A DNA stretch of 64,000 bases from Georhizobium profundi (GTDB lineage Bacteria > Pseudomonadota > Alphaproteobacteria > Rhizobiales > Rhizobiaceae). The notes under the pieces were generated by a model that made no database searches, was not told the DNA's origin, and saw nothing but the letters and a program-made list of their open reading frames with translations. Below are positions 1 through 64,000 of this stretch, piece by piece. Numbering within the stretch: the first letter of the stretch is position 1; every line of letters starts with the position of its first letter. The stretch covers positions 4,292,608 to 4,356,607 of the forward strand of contig NZ_CP032509.1 of the NCBI RefSeq assembly GCF_003952725.1, written 5' to 3'. The position numbers were made by a program, and so were the translations under genes.

Positions 1-618
1 CGACTGATCGGTCGAGGCCTCGCCTATCCCGCCTTCATGAGCCGTGGCGATATCCGGGCGTGGATCAGCGACCAGGAGCGTGCGACCGGCAAGCCATGGC
101 CGCGCGATCCGGACGGTGCACCGATCTATCCTGCCCTGGATCGTCACCTCTCCGCCTCCGAACGCGAAGCCCGGATCGCCGCAGGTGTGCCTTTCGCGTG
201 GCGGCTCGATATGGCGGCTGCGCTCGCCATGGTGGGTCCGGACCTCAGCTGGGTGGAAAGCGGCCAAGGCCCCTCGGGCGAGCACGGGATCATCGTCGCC
301 GATCCGGGTGCCTGGGGCGATGTGATGCTGGCGCGCCGGGACACGCCGACGAGCTATCATCTCTCCGTAGTGGTCGACGATGCGCTGCAGGGCGTGAGCG
401 ACGTGGTGCGCGGCCGGGATCTCTTTTTTGCTACGGCGATCCACCGGCTGTTGCAGCACCTACTCTCACTGCCGGCGCCGCGCTACCACCATCACCGGTT
501 GATCCTCGGTGACGACGGAACGAAGCTTTCGAAGAGCAAGGGTGACGAAGGCATTGCCGCCCTGCGCAATGCAGGCATCGATCCCGTCACGATCCGCAAT
601 GAGCTCGGATTTCGCTAG
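1..618 (+). CDS. gluQ: Glutamyl-Q tRNA(Asp) synthetase, 3' part only
   Basis: This is the C-terminal 205 codons of a truncated class I glutamyl-tRNA synthetase paralogue. The frame is open from the first base, so the gene starts before the window. The family activates glutamate and attaches it to queuosine in tRNA(Asp). Visible are the segment LIGRGLAYPAFMSRG and, near the C terminus, the class I KMSKS-type signature KLSKSKGDEG. The protein stops about 30 residues after that signature, with no anticodon-binding domain, which separates GluQ from GltX. The HIGH-type motif lies outside the window. It overlaps the end of the convergent small membrane gene by 4 bases. Confidence 0.9.
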   Translation, partial: RLIGRGLAYPAFMSRGDIRAWISDQERATGKPWPRDPDGAPIYPALDRHLSASEREARIAAGVPFAWRLDMAAALAMVGPDLSWVESGQGPSGEHGIIVADPGAWGDVMLARRDTPTSYHLSVVVDDALQGVSDVVRGRDLFFATAIHRLLQHLLSLPAPRYHHHRLILGDDGTKLSKSKGDEGIAALRNAGIDPVTIRNELGFR

Positions 619-911
619 AAATCCATGCGCATGAGAATGCGCTTCACCACAGCCAGGAAGAACAGCGATCCGAAGCCTCCTGCGATGCCGGCAGCAAACC
701 GGATCTCCGTCGCATCCATCGGCATGCGCATCGCTTCATAGGCCATCAGACCGAGATAGAAGCCGGCAGCGAGCACGATCATGTTGCCGAGGGCACCAAA
801 GCCCTGCCTGCCCATGACGGCATCCATCGCCTGCCCGACCAGAAATCCACCCATCAGCGCAAGGATCGCAAAAATGGTGGACCATTCGACTGAAAGATCC
901 CCGAGCATCAT
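615..911 (-). CDS. Small conserved-looking membrane protein, function unknown
   Basis: A 98-residue protein with three hydrophobic segments (about residues 10-30, 38-58 and 73-90), each long enough to span the membrane, and a basic C-terminal end (KRILMRMDF). I do not recognise a named family. Two adjacent start codons (MMLG) make the start ambiguous by one codon. It ends 4 bases inside the convergent gluQ gene. The gene upstream on the same strand is the YihY-type membrane protein, 107 bases away, so the two could share a transcript. The hydrophobic pattern and tight packing support a real gene. Confidence 0.6.
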   Translation of the reverse strand: MMLGDLSVEWSTIFAILALMGGFLVGQAMDAVMGRQGFGALGNMIVLAAGFYLGLMAYEAMRMPMDATEIRFAAGIAGGFGSLFFLAVVKRILMRMDF

Positions 912-1018
912 GCTCGCACCTCCAACGCTTCACCCATTGCTAAAATACCATTGGCCGCTGTCGGCTGCGATGGGATTGTGGAGATTGGGTAAACGGCGTC
1001 CTAGCGGCACACCGACAA

Positions 1019-1867
1019 TTAGGCGTCGTCCTTGTGGATCGACCGGTAGCGCAGGATCGCGGCATTCACTTCGGCTCCGAGAATGAAGATCGCCGCCACG
1101 ATGTACAGGAAGAACAGCGCGATCACGATCGAGGCGAGGCCTGCATAGGTCGATACGTAAGTCGCGAAACGCTGCAGATAGGACGCAAAAAGGCTTGCGG
1201 CGACCAGCCAGCAGAAGATGGTGAGTCCGACACCCGGCAGGACCTCGGTCAGCTTGCGCCGGCCGGCGGGCAGCCAGAGATGCGAGATCGCAAGGCCGAT
1301 GATGAGGACGGATACGGCCACCACGATGCGCCAATTGTCGATCATCGACGTCGTCGCATCCATCCAGGGCAGCCAGTCCCGCGCCAGCCGGACGGCGAGC
1401 GGGGCAAGGACGAGCAGGAAGCTGATCGCCATGAAAACGAAGGATGCGATGAAGACGAAGCCGAGGCTTTGCGCGCGCGTCAGATACCAGGGTCGCCGAT
1501 CGGCGACGCGATAGGCACGGTTCAGCGAGATGCGCAGCGCTTCAACGCCGTTCGACGCGAAGAACGCCGCCGCGAGAACACCGATTGTCAGAAGGTCGAA
1601 ACGATCCTGCGTCAGCACATTCTCGACTTCTCGCGCGATCGGCTCGGCGACGGTCTGCGGCCAGGTGTCGAAGATGAGATGCACGGCCGTCTCGGAGAAC
1701 GCATCGGCGCCGAGATAACTGGCCAGCGCCGTTCCGAAGATCATGAAGGGGAAGATCGCCATGATCGTCGAAAGCGCGACATGGCTCGCCATCGCCCAGC
1801 CATCTTCGTCGTTGAAGTGGTTGAAGGCGTCGAGCGCTATCCGGTAGGTCTTCTTGTAGACGCCCAT
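1019..1867 (-). CDS. YihY/virulence factor BrkB family membrane protein
   Basis: A 282-residue integral membrane protein with about six transmembrane segments, typical of the YihY/BrkB (formerly misnamed RNase BN) family. Family hallmarks include the N-terminal SHVALSTIMAIFPFMIFG stretch and GVEALRISLNRAYRV. Function is not established; members are inner-membrane proteins sometimes proposed as transporters. I chose the ATG at 1867 (MGVYKKTYRIA), which begins just before the usual conserved part. An in-frame GTG at 1912 would add 15 residues of unlikely composition. It is divergent from the SDR gene at 1949. Confidence 0.85.
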   Translation of the reverse strand: MGVYKKTYRIALDAFNHFNDEDGWAMASHVALSTIMAIFPFMIFGTALASYLGADAFSETAVHLIFDTWPQTVAEPIAREVENVLTQDRFDLLTIGVLAAAFFASNGVEALRISLNRAYRVADRRPWYLTRAQSLGFVFIASFVFMAISFLLVLAPLAVRLARDWLPWMDATTSMIDNWRIVVAVSVLIIGLAISHLWLPAGRRKLTEVLPGVGLTIFCWLVAASLFASYLQRFATYVSTYAGLASIVIALFFLYIVAAIFILGAEVNAAILRYRSIHKDDA

Positions 1868-1948
1868 TCTCGTAAAGTCGCACTTCAGCCCAGGCGGTTC
1901 GGCGATGCGCACCGTTCCGCGCCCATCTCATCAAGCGGTGCATCAAGC

Positions 1949-2785
1949 ATGACACAAATACGTTCCATTCTCTTAACCGGATGCTCATCCGGTATCGGCG
2001 CCTATTGCGCACGGGCCTTGAAGGCCGAGGGCTGGCGCGTGCTGGCCACTGCGCGCACCAACGCCGACCTTGCCGCACTTGCAGCCGACGGGATCGAGGC
2101 CTTTCAACTCGACTACCGCGACGCGACCTCGATCGCGACGCTTTTCGAGACCGTGATGGCTGCGACAGGTGGCACGCTCGACGCGGTCTTCAACAATGGC
2201 GCCTACAGCCAGCCCGGCGCGGTGGAAGACTTGCCGGTCGAAGCGCTGCGCGAGCAGTTCGAGGCGAATGTCTTCGGCTGGCACGATCTCACGCGGCGCA
2301 TCGTGCCGGTCATGCGCGCACAAGGACATGGCCGCATCGTACAGTGCTCGTCCATCCTCGGCCTCGTTCCGATGCCCTATCGCGGCGCGTACAATGCCTC
2401 GAAACATGCGATCGAGGCGCTCAGCCTCACCATGCGCATGGAGTTGAAGGGCTCCGGCATCCATGTCAGCCTGATCGAGCCGGGCCCGATTGAATCGAAG
2501 ATCGCGATCAACGCACTTCGCTATGTGGAAAAATACATCGACATCGAGAACTCGGTTCATCGCGCAGCTTATGAAAAACAGCTCGCACGGCTGCGCCAGG
2601 GCGGGGTCAAGTCCAAGAACAAGCTCGGGCCGGACGCCGTGCATGCGGTTCTGACCCACGCGCTGAACTCGCCGAAACCACGGCCGCATTATCCGGTGAC
2701 GCGTCCGGCCAAGCTCGGCATCGCGATGAAGCGCCTTTTGCCGGCAGGCTTCTTCTACGACATGCTCGCCCGGCAGGAGCCCTGA
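1949..2785 (+). CDS. SDR family oxidoreductase
   Basis: A 278-residue classical short-chain dehydrogenase/reductase. The nucleotide-binding glycine motif TGCSSGIG is at residues 9-16, the NNGAYS segment stands in place of NNAG, and the catalytic Tyr/Lys appear as YNASKHA. The long C-terminal part after residue 200 resembles retinol-dehydrogenase-like SDRs. The substrate cannot be deduced. The start at 1949 (MTQIRSILLTG) is the only one that puts the Rossmann strand at the N terminus; the frame is open far upstream, but that part is antisense to the YihY gene. No operon partner is evident. Confidence 0.85.
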   Translation: MTQIRSILLTGCSSGIGAYCARALKAEGWRVLATARTNADLAALAADGIEAFQLDYRDATSIATLFETVMAATGGTLDAVFNNGAYSQPGAVEDLPVEALREQFEANVFGWHDLTRRIVPVMRAQGHGRIVQCSSILGLVPMPYRGAYNASKHAIEALSLTMRMELKGSGIHVSLIEPGPIESKIAINALRYVEKYIDIENSVHRAAYEKQLARLRQGGVKSKNKLGPDAVHAVLTHALNSPKPRPHYPVTRPAKLGIAMKRLLPAGFFYDMLARQEP

Positions 2786-2894
2786 CACGGCGTCATTGCG
2801 ACACACTTTCCGTGAGCGGATGGAATGTGGCAAAGCAGGCGCAACGTCCTATGTGTGGTGTTCTCATACGCCACAGCGCAAGAAGTGACCTGAT

Positions 2895-3092
2895 ATGGAA
2901 AACATCACTTACGCCCTCGCCATCATCGTCATGGCCGCCGTCGCGGTCGTGCTCGTGCGCGGCTTGTTTCATATGATGCGGGGCGGCGACGGCGTCACGT
3001 CGAACAAGCTGATGCAGATGCGCATTCTCCTGCAGTTCATCGCGATCGTTCTCATCGTGGTGACGCTGTTGCTGACGAATGGCGGGCGCTGA
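2895..3092 (+). CDS. Twin-transmembrane small protein (HIG1-like)
   Basis: A 65-residue protein made of two hydrophobic helices (about 5-23 and 44-61) around a short polar loop containing NKLMQMRILLQ. This matches the hypoxia-induced-protein (HIG1) type found in alphaproteobacteria, where the NKLMxxRxxxQ loop is characteristic; related mitochondrial proteins associate with respiratory complexes. It lies 27 bases upstream of the corrinoid adenosyltransferase gene and probably heads the same operon. The bacterial function is not settled. Confidence 0.8.
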   Translation: MENITYALAIIVMAAVAVVLVRGLFHMMRGGDGVTSNKLMQMRILLQFIAIVLIVVTLLLTNGGR

Positions 3093-3119
3093 TCGCGCGA
3101 CCTGAATGCGGGGGGACGA

Positions 3120-3692
3120 ATGATGGTTCGACTGAACAAGATCTACACGCGTACCGGAGACGATGGCACCACTGGCCTCGTCAGTGGTGATCGCCGCGCA
3201 AAGGACGACGCCCGCATCGAGGCGTTCGGCACCGTCGACGAGGCCAATTGTACCATCGGCATGGCACGGCTCTACACATCAGGCAGCGAACTCGATGCGG
3301 TGCTCTCGCGCATCCAGAACGATTTCTTCGATCTCGGCGCCGATCTCGCCACGCCGCATACGGACGAGAAGCTGGAATACGAGCCGCTGCGCATCGTCGC
3401 CGCCCAGGTCGATTGGCTGGAGACACAGATCGACCGGCTCAATGCCGATCTCGAACCGTTGAGATCCTTCGTGCTGCCGGCCGGCACGGCACTGGCCACC
3501 CACCTCCACCTCGCGCGGACGATTGCACGACGGGCAGAACGTGCGATGGTGACGCTTGCGGCCAACGAGACGATCAATCCCGACGCGCTGCGTTACATCA
3601 ACCGCGTCTCGGACTTCCTGTTCGTCGCAGCCCGCCACGCCAACGCCAAGGGCGAAGGTGACGTCCTGTGGGTTCCGGGCAAGAACCGCTGA
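3120..3692 (+). CDS. PduO-type cob(I)alamin adenosyltransferase
   Basis: A 190-residue ATP:cob(I)alamin adenosyltransferase of the PduO/MMAB type, which moves the adenosyl group of ATP to cob(I)alamin to make adenosylcobalamin. The ATP-binding N terminus YTRTGDDGTTGL is at about residues 9-20, followed by FGTVDEANCTIG and the C-terminal helix RYINRVSDFLFVAARH with the conserved Arg/Asp pair. Two consecutive ATGs (3120 and 3123) follow a G-rich ribosome-binding site (GGGGGGA). The window also carries cobS and cobT of aerobic cobalamin synthesis, but 33 kb away. Confidence 0.93.
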   Translation: MMVRLNKIYTRTGDDGTTGLVSGDRRAKDDARIEAFGTVDEANCTIGMARLYTSGSELDAVLSRIQNDFFDLGADLATPHTDEKLEYEPLRIVAAQVDWLETQIDRLNADLEPLRSFVLPAGTALATHLHLARTIARRAERAMVTLAANETINPDALRYINRVSDFLFVAARHANAKGEGDVLWVPGKNR

Positions 3693-3720
3693 CGCCATCA
3701 ACCGGCCATCGGGGGTGGCG

Positions 3721-4461
3721 ATGTTCGTTCCGATCCACGACGCCAACGATCTTCGTCACATCCGACTTCAGGTGGTCACGCTCGGGCTGATCGCCGCCAA
3801 CGTCCTCATCTATTTCACGACGGCGCTGGACGGCCTCGACAGCGAGGCGGTGCTCGCGACGGTCTACGGTCTCGGCTACATTCCAGCGGTCGCCAACGGC
3901 CACCTCGATCTCGCGCCGGCGCTGACGATCGTGCCCGACGCGGCAACCTACATCACCTACGCCTTTCTACATGGCGGCCTCCTGCACCTTGCAGGCAACA
4001 TGGCCTTTCTCTGGGTATTCGGCGACAATGTCGAGGATGCGATGGGGCATGTGCGCTTCCTCCTCTTCTACCTGCTCTGCGCCGCGGCCGCCGCGATGGC
4101 TCACGGACTTCTCTATCCGTTTTCCGAAGTGCCGTTGATCGGGGCCTCAGGCGCGGCCTCGGGCGTGGTTGCGGCCTATCTCCTGCTTCATCCGCGCGTT
4201 CGCCTGTGGGTGCTCGTCTTCGGCCGCATTCCCGTTCCCGTGCCCGCCTATCTCGCGTTGATCGCCTGGATCGCCTACCAGTTCGGCATGCTCGTCATCG
4301 ATCTCGGCGGCGAAGTGTCCTGGGCGGCGCATGCGGGCGGCATCGTTGCTGGGCTGGTGCTGCTGCCCTTGATGAAGCGCCGCGACGTGCCGCTTTTCGA
4401 CCGCCGGATCGTGCGCCCGCGGGCCGTGACGGTCGTGCCCGCCATCCGTCGCGATATTTGA
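3721..4461 (+). CDS. Rhomboid-family intramembrane serine protease
   Basis: A 246-residue membrane protein with about six transmembrane helices. The rhomboid fold is indicated by LAGNMAFLWVFGDNVED (conserved Asn in TM2 and the following acidic loop), the catalytic serine in GASGAASGVV, and the catalytic histidine in AAHAGGIVAG. It would cut membrane-anchored substrates inside the bilayer; the natural substrate is unknown. The gene starts 28 bases after the adenosyltransferase stop and is probably co-transcribed with it. Its stop codon lies inside the putative -35 hexamer of the etfBA promoter. Confidence 0.9.
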   Translation: MFVPIHDANDLRHIRLQVVTLGLIAANVLIYFTTALDGLDSEAVLATVYGLGYIPAVANGHLDLAPALTIVPDAATYITYAFLHGGLLHLAGNMAFLWVFGDNVEDAMGHVRFLLFYLLCAAAAAMAHGLLYPFSEVPLIGASGAASGVVAAYLLLHPRVRLWVLVFGRIPVPVPAYLALIAWIAYQFGMLVIDLGGEVSWAAHAGGIVAGLVLLPLMKRRDVPLFDRRIVRPRAVTVVPAIRRDI

Positions 4462-4486
4462 CTTTTACGTAAGCGTAAGTTACCTC
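4458..4486 (+). promoter_or_regulatory. Putative etfBA promoter with LiuR/MerR-like palindrome in the spacer
   Basis: A TTGACT -35-like hexamer (4458-4463) is followed after 17 bases by TACCTC (4481-4486), a weak -10. The spacer is almost entirely occupied by TTTACGTAAGCGTAAG (4464-4479), two inverted arms TTTACG and CGTAAg separated by 4 bases. This resembles the ACG/CGT-centred palindromes known for LiuR, a MerR-family regulator of branched-chain amino acid and acyl-CoA breakdown whose regulons can include etfBA. The transcript would start about 140 bases before etfB. The motif match is from memory and has not been scored. Confidence 0.5.
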
Positions 4487-4631
4487 TCGACCGATGTCGA
4501 GCGGTCCTGGACGCGATTGAATTCCGCGGGGAATGGCGTATGCATGTCGCGAATTGGCCGCCTTGCCGGCTTCCCGGTGAGGCAAACCAACCCCGTCCGC
4601 GTCCAAGTCCGCGTTCTAGAAAGGGAAGAGA

Positions 4632-5381
4632 ATGAAGATCCTCGTGCCGGTAAAAAGGGTGGTCGACTACAACGTGAAAATCCGCGTCAAGGCGGACGGT
4701 TCGGGCGTCGAACTGAACAACGTGAAGATGTCGATGAACCCGTTCGATGAGATCGCCGTCGAAGAGGCGCTGCGACTCAAGGAAGCTGGCAAGGCCGAGG
4801 AAGTGGTCGTCGTTTCCGTCGGGCCGGCAAAGGCCGAGGAAACGCTGCGCACCGGGCTTGCAATGGGTGCCGACCGTGCGCTCCTGATCCAGACCGACGA
4901 CGTGGTCGAGCCGCTGGCCGTTGCCAAGCTGCTCAAGGCCGTCGTGGCGGAAGAAAATCCCGATCTGGTCATTCTCGGCAAGCAGGCGATCGATGACGAC
5001 TCGAACCAGACCGGCCAGATGCTTTCGGCTCTGCTCGGCTGGGGCCAGGGCACCTTTGCCTCCAAGGTCGAACTCGGCGATGGCAAGGTCAATGTGACCC
5101 GCGAAGTCGATGGCGGCCTGCAGACGATCGAGCTGAAGCTGCCAGCCGTCGTAACGACGGATCTGCGCCTCAACGAACCGCGCTATGCATCGCTTCCGAA
5201 CATAATGAAGGCCAAGAAGAAGCCGCTCGACAAGAAGACGCCGGCCGATTTCGGCGTCGATACCGCGCCGCGTCTCAAGGTCCTGAAGACCGAGGAACCC
5301 GCTGGCCGTTCGGCAGGGGTCAAGGTCGGCTCCGTTGAGGAACTGGTGCAGAAGCTCAAGAACGAAGCCAGCGTGCTTTGA
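4632..5381 (+). CDS. etfB: Electron transfer flavoprotein beta subunit
   Basis: A 249-residue EtfB, the AMP-binding subunit of the heterodimeric flavoprotein that accepts electrons from acyl-CoA and other dehydrogenases and passes them to ETF-ubiquinone oxidoreductase. It opens with [16 protein letters not shown] and carries the signature region [19 protein letters not shown] around residues 185-203. A ribosome-binding site (GGGAAGAG) precedes the ATG. It is followed by etfA after 84 bases. Several potential electron donors are encoded in the window, including the acyl-CoA dehydrogenase of the aromatic-CoA operon. Confidence 0.96.
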
Positions 5382-5465
5382 TGTGATTTTCAGCGTTGGC
5401 CCGAGGCTCGGTCGAGAGACCGCAACGCCTTGAGCCCGCCAACGCGCTCAAGGGAGAAACGACAG

Positions 5466-6395
5466 ATGACCATTCTTCTCGTCGCTGAACACGACAATGC
5501 AACGCTTTCCGACCAGACGGCGAAGGCGCTTTCGGCTGCCTCCAAGATCGGTGGAGAGGTCCACGTCCTCGTCGCCGGCAAGGGCGCGCAGGCCGCCGCC
5601 GACGCAGCTGCCAAACTTGAGGGCGTCACCAAGGTTCTGCTGGCCGATGCCGACAGCCTGGAACACCGCCTTGCCGAGCCGACCGCTGCGCTGATCGCGA
5701 AGCTTGCAGCCGACTACGACACGGTGATCGCGCCCGCGACCACCATGGGCAAGAACGTGCTGCCGCGCGTCGCCGCGCTGCTCGACGTCATGCAGCTGTC
5801 CGACATCATCGAAGTCATCGACGCGACGACCTTCAAACGCCCGATCTATGCCGGCAACGCGCTGCAGACCGTGCAGACCAGCGACGCCAAGAAGGTGATC
5901 ACCGTGCGCACGGCCTCCTTCCAGGTGGCTGGCGAGGGTGGTTCGGCGAGCGTCGAGACCATCGACGCCGGTGAAAATCCGGGTGTGTCGTCCTTCGTCG
6001 GTGAGGCGATTGCCGAAACCGATCGTCCCGAACTCACCTCCGCGCGGATCATCGTGTCCGGCGGCCGTGCGCTCGGCTCCAAGGAAAAGTTCGAGGAAGT
6101 GGTGCTGCCGCTTGCCGACAAGCTCGGTGCAGCCGTCGGCGCTTCGCGCGCTGCCGTCGACGCCGGCTATGCGCCGAACGACTGGCAGGTCGGCCAGACC
6201 GGCAAGGTCGTCGCCCCCGATCTCTACATCGCCTGCGGCATCTCCGGCGCGATCCAGCACCTTGCCGGCATGAAGGATTCCAAGGTGATCGTCGCGATTA
6301 ACAAGGACGAGGAAGCACCGATCTTCCAGGTCGCCGATTACGGCCTGGTTGCGGATCTCTTCACCGCGCTTCCGGAACTCGAAAAAGCGCTTTGA
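5466..6395 (+). CDS. etfA: Electron transfer flavoprotein alpha subunit
   Basis: A 309-residue EtfA carrying the FAD site. The N-terminal domain begins [12 protein letters not shown]. The C-terminal FAD domain shows [33 protein letters not shown] and [18 protein letters not shown], with the usual [19 protein letters not shown] close to the C terminus. The ATG at 5466 follows GGGAGAAACGAC. It is the second gene of the etfBA pair; a long hairpin follows before hbd. Confidence 0.96.
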
Positions 6396-6418
6396 TCGCA
6401 CGCCGATTTGCACATTAG

Positions 6419-6457
6419 AGCGCTGGCCGGGGTGGACGCATGCCACCCGGCCACGCT
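6419..6457 (+). terminator. Strong GC-rich hairpin between etfA and hbd
   Basis: The two arms AGCG-C-TGGCCGGG-G-TGG and CCACCCGGCCACGCT pair over about 15 base pairs with two single-base bulges and a 7-base loop. It starts 24 bases after the etfA stop. There is no proper T-run (AGTTTCCC follows), so it could be a weak terminator, a processing site or a 3'-end stabiliser rather than a classical intrinsic terminator. Confidence 0.45.
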
Positions 6458-6500
6458 AGTTTCCCTCACTCTTTCAGGACATGGCGGAAACAGAGGGTCA

Positions 6501-7382
6501 ATGACCAGCACAATTCGTAGCGTGGGCGTGGTGGGCGCGGGACAGATGGGCTGCGGCATCGCCCAGGTCTGTGCTCTTGCCGGGTATGACGTCCGTCTTC
6601 ACGATGTGACGACCGAGCGCATCGAAGCGGGACTTGCGACGATCAACGGCAACCTCGCGCGCCAGGTCTCTTCGGCAAAGTTGCCGGAAGAAGAGCGCAG
6701 CAAGGCGCTGTCGCTAATCAAGGCCGCTCCGACCATGGACGATCTGGCCTCGATGGATCTCGTCATCGAGGCCGCGACGGAAGACGAAACCGTCAAGCGC
6801 AAGATCTACCAGCAGCTCTGCCCTGCTCTCAATCCCGAGGCGATCCTCGCCACCAACACCTCGTCACTCTCCATCACACGGCTCGCCTCGGCCACCGACA
6901 GACCCGAACGCTTCATCGGCATTCACTTCATGAACCCGGTCCCGGTGATGAAGCTGGTGGAGCTGGTGCGCGGCATCGCGACGGAAGACGAGACGTTCCA
7001 GTCCGCCAACAAATTCGTCGCCTCGCTCGACAAGACGATCACGGTTGCGGAGGACTTTCCGGCCTTCATCGTCAACCGCATCCTACTGCCGATGATCAAC
7101 GAGGCGATCTACACGCTCTATGAGGGCGTCGGCACCGTGGAAGCAATCGACACCGCGATGAAACTGGGCGCCAACCACCCGATGGGCCCGCTCCAACTCG
7201 CCGACTTCATCGGCCTCGACACCTGCCTGTCGATCATGCAGGTCCTCTATGACGGCCTCGCCGACAGCAAATACCGCCCCTGCCCGCTCCTCGTAAAATA
7301 CGTCGAAGCCGGCTGGCTCGGCCGCAAATCCGGCCGCGGATTCTATGATTATCGCGGCGAAGTGCCCGTTCCGACGCGGTAG
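6501..7382 (+). CDS. 3-hydroxybutyryl-CoA / 3-hydroxyacyl-CoA dehydrogenase
   Basis: A 293-residue NAD(P)-dependent 3-hydroxyacyl-CoA dehydrogenase, single-domain type (Hbd/PaaH), interconverting 3-hydroxyacyl-CoA and 3-oxoacyl-CoA. The Rossmann motif GAGQMGCGIAQV is near the N terminus. The catalytic region ATNTSSLSITRLA followed by GIHFMNPVPVMKLVELV contains the conserved His and Asn, and the C-terminal helical domain has NHPMGPLQLADFIGLD. The start at 6501 (MTSTIRSVGVV) puts the Rossmann strand where the family has it. The etfBA-hbd order is common in Hyphomicrobiales and fits a shared acyl-CoA role. Confidence 0.93.
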   Translation: MTSTIRSVGVVGAGQMGCGIAQVCALAGYDVRLHDVTTERIEAGLATINGNLARQVSSAKLPEEERSKALSLIKAAPTMDDLASMDLVIEAATEDETVKRKIYQQLCPALNPEAILATNTSSLSITRLASATDRPERFIGIHFMNPVPVMKLVELVRGIATEDETFQSANKFVASLDKTITVAEDFPAFIVNRILLPMINEAIYTLYEGVGTVEAIDTAMKLGANHPMGPLQLADFIGLDTCLSIMQVLYDGLADSKYRPCPLLVKYVEAGWLGRKSGRGFYDYRGEVPVPTR

Positions 7383-7403
7383 GACGCCGGCCCCAATGCC
7401 CGC

Positions 7404-8108
7404 CTAGATCGCCTTCGCCGTCTCCACCAGCTTGATGGCGTCTTCGCTGGCCCAGGCGGCGGGGCCGTTCATGGCGGCGAGGAGGCAGGAGTTTTCGTCG
7501 ATGAGGAGCGTCACGGGAAGGCCGAAGGCGAGGCCTTGGGCCTTGAGGTCGTTGAAGATGCCCATGGACGCATCGCGGTAGAGCGCGAGGTTGTCGACGC
7601 CGATTTCTTGCAGGAAAGCACGCGGCTTCTCTTCGTCGCCCAAGTCGATGTTGACCGTCACGACCTCGAACGTGTCGTCGCCCATCGTCTCCTGCAGCTC
7701 GGCGAGATCCGGCATCTCTTCCCGGCAGGGGGCGCACCAAGTGGCCCAGAGATTGACGAGCAGCGTCTTGCCGCCGAAATCGCCGAGCGTCATCGGCGCG
7801 CCGTCGGGGCCGTTGAAGCCGAGCGAGGCAAGCGAGACGGGCGTCTCTGTCGGAGCCATCGCGGCAACCGCTCCGGTGGCGACAGGGGTCAGCGCCGCAA
7901 CCCGGTCGTCGGTTGCCGCGCAGCTTGCCGCCTCGGTGGTGCCTTGAAGCGAAACGGCCGCCACTTCGTTCATCGGCGGCGTGCGGTCATTGCCAGAAGG
8001 ACTGCCCTTCACGTATACCGCCCCGGCACCAGCCAGGACACCAAGAACGACGGCGGCGATTGCCAGTTTCGCGGTGGACAGGCTCTGCATTCTCGCGATC
8101 CCTCTCAA
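7404..8108 (-). CDS. tlpA: Membrane-anchored thiol:disulfide interchange protein TlpA
   Basis: A 234-residue periplasmic thioredoxin-like protein with one N-terminal membrane anchor (residues about 13-33) and a TlpA/ResA-type domain carrying the active site [12 protein letters not shown]. TlpA keeps periplasmic thiols reduced, for example during copper-centre assembly of cytochrome oxidase. A low-complexity Ala/Thr/Pro linker of about 60 residues separates anchor and domain. The start could also be the ATG at 8090 (MQSLSTAK), which still keeps the anchor. It is divergent from argH with about 20 bases between starts. Confidence 0.9.
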
Positions 8109-8127
8109 TCAGACCGTTGGGCTCAAC

Positions 8128-9531
8128 ATGTCGGACAACACTGCCGAAGGCAAATCGTCGAACCAGATGTGGGGTGGGCGTTTCGCGTCCGGTCCTGCTG
8201 CGATCATGGAAGAAATCAATGCTTCCATCGACTTCGACCGCAAGCTGTACCGTCAGGATATCGCCGGCTCCCTCGCCCATGCGGCGATGCTCTCAGATAA
8301 GGGCATTATTTCGTCTGAGGATCGCGACAAGATCGCGCAGGGCCTGAAAACGATCCTCGGCGAGATCGAGCAGGGGCAGTTCCAGTTCTCCCGCCGGCTG
8401 GAAGATATTCACATGAACATCGAGGCGCGGCTCGCCGATCTCATCGGTCCTGCAGCGGGCCGCCTGCACACAGCCCGGTCGCGCAACGACCAGGTGGCGC
8501 TGGATTTCCGGCTGTGGGTGAAGGAAGAACTGCAGCGCACGGACACGGCATTGACCGGCCTGATCGAGGCATTTCTCGAGCGCGCCGGTGAGCACGCCGA
8601 AACCGTGATGCCGGGCTTCACGCATCTCCAATCGGCCCAGCCCGTGACATTCGGTCACCATCTCATGGCCTATGTGGAAATGTTCGGCCGCGACCGTTCA
8701 AGGGTCCGCGATGCGATCGAACGGCTCGACGAATCGCCGCTCGGTGCCGCGGCACTTGCCGGCACGGGCTATCCGATCGATCGCCATCAGACCGCCGCTG
8801 CGCTGAATTTCCGCGAGCCGACCCGCAATTCCATCGACACGGTGTCGGATCGTGACTTCGCGCTGGAGTTCCTGGCGACGGCTTCGATCGCGGCCACGCA
8901 TCTGTCGCGGCTTGCCGAGGAGATCGTCATCTGGTCGACGCCGCAGTTCCATTTCGTGACGCTGTCGGATGCCTTTTCCACCGGCTCGTCGATCATGCCG
9001 CAGAAGAAGAACCCGGATGCGGCCGAACTGGTGCGGGCAAAGACCGGCCGTATCAATGGCTCGCTGATCGCGCTGCTGACGGTGATGAAGGGTCTCCCGC
9101 TCGCCTATTCCAAGGACATGCAGGAAGACAAGGAGCAGGTGTTCGACGCCGCCGAAAGCCTGGAGCTCAGCATCGCCGCCATGACGGGCATGATCCGCGA
9201 CCTCAAGGTCAACGCGCAATCGATGCGGGCGGCTGCCGGCTCGGGCCATTCCACCGCCACTGATCTTGCCGACTGGCTGGTGCGCGAAGCCGGCCTGCCC
9301 TTCCGCGAAGCACACCATGTCACGGGACGCGCAGTCGCGCTTGCGGACGAGAAGGGCTGCACGCTTTCGGATCTGCCTCTCGACGCGCTGCAGGCGATTC
9401 ATGCGTCTATCACCGACGATGTCTTCAATGTGCTCTCGGTCGAAGCCTCGGTCGCCAGCCGCAAATCGTTTGGCGGAACGGCGCCCGATCAGGTGCGCAG
9501 CCAGATCGCCTGGTGGCGGGAACGGCTCTAG
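8128..9531 (+). CDS. argH: Argininosuccinate lyase
   Basis: A 467-residue argininosuccinate lyase, cleaving argininosuccinate to arginine and fumarate in the last step of arginine synthesis. The fumarase/ASL superfamily signature [16 protein letters not shown] is present, preceded by [13 protein letters not shown] and [16 protein letters not shown] with the catalytic residues. The start at 8128 ([19 protein letters not shown]) matches the family N terminus; the open frame before it is antisense to tlpA. A lipoprotein gene and lysA follow. Confidence 0.97.
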
Positions 9532-9594
9532 CACGTTGCCAGCTGAAGTGGATGCCGGTTCATCGTTCGGGAACGCGACATCCCAACACACAAA

Positions 9595-9631
9595 GGCGTG
9601 CGTTCTGCTCGCATTGCACATGACGCACGCC
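9595..9631 (+). repeat. Nine-base inverted repeat downstream of argH
   Basis: GGCGTGCGT at 9595-9603 and its perfect complement ACGCACGCC at 9623-9631 flank a 19-base loop. It lies 64 bases after the argH stop and 41 before the lipoprotein start. No T-run follows, so it is not a standard intrinsic terminator; it may be an mRNA hairpin or a protein-binding palindrome. Confidence 0.35.
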
Positions 9632-9671
9632 ATCGGCTAAAAGACGCGGCATCATCCGGAGACAAGAGACG

Positions 9672-9941
9672 ATGACCGGCCAGAAAACGACCGCCAACGC
9701 GACAGCGCGCCTTCTCATCATCACGGTGGCGGCAGGCCTTGCGCTGACAGCCTGCGGTCGCAAGGCGCCGCTTGACCGGCCGGCGCTTTCCGGCGCGCCG
9801 CAGGCGCAGGCAGAGGTTCAGCAGCCCGATACGGATGCCAATCGCCTGTCGGGCGTGATCGGCGGCTCGCGCAACAGCTCGGCTGACGTTCCACCCGCCG
9901 AACCCAACCGCCGCTTCTTCCTCGATCCGCTGCTCGATTAA
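9672..9941 (+). CDS. Small lipoprotein (LptM-like)
   Basis: An 89-residue secreted lipoprotein. The signal peptide is a basic N terminus followed by ARLLIITVAAGLALTAC, with the lipobox LTAC and the cysteine at residue 28; the mature protein starts CGRKAPLDRP. The CGxKxPL start resembles the LptM (YifL) family, which helps mature the LptD/LptE lipopolysaccharide export machine in enterobacteria. In many proteobacteria such a lipoprotein sits just upstream of lysA, as here (11 bases). The rest is low-complexity and probably disordered. Confidence 0.8.
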   Translation: MTGQKTTANATARLLIITVAAGLALTACGRKAPLDRPALSGAPQAQAEVQQPDTDANRLSGVIGGSRNSSADVPPAEPNRRFFLDPLLD

Positions 9942-9952
9942 GGCCAAGCCTC

Positions 9953-11236
9953 TTGAACCATTTCCGTTACCTGAACGGCGCGCTCCACGCCGAAGACGTC
10001 GACGTGGCGGAGATCGCCAAGACCGTCGGCACGCCTTTTTATTGTTATTCCACAGCAACGCTGACGCGCCACTATCAGGTCTTCGCAGACGCCTTTTCAG
10101 ACATCGACGCGCTCGTCTGCTATGCGATGAAGGCCAATTCGAACCAGGCGGTTCTGGCGACGCTCGCCAAGCTCGGTTCCGGCGTCGACGTGGTCTCTGA
10201 GGGCGAGTTGCGGCGCGCGCTTGCAGCCGGCATCCCGCCTTCCAAGATCATGTTTTCGGGCGTCGGCAAGACCAAGCGCGAGATCGACTTTGCGCTCGCG
10301 TCCGGCATCCACTGCTTCAACATCGAATCCGAGCCCGAACTGGAGGTCGTGAACAGCCGGGCGCTCGCTGCCGGAACGACTGCACCGGTCTCCTTCCGCA
10401 TCAACCCGGATGTCGATGCACGCACCCATGCCAAGATCTCGACTGGCAAGAAGGACGACAAGTTCGGCATCTCCTGGCAGGATGCGCGCCGGGTCTATGC
10501 CCATGCCGCCACGCTGCCCGGCATCCGCGTGACCGGCATCGACATGCATATCGGCAGCCAGATCACCGATCTGCAGCCCTATGACGACGCCTTCCGGCTG
10601 CTGCGCGAACTGGTCGAAACACTGCGCGCCGACGGGCATACCATCCACCATGTCGATCTCGGCGGTGGCCTCGGCATTCCCTACCGCGACGACAACCAGC
10701 CGCCGCCGGAGCCGCGCGACTATGCCGAAACGGTCAAGGCGCATGTGCGCGATCTCGGTTGCCAGGTGATCTTCGAGCCCGGCCGCATGATCGCCGGCAA
10801 TGCCGGCATTCTCGTTTCCGAAGTGCTCTACGTGAAGGAAACCGGCAGCAAGATCTTCGTGATCGCCGACGTCGCCATGAACGACCTGATCCGTCCGACG
10901 CTCTATGAAGCATGGCACGAAATCCGGACGGTGAAGGAAACGCCTGCCGGCGCGCCGCGCATCAAGGCGGATATCGTGGGGCCTGTGTGCGAGAGCGGCG
11001 ACTTCATGGCCCGCGACCGGACCATTCCGGTTCTTCGAGCCGGCGACCTCATCGCCATTGGCTCTGCAGGCGCCTATGGCGCGGTGCAATCGGGCACCTA
11101 CAATTCCCGCCTGCTCGTGCCGGAGGTGCTCGTCAAGGGCGACCGGTTCCATGTCGTGCGCCCGCGCCCAAGCTTCGATGATCTTCTTGGCCTGGACAGC
11201 GTGCCGGACTGGGTCAACGAAATCGAAGCTGATTAG
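9953..11236 (+). CDS. lysA: Diaminopimelate decarboxylase
   Basis: A 427-residue PLP-dependent fold-III decarboxylase making L-lysine from meso-diaminopimelate. The PLP lysine is in CYAMKANSN (about residue 62), the glycine-rich phosphate site is HVDLGGGLGIPY, and the C-terminal barrel has CESGDFMARDR and GAYGAVQSGTYNSR. The start is a TTG at 9953 (MNHFRYLNGAL), which matches the usual N terminus of the family; no in-frame ATG is close. It follows the lipoprotein by 11 bases and is followed by a hairpin. Confidence 0.96.
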   Translation: MNHFRYLNGALHAEDVDVAEIAKTVGTPFYCYSTATLTRHYQVFADAFSDIDALVCYAMKANSNQAVLATLAKLGSGVDVVSEGELRRALAAGIPPSKIMFSGVGKTKREIDFALASGIHCFNIESEPELEVVNSRALAAGTTAPVSFRINPDVDARTHAKISTGKKDDKFGISWQDARRVYAHAATLPGIRVTGIDMHIGSQITDLQPYDDAFRLLRELVETLRADGHTIHHVDLGGGLGIPYRDDNQPPPEPRDYAETVKAHVRDLGCQVIFEPGRMIAGNAGILVSEVLYVKETGSKIFVIADVAMNDLIRPTLYEAWHEIRTVKETPAGAPRIKADIVGPVCESGDFMARDRTIPVLRAGDLIAIGSAGAYGAVQSGTYNSRLLVPEVLVKGDRFHVVRPRPSFDDLLGLDSVPDWVNEIEAD

Positions 11237-11262
11237 ACCAAATTTAAGGTTTTTCAAGCGAT

Positions 11263-11285
11263 AACCCCCTAATTATTAAGGGGTT
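11263..11285 (+). terminator. Short hairpin after lysA overlapping the next ribosome-binding site
   Basis: AACCCC (11263-11268) and GGGGTT (11280-11285) form a six-pair stem around an AT-rich 11-base loop, 26 bases after the lysA stop. The following CTTCTTTG is only a poor T-tract. The 3' arm contains AAGGGG, the only ribosome-binding-site-like sequence before the TTG start at 11291 of the diguanylate cyclase gene, so the element may act both as a weak lysA terminator and as a block on downstream translation. Confidence 0.5.
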
Positions 11286-11290
11286 CTTCT

Positions 11291-12406
11291 TTGCTTCAAG
11301 TCGATTTCGGCATCATTGCGCTCGCGTTTTTCCACAATGCCGGATTGGTCGCCCTGGTGGTGCTGGCATACGGCTCGGTGCTGAGACGCACACGCGCCGG
11401 GATGGCCCGGAAACTCGTTCTCGGGCTTCTGTTTGGGGCAGGCGTCCATCTGGCGATGTCGAGCCCCATCATGCTGACGGAAGGCGTCGTCATCGACGGT
11501 CGAGCAGTCTTTGTTGCCCTTTCTGCTGTGTTTGCGGGTTGGCCAGGGGCCGTGATTACAGCATCGATCGCCGCCTTTCATCGGTTCGAGACGGGTGGCA
11601 TTGGAGCTACCGCGGGGCTCTGCGGAATTGTTTGGGTCGTGGTCTCGACGATCGCGGTCGCTGAATGGCGCGGTCTGACGACAACCGTGCCTAGCATGCG
11701 GCGCTTGACGGAAATTGCCTTTGTGGCATCACTGATGCCGATAGCCATTCTGCTGATGCCCTCGAATCTCGCGCTCACCGTTTTTCTGAATGCGGGTCTG
11801 CCGCTCGCAGCGGCGACTTTTGGCGGCGTGTTGGCTTTTGGTCACCTTCTTGCCGGCGAGCTGCAGCGTCATGAGGCCACGGTGCGAGCGCGTCGGGATC
11901 TGCGCACCGATGCACTGACCGGACTGCAAAACCGCCGTGGCTTCGACGATCTCTCCACGCGCGCCTTCCACGTTGCCAGAAGCGAAGGCAAGCAACTTGC
12001 GCTCGTCATGATCGATATCGACCACTTCAAGAAGGTCAACGATATCTGGGGTCATGCAGCGGGCGACAAGGTGCTGGCCGAAGTCAGCGATATCATCGGA
12101 AAGCATGTGCGTGTTCACGACACCGTCTGCCGCTTCGGCGGTGAGGAAATCGCCATTCTCATGCCGCACGCCTCGCTTGAAGCAGCGCTATCGACCGCCG
12201 AACGGGTACGGATCGCCATCGAGGAGGCAGTTTTCCTGCTGGGAGGGATCCAGATCAAAGTGACCGTCAGCGCCGGTGCGTCATGCGTGGAGGAATCGAT
12301 GACCGAATTCGGTGATCTGTTCGATGCTGCAGACAAGGCGCTCTATTTGGCGAAGAGTACCGGTCGCAACCGGGTGAAGAGCGCGGCCATCGTCAAAGCC
12401 GCCTGA
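11291..12406 (+). CDS. Membrane-bound diguanylate cyclase (GGDEF)
   Basis: A 371-residue protein. The first 190 residues hold about six hydrophobic helices resembling the 5TMR-LYT sensor module (with SPIMLTEGVVIDGRAVFVAL). The C-terminal half is a GGDEF domain beginning DALTGLQNRRGF, with metal-binding DIDHFKKVND and the active-site loop GGEEI, a catalytically accepted variant. It would make cyclic di-GMP from two GTP. The I-site position five residues before GGEEI reads VCRF and lacks the RxxD motif, so product inhibition may be absent. The TTG start at 11291 includes the first helix. Confidence 0.85.
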   Translation: MLQVDFGIIALAFFHNAGLVALVVLAYGSVLRRTRAGMARKLVLGLLFGAGVHLAMSSPIMLTEGVVIDGRAVFVALSAVFAGWPGAVITASIAAFHRFETGGIGATAGLCGIVWVVVSTIAVAEWRGLTTTVPSMRRLTEIAFVASLMPIAILLMPSNLALTVFLNAGLPLAAATFGGVLAFGHLLAGELQRHEATVRARRDLRTDALTGLQNRRGFDDLSTRAFHVARSEGKQLALVMIDIDHFKKVNDIWGHAAGDKVLAEVSDIIGKHVRVHDTVCRFGGEEIAILMPHASLEAALSTAERVRIAIEEAVFLLGGIQIKVTVSAGASCVEESMTEFGDLFDAADKALYLAKSTGRNRVKSAAIVKAA

Positions 12407-12492
12407 GAATCTGCACCCATCACAATCCGGTGGGTGCCCTCGCCAAAGCCACATTTTCCGCTATCCTCGTCTTGAACCTGGAGCAGCGGTGC

Positions 12493-15099
12493 ATGGCGAT
12501 TTCTACCTTGGCCGAAACGGCGGCGGCATTGGCCGCCAAGCTTTCGCGCAAGCGGGCCACGACGAAGCTCGTCATCGCGCTCGAGCGCCTCTGGATCGCA
12601 GTCCTTCCGCTTGCCGGGATCGCCGCGATCTACGTTGCGCTGTCCTGGTTCGGCTATTTTCGCGCCGTGCCCGACCTGGTCCGCATCGCGACGCTCGTCG
12701 TCCTGGGGCTGGCCGCGCTCGCGTCGCTCTACCTGCTCACCCGTTTTCGACTTCCATCGACGGGCGAGGCCGACGCCCGGCTTGAGGAACGCAATGCGAT
12801 CGCGCACCAGGCGGTGCGCGTTCAAAGCGACACGCTCGAGCGCGACAACCCGCTTGCCCGCGCGCTTTGGGAAGAACACCAGCGGCGCATGAGCGCAAGG
12901 CTCGACAAGCTTTCGGTCGGTCTGCCCAATCCCGACACGCCGCGCCGCGATCCCTACGGAATGCGGGCGCTGGTCGTGCTTCTCCTCTTCACGGCATTTG
13001 CGTTTTCTTCTTCCAACCGCGCCGGCACGCTGTCGGATGCGTTCGTTTCCCATGCGGTCAGCAATGCGCCCCCGACGCGCATCGACGCGTGGATCACGCC
13101 GCCGGCCTATACGGGCCGTCCGCCGATTTTCCTCAGCACGGCGCAGCTGGGCGAAGGTGCGGTCATCACCCTGCCGGAGCGCAGCGAAGTGGTTGTCCGG
13201 ATCAGCGGCGGCGCCGGCGGGGAGATCGTCAGCTTCGCAGCGGAACAGGCCGAAAGCGCGGTGATGCTGGCACCGACCGAGGCAAACGACGCGCCCTCGT
13301 CCGCGGTGCAGAGGCCTGCAGCCGCATCGAGTGGCGATGCGCGCGGCTACCGCATGGATGCGATGCGCAGCGGAACGCTGGTCGTTTCCGGTGCGCGAGA
13401 CGGCGACCGCGCGTGGCGGCTCGCGGTCGAGCCGGACCAGGCACCGGAAATCACTTTCGCCGAAGATCCCCGCCGTGCCGTCAACGGTGCGCTGGAAATC
13501 GCCTTCACCGCTTCCGACGATTACGGGATCGTCCGCGCTTTCACCGATATCGCACCGGTCGATCCCGCGGAAGGCGCGCGTCCGCTCTACGAGGCACCCG
13601 AGTACCGCTTGAACCTGTCGCGTCGCCAGGGGCTGGAGCAGCGGGGACGCGCAAGTCACGATGTCACGCAGCATCCATGGTCGGGCACGCTCGTCGACGT
13701 GACGCTCGTCGCCATCGACGCCAGCGGCCAGGAAGGCCGATCGGAGCCGCACCGCATGCGGTTGCCGGAACGCAGCTTCTCCGAGCCTCTCGCCCGCGCA
13801 CTGGTCGAACAGCGACAGATCCTCGCGCTCGATGCCAACGCCGTCGCCGAGGTGCTGACGCTGAGCGATGCGCTGATGATCGCGCCGGAAGAGACCATCC
13901 CGAACCTCTCCCATTTCCTGCTTCTGCAATCGGCGCGCTCGCGCATCGAGCAGGCTTACAACGACGACATGCTGCGCGATTCCGCCGATTATCTCTGGGA
14001 AGTGGCGCTGGGCATCGAGGACGGCGACCTGTCGCTTGCCGAGAGACGCCTGCGGGACGCCCAGCGCGAGCTTGCCGAGGCACTGGAGAACGGTGCGACA
14101 GACGAGGAAATCCAAGCGCTGATGGACGAGCTGCGCGAGGCGATGCAGGAGTACCTGCAAGCGCTCGCTCAGGAACTGCAGAATTCCGACCAGGCCATGC
14201 AGCTTCCCGAAAACGCGATGCAGAACCTGCTTCGCCAGGAAGACCTGAACGCGATGCTCGACCAGATCGAGAATCTCGCTCGGCAAGGCGCGACGGAAGA
14301 AGCGCAGCAAATGCTGTCCGAACTGCAGCGCATGATGAACAACCTTCAGGCCGGCCGCCAGCAGCAACAGCAGCAGGGCAATGGCGAGATGCGCCGCCAG
14401 ATGGACCAGCTCGGCGAACTGATGCGCGAGCAGCAGGAGCTGATGAACGAGACCTTCCGGCTCGATCAGGAGCTCGCCGAGCGCATGCAGCAGAGCCTCG
14501 ATCCGTTCAATCCCGGCCAGCAGGATCAGCAGCAGGGCAATCAGGCGCCACAGGAGGGTCAGCAGGGCGAGAACGGGCTTTCGGAGATGACGCCCGAGCA
14601 GTTGCAGGAGGCGCTGCGCCAATTGCGCGCGCAGCAGGAGGCGCTCCAGGAACAGCTGGGTGAGTTGCAGGAGAGCCTGGAGGGCATGGGGATGGAGCCG
14701 AGCGAAGGGTTCGGCCAGGCCGGAGAAGCCATGGGCGATGCCTCACGCTCGCTCGGTGACGGGCGTGGCGAGCAGGCCGTCGGCGAACAGGGCCGCGCGC
14801 TTGAAGCGCTGCGCCAGGGCGCTCAGGACATGATGAACCAGATGATGCAGCAGATGGGCCAGGGCGAGGGTCAGGGCGAAGGCCAGGGCCAGAACCAGAT
14901 GCGCCGGTCGGATACCGATCCGCTTGGGCGGCCGCGCTCTACCGAAGGGCCGGATTTCGGCGACACGGTGCGCGTTCCTGACGAGATCGACATCCAGCGG
15001 GCCCGGGAAATCCTGGAAGCGATCCGCAACAGGCTCGGCAACGCGCTGAGCCCGCAGCTGGAACGGCAATATTTGGAACGGCTGCTGGAGATGCGCTGA
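12493..15099 (+). CDS. DUF4175 / TIGR02302 family membrane protein
   Basis: An 868-residue protein of the alphaproteobacterial TIGR02302 (DUF4175) family, function unknown. Hydrophobic segments lie at about residues 32-55, 62-80 and 160-175. A periplasmic-type beta-rich part follows (PPAYTGRPP at about residue 205), and then a helical C-terminal half very rich in Gln, Glu and Met (about residues 540-820), with runs such as QQQQQGN and GEGQGEGQGQ, likely coiled coil and disordered. The start at 12493 (MAISTLAETAAAL) has GGAG nine bases upstream; a GTG at 12430 would add 21 residues. A long open frame on the opposite strand is a by-product of base composition. Confidence 0.88.
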   Translation: MAISTLAETAAALAAKLSRKRATTKLVIALERLWIAVLPLAGIAAIYVALSWFGYFRAVPDLVRIATLVVLGLAALASLYLLTRFRLPSTGEADARLEERNAIAHQAVRVQSDTLERDNPLARALWEEHQRRMSARLDKLSVGLPNPDTPRRDPYGMRALVVLLLFTAFAFSSSNRAGTLSDAFVSHAVSNAPPTRIDAWITPPAYTGRPPIFLSTAQLGEGAVITLPERSEVVVRISGGAGGEIVSFAAEQAESAVMLAPTEANDAPSSAVQRPAAASSGDARGYRMDAMRSGTLVVSGARDGDRAWRLAVEPDQAPEITFAEDPRRAVNGALEIAFTASDDYGIVRAFTDIAPVDPAEGARPLYEAPEYRLNLSRRQGLEQRGRASHDVTQHPWSGTLVDVTLVAIDASGQEGRSEPHRMRLPERSFSEPLARALVEQRQILALDANAVAEVLTLSDALMIAPEETIPNLSHFLLLQSARSRIEQAYNDDMLRDSADYLWEVALGIEDGDLSLAERRLRDAQRELAEALENGATDEEIQALMDELREAMQEYLQALAQELQNSDQAMQLPENAMQNLLRQEDLNAMLDQIENLARQGATEEAQQMLSELQRMMNNLQAGRQQQQQQGNGEMRRQMDQLGELMREQQELMNETFRLDQELAERMQQSLDPFNPGQQDQQQGNQAPQEGQQGENGLSEMTPEQLQEALRQLRAQQEALQEQLGELQESLEGMGMEPSEGFGQAGEAMGDASRSLGDGRGEQAVGEQGRALEALRQGAQDMMNQMMQQMGQGEGQGEGQGQNQMRRSDTDPLGRPRSTEGPDFGDTVRVPDEIDIQRAREILEAIRNRLGNALSPQLERQYLERLLEMR

Positions 15100-15125
15100 G
15101 GCGACGCCGCCTCGCGCATCGGGTC

Positions 15126-15488
15126 TCAGGCGGCGAGCGCGCGGCTTACGGCGGCGCGAATTTCCGGCAGGCTGAAGGGCTTGGAAACGACATCCACGAT
15201 GATGGCGGCGAGGTTGTCCGCACGTTCGCGCTGCTCGGCATAGCCGGTCATGAGCAGGATCTTCATGGTCGGGTGCATGGCGGACGCCTGGTGCGCCAGC
15301 TCGATGCCATCCATCGCCGGCATGCGGATATCCGACAGAAGCAGATCGTAGCGCTCGCCACCACCCAGCCTGTCGATGCCTTCGGCGCCGTCACCGACTT
15401 CCTCGACCTGGTGACCGTCGAGCTTCAGGGCTCGTGCTACGAACGAGCGGAGCGCCGTCTCGTCTTCCGCGATCAGAATTTTCGCCAT
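15126..15488 (-). CDS. Single-domain response regulator, CpdR-like
   Basis: A 120-residue stand-alone receiver domain without an output domain. Acidic residues E8/D9, the phosphorylated D53 (in LLLSDIRMPAMDG), T81 and K103 (VSKPF) are all present. Sequence style (MAKILIAEDE, ALKLDGHQV, KILLMTGYAEQRERADNL) resembles CpdR, the regulator that controls polar localisation of ClpXP and cell-cycle proteolysis in Caulobacter and rhizobia. The start at 15488 is the ATG just before the first beta strand; the frame extends further up without a plausible domain. It lies 146 bases downstream of a hybrid kinase gene on the same strand. Confidence 0.8.
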   Translation of the reverse strand: MAKILIAEDETALRSFVARALKLDGHQVEEVGDGAEGIDRLGGGERYDLLLSDIRMPAMDGIELAHQASAMHPTMKILLMTGYAEQRERADNLAAIIVDVVSKPFSLPEIRAAVSRALAA

Positions 15489-15634
15489 TGCCGTCTCCGC
15501 TTTCGTCAGCGCACCGCAATCGGTCGCCGCGGGTTTCTCTGTCCAGCCCTTAAGCCAACAAACCATTGATTGGTTTGCTTTGCGTAAAGAGAGCACGCCG
15601 GAAACCTGGTTGAGTGCCGAAATGAAGCGGCGTT

Positions 15635-18052
15635 TCAGCTCGGCTCGATAAGGGCCTTGATGCGTTCCGTCAGCTGCTCGAGCGCGAATGGCTTGGTCAT
15701 CACGTGCATGCCATGTTCCAAATGGCCATGGCCAACGACCGCATTCTCGGCGTAGCCGGTAATGAACAATACCTTCAGATCGGGTCGCGTTTCGCGTGCT
15801 GCATCGGCCATCTGCCGGCCGTTCATGCCTCCGGGAAGGCCGACATCCGTAATGAGGAGATCAAGCCTCGCATCGGACTGCAAAATCTTGAGGCCCGAAG
15901 GACCATCGCCCGCCTCGATCGCCGTGAAGCCCAGCTCCTCCAGCACCTCGACGACCAGAAGCCGGATCAGGGGTTCGTCATCAACGACAAGCACCGTCTG
16001 TCCGGCCGCTTCGAGCGAGGGCGCACTTTCCTCTGCCTGGATGCCCTGTTCGAAGACCTCGCCCAGATGGCGCGGCAAATAGAGGCACACCATCGTGCCC
16101 TGCCCGACTTCCGAATAGATCCGCGTCTGTCCGCCCGACTGGCGGGTGAAGCCGTAGATCATCGACAGGCCGAGCCCGGTGCCCTGGCCGATGGGTTTGG
16201 TCGTGAAGAATGGATCGAATGCCTTGGCGACGACCTCCGGCGGCATGCCGGCGCCGTTGTCCGACACGCACATGGAAATGTACTGACCCGGCGGGATCTC
16301 CCGTTCCCGAGCGGCGCGCTCGTCCATCCAGCGATTGGCGGTCTCGATCGTCAGCTTGCCGCCATCCGGCATCGCGTCACGCGCATTGATGCAGAGATTG
16401 AGAAGCGCGTTTTCGAGCTGGTTCGGATCCACGAGCGTGGCCCAGAGGCCAGCGGCTGCCACCACTTCCACGGCGATCTGCGGTCCCATGGTGCGGCGAA
16501 TCATGTCGTCCATGCCGACGACCAGACGGTTGACGTCGGTCGCCTTCGGATCGAGCGTTTGGCGGCGGGAGAATGCCAGGAGACGATGAGTCAGCGCAGT
16601 CGCCCGCTTTGCCGCGCCCTGCGCCGCGCCGAGATAGCGGCCAGCCTCGTCGACGCGACCCTGCGCGATGCGCCGTTCGGCCAGCTCCAGGCTGCCCGTG
16701 ATGCCCGCGAGTAGATTGTTGAAATCGTGCGCGATCCCACCGGTCAGCTGGCCAACCGCTTCCATCTTCTGGGACTGGCGCAGCGCCTCTTCCGCCGCCA
16801 TCAGTTCCCCGGTGCGTTGCTGGACCTGCTGCTCCAGAGTCGCGTTTAGATTGGCCAGTTCGGCGGCCTGGGCGCGGCTGTGCTCGATATCGGTGTTGGT
16901 GCCGATCCAGTTGACGATCGTGCCGTCCTCGTCCCTCACAGGCTCGGCGCGGACCAGGAACCAGCGATACACGCCGTCGTGGCGGCGAATGCGAAATTCC
17001 GTCTCGTAGACGGCTCCTGTCGTCAAAGCACGCTCCCAGGCGGCAGCAGCTTTCTTGAGATCGTCGGGGTGAACGATCTTCGTCCACTCGACACCTTCCA
17101 GGTCTGTGCTGGAAGCGCCCGCATATTCGGAGACGCGGTTGTTGAACCAGTAGAGCAGGCCGTCGGGTCGGGCCGCCCAGACATGGTTCGGCACCGTCTG
17201 GGCAAAGACGCGGAACTGTTCCTCGCTGTCGCGAAGCGCCTTTTCAGCCTGTTTGCGGGCCGTAACGTCCTGAAACAGCACGGCCACCTGGCGGCGGCTC
17301 GGCGGCTCGACCCGAACCGCGGCAAGCTCCAGATGCCGGCCGGTCGCGATCAACATCTGTTCGAAGCGGATCTGCTGTCCAGTGCGCAGCACTTCGCCAT
17401 AGCGCGCAACCCAGTCATCGGCCTCGGCGGGAACCATCTCCCGCAGCTTCTGGCCGACGACGTTCGGAATGCCGGCATGGCGGGCATAGGCTTCATTCGC
17501 TTCGATGTGAACGTAATCGCTGGCCGGGCCGTGCGGACCATCCAGAAATTCGATGATGCAGAAGCCCTGGTCGATGGCGTCGAACAGCATGCGGTAGCGG
17601 GCTTCGCTCTCGCGCAGCAGCTCAGTGCCGATCGTCCGATCGGTGACGTCGGCGCCCTCGACGAAGATGCCTGTGATCTGCCCATCCCTGCCGCGCAAGG
17701 GTTGGTAGACGAAATCGACGTAGCACTCGTTGATCGGCCCGCCCGGCACGGGCTGCACGGCATATTTGATCCCATCGGCGCGAAACGGCCTGCCGCTCTG
17801 GTAGACCTCGTCGAGCAATTTGAGGAAGCCTTGCTCCACGGCATCGGGAAGCGCTTCGGCAACCGTCTTGCCCAGCACGTCACGACCGCCGACGATTTTT
17901 CTGTAGCTGGGATTGGCAAGTTCGAACCGGTGCTCCGGGCCGCTCAGAAGCGCCATTAAAGTCGGCGCCTGCTCGAACATCGCTGCCAGCTGATCGCGTT
18001 CGAGAACGACGTTCTGGAACGAGGCCTGTTCGGAATTCTCGTTGCTGTCCAA
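15635..18052 (-). CDS. PAS-domain hybrid sensor histidine kinase/response regulator
   Basis: An 805-residue soluble-looking hybrid kinase. Three PAS domains can be traced (about residues 20-140, 150-265 and 275-395, the last with a PAC-type tail [14 protein letters not shown]), then a HisKA domain with H442 in [11 protein letters not shown], an ATPase domain (N-box [25 protein letters not shown]) and a C-terminal receiver with D736 ([11 protein letters not shown]), T765 and K787. No transmembrane segment is visible, so the stimulus is probably intracellular. A single-domain response regulator is encoded next on the same strand. Confidence 0.92.
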
Positions 18053-18208
18053 GAGGTTTTCCCAGCCTACGTGTTGCAGATCGACATTCGACCCTGTCGC
18101 GCCTGTCGATGATGACAGGCTTTCCGGCAGAGCGTTCGACTGGTTCTACACCGAGACGTTGAAAACGCGATAAGATTTCCGCCTAAGGCAACGGAAAGGC
18201 CGTCAGGC

Positions 18209-18751
18209 TCAAGCGTCGCCCTTCACCACGCCCACGAAAGGCAGTTCGCGGAAGGCATAGGCGACATCCATCCCATAGCCGACGACGAAATAATCGGGGC
18301 ATTCGAAACCGACATGATCGGCCTCAAGCTGGCCCTCTCGCTTGGAGCGCTTGTCGAGCAGCACCGCGATCGAGACATTGGACGCACCGCGCTCATACAT
18401 GAGATCACGGGCAAAGCGCAGCGTGCGGCCCGATTCCAGGATGTCGTCGATGAGGAGAACATCGCGGTCTTTGACGAGGCTATCGATGTCCTTGATGATC
18501 TTTACGCCTTGGCTGGTGGTGCCCTTGCCGTAGCTGGAGAGCGTGATGAATTCCACCTCCGGCGCCAGGCCAACATCGTGCATGGCGCGGATCAGATCGG
18601 CCGCGAAGATGAAAGAACCCTTGAGGATTGCAACGACCAGCAGATCATTGCGCGGCGTGGCAGCGATTTCGGCGGCGATCGCATGGTTGCGCTCCGCGAT
18701 CGCTTCGGCGGAAAACAAGGGGTCGATGGTCTTTCCGCGCACGACGGGCAT
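18209..18751 (-). CDS. hpt: Hypoxanthine phosphoribosyltransferase
   Basis: A 180-residue purine salvage enzyme converting hypoxanthine (and often guanine) plus PRPP to IMP/GMP. The PRPP-binding motif is VLLIDDILESGRTL (about residues 97-110), and the flexible-loop region LSSYGKGTTSQG and C-terminal YFVVGYGMDVAYAFRELPFVG fit the family. The start at 18751 (MPVVRGKTIDPLF) matches the usual length; the open frame upstream adds a basic low-quality tail. The gene lies 156 bases from the kinase gene and appears monocistronic. Confidence 0.95.
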   Translation of the reverse strand: MPVVRGKTIDPLFSAEAIAERNHAIAAEIAATPRNDLLVVAILKGSFIFAADLIRAMHDVGLAPEVEFITLSSYGKGTTSQGVKIIKDIDSLVKDRDVLLIDDILESGRTLRFARDLMYERGASNVSIAVLLDKRSKREGQLEADHVGFECPDYFVVGYGMDVAYAFRELPFVGVVKGDA

Positions 18752-18897
18752 GTCTCGATCTTTCCTGCGGCAGTGGCTTTCAAGCCGCCGCTTTAGCGCA
18801 GTTGCGCGCCGAGCGAAACGATCGGCTCGACGCGACACCCATGAAGAACGAGGCTTGTTTCAAGCGTGATGCGGAAATGCATCGCCGCAGTCGATGA

Positions 18898-19509
18898 TCA
18901 GCGCTTCAACAGCTGGACGGACGGCGGCACATCGACGAGATCGGCGCGCGGGATGCGCGCCTCGAAACGGACCGATCCACCGGCGGCCAGCCGTTCCGTG
19001 CCCGCGATCACATCGGCCAGCGCAAAGCTGTCACCGACATTCACATGCACCTGCGGCAAGCTGACAGCGCGATCCCCACCGTTTTCGACGCGGCCGGTGA
19101 TGAAGAGGACATCGCCGAGGCGCGTGGCCACAATATGGGAATTGACGTCCGTCACCTGAATCTGCGGGCCATAGCCGGTGAGCTTCGCCAGTGCATGACC
19201 ACCGGATATCCAGAAGGTGGCGGCAGACAGCAGAATGAGCGCGGCCCAGAAGGCGGCATCGCTGCGTCCGCGCCGCTTCGGGGCAGCCGACAAGTCAACG
19301 CTCGGCGACGCTGCGGTGGCACGGGCGACTTCTCGGAAGCGGACGGTCGTGTCGGCAACCGAATCAATGTCGATGAATTCCGCGTCAACCACGCGCGAAT
19401 CGCCGATCAGGACACCGCGAGGCGCCTGTCGGGTAAAATTCTGAGGCGGGATCACATCGATCGACATCGAAGATGTTGCCTTGCTCTTAGCCGTTTGCCG
19501 TCCAAACAT
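18898..19509 (-). CDS. Single-pass membrane protein divergent from ftsE, DUF3426-like C terminus
   Basis: A 203-residue protein with one transmembrane helix (about residues 90-110, AAFWAALILLSAATFW) and a C-terminal domain of about 90 residues with the pattern VLFITGRVENGGDRAVSLPQVHV and LAAGGSVRFEARI, similar to DUF3426-type domains. In many alphaproteobacteria the gene divergent from ftsE encodes an MJ0042-type zinc ribbon followed by this architecture; here no CxxC pair exists in the N-terminal part. Either the start is mis-set or the ribbon has been lost. I could not find a convincing in-frame upstream extension. Function unknown. Confidence 0.7.
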   Translation of the reverse strand: MFGRQTAKSKATSSMSIDVIPPQNFTRQAPRGVLIGDSRVVDAEFIDIDSVADTTVRFREVARATAASPSVDLSAAPKRRGRSDAAFWAALILLSAATFWISGGHALAKLTGYGPQIQVTDVNSHIVATRLGDVLFITGRVENGGDRAVSLPQVHVNVGDSFALADVIAGTERLAAGGSVRFEARIPRADLVDVPPSVQLLKR

Positions 19510-19619
19510 CGGACACTCCCTAAGGACCGGACATGGTCGCCCTGCCGCGATGTCCGGGCATCAGTGCCCAGGGCCGCGGCTATCGGGGAAAACAGTTGGC
19601 AAATCGTGAAGCAGACTGG

Positions 19620-19634
19620 TTAACTTTTGCCTAA
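19620..19634 (+). promoter_or_regulatory. CtrA-like box upstream of ftsEX
   Basis: TTAA at 19620-19623 and CTAA at 19631-19634 are separated by exactly 7 bases, one mismatch from the TTAA-N7-TTAA consensus of the cell-cycle regulator CtrA. It lies about 100 bases upstream of ftsE, and a GANTC (CcrM) methylation site, GAATC, lies at 19709-19713. Both elements are short and can occur by chance; support comes only from position beside cell-division genes. Confidence 0.35.
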
Positions 19635-19736
19635 CATCCGAGCCAACGTCATGCGAATTGCAGCGAAGCGCATATCGCGATAACCCTCCGCACACGCAAT
19701 CATCACCTGAATCGGCGTGATTGAGGATAGCAGGCA

Positions 19737-20396
19737 TTGATTCGATTTGAAAATGTCGGACTTCGCTACGGCATGGGTCCGGAAATCCTGCGCGACCTGA
19801 CCTTCGACATTCCGAAGCGGTCGTTCCAGTTCCTGACGGGGCCTTCGGGCGCCGGCAAGACGACGTTGTTGCGCCTGTTGTTCATGTCCCTGCAGCCGAC
19901 GCGCGGGCTGATCAACGTCTTCAATCGGGACATCGCGACAATCCCACGCGACGAACTGCCGCTTCTGCGGCGGCGAATCGGAATCGTCTTCCAGGACTTC
20001 CGCCTGCTCGATCATCTGACGACCTTCGAGAATGTCGCTTTGCCGCTCAGAGTGCGCGGCAAGGAGGAATCCAGCTATCGGCGCGATGTGCTGGAGCTTC
20101 TGAATTGGGTCGGCCTTGGCGATAGGATCAATGTTCTTCCGGCGGTGCTGTCGGGCGGCGAGAAGCAGCGCGTGGCAATCGCGCGCGCCATCATCGACCA
20201 GCCGCAGCTTCTGCTCGCCGACGAGCCGACGGGCAACGTCGACCCTCCGATGGCCTTGCGGCTGCTGCGCCTCTTCATGGAACTCAACCGGCTCGGCACG
20301 GCCGTCGTCATCGCAACCCACGACCTGTCGCTGATGGAGCAGGTGGACGCACGCCGCATGATCCTGTCGGAAGGGCGGCTCGACATCTATGACTGA
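19737..20396 (+). CDS. ftsE: Cell-division ATP-binding protein FtsE
   Basis: A 219-residue ABC ATPase. Walker A is GPSGAGKTTLL, the Q-loop is VFQDFRLL, the signature is LSGGEKQRVAIARAI, Walker B is LLLADEPTGNVD and the H-loop is ATHD. FtsE pairs with FtsX to control peptidoglycan hydrolases at the septum. The start is a TTG at 19737 (MIRFENVGLRYG), which gives the standard FtsE N terminus. It overlaps ftsX by 8 bases, consistent with translational coupling. Confidence 0.95.
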   Translation: MIRFENVGLRYGMGPEILRDLTFDIPKRSFQFLTGPSGAGKTTLLRLLFMSLQPTRGLINVFNRDIATIPRDELPLLRRRIGIVFQDFRLLDHLTTFENVALPLRVRGKEESSYRRDVLELLNWVGLGDRINVLPAVLSGGEKQRVAIARAIIDQPQLLLADEPTGNVDPPMALRLLRLFMELNRLGTAVVIATHDLSLMEQVDARRMILSEGRLDIYD

Positions 20397-21408
20397 GCGC
20401 ACGCGCAAACCAGCGCCGGCCCGCCCAGCCAGGCCGGACCCTGAGCGGGAGAAGCAGCCGCCGAAGCCGCAGCTTCAGGTGCGCCCTATGGCACCGATCG
20501 TGCCGCCGGCCAATGTTTCGGCCAACGCGCTTTCCGTCGTGATCGCGATCATGGCGTTTCTCGCCTGCCTGACGCTCGGCGCGGTCTCCATGGTGTCGGA
20601 TTCCGCGTCCAGCTGGCAAAGCCAGATTTCGCGTGAGATCACCATCCAGATCAAGCCGGAAGATGGCCTGGACATGCAGGCCGCGCTCGAACGTGCGCGC
20701 GACACCGCGCTTTCGATCGCCGGCGCCAGCTCCGCATCGATCGTGGGCGACACGGAAACGGCACGGCTGCTGGAGCCTTGGCTCGGGCAGAATGCAGATC
20801 TCGATGAACTGCCTGTGCCGCGCCTCGTCATCGTGACGATCGACGAGAACAACCCGCCGGACTTCACCGCCATGCGCGCGCGGCTTGCCGAAACGGTGCC
20901 GGAAGCGTTTCTCGATGATCATCGCACCTGGGTCGACAGGCTCGTCGCCATGGCGCGCACCACCGTGATCATCGGCATCTTCGTGCTCAGCCTCGTCTTC
21001 ACCGCGACGGTGCTGACGGTGATCTTTGCCACGCGCGGTGCGCTGACAGGCAACCGGCACATCGTCGAGGTGCTGCATTTCGTCGGAGCCGAAGCTCCTT
21101 TCGTCGCCCGGCAATTCCAGAATCATTTTCTCCTGATCGGGATCAAAGGAGCCGTTGCCGGCGGCATCGCGGCTGCGCTCACCTTCGCCGCGGCCAATGT
21201 GTGGACCGGATTTGCCGCTGCCACACCGGAAAGCGATCAGGCCATGGCGCTCTTCGGCGCATTCAAAATCGGCTTGCGTGGCTATCTTGGGATTTTGGCG
21301 ATCATCGCCGTCATCGGCCTTTTGACGGCGCTGACTACGCGGCTCACCGTCATCCGAACGATCCGCGAAATCGATGTCGTGCGCTCCGATCCATCGAGGA
21401 TGGAATAG
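20389..21408 (+). CDS. ftsX: Cell-division permease-like protein FtsX
   Basis: A 339-residue membrane protein with the FtsX layout: a cytoplasmic Pro/Arg-rich N terminus, TM1 (about residues 45-68), an extracytoplasmic domain (about 75-185), and three further TM helices (about 190-220, 240-265 and 290-315). The C terminus reads LTTRLTVIRTIREIDV, as expected. It starts inside the ftsE stop region (8-base overlap) and forms the FtsEX complex with it. The ydcF and plsC genes follow in the order usual for rhizobia. Confidence 0.93.
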   Translation: MTERTRKPAPARPARPDPEREKQPPKPQLQVRPMAPIVPPANVSANALSVVIAIMAFLACLTLGAVSMVSDSASSWQSQISREITIQIKPEDGLDMQAALERARDTALSIAGASSASIVGDTETARLLEPWLGQNADLDELPVPRLVIVTIDENNPPDFTAMRARLAETVPEAFLDDHRTWVDRLVAMARTTVIIGIFVLSLVFTATVLTVIFATRGALTGNRHIVEVLHFVGAEAPFVARQFQNHFLLIGIKGAVAGGIAAALTFAAANVWTGFAAATPESDQAMALFGAFKIGLRGYLGILAIIAVIGLLTALTTRLTVIRTIREIDVVRSDPSRME

Positions 21409-21495
21409 GCGTCTTGTGCGGTTTCCGACACGATCGGTGTCAAACTTCGCTTTCGCGTCTAGCCCTTGCCCCAATCTGCGGATAATTCTTTGATC

Positions 21496-22278
21496 ATGGT
21501 GGAAGTGTCGACGAATGGGACGACGCCTCCCGCACACGATACGGCGCCACCCAGGGACCACCCTCAGGAGACACCGGTTCGCGCAAGGGGCAAGGCGGAC
21601 AGATGGGCACGGCGGTCGGTATCGCTCGTGCTTTTCGTCCTTTTTGCCGTTGCGGTGCTCTCCATCGGCGGCTTTCTGCAGTTCGCGGAACAGGTCGCGT
21701 CCCTCCGGCCGCCCGAGCAGATCGATTCGACCGACGCGATCGTGGTTCTGACCGGCGGATCCCAGCGCATCGATCACGGCGTGTCGCTTTTCAACGGTGG
21801 CGTCGGCAAGCGCATGTTGATCTCCGGCGTCAATCCGCGAACGAGCGGTGCGACGCTGAAGAACATGACGGCAGGATCGGACGAGCTTTTCGATTGCTGC
21901 GTCGACATCGGCTACGACGCGATCGACACGATCGGCAACGCCAACGAGACCGCTCGCTGGATTGCGGAACACGGCTTTTCCCGCGTTCTCATCGTGACCA
22001 GCAACTACCATGTGCCGCGCAGCCTTCTGGAGCTGCGGCGTGCCGACCCCAAGACTGCCTTCGACGTCTATCCCGTGACGCTCGCCGATCTGCGCGGCGA
22101 GGACTGGCTCTTTAAGCCCGAAGTGATGCGGGTGATGATCAGCGAATACGCCAAATATGCGTGGGCATGGGTACGCGCCACGGCCGGCACCAAGACAGCG
22201 ACCGGCCTTCGTACCGACCAGGCGGGCGCCGATCTCTCGAAGGACGGCATCGTCAGCGCCGGTGCAGCGGCTCACTGA
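21496..22278 (+). CDS. YdcF family (DUF218) membrane protein
   Basis: A 260-residue protein with a polar N terminus, one transmembrane helix (about residues 42-62) and a DUF218/YdcF domain starting at IVVLTGGSQRIDHGVSLF. It also shows the conserved NANETARWIAEHGFSRVLIVTSNYHVPRS. Related proteins (SanA, ElyC) affect envelope integrity; the biochemical activity is unclear. The ATG at 21496 was chosen; a TTG at 21466 would add 10 residues. Location between ftsX and plsC fits an envelope role. Confidence 0.85.
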   Translation: MVEVSTNGTTPPAHDTAPPRDHPQETPVRARGKADRWARRSVSLVLFVLFAVAVLSIGGFLQFAEQVASLRPPEQIDSTDAIVVLTGGSQRIDHGVSLFNGGVGKRMLISGVNPRTSGATLKNMTAGSDELFDCCVDIGYDAIDTIGNANETARWIAEHGFSRVLIVTSNYHVPRSLLELRRADPKTAFDVYPVTLADLRGEDWLFKPEVMRVMISEYAKYAWAWVRATAGTKTATGLRTDQAGADLSKDGIVSAGAAAH

Positions 22279-22370
22279 CACTGCGCATCTTTGGTAGGCG
22301 CAGGCGACCTCATGGTGTAGATGGCCATGAACCTCGTCGACTGCTCTCGTGAGAAAGACCCTCGCCCGGC

Positions 22371-23204
22371 ATGATTGTCCTGCGCTCCGTCCTCTTCAAC
22401 ACCGCCTTCTATCTCAATCTCATCCTGCGCATGATCGTGCTGTCGCCCTATTATTTCCTGGCGTCGCACAAGAACGCCTGGTCGGTGCCGAAGAACTGGG
22501 TGCGGTCCAACCACTGGCTCTTGGAAAAGATCGTCGGCACGCGCTTCACCATCGAGGGTCTGGAGAACATCCCGGACGGCGGCTACATTCTCGCGCCGAA
22601 GCACCAGTCGTTCTGGGATGCCTATGCGCTGCTGCCCTGGGTGCGTGATGCCGTCTACATCCTGAAGCGCGAGCTGATGTGGATCCCGCTCTTCGGCTGG
22701 TATGTCGGCAAGATGCGGATGATACCGGTCAATCGCGGCGCGCGCGGCAAGGTCATGGCGGCCGTTCTCGACCGGACGCGCGAGGAGATGGCCAAGGGCC
22801 GGCAGCTGATCATTTACCCCGAGGGCACACGCCGGCCGCCCGGCGCCGAGCCCGACTACAAATACGGCATTGCGCGCCTCTACGGCAGCGTCGGCGTTCC
22901 GGTCGTGCCAGTTGTCATGCACCCGGGCCTTTTCTGGCCGCGCCGCAAGTTTCTGCGCTTTTCAGGCCATTTCAAGGTGCGCATCCTGCCGCCGATCCCA
23001 CCCGGGCTCGATCCCGACGTGTTTCTGCAAAAGCTTATCGACGTGATGGAGACGGAAAGCGACCGGCTGCTCGTGGAGACGATCGAGGCGAACCCGCATC
23101 TGCCGCTGCCGCCCACCGCAGCCAAGCGTTATCTGGAGCTAACGTCCGGAGCGCCTGCGCCATCGTCGCTGCCGCCCATGCCGCCTTCCGGATCGGCGAT
23201 CTGA
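22371..23204 (+). CDS. plsC: 1-acyl-sn-glycerol-3-phosphate acyltransferase
   Basis: A 277-residue lysophosphatidate acyltransferase, making phosphatidic acid at the inner membrane. The acyltransferase HX4D motif is APKHQSFWD (about residues 77-85), the second motif is around MIPVNRGARGK, and the third is IYPEGTRRPPG. A hydrophobic N-terminal segment anchors the protein. The last 76 bases, encoding a Pro/Ser-rich tail (APAPSSLPPMPPSGSAI), overlap the 3' end of the convergent ChaC-like gene. Confidence 0.93.
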   Translation: MIVLRSVLFNTAFYLNLILRMIVLSPYYFLASHKNAWSVPKNWVRSNHWLLEKIVGTRFTIEGLENIPDGGYILAPKHQSFWDAYALLPWVRDAVYILKRELMWIPLFGWYVGKMRMIPVNRGARGKVMAAVLDRTREEMAKGRQLIIYPEGTRRPPGAEPDYKYGIARLYGSVGVPVVPVVMHPGLFWPRRKFLRFSGHFKVRILPPIPPGLDPDVFLQKLIDVMETESDRLLVETIEANPHLPLPPTAAKRYLELTSGAPAPSSLPPMPPSGSAI

Positions 23205-23707
23205 CGGGCTACCTGCTCGAGCCAGTGATCGGAAATCTGCATTTGCCGCAGATGGTTCACGGTGTTGATCACGTAATCCTCGTTGGGCCCGGACTGGCCA
23301 ACGGCGCCACGGACGATCGACGCCGCCTCGCCGGACGACAGATCACCCGCATATTGCACATGGGCGCGGTCGACCACATAGGCGACCGCATGAACGCGCC
23401 GGCCGGAGCGCAGTTCGATCGGCACACGGCGCTCCTTGTAGACGTGGGTCACGAGTTCGCGTGAGCGCAGATAATCGAGCACCTGGTCGGTCTTCTCTCC
23501 GGCAACGGAAAAGGCGATCCCGCGGCAAGACCCGCCGCGGTCGAGACCGAGCACGAGACCCGGCCGCTCGGGCGTTCCCCGATGCACATGGGATTTCACG
23601 CAGAGTGCGCGATGGTAACCGAAGAGACGCGCATGGCTTGCGTCGATAAAGTCGAAGCCCGGCCTCCACATCAGCGAGCCGTAGCCAAACACCCAAAATT
23701 CGTCCAT
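23129..23707 (-). CDS. Gamma-glutamylcyclotransferase, ChaC-like
   Basis: A 192-residue protein of the ChaC/gamma-glutamylcyclotransferase fold, which releases 5-oxoproline from gamma-glutamyl compounds such as glutathione. The N-terminal substrate loop VFGYGSLMWRPGFDF is at residues 6-20, followed by YHRALCVKSHVHRGTPERPGL and a GLDRGGSCRGIAF segment. The start at 23707 (MDEFWVFGYGS) is fixed by that motif; the frame upstream is not protein-like. It overlaps plsC by 76 bases tail to tail, and starts 51 bases from the divergent DUF2125 gene. Confidence 0.88.
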   Translation of the reverse strand: MDEFWVFGYGSLMWRPGFDFIDASHARLFGYHRALCVKSHVHRGTPERPGLVLGLDRGGSCRGIAFSVAGEKTDQVLDYLRSRELVTHVYKERRVPIELRSGRRVHAVAYVVDRAHVQYAGDLSSGEAASIVRGAVGQSGPNEDYVINTVNHLRQMQISDHWLEQVARQIADPEGGMGGSDDGAGAPDVSSR

Positions 23708-23757
23708 ATCGCCGCCGAAGGCTTCCTTTTGAAAAAACGCGAGAATTGGAGATAGGT

Positions 23758-24762
23758 GTGGAGAGGTCAAGCGCCAAGCGCGGGATGCGTCCGTCCACGA
23801 AGATCGTTCTGCTCGCGATGTTCGCAGTCGTCGGCGTCGGCATCTATTCGGCCGGCTGGTACTATCTCGCAGGTCAGCTCGCAGCACGCGTCGAAGGCCT
23901 TATCGCCAGCCTTTCCGATGATGGCGTTTCGCTGGAATGCGACAATCTCGACGTGCGCGGTTATCCGTTCCGGCTCGGCGTCTTCTGCGACGGCATCAGC
24001 GCTTCCGATCCGAGCAATGGCGACCTCAGCGTGACGACGGCCGCATTCCGCTCCGCTGCTCAGATCTACCGGCCAAATCACGTGGTGTCCGAACTCGAGG
24101 CGCCCGTGCGCGCCGTTCTCGCCAACGGTGCGAGTCTTGCGCTCGACTGGCAGGCGCTGCAATCGAGCACCGTCTTTGGAACCTCCGGCCTGTCACGCGC
24201 ATCCCTGCAGGGTAACGCCGTGGTCGCGCAGATCGAGGGTGGTGCAATCGATGCGACCGCCAACACGCTGCAGCTTCATACGCGGCGAAATGGCGAAGAT
24301 CTCGAATTGGCATTCATGCTGGAAGGCGCGCGTCTCGGCGGGCTTGTCGCGCCTGCGAACCTGCCCTCCTTCGACGTCGTCGCCGAAGCGATCTTCAGCA
24401 ACGGGGCGGACTTCCTCGCCGGCCGGCGATTGGCAAGCGAAGAACTGCGTGGCACATCCGGTCGGTTGACCAACGCGACAGCGGCCATCGACGGCGGCGG
24501 GCGCGCGGTGCTCAACGGTCCTTTCGAGATCGCAGAGAATGGGCTGATCAGCGGCGCGTTCGATCTGAGGATCGAGCGGCTGTCGGACTGGCAGGCGCTG
24601 ATCGCCGCTCAGATGCCGGGTGCCGAAGGCACGATCGAAACCGCAACGGGCTTCCTGCGTGCCTTCGGCGGCGGCGGCGACACCGTCAGCGTCACGCTTC
24701 AGGTGAGCGACGGGCGGGTGGCCCTCGGCATTATTTCGATCGGCCGCATCCCGCCCATCTGA
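23758..24762 (+). CDS. DUF2125 domain-containing protein
   Basis: A 334-residue protein with one N-terminal membrane anchor or uncleaved signal (about residues 13-35, KIVLLAMFAVVGVGIYSAGWYYLA) and a large extracytoplasmic domain typical of DUF2125, including LECDNLDVRGYPFRLGVFCDG and DWQALIAAQMPGAEGTI. Function unknown; it is common in Hyphomicrobiales. I prefer the GTG at 23758, six bases after GGAGA; a TTG at 23746 is the alternative and would add four residues. Confidence 0.85.
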   Translation: MERSSAKRGMRPSTKIVLLAMFAVVGVGIYSAGWYYLAGQLAARVEGLIASLSDDGVSLECDNLDVRGYPFRLGVFCDGISASDPSNGDLSVTTAAFRSAAQIYRPNHVVSELEAPVRAVLANGASLALDWQALQSSTVFGTSGLSRASLQGNAVVAQIEGGAIDATANTLQLHTRRNGEDLELAFMLEGARLGGLVAPANLPSFDVVAEAIFSNGADFLAGRRLASEELRGTSGRLTNATAAIDGGGRAVLNGPFEIAENGLISGAFDLRIERLSDWQALIAAQMPGAEGTIETATGFLRAFGGGGDTVSVTLQVSDGRVALGIISIGRIPPI

Positions 24763-24793
24763 CCCTTTCGAAATTCCGCTGTTTTTGGAAACG

Positions 24794-25738
24794 CTATTCG
24801 CCCGGCAGACGGGTCGCCTGGCGTCCGAAATCCACGGCATCCACGTCCTGGCCAGCCTCGACGATCGATCGGCGCACGGCACGCGTGCGGCTGAACAGAT
24901 CGAACAGCTTGTCGCCATCGCCCCACCGGATCGCCCGCTGCAGCGATGCAAGATCCTCAGAAAAGCGCGACAGCATTTCCAGGATCGCATCGCGATTGTG
25001 CAGGCAGACGTCGCGCCACATGGTTGGATCGGACGCAGCAAGACGCGTGAAGTCGCGGAAACCAGACGCGGAATACTTGATGACCTCGGACTTCGTCACC
25101 GCCTCCAGATCATCGGCCGTGCCGACGATGTTGTAGGCGATGATGTGCGGCAGGTGGGACACTATGGCGAGCACCATGTCGTGATGGGCTGGATCCATGG
25201 CTTCGACGGTGGAGCCACAAGCCTGCCAGAAGCGCGTGAGCCGCTCGAGCGCGTCCGGATCGGTGCCTTCGAGCGGCGTCAGGATGCACCAGCGGCCTTC
25301 GAACAGCTCCGCAAAGCCGGCCGAGGGACCGGAGCGTTCGGTGCCGGCGATCGGATGGCCGGGGATGAAGTGAACGCCCACCGGCATATGCGGGCGCATC
25401 TGCTCGATGACCGACGCCTTGGTCGAGCCGACATCGGTGACGATTGCGCCCGGTTTCAGATGGGCCGCGATGTCTTCGGCGACTGCGGCAGACGAGCCGA
25501 CCGGGACGGAGACGATGACGAGATCGGCGTCGGCGACCGCTTCGGCATTCGAGGTCGTGTAGCTGTCGCCAAGACCGAGAGCCTGTGCGTCGCTCAGCGT
25601 TTCGGCCGAGCGCGTCGCGACCACGATATGATCGGCAAGGTCATTGCGGCGGATCACGCGTGCGAGCGAGGAGCCGATCAGGCCGATGCCGATCAGCGCG
25701 ATTTTTTCGAACTTCGTATGTTCCATTGTCTCATTCAA
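24794..25738 (-). CDS. tyrC: Prephenate/arogenate dehydrogenase
   Basis: A 314-residue NAD(P)-dependent dehydrogenase of the TyrA family, acting in tyrosine synthesis. The Rossmann motif IGIGLIGSSLARVI is near the N terminus. Substrate and catalytic residues lie in TDVGSTKASVI, HFIPGHPIAGTERSGP and IVSHLPHIIAYN, and the helical dimerisation domain follows. The symbol tyrC reflects rhizobial naming for the cyclohexadienyl type; whether prephenate or arogenate is preferred cannot be read. It lies 45 bases downstream of hisC in the same direction, an arrangement common in rhizobia. Confidence 0.9.
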   Translation of the reverse strand: MNETMEHTKFEKIALIGIGLIGSSLARVIRRNDLADHIVVATRSAETLSDAQALGLGDSYTTSNAEAVADADLVIVSVPVGSSAAVAEDIAAHLKPGAIVTDVGSTKASVIEQMRPHMPVGVHFIPGHPIAGTERSGPSAGFAELFEGRWCILTPLEGTDPDALERLTRFWQACGSTVEAMDPAHHDMVLAIVSHLPHIIAYNIVGTADDLEAVTKSEVIKYSASGFRDFTRLAASDPTMWRDVCLHNRDAILEMLSRFSEDLASLQRAIRWGDGDKLFDLFSRTRAVRRSIVEAGQDVDAVDFGRQATRLPGE

Positions 25739-25783
25739 TTCCGCGTCGTCGCGGCGTGACGCTTGCGCGCGCCGGGCGAGACG

Positions 25784-26890
25784 CTATCTCAGAAATTCCT
25801 TCAGGGCGTTGAGAACGCCCTCGTTGGCTTCGGCGCTTCCGATGGTCATACGCAGCGCATCTGGGAGGCCGTAGCCCGCGACGCGCCTGAGAATATAACC
25901 ACGCGCCGTCAGATAGGCGTCTGCCGCTTCCGCCGTGTGCGCGCCGTCCTTCGGGAAATGGATCAGCACGAAGTTACCGACCGAAGGTGTGACCTCGAGG
26001 CCAAGCTCGGTCAGCGCATCGCTCACGCGGCGCAGCCATTCGTCATTGTGGGCGATGGCCCGATCGACCAACGCGCGGTCGCGGATCGCCGCCGCACCGG
26101 CAGCGATCGCCGCGGCATTGACGTTGAACGGGCCACGCACCCGGTTGACCGCATCGACGATCGCAGCCGGCGCGTACATCCAGCCGATGCGCAGCGCAGC
26201 CAGGCCATAGATCTTCGAAAAGGTGCGCGTCATCACGACATTGCGGTTGGCCGACACGAGCTCGATGCCGGATTCGTAATCATTGCGGCGCACATATTCC
26301 GCATAGGCCGCGTCCAGAACCAAAACGACGTGTGGCGGCAGCCCGGCATGCAGGCGGCGCACCTCGTCGGCCGGCATGTAGGTGCCGGTCGGGTTGTTGG
26401 GATTGGCCAGGAACACGATCTTGGTGCGTTCGGTCACGCGTTCGAGGATCGCATCCACATCAGCCTTGAGCCCGGTTTCGGGCGCGATCACGGGCGTGGC
26501 GCCTGCCGCCATGATCTGAATCTTGTAAACCAGGAAGCCGTGCTCGGTGAAAATGCCTTCGTCGCCGGCCCCGAGATAGGTCTGGCAGAGCAGGCCGAGC
26601 AGTTCGTCGGAGCCGTTGCTGCAGAGGATGTTGGCCGTGTTCAGGCCGTGAACTTCGGCAATGGCATCGCGCAGCTTCGTCGCCGAGCCGTCCGGATAGA
26701 TTTCCAGATGCTGCAGCACGTTTTCCAACGCCTCGCGCACCTTCGGGCTCGGTCCGAGCGGCGTCTCGTTGGACGACAGCTTGTAGACCTTCGCCACGCC
26801 CGGCGCGCTCTCCTTGCCCGGCACATAGGCAGCGATGTCCATCACACCGGGATTCGGGATCGGGGCATCCTTGGCAAATTGCATGGTCAT
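25784..26890 (-). CDS. hisC: Histidinol-phosphate aminotransferase
   Basis: A 368-residue fold-I PLP aminotransferase. Markers are [48 protein letters not shown] and the PLP lysine in [19 protein letters not shown]. HisC converts imidazole-acetol phosphate to histidinol phosphate; members next to tyrC can also transaminate aromatic amino acids. The start at 26890 ([15 protein letters not shown]) is preferred; the frame runs up to 26989 but that stretch lies across the putative promoter. Confidence 0.93.
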
Positions 26891-26932
26891 GGATCTGGCG
26901 CTCAGGTCTTCGAGGGCGATGGAAACCCGGCT

Positions 26933-26961
26933 GCCATAGCTTCCCGCCACGCAAAAGTCGA
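26933..26961 (-). promoter_or_regulatory. Putative hisC-tyrC promoter
   Basis: Read on the minus strand, TCGACT (26961-26956) and TATGGC (26938-26933) are spaced by 17 bases, similar to the rhizobial sigma-70 pattern CTTGAC-N17-CTATAT. Transcription would begin about 35-40 bases before the hisC ATG at 26890, and supports that start over the one at 26989. Confidence 0.4.
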
Positions 26962-26982
26962 GAGCGCCAAGAGCCGCGGGGA

Positions 26983-27011
26983 TTGACACCCGGCCGTTCG
27001 CAACCCTACCT
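26983..27011 (+). promoter_or_regulatory. Putative metX promoter
   Basis: TTGACA at 26983-26988 and CTACCT at 27006-27011 are separated by exactly 17 bases. The expected start point is near 27018, leaving a leader of only about 18-36 bases before metX. This is too short for a SAM-II riboswitch, which often precedes metX/metA in related bacteria. Confidence 0.5.
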
Positions 27012-27035
27012 CACCTCGCCGCGCGACGTGGCGGC

Positions 27036-28241
27036 ATGAGAGATCTGGGACGAATGACCGTGGCCACCGAACCGCTCGAAAGTCTGACGACCAATGCCGG
27101 CTCGGAAGCCGTCAATCCGTCCAGCGACGTGCTGCGGTTCGGCGCCGACAAGCCGCTCCAGCTCGATGCCGGAACGCTGCTTTCGCCCTTCCAGATCGCC
27201 TACCGCACCTACGGCACGCTGAACGCCGACAAGTCGAACGCGATCCTCATCTGCCACGCCCTGACGGGCGACCAGCATTGTGCCAGCACCAATCCGGTGA
27301 CTGGAAAACCCGGCTGGTGGGAAAATCTGATCGGGCCCGGCAAGCCGGTGGATACCGACCGCTTCTTCGTCATCTGCTCCAACGTGATTGGCGGATGCAT
27401 GGGCTCGACGGGGCCGGCATCGCCCAATCCAGCTACGGGAAAACCTTTTGCGCTCGATCTTCCGGTGATCACCATCCGCGACATGGTGCGGGCACAGGCG
27501 ATGCTGGTCGATCATTTCGGCATCGACCAGCTGTTTTCGGTGATCGGCGGCTCGATGGGCGGCATGCAGGTGCTGCAGTGGGCGTCCAGCTATCCGGAGC
27601 GCGTGCACACCGCGATCGCGCTTGCGACCGGTGCGCGGCATACATCGCAAAACATCGCCTTCCATGAAGTCGGCCGCCAGGCGGTCATCGCCGATCCGGA
27701 ATGGCAGCAAGGGCGTTATCTCGAGAAAGGCACGCGGCCGTCGAAAGGCCTCGCCGTCGCGCGCATGGCGGCGCATGTCACCTATCTCTCCGAGGCGGCG
27801 CTGCACCGCAAGTTCGGCCGCAACCTCCAGGACCGCGATGCGCCGAGCTTCGGCTTCGATGCGGATTTCCAGATCGAAAGCTATCTGCGCCACCAGGGGC
27901 TGACCTTCGTCGACCGCTTCGACGCCAATTCCTATCTCTACATGACGCGTGCGATGGACTATTTCGACCTCGCCGCCGACCATGAGGGCCAGCTCGCCGA
28001 AGCATTCCGCGGAACGCGCACGCGCTTCTGCCTCGTGTCGTTCACCAGCGATTGGCTATTTCCCACCTTCGAGAACCGGGCGATCGTGCATGCGCTGAAC
28101 GCCACCGGCGCATCCGTGTCCTTTGTGGAGGTGGAGAGCGACAAAGGTCATGACGCCTTTCTCCTCGACGAACCGGTCATGACGGCGACGATCAACGGCT
28201 TCATCATGTCGGCCGCCAAATCGCGGGGCCTTGCGCAATGA
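27036..28241 (+). CDS. metX: Homoserine O-acetyltransferase
   Basis: A 401-residue alpha/beta-hydrolase-fold acyltransferase that activates homoserine for methionine synthesis (acetyl or succinyl donor not decidable by eye). The nucleophile serine is in [13 protein letters not shown]; the remaining triad is the Asp in SDWLFPT and the His in [25 protein letters not shown] is characteristic of MetX. The start may be 27036 or the ATG at 27054 (MTVATEPLE). It overlaps metW by the four bases ATGA, so the pair is translationally coupled. Confidence 0.93.
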
Positions 28242-28852
28242 CGGTCAATTCCACGAACCGCATCGATTTCGAGGTGATCGCCAGCCTCGTCGCCGACGGC
28301 GCGCGCGTCCTCGACATCGGCTCGGGCGACGGCACGCTCCTGGAGATCCTGCAGGAGCGCCGGAACATCGACGGGCGCGGCATCGAGCTCTCCCAGCGCG
28401 GGGTGAACGAATGCGTGGCGCGCGGCCTCTCCGTCATCCAAGGCGATGCCGACCATGATCTCGTCCACTATCCGGACCAGAGCTTCGACTACGTGATCCT
28501 GTCGCAGACGATCCAGGCGACGCACAATCCGAAAATCGTGCTCGACGAATTGCTGCGCATCGGCCGCTACGCGATCGTGTCCTTTCCGAACTTCGGCTAT
28601 TGGCGGGTTCGAGCGTCTCTTATGTTCAAGGGGCGCATGCCGGTCACGCGTGACCTGCCCTATTCATGGTACGACACGCCCAACATCCATTTCTGCACGA
28701 TGCGCGACTTCGTCTCCCTGACGAAGGAAGTCGGCGCCACGATCGACCGCGCCGAAGCGCTCAACGGCGCCGGCCAGAAACTCGCCGTCAGCATGCCGTG
28801 GTCGCTCTGGAACCTCTTCGGCCAGCAGGCGGTATTTCTGCTGAGGCGATGA
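28238..28852 (+). CDS. metW: Methionine biosynthesis protein MetW
   Basis: A 204-residue methyltransferase-like protein. The SAM-binding motif is [15 protein letters not shown], followed by [29 protein letters not shown] and [11 protein letters not shown]. MetW is always paired with metX and is needed for full activity of MetX in several proteobacteria. Start overlaps the metX stop (ATGA). Downstream, only 4 bases separate its stop from the -35 of the toxin-antitoxin promoter. Confidence 0.93.
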
Positions 28853-28856
28853 CTGC

Positions 28857-28905
28857 TTGAATTGGGCATTGTTTGAGCCTAATATGATCGATGATCGCTC
28901 AAACA
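28857..28905 (+). promoter_or_regulatory. Promoter and palindromic operator of the Xre/RES module
   Basis: TTGAAT (28857-28862) and TAATAT (28880-28885) are 17 bases apart, a good sigma-70 promoter. A perfect nine-base inverted repeat flanks the -10: TGTTTGAGC at 28870-28878 and GCTCAAACA at 28897-28905, with an 18-base gap. A repressor bound to both arms would cover the -10 and the start point (about 28892). The Xre-like antitoxin encoded 16 bases downstream is the obvious candidate ligand. Confidence 0.65.
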
Positions 28906-28920
28906 GCGTAAAGAGTTGTC

Positions 28921-29286
28921 ATGTCCAACGCGGCCCTCGATATCAATGCAGCGGCATTTGCCGACGGCGCTTTTCTGTCTGCGCGGCGTGTTGCGGAGCA
29001 CCTCGGCGTCACCCTGTCGGAGTTGGCGAAGCTGGCAGGTGTCGCCCGCAACACGCTGACGGCGAAATCAGGGGCCAAGAAAGTCGACCAAGCCCTCAGC
29101 CCGCTGGTCCGCATTCTCGCCATGGCGTCCGAAATGGCGGGATCCGAAGAGCGCGCAGTCGTCTGGTTCAAGCATCAACCAATCCCCGGTTGGGGTGGCA
29201 AGACCGCATTCGACCTTACAACCGAAGGCAAAGCGGACAAGGTGCTCTCCTATCTGGAAGCGGTGCGTTCAGGCGTCTATGCCTAA
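28921..29286 (+). CDS. Xre/MbcA/ParS-type antitoxin (DUF2384)
   Basis: A 121-residue antitoxin. The N-terminal half has a helix-turn-helix of Xre type (RRVAEHLGVTLSELAKLAGVA, then RNTLTAKSG). The C-terminal half is the toxin-binding DUF2384 part, with VWFKHQPIPGWGGKTAFDLTTE and KVLSYLEAVRSGVYA. In RES/Xre systems this protein inhibits the toxin and represses its own operon. The gene overlaps the RES gene by 8 bases. The AAAGAG before the ATG at 28921 is a plausible ribosome-binding site. Confidence 0.88.
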   Translation: MSNAALDINAAAFADGAFLSARRVAEHLGVTLSELAKLAGVARNTLTAKSGAKKVDQALSPLVRILAMASEMAGSEERAVVWFKHQPIPGWGGKTAFDLTTEGKADKVLSYLEAVRSGVYA

Positions 29287-29803
29287 CGCGGCAGCTCCAC
29301 CCCGACATGCCTTCGAACTCTTTCGTGCCTACGTCCCACGATGGGCCCATGCACCACTTTCCGGAGCCGGGGCTAGCCTTTTCGGCGGTCGATGGAACCC
29401 CGTCGGCGCTCCAACCATCTACGCCGCGCTCGAGTTGTCGACAGCATGGTCCGAGTACAATCAAGGCCTGACGCAGCATCCCGCTCTGCTAGCGCTTTTG
29501 CGCCTTTCCAACGCAGCCATTGCCGACCTGACCGGCGAAGCGGTTCTCGAACGCTTCGGCGTTTCCCACGACATCCACGAGGAGGAGTGGCGCGCGCTCG
29601 TCGACCGTGGTGAAGAGCCGACTGCGTATGCAGTGAGGCGCGCTATTTTGGCGGCCGGGTACGACGGCGTGATCTACCCATCCTTCATGTCACGCGGCGG
29701 CCGATGCATGGCACTCTGGGCCTGGAACGAAACCGGACCAGCCAAACTGGAAGTCATCGATCCAGAACGACGGCTTCCCCTGTCACCGGCATCTTGGCTT
29801 TGA
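29279..29803 (+). CDS. RES-domain toxin
   Basis: A 174-residue RES-domain protein. Family residues are visible in LFGGRWNPVGAPTIYAA (Arg and Tyr), ELSTAWSEYNQGL (Glu) and GYDGVIYPSFMSRGGRCMA (Ser/Arg). Characterised relatives (MbcT, and ParT with a modified activity) attack NAD+ or transfer ADP-ribose and stop growth. The start at 29279 overlaps the antitoxin stop. The last 50 bases overlap the 3' end of the convergent methyltransferase gene, which suggests the module arrived by insertion between metW and that gene. Confidence 0.88.
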   Translation: MPNAAAPPRHAFELFRAYVPRWAHAPLSGAGASLFGGRWNPVGAPTIYAALELSTAWSEYNQGLTQHPALLALLRLSNAAIADLTGEAVLERFGVSHDIHEEEWRALVDRGEEPTAYAVRRAILAAGYDGVIYPSFMSRGGRCMALWAWNETGPAKLEVIDPERRLPLSPASWL

Positions 29804-30545
29804 TGTCGGTGACCCGGCCGGCGCGCACGCCCTGTGGCGCGAGCACGGGGACGAAGACGCGGCGAGAGGCGCGGGTGGCGACGGGCAGGCCCTGGTAGAG
29901 CCGCTTCTGGGCTTCCACAACGATGACGCCGGAGAACACCGGCCACGCCTTGCGACCGATCCGCTCCATCAGATTGCGCAGCCGCAGGATCGAGCGGCGC
30001 TTGGACGGCGGGAAAAACAGCGCCTCGCCGGATGCGCCCGGCGTAAAGTTCGTTTCGCGCAGAAGCCGCGTCAGCTGCCCGCGCGAATAGGGTCTCCCCG
30101 CACCGAAGGGCGTGTTGTCGAAGCGGGCCCAGATGCCCCGGCGGTTGGGCACCACGATGATCAGCCGGCCGGCGGGCGCCAAAACGCGCCACATCTCCTT
30201 CAGCGTTTCGCGGGGGTTTTCAGCGAATTCAAGCGAGTGGACCATGAGGATGCGGTCAAGCGCGGCATCCGGCAGCGGCAGTTCCTCGTCGAAGACGAGT
30301 GCCGCCGCGGACGGTTCTCCTGCCGGCCAGCTCACTGCGCCCTGCCCCGCCGTCATGAACGCGAAGCTGCGTTCGGTGTCGGTTCGGAACCGGTCCAGAT
30401 AGGGCAGCGCATAGCCGAGCCCCATCAGGCGCTCATTGGCGATCGGCTGCCAGATTGCTGACAGGGCCATGCCGATCGCCTGCTCGGCAGCCAGCCCCAG
30501 GCGAGAATGATAGAACTGGCGCAGATCAACGATATCGACGTTCAT
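29754..30545 (-). CDS. Class I SAM-dependent methyltransferase
   Basis: A 263-residue methyltransferase-like protein of the Methyltransf_11 type. The typical motif I is weak; the post-I and motif II/III regions are clear as DAALDRILMVHSLEFAENP, LKEMWRVLAPAGRLIIVVPN and RRGIWARFDNTPFGAGRPYS. The C terminus after residue 185 is basic and Val-rich. In rhizobia this gene usually lies divergent from gloB. Substrate unknown. Its 3' end overlaps the RES toxin gene by 50 bases. Confidence 0.85.
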   Translation of the reverse strand: MNVDIVDLRQFYHSRLGLAAEQAIGMALSAIWQPIANERLMGLGYALPYLDRFRTDTERSFAFMTAGQGAVSWPAGEPSAAALVFDEELPLPDAALDRILMVHSLEFAENPRETLKEMWRVLAPAGRLIIVVPNRRGIWARFDNTPFGAGRPYSRGQLTRLLRETNFTPGASGEALFFPPSKRRSILRLRNLMERIGRKAWPVFSGVIVVEAQKRLYQGLPVATRASRRVFVPVLAPQGVRAGRVTDIKAKMPVTGEAVVLDR

Positions 30546-30751
30546 GGCTCGAGCCTATCGCATCGGTGTTACATGCGAAATGCCGGGGCACGAGCGTCCC
30601 CCGATGATCTTTCGTCAATCTGTAAGGCGGCCTCTGCCTTCAACTGGCCTCGCCTTTACCACGGTCCCGGCCACATTTCGGCCGAATGAGCGCTCATCAC
30701 GTTCGTGAAGGGAACACCGACGAATCAACAGAGGCCAAGGAGCCCGCACTC

Positions 30752-31186
30752 ATGATCAAGCCGATCCTCATCGTGAAACACGGCGAAGAAGACATTGCGG
30801 CTGCGTTCTATGTCCGCGCCTTCGGTGCTTCCATCATTCATGTTCATCGGCTGCGCAGCGGCACGCCCTTTTCCTTCGAACTTCGCATCGGCGAGCAGAT
30901 GTTCGGCGTTTCCGGCGCCAATCCCCGTCGCGATGCCGATGAGATTCCGAGCGGGCCTAAATCGCCCGATTTCGTCGGCACCTCCACCTGCCTGATGGCG
31001 CTCGCCGTCGACAATGTGCCGGCCGTGACCGAGAAGGCAGAGATCGCCGGCGCCACGGTGCGGGTGCGGCCGACGCTTTCCAGCCACGGCGGGATTGCCA
31101 GCTCGATCATCGACCCGTTCGGTCATCTCTGGAACATCTACCAAGCGCTGGAGATGAAGCCGAGCAAGTCCGCGATCGCGGCCTGA
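30752..31186 (+). CDS. VOC-family (glyoxalase/PhnB-like) protein
   Basis: A 144-residue vicinal-oxygen-chelate protein with the two beta-alpha-beta-beta-beta units expected: AFYVRAFGASIIHVHRL early and ASSIIDPFGHLWNIYQAL late, the latter being the PhnB/glyoxalase hallmark. Metal ligands are not all evident, so the reaction is unknown. The ATG at 30752 has AAGGAG nine bases upstream; the frame extends to 30686 without reason. Nothing notable is seen in the 206 bases before it. Confidence 0.8.
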   Translation: MIKPILIVKHGEEDIAAAFYVRAFGASIIHVHRLRSGTPFSFELRIGEQMFGVSGANPRRDADEIPSGPKSPDFVGTSTCLMALAVDNVPAVTEKAEIAGATVRVRPTLSSHGGIASSIIDPFGHLWNIYQALEMKPSKSAIAA

Positions 31187-31297
31187 CGCGCGGCGAACGG
31201 ATCCGACGCTGCCTTACTGGCTAATTGCCCCTCTTGAACCGGCCGGCCCGATGGTCACATTGGGTCTCACGGCAGGCAAAGCGAGGACAGACGGCCC

Positions 31298-32068
31298 ATG
31301 GCGCACTTGATCATCGACCAGTTCATGAGCCGCGACGATAATTTCGCGGTTCTCGTCCACGATCCCGAAAGCGGCGAGACCGCCTCGATCGATGCGCCGG
31401 AAGAAGAGCCGATCCGCATCAAGCTGAACGAGCATGGCTGGGCGCTGACGCATATTCTCACGACCCACCGCCACGCCGACCATGTCGAAGGCAACATCAA
31501 TCTCAAACAGCGTTTCGGTCCGACGATCCTCGGCCCCGAGGCCGAAGCGGACCGCATTCCAGGTATCGACCAGAGCGTGAAGGATGGCGACCGGATCACC
31601 TTCGCGGGCCGGCCTGTCGACGTCATCGCCACACCCGGCCACACGATGGGCCATGTCTGCTACCACTTCCCCGAGGACAAACTGCTCTTTGCCGCCGACA
31701 CGCTGTTCGTGCTTGGCTGTGGGCGTCTTTTCGAAGGAAGCCCGGCGGATATGTGGGCCTCACTGCAGAAGCTCATGGCGCTGCCAGACGACACCGCGGT
31801 TTATTGCGGACACGAATACACGCTTTCCAACGCGCGCTTCGCTGTTACCGTCGATCCTGACAATGCCGAACTGGCGGATCGCCTGAAAGAGATCGAGGCC
31901 CTTCGCGCGGAGGGCAAGCCGACGGCGCCGACCACCATCGGCCGTGAGAAGGCGACGAATCCGTTCCTTAGACCGCACGATCCCGGCATCCGCCGCACGC
32001 TCGGCATGGACAATGCCAGCGATACGGAAGTCTTCGCCGAAATCCGGCGCCGGAAAGACCGCTTCTGA
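31298..32068 (+). CDS. gloB: Hydroxyacylglutathione hydrolase (glyoxalase II)
   Basis: A 256-residue metallo-beta-lactamase-fold thioesterase splitting S-lactoylglutathione to lactate and glutathione. The metal-binding HxHxDH motif is [11 protein letters not shown] (about residues 57-67). Further ligands lie in [28 protein letters not shown] and the C-terminal [13 protein letters not shown]. Its stop codon shares one base with the start of the cupin gene, so both are likely one transcript. Confidence 0.95.
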
Positions 32069-32550
32069 TGTTCGGCCAGGATTTCGATGCGGCGGAAATG
32101 CCATATCCCGCCACCGCGCGCCAGATCATCGAGGCGCTTGCGCTGAAGCGTCATCCCGAAGGCGGCTGGTATTCGGAAACGTTTCGCGATGGCGCTTCCG
32201 GCGAGCGGGGCCATTCGACCGCCATCTACTATCTGCTCGAAGCCGGCGACTGTTCCGAATGGCACCGGGTCAAGGATGCCGCCGAGGTCTGGCACTTCTA
32301 TGCCGGTGCGCCGCTTTCCATCACGCTCTCGCCCAATGGCCACGACGCCGAAAGCCATCGGCTGGGTCCGGACATCCTGATGGGGCAGCGCCCGCAGATC
32401 GTCGTGCCGGCAGGCTGCTGGCAGACGGCGTGCTCGCTTGGCGAGTACACGCTTGTCGGCTGCACGGTGGCACCTGGCTTCGTTTTCGACCAGTTCGAGA
32501 TGGCGGAACCCAACTGGCGGCCGACGCCGCGGCCCCCATCAGGCGGTTGA
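32068..32550 (+). CDS. Cupin protein (DUF985)
   Basis: A 160-residue cupin of the DUF985 type. Family features are ALKRHPEGGWYSETFRD, STAIYYLLEAGDCSEWHRV, the histidine-bearing WHFYAGAPLSI and the C-terminal CTVAPGFVFDQFEM. The reaction is unknown; the family is related by fold to epimerase- and mannose-isomerase-like cupins. It starts on the last base of the gloB stop codon (TGATG). Its last 12 bases overlap the convergent exporter gene. Confidence 0.88.
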   Translation: MFGQDFDAAEMPYPATARQIIEALALKRHPEGGWYSETFRDGASGERGHSTAIYYLLEAGDCSEWHRVKDAAEVWHFYAGAPLSITLSPNGHDAESHRLGPDILMGQRPQIVVPAGCWQTACSLGEYTLVGCTVAPGFVFDQFEMAEPNWRPTPRPPSGG

Positions 32551-33420
32551 GGCCGGGCGTTTGCGGACGATCAGGTCCTTTGCGGCAAGTGCCGCGCCGC
32601 CGGTGATGAGCAGGCAGGCGATCCCGATGCGCCAGGTCAATTCGCCAAAGCCGGCCGCAATCAGGATCAGGGTCGACAGGAGCGGTGCGGCGTAGCTCGA
32701 AGCGCCGAGCACCTGGATGTCGCCGTGCTTCACGCCGTAGTCCCACACATAGAACGCGCCGCCGACCGGCATCAGCCCCAGGCCGACGACGGCCAGCCAT
32801 TGCAGCGTCGTCTGCGGCCACACTGTCTCCTCCAGGCCGAGGTGGCAGATGAGCGACAGTGCCGCAGTCGCAAGGCAGAACCCCGTCACCACATCCGTCG
32901 GCACCACGCCGAAGCGGCGCGACAGAAGCGAATAGGCCGACCAGGTGAAGGCGCACAGCAACGCCATGGCGTAGCCGAAGAGATAGCTGCCTTCAAAAGC
33001 GATGCCCTGCCTTGAGATGATCAGTACGGTGCCGGCCAGACCGGCCGCGCAGCCCGCCAGGTGATGCCAGCCGAGGCGCTCGCCAGGCAGCATCGCCGAG
33101 CCAACGACGATGAGGAGCGGCCAGAGATAGGCGATCAGGCCGGCTTCGACCGCCGGGGCGTTTCTCAAAGCCGTGAAATAGAGGAAGTGGTAGCCGAACA
33201 GACCGCCGATCCCGAGCGCCCAGACGGGCCATGGCTGCCTGAAGGCCTGCCACCGCTTTGGATCGCGGATGAGGAAGACGAGGCCGATCAGGCCGCCGAT
33301 CGTGAAACAGATCGCTGAAAGCTGAAACGGCGGCACGGCGCCGGATGCCGCGGTGAAGAGTGCCAGCAGCGACCACATCAGGATCGCCGAAAATCCGATC
33401 GCCGTCGCTTGTGCCTTCAC
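32539..33420 (-). CDS. EamA-family (DMT) exporter, YddG-like
   Basis: A 293-residue protein with ten hydrophobic helices arranged as two EamA repeats, the layout of the drug/metabolite transporter superfamily. Features such as YFTALRNAPAVEAGLIAYLWPL and FTWSAYSLLSRRFG resemble YddG, an aromatic amino acid exporter. Substrate is inferred only from similarity. It overlaps the cupin gene tail by 12 bases. Confidence 0.88.
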   Translation of the reverse strand: MKAQATAIGFSAILMWSLLALFTAASGAVPPFQLSAICFTIGGLIGLVFLIRDPKRWQAFRQPWPVWALGIGGLFGYHFLYFTALRNAPAVEAGLIAYLWPLLIVVGSAMLPGERLGWHHLAGCAAGLAGTVLIISRQGIAFEGSYLFGYAMALLCAFTWSAYSLLSRRFGVVPTDVVTGFCLATAALSLICHLGLEETVWPQTTLQWLAVVGLGLMPVGGAFYVWDYGVKHGDIQVLGASSYAAPLLSTLILIAAGFGELTWRIGIACLLITGGAALAAKDLIVRKRPASTA

Positions 33421-33489
33421 CCGTCTGCCCCCGAGGCCCGCTCCCGGTGGGCCGATGCCTCAAGCGTTATCGGGCAAGCGCGCGGCCGG

Positions 33490-34281
33490 TCAAGAACCGA
33501 AATGGGTCGCGGTGATCGTCACGGGACCGAGCTTCGTCGGCACACGCGCATAGACAGGAGCGTAGATGCCTGCCTGTTCGTTGTGGGCGAACCAGACTTC
33601 GACATTCATCTCGCGCATGTACTGGATGGAACTGTTCCTGGCGTGGTAGCCGGATTTCGGTTCGGCGCGGGCGGTGCAGACGATCGCCTCCGCGGCGAAA
33701 GGCGTTCCATCGTAGCCCTCCGCCTGGAAAGGCTGCGTGCCGGCTTCATTCAAATGAATGTCGTAACGCGTTTCCCCGTCGAAGATCGGCAGTGTGCGAT
33801 CACAGACGTCGCTGCCTTCAGGAATCATGACGCCTGCGATCGGGTCGAGCACGGCGCGCATGTCACTTTCCGGCACCGGTACCCAATCTTCACGCGTGCG
33901 CTTCTTTTCAGGAGTCAGGATCGCCGAGGTGACCGACCCGTTGTCGAAGTCGACCTCCATGCGCTGCTCGTCGTTGCCGGAAGAATAAGCGACCACATAC
34001 CGCTCGGCCTGCATGCGATCATTTGCCTTCACGCCGGAGACGGTCGTCGAGCCCGTGGTGCGGCCCACGATATTGGCGACGCCCGCCGACTGCATTTCGC
34101 CGGCGACGGTAAACCGATCACCATCGAAGACGGTGGTGAAGGTGGCACGCGCCACTGATAGACCGATATAGGCGACGCGATAATCGGCCCGGTGGGTGGA
34201 CGGCTCGGCAGCGGCAACGTTCGCGCCGAGCAGGATGGTTGCGATCGCGCACGGTGCGATGGCGACATGACAGCTTTTCAA
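33490..34281 (-). CDS. DUF3108 domain-containing secreted protein
   Basis: A 263-residue protein with a signal peptide (residues 1-25, cleavage likely after AAA-EP) and a DUF3108 domain: THRADYRVAYIGLSVARATF near the start, VDFDNGSVTSAILTPEKKRTR and DPIAGVMIP in the middle, and EVWFAHNEQAGIYAPVYARVPT near the end. Function unknown; the protein is periplasmic or envelope-associated. It is divergent from rpmB across 283 bases. Confidence 0.87.
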   Translation of the reverse strand: MKSCHVAIAPCAIATILLGANVAAAEPSTHRADYRVAYIGLSVARATFTTVFDGDRFTVAGEMQSAGVANIVGRTTGSTTVSGVKANDRMQAERYVVAYSSGNDEQRMEVDFDNGSVTSAILTPEKKRTREDWVPVPESDMRAVLDPIAGVMIPEGSDVCDRTLPIFDGETRYDIHLNEAGTQPFQAEGYDGTPFAAEAIVCTARAEPKSGYHARNSSIQYMREMNVEVWFAHNEQAGIYAPVYARVPTKLGPVTITATHFGS

Positions 34282-34420
34282 GGCTTTTGCTCCTTGTGCT
34301 CAAGTCTTTCTCGGTCCATTCATAGCGTGCAAATAGCGATGATTTTGTGGGCGTGGACGGGCAAGTCTGGGGCGGGTCTCCGGAAAGCGTGCGATGTGCC
34401 ACTCAATTCGCCCGTTTCGC

Positions 34421-34449
34421 TTGACGGCGGCGCGCTCGCTGACTATAGA
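34421..34449 (+). promoter_or_regulatory. Putative rpmB promoter
   Basis: TTGACG at 34421-34426 is followed after 17 bases by TATAGA at 34444-34449 (or after 16 by CTATAG), close to the rhizobial sigma-70 consensus. The start point would be near 34457, giving a leader of about 108 bases before rpmB. Confidence 0.6.
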
Positions 34450-34564
34450 ACCGCGACTTTTCCGATAACGGGCGGCGACGTGCGGCCGGATATGCGATCC
34501 GGTAACGCATTTGCTTTGAAGGCCCGATGACGAACTCAGACCGATTAAGAATGAAGGTGCACCC

Positions 34565-34867
34565 ATGTCCCGCAGTTGCGAATTGACCGGCAAGGCCGTC
34601 CAGTCGGGCAACAATGTGAGCCACGCGAACAACAAGACGCGCCGCCGCTTTCTGCCCAACCTCTGCAACGTCACGCTGATTTCCGACGCGCTTGGCCAGA
34701 GCTACCGTCTGCGCGTTTCCGCGCATGCGCTGCGTTCGGTCGAGCACCGTGGCGGCCTCGACGCTTTCCTGCTGAAGGCCAAGGAAGGCGAGCTTTCCAT
34801 GCGCGCCCGCCTGCTGAAGCGCCAGATCGCCAAGAAGAACGTCGGCGAGACTGCCGCGGCAGCCTAA
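34565..34867 (+). CDS. rpmB: 50S ribosomal protein L28
   Basis: A 100-residue L28. It begins [33 protein letters not shown], split here by motif as [15 protein letters not shown] and FLPNL, which are diagnostic, and continues with [20 protein letters not shown]. The lysine-rich, Ala-ended C terminus is usual in alphaproteobacteria. A clean intrinsic terminator follows after 20 bases. Confidence 0.97.
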
Positions 34868-34887
34868 GCTTTCGAGCATAGACATCA

Positions 34888-34922
34888 GGGCGCGGCGATC
34901 CTTCGTCCGCGCCCTTTCATTT
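34888..34922 (+). terminator. Intrinsic terminator of rpmB
   Basis: GGGCGCGG (34888-34895) pairs perfectly with CCGCGCCC (34907-34914) around an 11-base loop, followed by TTTCATTT. It is placed 20 bases after the rpmB stop and only a few bases before the preQ1-I-like element, so the transporter gene must be reached by readthrough or use a promoter within this region. Confidence 0.75.
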
Positions 34923-34925
34923 CAA

Positions 34926-34955
34926 CTGGTGGCATCACCCAGGATAAAAAAATGC
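34926..34955 (+). promoter_or_regulatory. preQ1-I-like riboswitch at the start of the queuosine-precursor transporter
   Basis: The sequence folds as an H-type pseudoknot: P1 pairs CTGG (34926-34929) with CCAG (34939-34942), P2 pairs loop bases GCAT (34932-34935) with ATGC (34952-34955), and the connecting L3 is A-rich, GATAAAAAA (34943-34951). L2 ends in a cytosine (34938) directly before the 3' P1 strand, where class I preQ1 aptamers bind the ligand. This is the architecture of preQ1-I riboswitches (short P1, short P2, A-rich tail). P2 contains the AUG start codon and the Shine-Dalgarno AGGA straddles the end of P1, so ligand binding should block initiation. The downstream gene imports queuosine precursors. 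Confidence 0.65.
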
Positions 34956-35587
34956 AGGCTCTGAAGCAGCACGCACCATTCATTGCGGCCATGGCGCTCG
35001 TCGTCGCGGCATCGAACTTCCTTGTTCAGTTTCCGGTCCAGGCGACCATCGGCGGCTTCGATCTCGCCGACCTTCTGACCTGGGGCGCCTTCACCTATCC
35101 TGTCGCCTTTCTGGTCACCGACCTCACGAACCGACGCTACGGGCCGCAGGCTGCTCGCCGCGTCGTCCTTGTGGGTTTCGCCGTCGCGGTTGTCCTCTCG
35201 ATCTGGCTTGCGACGCCGCGCATTGCCATCGCCTCGGGTTCTGCTTTCCTTGTTGCTCAGATGCTCGACGTGTCGATCTTCGATCGCTTGCGCCGCGCCG
35301 CGTGGTGGAAGGCGCCGTTGATCTCCAGCATCATCGGTTCGGTGATCGACACGATCATCTTCTTCTCTCTCGCCTTTGCGCCCGTGTTCGGCGTCCTTGG
35401 CGCCAATGACTCGTTCGCGATCGCATCCGCGCCGCTGCTCGGTCTGATCGCTCTGGAGGCCCCGCGCTGGCTCTCCTGGGCGCTTGGAGACCTCGGCGTG
35501 AAGCTCGTCGTGTCGATGGTGATGCTTGCGCCCTACGGTGCGCTGCTCGCGCTCATGCGCAACGACGGCCAGCCCCGGCCGGCCTGA
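34952..35587 (+). CDS. Queuosine precursor transporter, YhhQ/VUT family
   Basis: A 211-residue inner-membrane protein with about six helices, of the VUT/YhhQ (QPTR) family that imports preQ0/preQ1. Family features are FDLADLLTWGAFTYPVAFLVTDLTNRRYG, given here by its parts TWGAFTYPVAFLVTD and NRRYGPQAARR, and later WWKAPLISSIIGSVIDTIIF. The ATG at 34952 is seven bases after AGGA and lies within the preQ1-I-like pseudoknot. The window also holds gluQ, which modifies queuosine-bearing tRNA(Asp). The gene ends one base before the convergent phytase-like gene. Confidence 0.92.
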   Translation: MQALKQHAPFIAAMALVVAASNFLVQFPVQATIGGFDLADLLTWGAFTYPVAFLVTDLTNRRYGPQAARRVVLVGFAVAVVLSIWLATPRIAIASGSAFLVAQMLDVSIFDRLRRAAWWKAPLISSIIGSVIDTIIFFSLAFAPVFGVLGANDSFAIASAPLLGLIALEAPRWLSWALGDLGVKLVVSMVMLAPYGALLALMRNDGQPRPA

Positions 35588-36592
35588 TCACTCGACCAGC
35601 TCGAATTCCAGCAACAGGTTGCGCTGAAGGAACAGGTGGTTGTCATCCGAAACGAGGATGACGCTGATCCGCCCATCCGCATGCTCGATGACATCGAGCC
35701 CTTCCATGTTGTCGATCTGGTCGCCGAAATTCGCCTCGAGCATCACATCGCCATCGACGACGGCACCGGGGCGGATGTCGGCCGCCGCGATCCGGCGGAT
35801 GCGCATGCCGATGCCTTCGCTCAGCGAAAAGCGGCGCTCCAAAAGGAGAATGTCGCCATCCGGCAAGAACGCGCCGTCGGTAACGTCGAAGGGCGGGTGT
35901 CGCTTGACGAAGAAGACGCCCTCCTGCGGGCCCGAGAGTACCGCCGCGTAGATGTCGCCATCGGCATTGAGGCTGCGCTCGCTGACCAGCACCGGCGCGC
36001 CGTCAAGCGGCCCGTCCTCCGGCGCGACCATCACCGTTTCGATGCCGGCATTGCGGCGAAGCTCGGCGCGCGGCATGACCATCGACAGCACGCCTGAAGG
36101 CGCTCCCGGCGGAAAGCTCGAGCGATCGAAGATCTCGACGCGATGGTTGTGCTCGAAACCGACGATCAGACGGTCACCGTCAAGCGCCAGCCCCTCCGCA
36201 TCGGCCTGTGATTTGCGCTCATGAGGCACACCGGCGTCGCTGAGGATCGGCGCCATGCGGAAATCGGTGAGCCCGCGCATGCGGCCGCTCTCGTCGCGCA
36301 GAATGCGGCTGCTGTACCAGTTGCCGGTGTCCATGACGCCGATAAAGGCATCGGCACTGCCGTCAAAGCGGATCGCGGACATGCCGCCGACCACGCCGCC
36401 TTCCGACGAGAACTCAAGCCCGCCGCGAAATTCGAACGCGCCGAACCGGGTTTCATCGGATCCGATGCGGAAATTCTCGATGACCTGGGCGTTGATCGCG
36501 ATCGGCGCATCGCTCTCGGCATCCTGGGCGCGTGCACAACCGGCGGCGAACAGCGTGACGGATAGGAGCAGGCCGCTGCGTGTAAGCGTCAA
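35588..36592 (-). CDS. Esterase-like activity of phytase family lipoprotein
   Basis: A 334-residue exported protein. The N-terminal signal ends in the lipobox-like FAAGC with the cysteine at residue 19, suggesting lipidation. The remainder is a beta-propeller-like phytase-like domain with [39 protein letters not shown] and [25 protein letters not shown]. Enzymatic activity is inferred from the family name only. Its start overlaps the cobT stop by four bases, so it is probably translated from the cobS-cobT transcript, an association common in rhizobia but without a known reason. Confidence 0.88.
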
Positions 36593-38499
36593 CCGGCCCT
36601 GCGCATCGCAGGGCCGCGCCTCCCTGCGGAGGGCCCCTGCTCTTCTTCGAACAGGCTTGCGAGCTGCTCGGTCATGGCGCCTGCCAGTTCCTCGGCATCG
36701 ATGATCGTGACGGCGCGGCGATAGTAGCGCGTGACGTCATGGCCGATGCCGATGGCGAGGAGCTCGACCGGCGAACGCGTCTCGATTTCCTCGATCACGG
36801 CGCGCAGATGGCGTTCCAGATAGTTGCCCGGATTGACCGAAAGCGTGGAGTCGTCGACCGGCGCGCCGTCCGAGATCATCATCAGGATGCGGCGCTGCTC
36901 AGGCCGGCCCAGCAGGCGATTGTGCGCCCAGATCAGCGCCTCGCCGTCGATGTTTTCCTTGAGCAGGCCTTCGCGCATCATCAGGCCGAGGTTGCGGCGC
37001 GCGCGGCGCCATGGGGCATCGGCGGACTTGTAGACGATGTGGCGCAGATCGTTGAGACGGCCGGGGCTCGCCGGCTTGCCTTCCGCAAGCCACTTCTCGC
37101 GTGCCTGCCCGCCCTTCCAGGCCTTGGTGGTGAAACCGAGGATCTCGACCTTCACACCGCAGCGCTCGAGCGTACGCGCAAGAATGTCGGCGCAGGTGGC
37201 GGCGACGGTGATCGGGCGGCCGCGCATCGAGCCGGAATTGTCGATCAGCAGCGTCACCACAGTATCGCGGAAATTCGTGTCGCGCTCCATCTTGAAGGAA
37301 AGCGGCTGCATCGGATCCATAATCAGTCGCGACAGGCGTGCCGGATCGAGGTAGCCCTCTTCCAGATCGAAATCCCAGGCGCGGTTCTGCTGCGCCATCA
37401 GGCGGCGCTGCAAACGGTTGGCCAGGCGTCCGACGACTCCCTGCAGATGGGCAAGCTGCTTGTCGAGGAAAGCACGCAACCGGTCGAGTTCGGCCTCGTC
37501 GCAGAGATCGGAGGATGCGACTTCCTCGTCGAAGGCTTCAGTGAAGACGCGGTAGTCGACCTTCTCGTTGATGTCGGACAGCGGCAAGTTCGGCCGACGG
37601 GTTTCGCCGGGCGAATCCGCCTCCTCATCCATATCCTCGTCGAAGTCCTGCTCGGAGACTTCCGCGCCGTCCATCTCGCCCTGCTCGGACTGGTCTTCGG
37701 CGCTGTCATTGTCCTCCGAAGGTGCGCTGTCGGAGCCTGCAGCCTCGTCGGCGCTGTCCTCCTTGTCCTCGTTCGAGCGCGGTTGTTCTTCGTTGTCGTC
37801 CTCGTTGTCTTCGCTTTCCTGGTCTTCGTCCTCGCCGTAATCCTCGGCCATCTCCATCGAGGCGAGCATGTTGCGCATGGCGCGGGCGAAAGCCTGCTGG
37901 TCGTCGACGGCATTCACGAGATTGTCGAGGTCGCCTGCTGCCTTGTCCTCGATCCAGCTTCGCCAGAGATCGACGACCTTGCCGGCCGATTCCGGTACGG
38001 CGCGGCCCGTCAGGCGCTCGCGCACGAGCAGCGCAACGGCCTCTTCGAGCGGCGCATCTTCCTGGTTGGTGATGCCCTTGTAATTCGCCTTGGCGTATTT
38101 GTCGGAGAGCATAGATGCGATGTTGTCGCCAACGCCCGACATGCGCCTCGTGCCGATCGCCTCGACGCGGGCCTGTTCGACTGCATCGTAGATCGCGCGG
38201 GCATCGGAACCCGCAGGGGCCATGCTCGAATGGACGCGGCTGTCATGACACGCCTTGCGCAGCGCCATGGAGTCGCCGATGCCGCGGGTCACCGCAAGAT
38301 CGTGGCGGGTCGGACGCTTCGGCAGGTCGGGAAGGCGGGCACGCTCGCCCGTCAGGCCCGGGCGTTCGTTGGCATAGACGACCTCAAGCTCGTGGTCGCC
38401 GGCAATCGAACGAATGCAGCCGGCAAGCGCGCGCTTAAACGGCTCGGTGTCGACCGGGCCGCCAGGCTTTCCTTTGGAGTTATCGCCGCGTCCTGCCAT
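36589..38499 (-). CDS. cobT: Aerobic cobaltochelatase subunit CobT
   Basis: A 636-residue CobT, the large partner of the ATP-driven CobNST complex inserting Co2+ into hydrogenobyrinic acid a,c-diamide. The N-terminal helical domain (residues 1-205) is followed by a strongly acidic Glu/Asp/Ser linker (about 210-310, e.g. [16 protein letters not shown]) and a C-terminal von Willebrand A domain with the MIDAS motif [17 protein letters not shown]. cobS lies 15 bases upstream in the same direction. The long open frame on the other strand is an artefact. Confidence 0.96.
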
Positions 38500-38514
38500 G
38501 CTCGTTCAGCGCTT

Positions 38515-39513
38515 TCAGTTATGGGCATCCAGAACGATGTTCGCGGCGCTTTCCTTCAGTTCCTCGCCGAAGGCGCGCTGATACTGCTCTGCCACAAGCG
38601 TGCGCTCCAGTTCGTCGCACTTGTTGAGGAAGGTGACCCTGAAGGCGAACGAGATGTCGCCGAAGATGCGCGCATTCTCGGCCCAGGTAATGACCGTGCG
38701 CGGGCTCATGACGGTCGACAGATCGCCGTTCATGAAGGCCGAGCGCGTCATGTCGGCCAGACGCACCATGCTCGAGACCGTATCGCGGCCCTTTTCCGTG
38801 TCGAAACTCTTCACCTTGGCCAACACGATGCCGACTTCGTTGTCATGCGGCAGGTAGTTCAGCGTCGTCACGATGGACCAGCGGTCCATCTGCGCCTGGT
38901 TGATCTGCTGGGTGCCGTGATAGAGGCCGGTCGTATCGCCAAGGCCGACCGTGTTGGCCGTCGCGAAGAGGCGAAACGCGGGGTGCGGCCTGATGACGCG
39001 GCTCTGGTCGAGCAGCGTCAGGCGGCCGGAGGATTCCAGTACACGCTGGATGACGAACATCACGTCCGGGCGACCAGCGTCGTATTCGTCGAAGACGAGC
39101 GCGACATTGTGCTGGTAGGCCCAAGGCAGAATACCGTCCTTGAACTCGGTGATCTGCAGACCGTCCTTGATGACGATCGCATCCTTGCCGACGAGATCGA
39201 TACGGCTGACATGGCTGTCGAGGTTGACGCGTACGCAGGGCCATCTCAGCCGTGCAGCGACCTGCTCGATATGGGTCGACTTGCCGGTACCGTGGTAGCC
39301 GGAGACCATGACGCGCCGGTTATGCGCAAAGCCCGCCAGGATCGCGAGCGTCGTATCGCGGTCGAAGAGATAGTCCGGATCGAGTTCCGGTACATAGGCA
39401 TCGACGGACGAATAGGCCGGCACATCCATATCGCTGTCGATACGGAACGTCTCGCGGACCGACACCGTCGTGTCGGGAAGGTTCTCAATGGCAATGTCGA
39501 TCTTGTTCATCAT
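38515..39513 (-). CDS. cobS: Aerobic cobaltochelatase subunit CobS
   Basis: A 332-residue AAA+ ATPase. Walker A is [16 protein letters not shown], Walker B is [14 protein letters not shown], and sensor 1 is [14 protein letters not shown]. It forms a hexameric ring with CobT to power CobN. The N terminus has two start codons in a row ([13 protein letters not shown]). It is followed by cobT; the J-domain gene lies 75 bases upstream on the same strand, as in other rhizobia. CobN and the rest of the corrin pathway are not in this window. Confidence 0.96.
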
Positions 39514-39588
39514 GTCATCCGCCTGGCAGCGGCTTCTTTTTTGAGAGGGTGCCGCGGGAGGCGCGATGTCCCGTCGACTTGATTGGCT

Positions 39589-40215
39589 CTAACAGAAACC
39601 AGACTGCTTTAACAATTGATAGGCCTGAACCACGGCGCGAAATCGTTCTTCCGACGATCGATCGCCGCCATTGGCATCGGGGTGATGCTTCTTCACGAGC
39701 GCCTTGTAGCGCGTCTTGATATCGTCGGAGCCGGCGGAGCCATCGAGCCCCAGCGTCTCGAACGCCTTGGTCTCGAGCGTCTTCAACTTGCGCTGGCGCG
39801 GTTCTCCACGACGCGCGCGTGTCCGTGCCTCGCCGAAAAAGCCGAAGGGATCGCGCATGCGTGCCTGCGAAGCCGCGCTGCCGGAGCGCGCCTGGCTTTG
39901 CTGCGGGCTTGCCTTGGCCGCCTTGTTGACGCCGACCGTCCAGGTCGGACGGTGGCCGGTCAGGGCCTCTTTCTGATAGCGCGCGATCTCGGTGTCGGAG
40001 AGGCCGGAGAAATAATTGTAGCCCTTGTTGTACTGCCGCACATGGTCGACGCAGAACATGAAATATTGCCCCTCCGCCTCGCGTCCGACGGGCGCGCGGT
40101 GGGTGCCTTTCTCGTTGCATCCGTCCCATTGGCAGACAGGCGTGGTCGGTTCGGGACGTGCCCTTGCCTTGCCCTTGACCCTTATGCGGTCAAAATATTT
40201 CGAATCCAGTTTCAT
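39589..40215 (-). CDS. J-domain (DnaJ-like) protein
   Basis: A 208-residue protein with a C-terminal J domain: AFETLGLDGSAGSDDIKTRYKAL then VKKHHPDANGGDRSSEERF, quoted by its HPD tripeptide, which stimulates DnaK ATPase. The first 100 residues hold conserved cysteines (CQWDGCNEKGTHRAP and FCVDHVRQYN) that look like a small metal-binding element. The usual Gly/Phe and zinc-finger regions of DnaJ are absent, so it is a specialised co-chaperone with unknown client. It neighbours cobS and is divergent from bolA. Confidence 0.9.
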   Translation of the reverse strand: MKLDSKYFDRIRVKGKARARPEPTTPVCQWDGCNEKGTHRAPVGREAEGQYFMFCVDHVRQYNKGYNYFSGLSDTEIARYQKEALTGHRPTWTVGVNKAAKASPQQSQARSGSAASQARMRDPFGFFGEARTRARRGEPRQRKLKTLETKAFETLGLDGSAGSDDIKTRYKALVKKHHPDANGGDRSSEERFRAVVQAYQLLKQSGFC

Positions 40216-40255
40216 CGTCTGACATTATGGGGCGCCCCAAGGGCGCGAACAAGGA

Positions 40256-40284
40256 TTGACAATTGGCGATGTGGCTCCCTATGC
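40256..40284 (+). promoter_or_regulatory. Putative bolA promoter
   Basis: TTGACA (40256-40261) and CTATGC (40279-40284) are spaced by exactly 17 bases, a close match to the rhizobial sigma-70 consensus. The start point would be near 40291, about 38 bases before the bolA ATG. A perfect ten-base palindrome GGGGCGCCCC lies at 40229-40238, just upstream. Confidence 0.6.
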
Positions 40285-40328
40285 GGCAGCGCATCACCTG
40301 CTGCAACGAAAGCTGAACGAGGGCGACC

Positions 40329-40607
40329 ATGAGCATGGAAGAAACGATCGAGCGCAAGCTCAGGGACGCGTTTCAGCCGGAGCGGCTGGCAGTCATCAAC
40401 GAAAGCCATCTGCATGCGGGCCACCGCGAGTTCGATGGCACGGGCGAAACCCACTTTCGCGTGCGGATCGTCGCGCCGGCCTTTGCGGGCAAATCGCGGA
40501 TCGAGCGGCACCGCGCATTGAACGAGCTTCTCGCGCCGGAAATCGAAGCGGGCATCCATGCGCTGGCGCTCGAACCCGCTGCTCCCGGCGAAACCACCCG
40601 CTGGTAA
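40329..40607 (+). CDS. bolA: BolA family protein
   Basis: A 92-residue BolA-fold protein. Recognisable are the N-terminal helix EETIERKLRDAFQPERLAV, the NESHLHAGH segment and the conserved GETHFRVRIVAPAFAGKSRIERHRALNELL, given here by its core FRVRIVAPAFAGKS. BolA proteins bind monothiol glutaredoxins and iron-sulfur clusters and act in iron/stress responses. It is the only plus-strand gene between the cob block and the aro block. Confidence 0.92.
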   Translation: MSMEETIERKLRDAFQPERLAVINESHLHAGHREFDGTGETHFRVRIVAPAFAGKSRIERHRALNELLAPEIEAGIHALALEPAAPGETTRW

Positions 40608-40613
40608 GGCGCG

Positions 40614-41915
40614 TCAGCCGACCACGTCTTCCAGCGGCTTGATCCGAAGCCGCGTGATGCGGTTCTTCTCGCGCTTCATCACGGTGAAGCGCTTGCCGTG
40701 GAACGTGAAAGCCTGGCGCTCGTCCGGAATGATCTGGCTTTCGTGGATGACAAGGCCGGCGATCGTCGTCGCCTCTTCGTCCGGCAGGCTCCAGTCCAGC
40801 GCGCGGTTGAGATCGCGGATCGGCACCTGGCCATCCACGACGACCGAGCCGTCGGCCTCCTGGCGCACGCCCTGCATGTCGATGTCGTGCTCGTCGGCGA
40901 TCTCGCCGACGATTTCCTCCAGGATATCCTCGAGCGTCACGAGGCCTTCGACCTCGCCATATTCGTCGACGACGATGGCAAAGTGCGTCTTGCGGCGTAG
41001 GAACGCGTTCAGCTGATCCTTGAGATTGGTCGTGTCGGGAACGAACCACGGCTTCTGGGCGATCTTGGCAATATCGATCCGCGCCGGGTCGTTGCCGACA
41101 TCGGCCAGCGCACGCAGCAGGTCCTTGGCGTGGACAACGCCGATGATGTTGTCGGTCTGGCCACGCCAGACGGGCATGCGGGTATGCGGGCTGTCCAGGA
41201 TGGTGCGGACCACCGCTTCCGGCGAGTCTTCCGCATGGACCATGCGCATCGCAGTGCGGTGAACCATGATGTCGGACACTTCGAGTTCGTCGAGATCGAG
41301 CACGCCGCCCAAACGGTCGCGGTCCGCCTTGATCACCGAGCCCTCGCGGTGCAGCAGGTCGACCGCGCCGCGCAGTTCCTCATGGGCCGAGAGCATCGAG
41401 GTTTCGGCCGACAGCGTGACGCCGAAGAGCCCGAGGATCTTGCGGACGATCCAGTTCACCACCGAGGACAGCGGGCCGAAGATCTTGACGAAGATCCGCA
41501 CCGGTTTGGAGACGGCCAATGCAAAGCGGTCCGGCCCGGAGATCGCCCAGCTTTTCGGAAGAACTTCCGCGAAAATCACGAGCAGAACCGTCATCGCGAT
41601 GGTCGCGACGGCCACACCCGAATCCCCGAAAATACCGAGCAGCAGGCTCGTCGCCAGCGACGAGGCTAGAATGTTGACCAGATTGTTGCCGATCAGCAGC
41701 GCGCCGATCAGCCTGTCACGGCGATCGATCAGCCTGCCGACGACGCCGGCGCGCGGATCGCCATTGGTCTCGAGCGTATGCATGCGCGAGCGCGATGCAG
41801 CGGTGAGCGCCGTTTCCGATCCCGAAAAGAACGCGGATGCACCGATCAGGCAGAAAATCGCGAGTGCGGTCAGCCAGTAGTCCGAGATGAAGCTTGCGAA
41901 GGCATCTGCTGTCAT
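40614..41915 (-). CDS. CNNM/CorC-HlyC family membrane protein with CBS pair
   Basis: A 433-residue protein: an N-terminal DUF21 (CNNM) domain with four hydrophobic helices (about residues 10-150, including GSETALTAASRSRM), a CBS pair (about 215-345, with DIMVHRTAMRMVH and VVDEYGEVEGLVTLEDILEEI), and a C-terminal transporter-associated domain. Related proteins handle magnesium or cobalt efflux; the 'hemolysin' name is historical. Its ATG shares one base with the aroB stop codon, so it is coupled to the aroKB operon. Confidence 0.92.
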   Translation of the reverse strand: MTADAFASFISDYWLTALAIFCLIGASAFFSGSETALTAASRSRMHTLETNGDPRAGVVGRLIDRRDRLIGALLIGNNLVNILASSLATSLLLGIFGDSGVAVATIAMTVLLVIFAEVLPKSWAISGPDRFALAVSKPVRIFVKIFGPLSSVVNWIVRKILGLFGVTLSAETSMLSAHEELRGAVDLLHREGSVIKADRDRLGGVLDLDELEVSDIMVHRTAMRMVHAEDSPEAVVRTILDSPHTRMPVWRGQTDNIIGVVHAKDLLRALADVGNDPARIDIAKIAQKPWFVPDTTNLKDQLNAFLRRKTHFAIVVDEYGEVEGLVTLEDILEEIVGEIADEHDIDMQGVRQEADGSVVVDGQVPIRDLNRALDWSLPDEEATTIAGLVIHESQIIPDERQAFTFHGKRFTVMKREKNRITRLRIKPLEDVVG

Positions 41916-43048
41916 TACGCCAGCTTCTCCTTGAGGAATGCGTGAACTTCTGCCGGGGGAACGTCATCGGCGATGAAGGATTGGCCGATCCCACGCGTCA
42001 GGATGAAGGTCAGGCGGCCGCGAACGACCTTCTTGTCCTGCCCCATCAGATCGAGAAGGCGTTCAGCAGGCGGCAGGCCACCCGGGATATCGGAAAGGCG
42101 CGTCGGTAGCCCGACCTGCCTGAGATGGGCGGCGACGCGGGCGGCATCATCGGCGCTGGCAAGGTTCATCCGGTTCGAAAACTCATGCGCCAGGACCATG
42201 CCGATCGCGACACCCTCGCCATGCACAAGGCGCGACCCATCGTACTCCGTCGCCGCTTCCAGCGCGTGGCCAAATGTGTGGCCGAGATTGAGCAGCGCGC
42301 GGCGGCCGCTTTCGCGCTCATCGGCGACCACTACCTCTGCCTTCGCTTCGCAGCTGACCGCGATCGCCTCGACGCGCTCCGGTCCCCCATCGAACACACG
42401 CTGCCAGTTCTTTTCCAGCCAGGCGAAAAAGTCGGGCTTGTCGATTAGACCGTATTTGGCGACCTCGGCATATCCAGCGCGGAATTCGCGCGGCGACAGC
42501 GTGTCAAGCACGGCCGTATCGGCGATGACCAGCGATGGCTGGTGGAAAACGCCGACCAGATTTTTGCCATGGGGCGAATTGATCCCCGTCTTGCCGCCGA
42601 CGGAGCTGTCCACCTGTGCGAGCAGCGAGGTCGGGACCTGAATGAAATGCATGCCCCGGCGCACGATGCCGGCTGCGAAACCGGCGAGATCGCCGATGAC
42701 ACCGCCGCCAAGAGCAACGATCGCGTCGCCTCGCTCGAGCCTTGCGGCGAGCACGGCATCAACCACGTCGATGAGATGCGCAAAGCTTTTGGTTTTCTCA
42801 CCGGCTGGCAGCGTGATCGTCTCATGACCGATCCCGGTCTCGTCCAATGCGGCATGGAGCGAGCCGAGGTGAAAGCCGGCGACCGTCGCATCGGTGATGA
42901 TCGCAACACGAGCTTTCGGCAGACGCCTGGCGATCAGTGCCCCGGCGTTGCGCAACGCTCCGGGTTCGATGACGATCTCATAGGCCCGCTCCCCGAGGGG
43001 AACCTGGACGCGCCGACCAGCACCGGCTTCGACCTGCTGCATGTTCAT
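41915..43048 (-). CDS. aroB: 3-dehydroquinate synthase
   Basis: A 377-residue NAD+- and metal-dependent enzyme making 3-dehydroquinate in the shikimate pathway. Signatures are PAGEKTKSFAHLIDVVD, ALGGGVIGDLAGFAAGI, VPTSLLAQVDSSVGGKTGIN, ALLNLGHTFGHALEAAT and HGEGVAIGM, which hold the metal and substrate residues. The start at 43048 overlaps the aroK stop as ATGA; the frame further up belongs to aroK antiphase sequence. It is the second gene of aroK-aroB-CorC. Confidence 0.96.
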   Translation of the reverse strand: MNMQQVEAGAGRRVQVPLGERAYEIVIEPGALRNAGALIARRLPKARVAIITDATVAGFHLGSLHAALDETGIGHETITLPAGEKTKSFAHLIDVVDAVLAARLERGDAIVALGGGVIGDLAGFAAGIVRRGMHFIQVPTSLLAQVDSSVGGKTGINSPHGKNLVGVFHQPSLVIADTAVLDTLSPREFRAGYAEVAKYGLIDKPDFFAWLEKNWQRVFDGGPERVEAIAVSCEAKAEVVVADERESGRRALLNLGHTFGHALEAATEYDGSRLVHGEGVAIGMVLAHEFSNRMNLASADDAARVAAHLRQVGLPTRLSDIPGGLPPAERLLDLMGQDKKVVRGRLTFILTRGIGQSFIADDVPPAEVHAFLKEKLA

Positions 43049-43635
43049 GAAATCGCCGCCTCTCCGGCGCGGGCAGCAAGGGCAGCGATCGTTTCCTCGA
43101 CGATCACTTCCTTGCGCACATTGCGGGAATTGATGGTGATATCGGCTTCCGCGTAGATCGGATAGCGCTTTTCCATCAAGGTCTTCAGCGTCTGCTCCGG
43201 CTCGGCGGTCTTGAGCAACGGACGCGTATCGCGCTTCTTCACCCGCTCCCAAAGAACGTCCAGATCCGCCTTCAGCCAGATCGACACTGCCTCATCCTTG
43301 ATCAGAGCGCGCGATTTCTCGTTGATGAAGGCGCCGCCGCCGGTGGACAATACGCGGGGCCCCGATTTCAGCAGTCGCTCGATCACGCGCGCCTCGAGCG
43401 CCCGGAATTCCGTTTCGCCGTAAAGATCAAAGAGCTCGGCGATGGTCATCTGGGAGACCCGCTCGATCTCGGCATCGGAATCGACGAAAGGCAGTTCGAG
43501 CGCGGTGGCGACCATCTTGCCGATGACGGACTTGCCCGCACCCATCAAGCCGACGAAGACGATATTGCGCGCGCCGAAGGCTTCGCGCGCAACGCGGCGG
43601 AGATCTTGCCGGCTCACGTCGCTTACCGCCGTCAT
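43045..43635 (-). CDS. aroK: Shikimate kinase
   Basis: A 196-residue P-loop kinase phosphorylating shikimate. The Walker A motif is GLMGAGKSVIGK, shikimate contacts lie in FVDSDAEIE and VLSTGGGAFI, and the lid arginine is in RPLL. The start at 43635 (MTAVSDVSRQD) was chosen because the putative promoter just upstream leaves no room for the ATG at 43779; ATG 43647 is an alternative. It overlaps aroB by four bases. Confidence 0.95.
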   Translation of the reverse strand: MTAVSDVSRQDLRRVAREAFGARNIVFVGLMGAGKSVIGKMVATALELPFVDSDAEIERVSQMTIAELFDLYGETEFRALEARVIERLLKSGPRVLSTGGGAFINEKSRALIKDEAVSIWLKADLDVLWERVKKRDTRPLLKTAEPEQTLKTLMEKRYPIYAEADITINSRNVRKEVIVEETIAALAARAGEAAIS

Positions 43636-43667
43636 CGCAGGTCCCATCGTTGAGGTTACGGCACCTC

Positions 43668-43695
43668 CTATCGCGAAATGGGTCCGGACCGTCAA
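43668..43695 (-). promoter_or_regulatory. Putative aroK-aroB promoter
   Basis: On the minus strand TTGACG (43695-43690) is followed after 16 bases by CGATAG (43673-43668). The expected start point is near 43660, about 25 bases before the aroK ATG at 43635, which argues for that start codon. Confidence 0.5.
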
Positions 43696-43782
43696 GGCTC
43701 GCCTGCCGCCGTGGAACGCCGTGCGCTTGCTTCGAATCGGACGGTCGCCCATAAAGGGCACTGAAACAGTGGACTGCAACCG

Positions 43783-43980
43783 ATGCCCTCGCTCATTCGA
43801 TTTCTGGTGTTCTGCGGCGTCGTCGTCGGTCTCGTCTATGGCGCGATGCTGGCGCTCGTGCTCTTCGTGGAGCCGACCCCGCGCGAGATCACCGTCAGGG
43901 TTCCGACGGAACGGATCAACCAGCAGCCCGGCGGGGCGACCACCGGCGACACGGCTCCGACCATCGGACGCTCGGACTGA
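43783..43980 (+). CDS. Small single-pass membrane protein upstream of xerD
   Basis: A 65-residue protein with one hydrophobic helix (about residues 5-28, RFLVFCGVVVGLVYGAMLAL), then a polar tail (EPTPREITVRVPTERINQQPGG). A protein of this kind is regularly found between aroK and xerD in rhizobia, without a known function. It starts divergently from aroK and ends 51 bases before xerD. The regular position and intact helix support it as a real gene. Confidence 0.7.
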   Translation: MPSLIRFLVFCGVVVGLVYGAMLALVLFVEPTPREITVRVPTERINQQPGGATTGDTAPTIGRSD

Positions 43981-44031
43981 TCCGGGCCGCCTCTCTCTTT
44001 TTGCAGATCACCACCCGCCTTTGGAGAACCC

Positions 44032-45012
44032 ATGGCTGATCTCAGCGCGGCCCATCTGGAGGCCTTCATCGAAATGATGGGGGTGGAGCGCGGGGCTGCC
44101 GACAACACGCTGACATCCTATGCACGCGATCTGGACGATGCGTTCGCGTTCCTGCGCGACCACAACTCCTCGCTGACTACTGCGAGCGGTACCGATCTCG
44201 ATGCCTATCTCTCCGACATTCACCGCCGCGGCTTTGCGCCAGCGTCCCAGGCACGACGGCTGTCGACGCTTCGGCAATTTTACGGGTTCCTCTATTCCGA
44301 AGGTGTCCGCACCGACGACCCGACGGCGAACCTCCAGTCCCCCGCTAAGTCCGTGAGCCTGCCGAAGACGATGTCGATGGCCGATGTGGACCGGTTGATC
44401 GAACAGGCGGAGACGGAAGCGGGTGAAGCGGGCCTCACGCCATTCGAGACCTGCCGGCGGTTGCGGCTGCTGGCGCTTCTGGAACTGCTTTACGCCACCG
44501 GCATGCGCGTGAGCGAGCTGGTCGCTCTGCCGGCGAGCGTCGTGGCGACGCGCAGCGACATGCTGGTGATCCGCGGCAAGGGCAACAAGGAGCGCCTCGT
44601 GCCGCTGACAGGCCGGGCGCAGCGCGCGGCCGAACGTTATCGGGCAGCCCTTCAAGCCACGCAGGTCGACGAAGCCCGCATCGGCGGCGCACCGGACGAG
44701 CGCTGGCTGTTTCCTGCCGATTCCGAAAGCGGCTATCTTGCGCGGCAGGTGTTCGCCCGCGACTTGAAGGCGCTTGCGGGGCGGGCCGGGCTCGATACCG
44801 CCCACGTTTCGCCGCACGTGCTGCGCCACGCGTTTGCCAGTCATCTGCTTGCCAATGGCGCAGATCTTCGCGTCGTGCAGGAACTGCTCGGCCATGCCGA
44901 CATCTCCACCACGCAGATCTACACCCACGTGCTCGAAGAGCGCCTGCACCGGCTTGTGCAGGACCACCACCCCCTTGCAAAGCGCGGAAAAAAACAGGAA
45001 GAGAACGCCTGA
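44032..45012 (+). CDS. xerD: Site-specific tyrosine recombinase XerD
   Basis: A 326-residue tyrosine recombinase that resolves chromosome dimers at dif together with XerC. The N-terminal SAM-like DNA-binding domain spans residues 1-100. Catalytic residues lie in [12 protein letters not shown] (Arg), [13 protein letters not shown] (Lys), [12 protein letters not shown] (His-x-x-Arg), [16 protein letters not shown] (His/Trp position and nucleophile Tyr). Context beside aroK and accA is that of the housekeeping xerD, not an integrase. No dif-like site was recognised in the window. Confidence 0.94.
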
Positions 45013-45098
45013 AAGCGCGGCCGTCAGCCGCGTGCCGCCTTACCGACACGATCTTCACGCAGGTGTCGGCCGTCGCCATCAGATAACCGACCGGGCCC

Positions 45099-46055
45099 AT
45101 GCATAATTATCTCGAATTCGAAAAGCCGATCTCCGATCTCGAGGGCAAGATCCACGAGCTGAAGAAACTGGGCGAAGAGGACGAGAGTGTCGATACGGCC
45201 GACGAGATCGCACGGCTCGAAGCGCGCGCACGCGATGCGATGGCCGACATCTACGCGAAGCTGACGCCATGGCAGAAGACGCAGGTCGCACGTCATCCCG
45301 CCCGACCGCATTTCCTCGATTATGCGAAAACGCTCTTCACCGAGTTCACGCCGCTTGCCGGTGACCGCAAGTTCTCCGAGGACGCGGCAATCCAGGCCGG
45401 CCTCGCCCGCTTTCGTGGTACGCCCGTCGCGCTGATCGGCCAGGAAAAGGGTCACGACACCAAATCCCGCATCCGGCACAATTTCGGCAGCGCCAAGCCT
45501 GAAGGCTACCGCAAGGCGATCCGCGTCATGGAAATGGCAGACCGTTTCGGCATGCCGATCGTGACGCTGATCGACACCGCAGGCGCCTATCCGGGCGTCG
45601 GCGCCGAAGAGCGCGGCCAGGCAGAAGCCATCGCGCGTTCCACCGAAATGTGCCTCAAGGTGAAAGTACCGATCATCTCGGTGATCATCGGCGAAGGCGG
45701 CTCGGGGGGCGCGATCGCAATCGCCACGGGCAACCGCGTCTACATGCTCGAGCACTCGATCTACAGCGTGATTTCGCCGGAAGGCGCGGCCTCGATCCTG
45801 TGGCGTGACTCGACCAAAGCCAAGGATGCCGCGACGAGCATGCGCATCACAGCCGAAGACCTGAAGGACCTCGGCATCATCGACGGAATCATTCCCGAGC
45901 CTGTCGGCGGCGCGCATCGCGAGCCGGAAAAGGCGATGGCTGCTGCTGGCAGCGTCATCGCCGATGCGTTGAAGCACCTTTCGGCGCTCGACGGCGCTGC
46001 TTTGGTCAAGGATCGCCGCGAGAAATATCTTGCGATCGGCCGCCAGCAGCACTGA
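45099..46055 (+). CDS. accA: Acetyl-CoA carboxylase carboxyltransferase alpha subunit
   Basis: A 318-residue AccA, which with AccD transfers the carboxyl group from biotin to acetyl-CoA, committing carbon to fatty acid synthesis. It opens [18 protein letters not shown] (first 18 residues) and has the crotonase-like core [19 protein letters not shown] and [18 protein letters not shown], then [12 protein letters not shown]. The gene stands 86 bases after xerD, and ends 35 bases before the convergent RidA gene. Confidence 0.97.
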
Positions 46056-46090
46056 CGGCCTTCCCACATTTCAAAGTTCAATAGACCGCC

Positions 46091-46483
46091 TCAGAGAACG
46101 GCGGTCGCTTCGATCTCGACCTTGGCCCGATCTTCGACGAGCGCCGTGACCTGCACCATCGTCATGGCCGGGAAATTTCGTCCCATGACATCGCGATAGA
46201 CGCGACCGAGGTCTTTCAGGCCGGCAAGATATTGCTGCTTGTCGGTGACGAACCAGGTGAGGCGCACGAGATGCTCGGGGCCGGCGCCACCTTCTTCCAG
46301 CACCGCACGGATGTTCTTCAGCGCCTGCTCGCATTGGCCGACGAAGTCGTCCGTTTCGAAGACCTGATCTGCCGTCCAGCCGATCTGGCCGCCGACGAAG
46401 ATCATCGTTCCCGTTGCCTTCATACCATTCGCGTAGCCCTTGGCGGGCGCCCAGCCTTCGGGGTGGAGTGTGGTCACGCTCAT
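46091..46483 (-). CDS. RidA family protein (enamine/imine deaminase-like)
   Basis: A 130-residue YjgF/YER057c/UK114 (RidA) protein. Family elements are KATGTMIFVGGQIGW, QCEQALKNIRAVLEEGGAG and the C-terminal AMTMVQVTALVEDRAKVEIEATAVL, cited by its core VEIEATAVL. RidA proteins hydrolyse enamines/imines; members are encoded in 2-aminobenzoyl-CoA clusters, where ring amino groups give such intermediates. The start at 46483 sits 23 bases after the ligase stop, so it is the last gene of the aromatic-CoA operon. The long frame above the start is antisense to nothing real. Confidence 0.88.
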   Translation of the reverse strand: MSVTTLHPEGWAPAKGYANGMKATGTMIFVGGQIGWTADQVFETDDFVGQCEQALKNIRAVLEEGGAGPEHLVRLTWFVTDKQQYLAGLKDLGRVYRDVMGRNFPAMTMVQVTALVEDRAKVEIEATAVL

Positions 46484-46506
46484 TCGTCTTCTTTCCGTCT
46501 TGTCGT

Positions 46507-48129
46507 TCAGTTTTCGGCGCGCAGCCTGAAGCGCTGGATCTTGCCGGTCTGGGTCTTCGGGAGTTCGTCCACGAAGCGGACGAGGCGGGGATATTTGTAA
46601 GGCGCGATGACCGCCTTCACGTGGTCCTGGAGGCGTTTGGCGGTCTCGGTGCCCGTTTCGACACCTGGTGTCACGACTACATAGGCGCAGACGACCGTGC
46701 CGCGCTCCTCGTCCGGTACGCCGATGACCGCGCACTCGGCGACATCGTCGTGGGCGAGCAGCGCCGCTTCCACCTCGGGCCCGGCGATGTTGTAGCCCGC
46801 GGAGATGATCATGTCGTCGGAACGGGCGGCGAAATGGAAATAGCCTTCCTCGTCCTGGGTAAAGCTGTCGCCGGTGACGTTCCAGCCGTCACGCACATAG
46901 TCTCGCTGGCGGGCGTCTGCGAGATAGCGGCAGCCCGTCGGACCCTTGACCGCCAGCTTGCCCACCATGCCCCGCGGAACTTCATGCATGTTCTCGTCGA
47001 CAACGATCGCCGAATAACCAGTGACCGGACGCCCGGTCGATCCCGCGCGTGCATCGTCGAAGCGGTTGGTGATGAAGATGTGCAGGAGTTCGGTCGATCC
47101 GATGCCGTCGAGCATCGGCTTTCCGGTCTTCTTCCCCCACGCATCGAAAACCGGCGCCGGAAGCGTTTCGCCGGCCGATACCGCGGCACGAAGCGAGGAA
47201 AGATCGGCGCCCTCTTCCATGGCCGCCAGCATGGCGCGATAGGCCGTGGGCGCGGTGAAGCACACGGTCGCGCGGTACTTCTGAATGATCTCGATCATGT
47301 TCGGCGGCGCTGCCTTTTCGAGCAGCGTCGCAGCCGCGCCGAAGCGCAGCGGGAATACGGCCAGGCCGCCAAGGCCGAAGGTGAAGGCAAGCGGCGGCGA
47401 GCCGACGAACACGTCGTCCGGCGTGACGTTCAGCACTTCGCGTGCATAGCCGTCTGCGACGATAAGGAGATCACGGTGGAAATGCATGGTGGCCTTCGGC
47501 TCACCCGTCGTGCCGGAGGTGAAGCCGAGCAGTGCCACGTCGTCGCGGCCGGTCTTCACCGCATCAAAGCGCACCGGCTTGTCGAGCGCCACGCGGTCCA
47601 GTTCCGCATCGAAATTTGCCGTGCCGTCGAAGCCGACGACCTTCTGCAGGAACTCACTGTCCTTGGCGCAGGCGACGAGTTCGTCCATCAGCCGCGTGTC
47701 GCAGAGCGCCAGCGAAATCTCCGCCTTGTCGACGATCTTCGCTAGCTCGCCGGCGCGCAGCATCGGCATGGTGTTGACCACGACGGCGCCCGCTTTCGTC
47801 GCAGCGAGCCAGCAGGCCACCATTGCGGGGTTGTTGGCGGAGCGGATCAGAACGCGGTTGCCGGGCTTGACGCCGTAATCCTCGGTCAGCGCATGCGCCA
47901 GGCGGTTCGTCCAGTCCGACAATTCCTTGTAGGTGCGGCGGCGACCGTTGCCGATCAGCGCGACATTGTCGCCGAAGCCTTTTTCGACCAGGCGATCGGT
48001 GAGCTCGACGCCGGCATTCAGATAATCCGGATAATCGAAGCCGGAGAGATCGATCTCAGGCCACTGATCGAAGGGGGGCAGGTTATCGCGGGCGAAGGTA
48101 TCGATGTGGCCCGTCGGTCCCAGTTGCAT
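46507..48129 (-). CDS. Aryl-CoA ligase, 2-aminobenzoate/benzoate type
   Basis: A 540-residue ANL-superfamily acid-CoA ligase. The AMP-binding P-loop is FTSGTTGEPKATMHFHRD; other core motifs are GSTELLHIFITNR, DGWNVTGDSF, RSDDMIISAGYNIAGPEVE and the catalytic lysine in LPKTQTGKIQRF. It resembles benzoate/2-aminobenzoate-CoA ligases. With the neighbouring monooxygenase/reductase fusion and RidA, 2-aminobenzoate (anthranilate) is the best guess at substrate; salicylate or another ortho-substituted benzoate remains possible. It is separated by 45 bases from the acyl-CoA dehydrogenase stop. Confidence 0.88.
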   Translation of the reverse strand: MQLGPTGHIDTFARDNLPPFDQWPEIDLSGFDYPDYLNAGVELTDRLVEKGFGDNVALIGNGRRRTYKELSDWTNRLAHALTEDYGVKPGNRVLIRSANNPAMVACWLAATKAGAVVVNTMPMLRAGELAKIVDKAEISLALCDTRLMDELVACAKDSEFLQKVVGFDGTANFDAELDRVALDKPVRFDAVKTGRDDVALLGFTSGTTGEPKATMHFHRDLLIVADGYAREVLNVTPDDVFVGSPPLAFTFGLGGLAVFPLRFGAAATLLEKAAPPNMIEIIQKYRATVCFTAPTAYRAMLAAMEEGADLSSLRAAVSAGETLPAPVFDAWGKKTGKPMLDGIGSTELLHIFITNRFDDARAGSTGRPVTGYSAIVVDENMHEVPRGMVGKLAVKGPTGCRYLADARQRDYVRDGWNVTGDSFTQDEEGYFHFAARSDDMIISAGYNIAGPEVEAALLAHDDVAECAVIGVPDEERGTVVCAYVVVTPGVETGTETAKRLQDHVKAVIAPYKYPRLVRFVDELPKTQTGKIQRFRLRAEN

Positions 48130-48174
48130 GTCTCTCTCCCAAAAAACCTTGCGCCCAACCTCAGGCTAAAAACC

Positions 48175-49317
48175 TCAGGCCATGACCTGTCTGGCGATGA
48201 CGACCTTCTGCACATCCGATGCGCCTTCGTAGATCCTGAGCGCGCGGATCTCGCGGTAGAGACTCTCGACGATCGAGCCCTTGCGCACGCCATCTCCGCC
48301 ATGGATCTGCACGGCCTTGTCGATCACCGATTGCGCCCGGTCGGTGGCGTAGAGCTTGGCCATCGCGGCTTCGCGCGTGACCCGCGGCGCGCCCATGTCC
48401 TTAGTCCAGGCGGCGCGGTAGATGAGGAGTGCCGCCGCATCAACGTCGAGCGCCATGTCGGCGATATGCCCCTGCACCATCTGCAAATCACCGAGCGGTG
48501 CTCCGAAGAGTTCGCGCTCGCGGGCGCGCTTCACCGTTTCGTCCAGCGCCCGGCGGGCAAAGCCAAGCGCCGCCGCGCCAACGGTCGAGCGGAAGACGTC
48601 GAGCACGGACATGGCGATCTTGAAGCCATCGCCCGGCTTGCCGATCAGGGCGGCGGCGGGGATGCGGCAATTCTCGAATTTCAGGCGGGCCAATGGATGC
48701 GGCGCGATGACGTCGATCCGCTCGGCGATGGTGAGACCCGGGGTATCGGCCGGCACAACGAAGGCCGAAATACCCCTTGCGCCCGGTGCCTCGCCGGTGC
48801 GCGCAAAGACGCAATAGAGATCGGCGATGCCGCCATTCGAAATCCAGGTCTTCTCGCCGTCGAGCACATAGGCATCGCCATCGCGGCGCGCCGTCATGTC
48901 CATGTTCGCGACGTCCGAGCCGGACCTCGGCTCCGAAAGCGCGAAAGCCGAGATCGCGTCGCCCGCGCGGGTTTTCGAAAGCCAGGCCTTCTGCTCGGGC
49001 GTGCCGAACAGCGAGATCGCGCCGGTGCCGAGGCCCTGCATCGCAAAGGCGAAATCGGCAAGACCGTCGTGGCGTGCCAGCGTTTCGCGGATGATGGCGA
49101 GCGAGCGCACGTCGAGCGGCTGATCGCCTTCCGGATCGATGGCCGAATGGCGCAGGAAGCCGGCGGCGCCGAGTGCCTTGACCAGCGCCTTGCAGGCGCC
49201 GTCCACATCGTCATGATCGACTGGCAGGTGTTTTTCGCACCAAGCTTCGAGTTCGGCTGCTAGCGCGCGGTGCCGATCCTCGAAGAACGGCCAGGAAAGG
49301 AAGGACTGGTCAGCCAT
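48175..49317 (-). CDS. Acyl-CoA dehydrogenase
   Basis: A 380-residue FAD-dependent acyl-CoA dehydrogenase. Signature 1 is [20 protein letters not shown], and signature 2 with the likely catalytic glutamate is [20 protein letters not shown]. It would oxidise an alicyclic acyl-CoA in the pathway and deliver electrons to ETF (etfBA lie elsewhere in the window). The start at 49317 ([17 protein letters not shown]) shares one base with the hydratase stop (TGATG); the longer open frame is hydratase antiphase sequence. Confidence 0.92.
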
Positions 49318-50129
49318 CAATTGCCCTCGAACACGGGCTTCTGCTTCGCGACGAATGCATGGTAGGCGCGGTGGAAATCCTGCGTCTGCATGCAGATCGC
49401 TTGAGCCTGCGCCTCCGCCTCGATCGCCTGTTCTAGCCCCATCGACCATTCGTGGTTCAGCTGGGTCTTGGTAATCGAGTGGGCGAAATTCGGGCCGGCG
49501 GCGATGCGCGAGGCGATGTCCATCGCATCCTTTTCGAGATCGGCAGCGGCCACGAGGCGGTTGTAATAGCCCCAGCGTTCGCCTTCGTCGGCGCTCATCG
49601 AGCGGCCCGTATAGAGCAATTCTGCAGCGCGGCCCTGGCCGATCAGGCGGGGCAGCATGGCGCAAGCGCCCATGTCGCAACCGGCGAGCCCGACTTTCGT
49701 GAAGAGGAACGCGGTCTTTGCCTCGGGCGTCGCGATGCGGATATCGGACGCCATCGTGATGATCGCGCCGGCTCCGACGGCCACGCCATCGACTGCAGAG
49801 ATGATCGGCTTGCCACAGTTCAGCATCGCCTTGACGAGGTCGCCGGTCATGCGCGTGAAATTCAACAGGCCCTTCATGTCCATGCCGGTCAGCGGGCCAA
49901 TGATGTCGTGCACGTCACCGCCGGAACAGAAATTGCCGCCATTTGGCAGGAAGACGACAACGTCGATGTCGTCGGCATAGGTCAGCGCGCGGAAGGTGTC
50001 GCGCAGTTCGGCATAGCTTTCGAAGGTCAGCGGATTCTTGCGCTCGGGGCGCGACAGGCGGATGCGCGCGATGGTGCCGTCCACCTCCCATTCGAAGTGC
50101 TGCGGCTTCAGGTCCTTCATCGCGGTCAT
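49317..50129 (-). CDS. Enoyl-CoA hydratase/isomerase family protein
   Basis: A 270-residue crotonase-fold protein. The oxyanion-hole segments are [15 protein letters not shown] and [42 protein letters not shown] marks the active-site region. It is predicted to hydrate or cleave a ring-derived enoyl-CoA. The start overlaps the MarR stop (ATGA) and its stop overlaps the acyl-CoA dehydrogenase start, so it is coupled on both sides. Confidence 0.9.
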
Positions 50130-50620
50130 TCAGTCTCTCCCAATTTCGGTTCGGCGGCGTTCAGAAGCGCCATCAGCTGGCGGGCAGCGTCGTCGTCCAG
50201 CCCGCCGAGCAATTCGTTCACCCAGCCGCGGTGGACGCCGGCCATGGACGCGAAGTCTTCCTGCCCCTTGCGCGTCAGCCGCACCAGCATGGCGCGGCGG
50301 TCGTTTTCGACGGAGACCCGCACGACGAGCCCATCGGCGACAAGGCGTTCGATAATCCCGGTCACATTGCCGTTGGAGACCATCAGTTCGGACGACAATT
50401 CGCTCATCTTCATGCCCTTTTCGGCACGGTAGAGCGCGGCCAGCACATCGAAACGTGGCAGCGTCGTGTTGTATTCCACCCGCAGTCGCTCACGCAGAAC
50501 GGCCTCGATCTGGCGCTGCGTCTTCAAAAGCTTCAGCCAGACCCGCAGGCGCTGGCGCGCCGCATCGGGCTTTGCGATTTCCAGAGGCTCCACGGCCTTG
50601 GCGGTGTCCTGGTCACTCAT
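50126..50620 (-). CDS. MarR-family transcriptional regulator
   Basis: A 164-residue winged-helix regulator. The recognition region is [20 protein letters not shown] and the wing is [19 protein letters not shown]. MarR proteins encoded within aromatic-CoA operons usually repress them and respond to the CoA thioester. The gene lies in the middle of the operon, overlapping its neighbours by four bases on each side, so regulator level follows operon expression. Palindromes 50-100 bases upstream of the first gene are candidate sites. Confidence 0.92.
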
Positions 50621-51383
50621 ATCTCGCCCCCCGAAATCGAGATCGCCTGCCCGGTGACCGAGCCGGCATCGGCGCCGCAAAGCCATGTCACGGCATCGGC
50701 AATTTCGCGCGGCTGGATGAAGCGGCCCATCGGGTTGTTGACCGTCAGCGCAGCCGCTGCCTCATCACGTCCCTTGCCGGTCTTTTCCATGATGTTCTCG
50801 ATCGAGCGCTCCAGAAGCGGTGTCTCGGTGAAGCCCGGGCAAATGGCGTTGACCGTCACGCCCGTCTTGGCCGTTTCGAGCGCGAGCGCGCGCGTAAGGC
50901 CGATGACGCCATGCTTGGCGGCGCAGTAGTGCGAAACGTAAGGGTAGCCTTTCAGGCCGGCCGTCGAAGCAATCGCGATCAGCCGCCCGAAGCGGGCATC
51001 GCGCATCGCCGGCAGCGCGTGGCGAAACGTCGTGAACACGCCGGTGAGGTTGACCGCCAGCATGCGGTTCCAGCCGTCGATATCCATCTTGTGGAACGGT
51101 ACGCTGTCGGCTGCACCGGCATTGGCAACGACGATGGAGAGCGGACCGCATTGCGCGGTCGCTCTCTCAAACGCATCTGCAATGGAGGCTTCGTCGGTCA
51201 CGTCACCCTCGACCGCGAAAATGCGCTCATGCGCGCCTGCCACATCCTTCAGCGCCGAAAGCCGACGGCCAAGAATGGTGACGGACGCGCCGCGGGCTGC
51301 GAGCGTCTCGGCGATCACGGCACCGACACCGGTGCCGCCACCGGTCACGAGCGCATGGCGCCCGGTGAGATCGAGGCCACTCA

Positions 51384-51384
<1 letters not shown>
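50617..51384 (-). CDS. SDR family 3-hydroxyacyl-CoA dehydrogenase-like protein
   Basis: A 255-residue classical SDR. The cofactor motif is TGGGTGVGAVIA, then NAGAADSVPF, and the catalytic Tyr-Lys pair in YPYVSHYCAAKHG; the ending [15 protein letters not shown] is common in 3-oxoacyl reductases. In this operon it probably oxidises a hydroxyacyl-CoA intermediate. It is coupled to the fusion enzyme upstream (TGATG) and to marR downstream (ATGA). Confidence 0.88.
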
Positions 51385-53675
<2,291 letters not shown>

Positions 53676-53725
53676 CGCTTCACTCCCTCATGTTCGACGG
53701 GGAGAGTGTCAGAGCGCGATGCTTT

Positions 53726-53775
53726 TTTCAAGCATGAAACTTCAAGCCTAAAGTTTCTGTTTCGGAGGGCTTGAA
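53726..53775 (-). promoter_or_regulatory. Clustered palindromes upstream of the aromatic-CoA operon
   Basis: Two overlapping palindromes lie 51-81 bases upstream of the first gene: TTTCAAGCATGAAA (53726-53739, one mismatched pair) and AAACTTCAAGCCTAAAGTTT (53737-53756, perfect six-base outer arms). The word TTCAAGC occurs twice in direct orientation (53727 and 53741, 14 bases apart) and once inverted (53769-53775). Size and symmetry suit dimeric MarR-type regulators, and a MarR gene is in the operon. No convincing promoter hexamers were found. Confidence 0.5.
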
Positions 53776-53809
53776 GGATGCCGTCGCTGCTCCATCGGCC
53801 GGACATTCC

Positions 53810-54655
53810 CTAGAGTGCAGCGACCGGTACGTTGTCGATCAGCCGCACGTCTCCCAACCACACCGCCGCCAGCAGGCGTGCCGGCCGAGCGACGGTGTTC
53901 ACCGGCGACAAATCATCCTCATGACGCAGTTCGAGATACTCGAACCGTGAATCCGGGATGCATTTCAGCCGCTCGGTTGCCGCACCCAGCGTATCGGCGA
54001 TCCCGGTCCCTGCAGCCAGTTGTATCGCCGCTTCGTGCAAGGCGGCCGGAATGGCTGTGGCATTCGCGCGCGCTGCTGGCGACAGCCGCTCGTTTCGCGA
54101 CGACAGAGCCAACCCATCGGCGTCGCGTACGGTCGGGCAGCCGATCACTTCGATCGGAATGTCGAGATCGCGCGCCATGCGACGCACCACGTGCAGTTGC
54201 TGGAAATCCTTCTCGCCAAAGAACGCCTTGTCGGCACCGGCCTGAAGGAAAAGCTTGCATACCACGGTCGCGACGCCATCGAAGTGACCCGCCCGTCCCG
54301 CGCCACAAAGCCCTTCCGAGACACCGGAGACCGACACCTTTGTCTGGAAGCCCGAAGGATACATTTCCGCAGCACCCGGCGCATAGAGCACGTGCGCGCC
54401 AAGGGGCTTAAGCTTTTCAACGTCGCTCTCTTCCGTGCGTGGATAGGCGGCAAGGTCGGACGCATCGTTGAACTGCTTGGGATTGACGAAAAGCGTCACG
54501 ATCACCCTGTCCGTTTCCACAAGTCCCCGACGCACCAGGCTGAGATGGCCTCCGTGGAGCGCGCCCATGGTCGGCACCACGCCGACGGTGCAGCCCTCCC
54601 GGCGCCACGTCCTGACCTCTTCGCGCAGTTCCACCACCGTCCTGATGATCTTCAT
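53810..54655 (-). CDS. panC: Pantoate--beta-alanine ligase
   Basis: A 281-residue pantothenate synthetase joining pantoate and beta-alanine with ATP. The HIGH-like motif is MGALHGGHLSLVRRG, then VTLFVNPKQFND, the GVATVVCKLF and DKAFFGEKDFQQL segments, and ALSSRNERLSPAAR (KMSKS-like) are all present. Same strand as the aromatic operon but upstream of it; the 134-base gap with operator-like palindromes suggests separate transcription. panB is not adjacent. Confidence 0.96.
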   Translation of the reverse strand: MKIIRTVVELREEVRTWRREGCTVGVVPTMGALHGGHLSLVRRGLVETDRVIVTLFVNPKQFNDASDLAAYPRTEESDVEKLKPLGAHVLYAPGAAEMYPSGFQTKVSVSGVSEGLCGAGRAGHFDGVATVVCKLFLQAGADKAFFGEKDFQQLHVVRRMARDLDIPIEVIGCPTVRDADGLALSSRNERLSPAARANATAIPAALHEAAIQLAAGTGIADTLGAATERLKCIPDSRFEYLELRHEDDLSPVNTVARPARLLAAVWLGDVRLIDNVPVAAL

Positions 54656-54861
54656 GGCTCGCTCCCCTTCTCGCGATCGGCAGATGCCACAGATTTACGC
54701 GGATATCGACTGTCACTTCCAATTGGACGAAGCTCACCATGGCCTCTTATCCGAATTGATTTGCATGCTACCCATAAGGCCGGTGGCCGGTTACGGTGCG
54801 GCAACTGAGAGGCCGGACCCGGGCGGGACGCGGCGTCGATCACGTGAAGGAGGAGCACGTC

Positions 54862-55515
54862 ATGTCCATGGTCTTTTATGGCTATTTCCGATCGTCGGCG
54901 GCCTATCGCTGCCGCATCGCCTTCAACCTGAAGGGCATCAGCCCCGAAAACCGGTACGTGCATCTGCGCAAGAATGGGGGCGAGCAGAAGATGCCGACCT
55001 TCACGGCACTCAACCCGCAGGGCCTCGTGCCGGCTTTAGAGATCGATGGTGCCGTGCTCACGCAATCGCTGGCGATCATCGAATGGCTGGAGGAAACACA
55101 AGGCGGGCCAGCACTTTTGCCGAGTGACCCGCTGGAGCGCGCGGAGGTGCGCGCATTCGCGCAAGTGATCGCCTGCGACACCCACCCGCTGCAGAATTTG
55201 CGCGTGCTCGACTACCTGAAGGGCCCGCTCGGGCACAACCAGGCGCAGGCGGATGACTGGTGCCGGGAATGGATCGGGCGCGGACTTTCCGCATGCGAGG
55301 CGTTGCTCGAGCGCCGCAATGAAGAAACACCTTTCTGTTTCGGTGAGACGCCGGGGCTTGCCGACATCTGCCTCGTTCCGCAAATGTTTTCGGCCGCCCG
55401 CTTCGGCGTCGATCTCACTGCCATGCCGCGCCTCAGGGCGGTCGAACGGGCGTGCAACGCACTCTACGCATTCGCCGATGCGCATCCCTCGCGTCAGCCC
55501 GACACCGAAGCTTGA
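54862..55515 (+). CDS. maiA: Maleylacetoacetate (or maleylpyruvate) isomerase, zeta-class GST
   Basis: A 217-residue zeta-class glutathione transferase-like isomerase. The N-terminal active-site motif is YFRSSAAYRCRIAFN, then NPQGLVPALEIDG and QSLAIIEWLEE of the glutathione site. It works in tyrosine/homogentisate or gentisate breakdown. No homogentisate or gentisate dioxygenase gene is in the window. The ATG at 54862 is preceded by AAGGAGGAG with 8-base spacing, an almost perfect ribosome-binding site. It is divergent from panC. Confidence 0.88.
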   Translation: MSMVFYGYFRSSAAYRCRIAFNLKGISPENRYVHLRKNGGEQKMPTFTALNPQGLVPALEIDGAVLTQSLAIIEWLEETQGGPALLPSDPLERAEVRAFAQVIACDTHPLQNLRVLDYLKGPLGHNQAQADDWCREWIGRGLSACEALLERRNEETPFCFGETPGLADICLVPQMFSAARFGVDLTAMPRLRAVERACNALYAFADAHPSRQPDTEA

Positions 55516-55523
55516 TCCATAAA

Positions 55524-55553
55524 AAAATGCCGCGGCGCGAGCCACGGCATTTT
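55524..55553. terminator. Bidirectional terminator between maiA and peroxiredoxin
   Basis: AAAATGCCGCGGC and GCCACGGCATTTT form a 12-pair stem with a single C-A mismatch and a GCGA tetraloop. The A-run before and T-run after serve both strands, as expected between convergent genes (maiA stop at 55515, peroxiredoxin stop at 55577). Confidence 0.8.
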
Positions 55554-55576
55554 CGTCTGATGAGAGCGGCGACCTA

Positions 55577-56236
55577 TCAGGCCGCAGGCTGCTTCGTTTT
55601 GCGCAGGTAAGGCAGCACACGCTCGAACGATCCGAAGCGCTTTTCGGCATCTTCGTCGGAAACACCGGCGGTGATGATGACATCTTCGCCCTGCTTCCAC
55701 TGCGCCGGCGTCGCCACCTGGTGCTTGGCCGTCAGCTGGATGGAATCGATCGCCCGCAGGATCTCATCGAAATTGCGACCGGTCGTCATCGGATAGGTGA
55801 GGATCAGCTTCACCTTCTTGTCCGGACCGACGACGAATACAGAGCGAACAGTTGCATTGTCGGCCGGTGTACGGCCTTCGGAACTGTCGCCTGCTTCGGC
55901 CGGCAGCATGTCGTAAAGCTTCGCGACTTTCAGATCCTTGTCGCCGATCAGCGGGTACTCGACCGAGTGGCCGGTCGCGATCTTGATGTCTTCCTTCCAC
56001 TTGCCGTGGTTCTCGACGGGATCGACCGAAATGCCGATGATCTTGGCGTTGCGCTTGGCGAATTCATCGGCGAGGCCGGCCATGTAGCCAAGTTCCGTGG
56101 TGCATACCGGCGTGAAGTTCTTCGGATGCGAAAAGAGAACTGCCCAACCGTCTCCGATCCACTCGTGGAAATTTATCGTCCCTTGCGTGGTTTCAGCGGT
56201 GAAGTCGGGCGCCGTGTCGTTGATGCGAAGACCCAT
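55577..56236 (-). CDS. Peroxiredoxin, 1-Cys (Prx6) type
   Basis: A 219-residue peroxidase. The peroxidatic cysteine is in the motif PKNFTPVCTTELG (Cys at about residue 45), the partner arginine in ATVRSVFVVGPDKKVKL, and the extended C-terminal part (YPMTTGRNFDEILRAIDSIQ) is typical of Prx6. No clear resolving cysteine is present. It reduces H2O2 and alkyl hydroperoxides. The ATG at 56236 follows AAAGGGAGA. Confidence 0.94.
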   Translation of the reverse strand: MGLRINDTAPDFTAETTQGTINFHEWIGDGWAVLFSHPKNFTPVCTTELGYMAGLADEFAKRNAKIIGISVDPVENHGKWKEDIKIATGHSVEYPLIGDKDLKVAKLYDMLPAEAGDSSEGRTPADNATVRSVFVVGPDKKVKLILTYPMTTGRNFDEILRAIDSIQLTAKHQVATPAQWKQGEDVIITAGVSDEDAEKRFGSFERVLPYLRKTKQPAA

Positions 56237-56372
56237 AGCCGTCTCCCTTTCGATTGGATTTATCCTGTTACCCTAACATAATGATGCCGACCGCTCCTTG
56301 CGACCGGAAGGCGCTCCAAACTTGGCGGCGCACCCGATCAGGTGTTCCCGCATCAGCATCAATCTTGAAAAA

Positions 56373-56777
56373 TCATTCCGCCGATGATTTTGGCAGCGCG
56401 CGCAGATCCTGCGACCACGGCAATGCGGATCCGCACCAGATCTGCCTGACGGGCGCAAGCATCGTACGCTGGGCAAACGTGCCTACCCTTAGTCCCAGCG
56501 GGCTCTCCTCATTGTCCGCATCTGCCGACCATAGCGGCGTGCCGCATGTCGAACAGAACGCCTGCTCGCGTCGGTTGCCGCTTTCAGCCACCTTCACATA
56601 GCGCTGAGGCTGGCCACGCAGCAGAGCGAAATCGACCCGCCGCGTCGAGACCGAGATGCGGTAGGCGGTGCCCGTCAGCCGCTGGCAGTCGGTGCAGTGA
56701 CAAATGGTGACACGATCGGGGTCGATCTCAGCCGTGAAGGCGATTGCTCCGCAATGACAGGCGCCGTCCACTCTCAT
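56373..56777 (-). CDS. GFA family (glutathione-dependent formaldehyde-activating-like) protein
   Basis: A 134-residue zinc-binding protein. Cysteine ligands appear as GACHCGAIAF, TICHCTDCQRLTG and AFCSTCGTPLW, the fingerprint of the GFA/CENP-V fold. Despite the family name, most members have unknown activity. It lies 15 bases downstream of coaBC on the same strand and is probably co-transcribed. In many rhizobia dut occupies the place after coaBC; no dut is seen here. Confidence 0.9.
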   Translation of the reverse strand: MRVDGACHCGAIAFTAEIDPDRVTICHCTDCQRLTGTAYRISVSTRRVDFALLRGQPQRYVKVAESGNRREQAFCSTCGTPLWSADADNEESPLGLRVGTFAQRTMLAPVRQIWCGSALPWSQDLRALPKSSAE

Positions 56778-56792
56778 CGCGCGTCTCCTCGA

Positions 56793-58001
56793 TCAGGTGG
56801 CAAGCTTGTCCGCAATCAGCTTTGCCAGCCGTGCGGCCACCTCGTCCTTGTCCAGATCGGGCCAGGTGTCTGTTCCCTCGGGCGTCAGGATGTGGACCTG
56901 GTTTCGCGCGCCGCCCATCACGCCGGTTCCATGCCCCACATCGTTCGCGACGATGAGGTCGGCTCCTTTCCGGGCAAGCTTGGCGCGGCCGTTCTGTTCG
57001 ACATCGTCGGTTTCCGCGGCAAACCCCACAACCAGTTTGGGACGCTGTGCGTGGTGGCCGATCGTCTTCAGGATATCCGGGTTTTCGACCAGTTGCAGCG
57101 CAGGCGGGGCGGCATTCGCCTGCTTCTTGATCTTATGGCCCTCGTCGAAGACCGTGCGCCAATCGGCTACCGCTGCAACCATCACGGCGATATCGGCGGG
57201 CAAGGCAGCCTCAACGGCAGCCATCATCTCACGCGCCGTTTCGACATGCTTTGTCTCGACACCCGCCGGGTCGGGGAGTGTCACGGGACCCGTAACCAGC
57301 GTCACCGAACAGCCGAGGCGGGCGAGCGCGGCGGCGATGGCATGCCCCTGTCGGCCGCTTGATCGATTGGCGATGTACCGCACGGGATCGATCGGTTCGT
57401 GGGTCGGTCCGGATGTAACGATCGCATGCCGGCCGACAAGCGGCTTCGGCGCTTCGTCCAGCAATGCTTCTGCGGCCGCCACGATGGCGAGCGGTTCGCT
57501 CATGCGCCCGCGGCCGGCCTCCCCGCTTTCGGCCATCTCACCGGTCTCGGGGCCGACGAAATGGATGCCGTCATCCCTCAGTTGCGCGACATTGCGCGAT
57601 GTTGCCTTGTGGCTCCACATGGCGGGGTTCATGGCGGGAGCGAGCAGTACCTTGCGATGCGTCGCGAGCAGGACGGTCGATGCGAGATCGTTGGCCAATC
57701 CGGACGCCATCTTCGCCATCAGATCAGCCGTGGCAGGCGCAACGATGATCAGATCGCAATCGCGCGCCAGCCGTATGTGGCCCACATCCTGCTCGTCTTC
57801 CCGCGAGAAGAGTTCGGTGAAGACCTTGTCCGCCGCCAGCGCTCCGACGGCCAGCGGCGTGATGAATTCGCAGGCGCCCGCGGTCATGATCGGCCGGACG
57901 GCAGCACCGCGCTCGCGCAGACGGCGGATGAGATCGAGGCTCTTATAGGCCGCAATGCCGCCGCCGATGATGAGAAGAATGCGCTTGCCGTTCAACGCCA
58001 T
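56793..58001 (-). CDS. coaBC: Bifunctional phosphopantothenoylcysteine decarboxylase/phosphopantothenate--cysteine ligase
   Basis: A 402-residue CoA biosynthesis enzyme. The CoaC half (residues 1-180) has GGGIAAYKSLDLIRRLRE, the FMN region VAPATADLMAKMASG and PAMNPAMW. The CoaB half has VTSGPTHEPIDPVRYIANRSSGR and VVGFAAETDD. With panC it covers two steps from pantoate towards CoA. The start at 58001 is three bases from a stop codon in the preceding toxin remnant. Confidence 0.96.
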   Translation of the reverse strand: MALNGKRILLIIGGGIAAYKSLDLIRRLRERGAAVRPIMTAGACEFITPLAVGALAADKVFTELFSREDEQDVGHIRLARDCDLIIVAPATADLMAKMASGLANDLASTVLLATHRKVLLAPAMNPAMWSHKATSRNVAQLRDDGIHFVGPETGEMAESGEAGRGRMSEPLAIVAAAEALLDEAPKPLVGRHAIVTSGPTHEPIDPVRYIANRSSGRQGHAIAAALARLGCSVTLVTGPVTLPDPAGVETKHVETAREMMAAVEAALPADIAVMVAAVADWRTVFDEGHKIKKQANAAPPALQLVENPDILKTIGHHAQRPKLVVGFAAETDDVEQNGRAKLARKGADLIVANDVGHGTGVMGGARNQVHILTPEGTDTWPDLDKDEVAARLAKLIADKLAT

Positions 58002-58016
58002 AGCTACCCGTCCGCT

Positions 58017-58120
58017 TCAATCCGCCGAAAGCGCGGACCGAAGGTCGGTATGCCCGAAATCATCGCACTTGAACAGAAGCGGCACGTTTCGAGCGCAGAA
58101 CCGTCGATGACGAGGCTCAT
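58017..58120 (-). pseudogene. PIN-domain (VapC/FitB-type) toxin remnant with internal deletion
   Basis: The ATG at 58120 overlaps the antitoxin stop as ATGA, the usual coupling of such pairs. The first ten codons give MSLVIDGSAL, a canonical PIN N terminus with the first catalytic Asp. A few codons later, in the +2 frame, follows VPLLFKCDDFGHTDLRSA and then LSAD-stop (58085-58017), a canonical PIN C terminus (LLFKxDDFxxTD). The central part of about 100 codons, with the other acidic residues, is missing and the two ends are out of frame. Read straight through, the gene would give only a 38-residue peptide ending at 58004. It is certainly non-functional as a nuclease. Confidence 0.82.
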
Positions 58121-58356
58121 TGCTCTTCAATGTACGCCCAGAGCGCGTCAAACTCGGCCTTTTGATCGAAATCCGCTCGCGGACGGATGCCGAGTGCGAG
58201 AAGGTCCTCGACCTTGGGCTTCTTTCGCTGGTGCTGTCCGCGAACCGACTCGGTCAAAATCCGGCGCGCTTCTTCCTCCATGGATATGCCGTGGGCCGCT
58301 GCGCGTTCGCGCAGTGCCTGCTTCGTTTCCCCGTCCAACTTGCGTACGGTCGGCAC
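58117..58356 (-). CDS. FitA-like ribbon-helix-helix antitoxin, now orphan
   Basis: A 79-residue protein. The N terminus is a ribbon-helix-helix of the FitA/plasmid-stability type (VRKLDGETKQALRERAAAHG and MEEEARRILTESVR). The C terminus (DLLALGIRPRADFD, then EFDALWAYIEEQ) would bind the toxin. FitA-type proteins repress their operon and neutralise a PIN nuclease. The partner gene directly downstream is deleted internally, so this antitoxin has no cognate toxin here. Confidence 0.8.
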   Translation of the reverse strand: MPTVRKLDGETKQALRERAAAHGISMEEEARRILTESVRGQHQRKKPKVEDLLALGIRPRADFDQKAEFDALWAYIEEQ

Positions 58357-58415
58357 GCTCTAACCCCCGCAATCGAGATTACCCCGCGTCGTCAAGCGCA
58401 AGCATGCTAGCACGA

Positions 58416-59990
58416 TCAGCCGATCTGGAACGCGATCCACACCAGGGTCGCTGCGATGATCCAGAGCGCGACGCGTCCGCTTCGGCTGTGGCGGGCTTCT
58501 GCCCGGCCGATCGCTTCCGCCGTTTCGGCGTCGAACCGCAGGCCTTTTTCGGCCATTGCATCGATTTCGCGCGTCAGCCGCTCGGTACGCGCTGCGATCT
58601 CGGGCGCCTGCTCGGCCAGCTTGAAGGCGGCGCGCAATCCGTCGCGCGCGTCGCTAACGATGCGCGCCGGCCCAAGATTGCCTCGGATCCATTCGCCGAC
58701 GACGGGCTCGGCGGCGCGCCACATATTGAACCGCGGATTGAGCGTGCGGGCGACACCCTCGACGACGACCATGGTCTTCTGCAGCATCACGAGTTCAGGC
58801 CGCGTCTGCATGTCGAAAAGTTCGGTCACCTCGAACAGAAGCGTTAGCAGCCGAGCCATGGAGATGGTTTCGGCAGACTGGCCGTGGATCGGCTCGCCGA
58901 TGGCGCGAATGGCCTGCGCAAAACTCGCCACGTCGTAGGATCGCGCCACATATCCCGCTTCGAAATGCACTTCTGCAACGCGCATGTAGTCCCGCGTGAT
59001 GAAGCCGAAGAGAATTTCGGCCAGGAACCGGCGTTCCTTCTTTCCCAACCTGCCGACGATGCCAAGATCGACCGCGACGATCGTGCCATCGGCCTGCACG
59101 AACAGATTGCCCTGGTGCATGTCGGCGTGGAAGAAACCGTCCCTCAGCGTGTGGCGAAGGAACGACTGGATCAGAACGTCGGCAAGATGGTCGAGATCGT
59201 GGCCGGCCTCGCGCAAGGCGTCCACCTGGGACATCTTGATGCCGTCGATCCACTCCATCGTGATGACGTCGCGGCCGGTGCGTTCCCAATCCACTTTAGG
59301 AACGCGGAAACCGGGATCGCTGGCCGTGTTCTCGCCGAGTTCTGAAAGCGCTGCCGCCTCCAGCCGCAGATCCATCTCGATACGGGTCGTCTGCTCCAGG
59401 ATGCGGGTGACTTCGATCGGCCGCAGCCGCCGCGTGAGGGGCACGTGGCGCTCGAGCAGTTCGGACACGAAATAGAAGGTCGACAGATCGCGCCGGAAGC
59501 GGCCGCGCACGCCCGGGCGGGCAACCTTGACGGCAACCTTGTGCTCGACCCCGTCCTTGATGAGGTACGCCGGATGGACTTGCGCAATCGAGGCGGCTGC
59601 GATCGGCGGTTCGATCCGCACGTAGGCATCGCTGATCGGACGCCCGATCGACAGGGAAACGCTCTCCATCGCCTGTTCGAGCGGAAAGGTCTCCATCCGA
59701 TCCTGCAGAAGCGCCAGATCAGCCGCAATGTCGGCGCCCACGACATCGGGTCGGGTCGCCAGGAACTGGCCGAGCTTAACGTAGGATGGGCCGAGCCGCG
59801 CGACTGCCCGCGCCAACCGGTCGCTGCGGCTCGCTTCCTTGGCCTTGGACCGGGCCAGGTAGCGGGAAAAGCCGTGCAGCGTGCGCATCAGCGGCGGCAG
59901 ATCGTCCGCTGGCAGGGCCGCGATCACGCCTTCGCGCACGAACACCCAGCCGACCCGGACCAGTTGCAGATAGGACATGAAATTGCCCAT
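58416..59990 (-). CDS. ubiB: Ubiquinone biosynthesis protein UbiB (ABC1/ADCK family)
   Basis: A 524-residue atypical protein-kinase-like ATPase needed for ubiquinone synthesis. The family-specific KxGQ motif is YVKLGQFLATRPD, the Ala-rich loop reads PPIAAASIAQVHPA, and the kinase-like core shows TMEWIDGIKMS, FHADMHQGNLFV and VAVDLGIVGRLG. A C-terminal hydrophobic helix (GRVALWIIAATLVWIAFQIG) anchors it to the membrane. It starts 5 bases after the ubiE stop. Confidence 0.95.
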   Translation of the reverse strand: MGNFMSYLQLVRVGWVFVREGVIAALPADDLPPLMRTLHGFSRYLARSKAKEASRSDRLARAVARLGPSYVKLGQFLATRPDVVGADIAADLALLQDRMETFPLEQAMESVSLSIGRPISDAYVRIEPPIAAASIAQVHPAYLIKDGVEHKVAVKVARPGVRGRFRRDLSTFYFVSELLERHVPLTRRLRPIEVTRILEQTTRIEMDLRLEAAALSELGENTASDPGFRVPKVDWERTGRDVITMEWIDGIKMSQVDALREAGHDLDHLADVLIQSFLRHTLRDGFFHADMHQGNLFVQADGTIVAVDLGIVGRLGKKERRFLAEILFGFITRDYMRVAEVHFEAGYVARSYDVASFAQAIRAIGEPIHGQSAETISMARLLTLLFEVTELFDMQTRPELVMLQKTMVVVEGVARTLNPRFNMWRAAEPVVGEWIRGNLGPARIVSDARDGLRAAFKLAEQAPEIAARTERLTREIDAMAEKGLRFDAETAEAIGRAEARHSRSGRVALWIIAATLVWIAFQIG

Positions 59991-59995
59991 GCGGC

Positions 59996-60772
59996 TCAGA
60001 GCTTCCAGCCGGAATGCAGAGCCGCGATGCCGCCCGAATAATCGGTCCAGCGGACGCGATCGAAGCCTGCCTGCTCAATCATCCGTGCAAAATCAGCCTG
60101 ACGCGGGAATTTGCGGATGGATTCGACAAGATACCGGTAGGGTTCGCCGTCACCTGCGATCGCCTTGCCGAGTGCCGGGATGCCATTGAAGGACCAGGCG
60201 TCGTAGACCTTGTCGAGGATCGGCATCTGGACCTCGGAAAATTCCAGCACGAGCAGTCTGCCGCCGCGCTTCAGGACGCGGTGCGCCTCCTTGAGAGCCT
60301 TGGCGATGTCGGGAACGTTGCGAATGCCGAAAGCGATCGTATAGGCATCGAATTCAGCATCGCCGAACGGCAATTCTTCCGCATTGGCCTCGACGAAATC
60401 GACGTTCTCGGACAGGTTTCGCTTCTCGGCGCGCTCCTGGCCGACGCCCAGCATCGATCTGTTGATATCGAGCACGGTCGCATGCGCCTGGCGATGCGAG
60501 GCATCGACGATGCGAAAGGCGATATCGCCCGTCCCACCTGCCACGTCGAGCACCTTGAAGCCCGGGTGCCGGGGCGGATTGAGCGCCGTCACCATCGCGT
60601 CCTTCCAGACGCGGTGCAGGCCGGCCGACATCACATCGTTCATGATGTCGTAGCGTCGGGCCACCTGGTGGAAAACGGCATCGACCATGCCCTGTTTCTC
60701 GCCGCTTCCGACGGATTTGAAACCGAAGGAGGTATCCATGCCGCCTTGGGCAGTCGCGCGCTCATCGGACAT
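59996..60772 (-). CDS. ubiE: Demethylmenaquinone/2-methoxy-6-polyprenyl-benzoquinol methylase UbiE
   Basis: A 258-residue SAM-dependent C-methyltransferase of ubiquinone synthesis. The two UbiE signatures are [17 protein letters not shown] and [16 protein letters not shown], with the SAM motif [13 protein letters not shown] between them and the ending [14 protein letters not shown]. The start at 60772 ([11 protein letters not shown]) is preferred; a longer frame continues to 60811. It is first in ubiE-ubiB, divergent from mutM. Confidence 0.96.
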
Positions 60773-60802
60773 GCAGTGTCTCAATCCTTGTTGCCATCGG
60801 CT

Positions 60803-60831
60803 TTGCCGCACTCGTCGCGAGGTCTTATATG
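60803..60831 (+). promoter_or_regulatory. Putative mutM promoter
   Basis: TTGCCG (60803-60808) and TATATG (60826-60831) are separated by 17 bases. The start point would be near 60838, about 67 bases before mutM. Confidence 0.45.
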
Positions 60832-60904
60832 GGCAATCATTCTGAAATCAAAAGCTTCGGCGCAGCTTCGCCGCGAAGCTCATCGGGAAAGCGCGGACTG
60901 ATCG

Positions 60905-61810
60905 ATGCCCGAATTGCCTGAGGTGGAAACGGTGCGGCGCGGCCTGGCGCCCGCCATAGAAGGCCGCATGATCGCCCGTGTGGAACAGCGGCGACCCGAC
61001 CTTCGGTTTCCGTTTCCCGAGAACTTCGCCGCACGCCTTGAAGGGCGCCGCATCGTCTCGCTTGGCCGACGTGCGAAATATCTGCTGATCGAACTCGATG
61101 ACGATGCTGTCGTCGTCGCGCATCTCGGCATGTCGGGATCGTTCCGGATGGAGACACCCGGTGCCCCTGATCCGGATAAAGACACGCCCGGCAATTTTCA
61201 TCGCGCCCGATCGCGCCTCACCCAGCACGATCACATCGTCTTTCATCTGGTAGACGAAGGGGCGCCGCTTACCGTCATTTATAATGACCCGCGGCGCTTC
61301 GGCTTCATGACACTCATCGAGCGCAAGGCCGATCTTCCGATTCACCCGCATTTTCTGGGCCTTGGGCGCGAGCCGACCGGCAACGATCTCGACGCCGACT
61401 ATCTCGCATCGCGTTTTGCGGGAAAGACCGCTCCGCTCAAGGCCGCGCTTCTCGACCAGCGGGTGATCGCCGGGCTTGGCAATATCTATGTGTGCGAGGC
61501 GCTATGGCGCTCCCGCCTGTCACCGCGCCGCGCCGCCGGCTCGCTTGTCACGTCCAGCGGCAAGCCGGGCAAGCGGCTCGATGCCCTGAGTGTCGCTATA
61601 AGGGACGTGATCGCCGACGCCATCGCTGCCGGCGGCTCGTCATTGCGCGACTACATGCAGGCGGACGGGGCGCTCGGCTATTTCCAGCACAGCTTTTCCG
61701 TCTACGATCGCGAGGGCGAGCCTTGCCGTCGCGAGGCTTGTGGCGGTACGGTCCGCCGCATCGTCCAGAGCGGGCGATCGACATTCTTCTGCCCCAGCTG
61801 CCAGCGGTGA
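60905..61810 (+). CDS. mutM: Formamidopyrimidine-DNA glycosylase
   Basis: A 301-residue bifunctional DNA glycosylase/AP lyase removing 8-oxoguanine. The catalytic N terminus is [13 protein letters not shown] (Pro1 after Met removal, Glu2). Further features are [10 protein letters not shown], the helix-two-turn-helix [19 protein letters not shown], and the C-terminal zinc finger with four Cys ([14 protein letters not shown] and [10 protein letters not shown]). The length is slightly above the common 270-293 residues because of an insertion around residues 80-100. Confidence 0.96.
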
Positions 61811-61849
61811 TCCCAGGCGGGCGGGGCCTTTAATAGCAAGGGAGGTTTC

Positions 61850-62623
61850 ATGGCCTACGAAACGATCAAGGTGGAGACACGCGATCGTGTGGCGATCGTG
61901 ACTTTGAACAGGCCCGATGCCCTCAATGCTTTGAACTCCACAGTGATGACCGAGCTGATCGACGCCACCGAGGGCTTCGATCGCGATGCCGGCATCGGCG
62001 CGATCGTCATCACCGGTTCGGAAAAGGCCTTTGCCGCCGGTGCCGACATCAAGGAAATGCAGTCGCTCACCTTCGTCGACAATTACCTCGGCGACTTCAT
62101 CGGCGGCTGGGATGCCATCGCCCGCACCCGCAAGCCCAAGATCGCTGCCGTTTCGGGCTACGCGCTGGGCGGAGGCTGCGAGCTGGCGATGCTTTGCGAT
62201 TTCATCATCGCTTCCGACACTGCGAAGTTCGGTCAGCCGGAAATCACACTCGGCGTCATCCCGGGCATGGGCGGGACGCAGCGCCTCGCACGCGCAGTCG
62301 GCAAGGCCAAGGCGATGGATCTCTGCCTCACCGGCCGCATGATGGACGCCGAAGAGGCCGAACGCTCGGGGCTTGTCGCACGTGTCGTGCCGGCTGCCGA
62401 ACTTCTCGACGTGGCGATCAAGGCTGCGCAGAAGATCGCATCCTTGCCGTTGCCGGCCGTGATGATGGCGAAGGAAACCGTCGATCGCGCCTTCGAAAGC
62501 ACGCTCAGTGAGGGACTGCGCTTCGAGCGCCGGGTGTTCCACTCGCTGTTTGCTACGGAAGACCAAAAGGAAGGCATGGCCGCCTTTGCCGAAAAGCGGA
62601 AGCCCGTCTTCAAGAACCGCTAG
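61850..62623 (+). CDS. Enoyl-CoA hydratase
   Basis: A 257-residue crotonase. Oxyanion-hole motifs are [14 protein letters not shown] and [18 protein letters not shown]; the two catalytic glutamates lie in [20 protein letters not shown]. It closely resembles the short-chain enoyl-CoA hydratase found between mutM and rpsT in rhizobia, and probably acts in fatty acid or amino acid breakdown. The ATG at 61850 follows AAGGGAGG, a strong ribosome-binding site. Confidence 0.94.
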
Positions 62624-62694
62624 CTAGCGATCGGGCGCGCGACGATCAGCGCCCCGGACAGACGTTTCCAATGGTCTGTCCTGCGTTTTGCGCG

Positions 62695-62723
62695 TTGACG
62701 GGTCCGATCATTCCAGCTATACG
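62695..62723 (+). promoter_or_regulatory. Putative rpsT promoter
   Basis: TTGACG (62695-62700) and TATACG (62718-62723) are spaced by 17 bases, a good rhizobial sigma-70 match. The start point would be near 62730, leaving a leader of about 127 bases before rpsT. Confidence 0.6.
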
Positions 62724-62791
62724 CGCCGCACGGATTTGGCAGACCATTCGTGTGTCCGCCTGCTCATTTGCTCCCACTCTCGATGATGACG

Positions 62792-62811
62792 AAGCCTCTG
62801 AAGAGGTTTTT
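62792..62811 (+). terminator. Terminator-like hairpin in the rpsT leader
   Basis: AAGCCTC (62792-62798) and GAGGTTT (62803-62809) pair over seven positions (one G-T) around a TGAA tetraloop, and the 3' arm runs into TTTTT (62807-62811). It lies in the transcribed leader about 50 bases before the rpsT ATG and could attenuate transcription. The stem is short, so it may be weak. Confidence 0.4.
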
Positions 62812-62856
62812 CCGCGGAAGGTGGTGGCACGGAACAAGTTTGTAAGAGAGGCATCG

Positions 62857-63123
62857 ATGGCCAATACCACTTCGGCGAAAAAAGCGACCCGCAAGATGGC
62901 GCGCCGCACCCTGATCAACAAGTCGCGCCGCTCGCGCGTTCGCACCTATGTCCGCAAGGTCGAAGAGGCGATTGCTTCGGGCGACCTGCAGGCAGCTGCA
63001 GCCGCTTTCAAGGCGGCACAGCCCGAACTGATGCGCGCTGCGACCAAGGGCGTGATGCACAAGAATACGGCATCGCGGAAGGTCTCGCGCCTGGCGGCTC
63101 GGGTTAAGGCGATCAGCGCCTAA
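62857..63123 (+). CDS. rpsT: 30S ribosomal protein S20
   Basis: An 88-residue S20. It begins [18 protein letters not shown] and shows [19 protein letters not shown], then the conserved [20 protein letters not shown] (20 residues), all diagnostic. The ATG at 62857 follows AAGAGAGG; the upstream open frame crosses the promoter and is not coding. rpsT next to dnaA is a common alphaproteobacterial arrangement. Confidence 0.97.
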
Positions 63124-63152
63124 GACGTCCCATTTCCGAACACCATCTGGTT

Positions 63153-63177
63153 AAGCCTGGCCGCGGCCGGGCTTTTC
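63153..63177 (+). terminator. Intrinsic terminator of rpsT
   Basis: AAGCCTGGCC and GGCCGGGCTT pair over ten positions (one T-G) with a tiny GC turn, followed by TTC after the TT of the stem (GGCTTTTC). It begins 30 bases after the rpsT stop. Confidence 0.75.
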
Positions 63178-63986
63178 TGATTCATGCCTTTTCGAATTGC
63201 CACAGTCGCTGGATTGCCCGTCACATCCCTGACATAGACCTTAAGGACCGACAGATTTTATTGTTTGAGAACAGTATCTTACAGGAGGTGTCTCTTTGTA
63301 CGCAACTTGTTCTCCCGGCCGCAATTTGGCCAAAAGCGGTCAAGCGCTATTTTATTTTTTTCTCCGCGCCCGTGACTTTTTAGAGTGGATTTTTCGAAAA
63401 GCGCCTTCCTTCAACGCTTTACCGAAAACGCACTTGTTGCGGCCCCTGCGCAGCCGGGCTGTCAAGCCTTCCACCGTTAAAACGGCGTAAATTCTCCAGT
63501 TGATATCTCTGAACGAGGCTGCCTTAATACCTTCCACAGGGGGCAGCCAGTAAACAGGTGACGGACCGCATGCGGATCGTCACTGCCGACGGCCAACGTC
63601 GAGCTGAGCTGTTTCCGCACATCGTTAGCGCGCGGCGTTATCGCGCATTCATTGTCTTGATGACGAGGATCGGCACGCGGATCATCCTTCGCGTGATACG
63701 TTTCTTGTTGTCTTTTAGAAGACCACTGCATCGGGGCGCATGTGGAACACTGCGAGGGGAAACGCTGAGAATGAGCAGATAGCGGGGCGACGGGCAAAAC
63801 CGGCTCTCCTTCGTTGCGAGGCGGAGGGACCGGAGCCGGTAGTCGGTGTGGACGCGAGGCCTCACCGACTGATGCGAGTTTCGACATGGCAAACGAGCGA
63901 AACGGCATCTGAAAAGGCGCCATCCGATGGGCATGATGTCCGGGATGGGTGGGACAGGCGAACAGCAGTTTAAAAGGCGGCAAAAT
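63178..63986 (+). other. Gene-poor region between rpsT and dnaA
   Basis: About 0.8 kb without a convincing conserved gene. It has AT-rich tracts unusual for this window, notably 63348-63361 (TATTTTATTTTTTT) and 63251-63280. A near-match to the CtrA box, TTAA-N7-TAAA, is at 63477-63491 and one GANTC site (GATTC) is at 63179-63183. No 9/9 DnaA box (TTATCCACA) was found on reading. Its length and AT content suggest a regulatory region for dnaA; an origin role is possible but unsupported. Confidence 0.5.
63296..63490 (+). CDS. Possible small ORF with strong ribosome-binding site upstream of dnaA
   Basis: A 64-codon frame beginning with TTG at 63296, preceded five bases earlier by AGGAGGTG (63283-63290), the best Shine-Dalgarno match in the region. 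The product is basic with an aromatic-rich stretch (ALFYFFLRARDFLEWIF) and a Lys/Arg-rich end. I do not recognise a family. The AT-rich tract falls inside the frame, so the frame could be chance. It might instead be a leader peptide; expression is unproven. Confidence 0.25.
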   Translation: MYATCSPGRNLAKSGQALFYFFLRARDFLEWIFRKAPSFNALPKTHLLRPLRSRAVKPSTVKTA

Positions 63987-64000
63987 ATGCAATCGACACC
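63987..64000 (+). CDS. dnaA: Probable start of dnaA (first codons only)
   Basis: The window ends 14 bases into an open frame beginning ATGCAATCGACACC (M-Q-S-T). AAAAGG nine bases upstream is a plausible ribosome-binding site. The identification as the replication initiator gene rests on position: rpsT followed by dnaA is usual in this group. The same frame is open upstream with in-frame ATGs at 63927, 63933, 63936 and 63945, so the true start may be up to 20 codons earlier. Confidence 0.5.

Follow-up and report, generated by a model that had tools for sequence, protein, structure and literature searches.

Translation of yhhQ in Georhizobium profundi is probably governed by a riboswitch with a class I preQ1 fold, the P2 helix of which would hide the start codon and lower the level of YhhQ; the ligand, the direction of control and the block of initiation are the parts of this reading that we infer. 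The element lies on the + strand of the window, by which we mean the whole 64,000-nucleotide stretch of DNA that was analysed (contig NZ_CP032509.1), and the features of the region are as follows.

34565-34867, upstream of the element: rpmB, encoding ribosomal protein L28
34887-34915, + strand: G+C-rich hairpin between rpmB and the element, identified by folding and followed by the T-rich TTTCATTT
34926-34929, + strand: P1 5′ strand, CTGG, from the sequence (CTGG/CCAG in 115 of 117 leaders, CTAG/CTAG in 2)
34930-34931, + strand: L1, TG (UG in the RNA; UU in the UUC relatives), from the sequence and leader comparison
34932-34935, + strand: P2 5′ strand, GCAT (the 148 element rows listed from the family search all have CAT, although the pattern left this strand free)
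34936-34937, + strand: L2, CA (2 nt long in 113 leaders and 3 nt long in the other 4 of the 117 compared)
34938, + strand: C directly before the P1 3′ strand, positioned from the sequence and also read in leaders of related loci before the search patterns fixed it
34939-34942, + strand: P1 3′ strand, CCAG, from the sequence and alignment
34941-34944, + strand: AGGA, the likely Shine-Dalgarno sequence, 7 bases before the ATG and overlapping the P1 3′ strand and L3
34943-34951, + strand: L3, GATAAAAAA, A-rich, doubling as the spacer between AGGA and ATG, from the sequence
34952-34955, + strand: P2 3′ strand, ATGC, the start codon and opening base of codon 2, from the sequence, covariation and the tree
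34952-35587, + strand: yhhQ, queuosine precursor transporter (Vut_1) of 211 residues, from PF02592 and TIGR00697

The open reading frame that begins within P2 matches PF02592 (Vut_1, E 1.8e-27) and also scores 98.8 bits, above the cut-off of 50.95, with the queuosine precursor transporter model TIGR00697; these matches bear out the original assignment to the YhhQ/VUT family. P1, P2, the C before the P1 3′ strand and the A-rich L3 fall exactly where the original prediction had placed them, and the H-type pseudoknot, this C and this loop are features of class I preQ1 riboswitches. A scan for the same geometry beside any ATG returned a single match in the real window, the element at 34926-34955, while 60 dinucleotide-preserving shuffles of the window, scanned on both strands, gave two matches, both with only three P2 pairs. 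When the pseudoknot is left out, folding gives the 48-nt leader no stability advantage over its shuffles (z 0.89); this measure is uninformative, because the E. coli yhhQ leader likewise does no better (z 0.79).

To assess covariation we compared 117 leaders, which remained after 8 of 125 had been dropped as identical and which still include near-copies. They came from the best 80 YhhQ loci, from loci of the order and family searches and from chosen further stretches, drawn in part from a set of 12; 11 further stretches contained too little of yhhQ. In the pattern behind this set, three places of P1 could each hold either of two letters, and CAT, TG, the U following the P1 5′ strand and the C preceding the 3′ strand were held constant. 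Since the AUG is fixed, three P2 pairs are invariant, and it is at the fourth pair, formed in the window by G34932 opposite C34955, that covariation supports the P2 fold in the compared sequences. Leaders with UGG across L1 and P2 have C after the AUG in 59 of 59 cases and those with UGC have G in 17 of 17, so that the fourth pair is G-C in 59 leaders and C-G in 17. In the 41 leaders with UUC this base is A in 26, C in 8, T in 7 and G in none.

The same behaviour is seen on a YhhQ tree built from 116 of the 117 rows with the first residues of the protein omitted. Across the 59 UGG rows position +4 changes 0 times, whereas positions +5 to +9 change 16, 17, 17, 20 and 19 times, respectively; across the 17 UGC rows +4 again changes 0 times, versus 2-7 changes at its neighbours; and across 40 UUC rows +4 changes 12 times, with neighbours at 10-14. 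Codon 2 thus always begins with C in the UGG group, whether it specifies Leu (34), Gln (9), Arg (8) or Pro (8). On the tree the leaders have switched between the UUC, UGG and UGC flavours no fewer than 7 times. Supported branches offer three independent contrasts (sign test p 0.25), and two at position 6 (p 0.5); the naive Fisher value of 5e-25 ignores kinship.

P1 contributes a change of its own. Its third pair is A-U rather than G-C (CTAG/CTAG) in L170 and L173, which are sisters on the tree (support 81), so this is probably one compensatory event. In alignment A2, which comprises 80 distinct rows and was fitted to P1, 94.9% of cells are paired with the pseudoknot counted; sliding the partners lowers this share to 17-48%. 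Of 500 shuffles, 0 reached its covariation score of 0.049 (0.020 in shuffles); the further pair types, 2 in number, are not above the shuffles (mean 3.0). Covariation in related leaders was one of the checks put forward with the original prediction, and neither its absence nor changes that break P1 or P2 were found in this set. Taken together with the frequency of the element at yhhQ in the family (see below), the covarying fourth P2 pair and the compensatory P1 change uphold the predicted class I preQ1-like pseudoknot.

Ten of the 117 leaders hold the knot in a different relation to the gene. They have a fifth P1 pair (G opposite C in 10/10), have lost the AGG, and form P2 as CCAU/AUGG. The AUG of this P2 is out of frame with YhhQ in nine of the ten, L183 being in frame, and inspection by eye places a likely ATG or GTG start 8-11 bases after the GGA of AUGGA, with the choice of start unsure in L172 and L185. 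Judged from its letters, AUGGA in these ten relatives could serve as a Shine-Dalgarno-like site. The Shine-Dalgarno forms occupy two places of the YhhQ tree. These leaders indicate that the knot can close on either the start codon or the Shine-Dalgarno sequence, and they argue that in the window's form the AUG is the true start and AGGA the true ribosome site. Consistent with the original claim that the P2 3′ strand is itself the start codon, the AUG of P2 is in frame with YhhQ in all 107 leaders that keep AGG upstream; the sequence is AGGA in 92 of these 107 CCAGG leaders and AGG followed by G, T or C in the other 15.

The element sits at the start codon in 61 of 81 loci, that is, the best 80 YhhQ loci plus the window; the 20 loci without it include Roseibium, Stappia, Devosia, Amorphus and Cohaesibacter. 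Within the window's family, which from the named loci we take to be Rhizobiaceae in the wide sense of GTDB, we searched with a pattern in which the P2 5′ strand and the two outer P1 pairs were unspecified. It is matched by 343 of 394 genomes, while a backward control pattern matches in 2 of the family genomes listed. Among the 150 family matches listed, 148 are the element, and the other 2, both in genome G787, are chance matches. The pattern is unmatched in 51 family genomes, 32 of which have yhhQ at E 1e-10 or better. Reading the loci of 30 such genomes revealed 13 divergent forms and 17 cases without a recognisable element, one of these (L180) being a decayed-looking copy. Eight small family genomes (1.1-1.6 Mb, L175-L182) have yhhQ without a recognisable element or, for L180, with the decayed-looking copy; L174, from a 2.3-Mb genome of the same genus as five of them, retains the element.

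Wider sampling returned to the same family. In the order sample 9 of 249 genomes match and all nine belong to the window's family, which has 10 genomes among those listed. A search of 385 genomes of the class with model R1 scored the window at 57 bits and the next match at 26 bits; five class-sample matches (L093, L094, L095, L097 and L105) were translated and rejected, as by eye no yhhQ-like reading frame follows them. Matching genomes in the phylum sample of 349 comprise 15 in the family and 17 outside it. Of the latter, L223, L224, L226 and L227 were read and look like chance, while L225 and the phylum matches without loci were judged on their printed letters alone. Neither the order nor the phylum sample yielded a convincing case outside the window's family, an absence that holds for the genomes searched, since the class and phylum samples are thin and the pattern searches exact. 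One metagenome-assembled genome labelled Rhodobacteraceae (L079) carries the UUC form.

The genomic surroundings of yhhQ are conserved as well: rpmB lies upstream in every motif locus of sufficient length (112 of 112) and in 32 of 37 motif-less loci. The hairpin between rpmB and the element looks terminator-like by eye and is a possible rpmB terminator; it is absent from the list returned by a terminator scan of the window. A sigma-70 promoter search for yhhQ in the window found no site. An Rfam match to Termite-leu over this hairpin and the leader was rejected, as its 26.9 bits fall below the cut-off of 51 and the relatives compared do not share the hairpin sequence. Downstream of yhhQ, the minus strand (35588-39513) encodes a phytase-like esterase domain protein followed by the cobaltochelatase subunits CobT and CobS.

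These observations bear on two readings in which no metabolite would be sensed. Initiation alone would conserve AGGA, the A-run and ATG, so the region might simply be a strong initiation site with an incidental knot. We regard this as highly improbable, since the upstream CTGG and CAT are conserved to an equal degree, +4 tracks its facing base in both directions, P1 has undergone the paired change to CTAG/CTAG, and ten leaders drop the AGG yet hold the knot. Small conserved knots over ribosome sites also serve proteins, and a translational operator bound by a protein would suit the unbroken presence of rpmB upstream of the motif loci. The same gene is upstream of most motif-less loci, however, so the element does not track rpmB, and the knot resembles one that is known to bind a metabolite and likewise sits at yhhQ; we therefore give a protein operator little credence, if somewhat more than an incidental knot.

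We thus return to a translational riboswitch as the preferred reading, which would operate as follows. P1 and P2 form the small H-type pseudoknot, and preQ1 bound at C34938, the putative preQ1-reading base by likeness to the E. coli element (PMC10622847), would lock P2. Because the AUG and the initial base of codon 2 make up the P2 3′ strand, locking would hide the start codon and withhold it from the initiator tRNA, while P1 and L3 would crowd the AGGA ribosome site. Synthesis of YhhQ, the preQ1/preQ0 importer, would then fall, amounting to end-product feedback on uptake. The original prediction had the switch acting by hiding the AUG; the placement of P2 on the AUG agrees with this, and the overlap of AGGA with P1 and L3 refines it, in that both initiation signals are touched.

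The gene content of the window genome (99% completeness) is compatible with a need for uptake. It contains queA and tgt as neighbours (L240, L241), and no QueF was found in it with an E. coli protein query or with the Pfam family, the latter being positive in 8 of 14 controls. The sole QueC candidate (22.3 bits, cut-off 22) was rejected, as it is an NAD synthase. With queA and tgt but neither QueF nor a true QueC, the window genome seems dependent on imported precursor and would salvage preQ1. This is a single genome, and according to a survey most Alphaproteobacteria encode the complete pathway (PMC11570991).

The natural ligand could instead be preQ0, queuine or another guanine-like base acting through the same fold and the same block of the start codon, which we consider unlikely, though a stronger contender than either of the readings without a metabolite. 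It would accord with the preferential import of preQ0 by E. coli YhhQ (PMC10622847), with the variable L2 base before the C (A in 91, C in 14 and U in 12 of the 117 leaders) and with an L1 unlike that of type III in 76 of 117. On the other hand, the E. coli element, whose loops are identical to those of the UUC form, prefers preQ1 (PMC10622847), and in a window genome that seems to lack QueF preQ0 would be useless for queuosine. We accordingly retain preQ1 as the favoured ligand.

On balance, we favour the view that these leaders represent an additional class I preQ1 riboswitch subtype across Rhizobiaceae, in which the start codon closes P2, the RNA determines which base opens codon 2, and small changes around the AUG have switched the knot between hiding the AUG and hiding the Shine-Dalgarno sequence. 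For preQ1 riboswitches, the available text of a review tables Shine-Dalgarno occlusion, transcription termination and domain docking as the modes of action; "start codon" occurs 0 times in that text (PMC11625349), and neither "start codon" nor AUG appears in the available text of the type III paper (PMC10622847). Other preQ1 literature, including PMC12519234, PMC3766115, PMC2864571, PMC2258182 and PMC5372724, has in its accessible parts neither a start codon within P2 nor a rhizobial element, and the 2014 paper that defined type III could list rhizobia. In the available text of PMC5372724, yhhQ is placed under various preQ1 riboswitch classes, and neither "rhizobi" nor Agrobacterium occurs. 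The word riboswitch is absent from two papers on precursor transporters (PMC11570991 and PMC11130926). If our reading is correct, an RNA of about 30 bases combines the aptamer with an expression platform that includes the start codon, the RNA constrains the second codon of YhhQ, and queuosine salvage in rhizobia and agrobacteria is under the control of its precursor. The relatives would then provide a natural series, running through UUC (3-bp P2), UGG (GCAU/AUGC), UGC (CCAU/AUGG) and Shine-Dalgarno versions, that allows hiding of the AUG and hiding of the Shine-Dalgarno sequence to be compared within one fold.

An Rfam search of the 64-kb window gave no match at the gathering threshold. RF00522 (cut-off 39 bits), the model against which the original prediction was to be checked, leaves the window unmatched and places 0 of 101 genomes of the order above its cut-off; this negative carries no weight, because the E. 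coli yhhQ leader is unmatched too. RF00522 is nevertheless the best Rfam match of one UUC relative (L053), at 14.4 bits.

Like the class II and class III preQ1 riboswitches, which are larger HLout pseudoknots and govern queuosine-precursor import (PMC11625349), the rhizobial element would control import of a queuosine precursor, but it differs in the size of its fold, and neither class has an Rfam match in the window. Within class I, type I is marked by an invariable UC before P1 and by the sensing of two preQ1 molecules (PMC11625349); the UUC relatives share its UU after P1 and 12 of 117 leaders its UC before P1, whereas the window has AC before the P1 3′ strand. Type II, represented by B. 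subtilis queC and by T. tengcongensis, the aptamer of which has four P2 steps, acts through transcription termination or partial Shine-Dalgarno occlusion (PMC11625349). It has the AC before the P1 3′ strand, the H-type pseudoknot and the A-rich tail in common with the window, but unlike the window form its mechanism involves no start codon in P2.

The comparison with type III is the most detailed. The yhhQ leader of E. coli, a type III preQ1-I riboswitch of known crystal structure, binds preQ1 with a KD of 58 nM and has AAGG in P2 (PMC10622847), and the type is described as almost exclusively gamma-proteobacterial in that paper and as almost exclusively pseudomonadotal in a later review (PMC11625349). 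The E. coli K-12 yhhQ leader reads GGG UUC CCU CA C CCC, a linker, AAAAAGG and AUG, and the rhizobial UUC form reads GG UUC CAU CA C CC, a linker, an A-run and AUG: L1 UUC, L2 CA and the C are identical, and P2 differs by one paired exchange, CCU/AGG in E. coli versus CAU/AUG in rhizobia. The window shares with type III an H-type pseudoknot at yhhQ, an A-run before P2 and, in its A34937 and C34938, AC before the P1 3′ strand. It departs from type III in having UG and a fourth P2 pair in place of UU, which is found in 41 of 117 leaders, and in a P2 made of AUGC rather than the Shine-Dalgarno AAGG. The rhizobial L3, furthermore, is short and doubles as the spacer after AGGA, and the rhizobial form occurs in Rhizobiaceae, not in gamma-proteobacteria. 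As both UU and AAGG were looked for and are absent from the window, we do not file its element as type III; it would work as a class I element does, and it looks like a sister form of type III.
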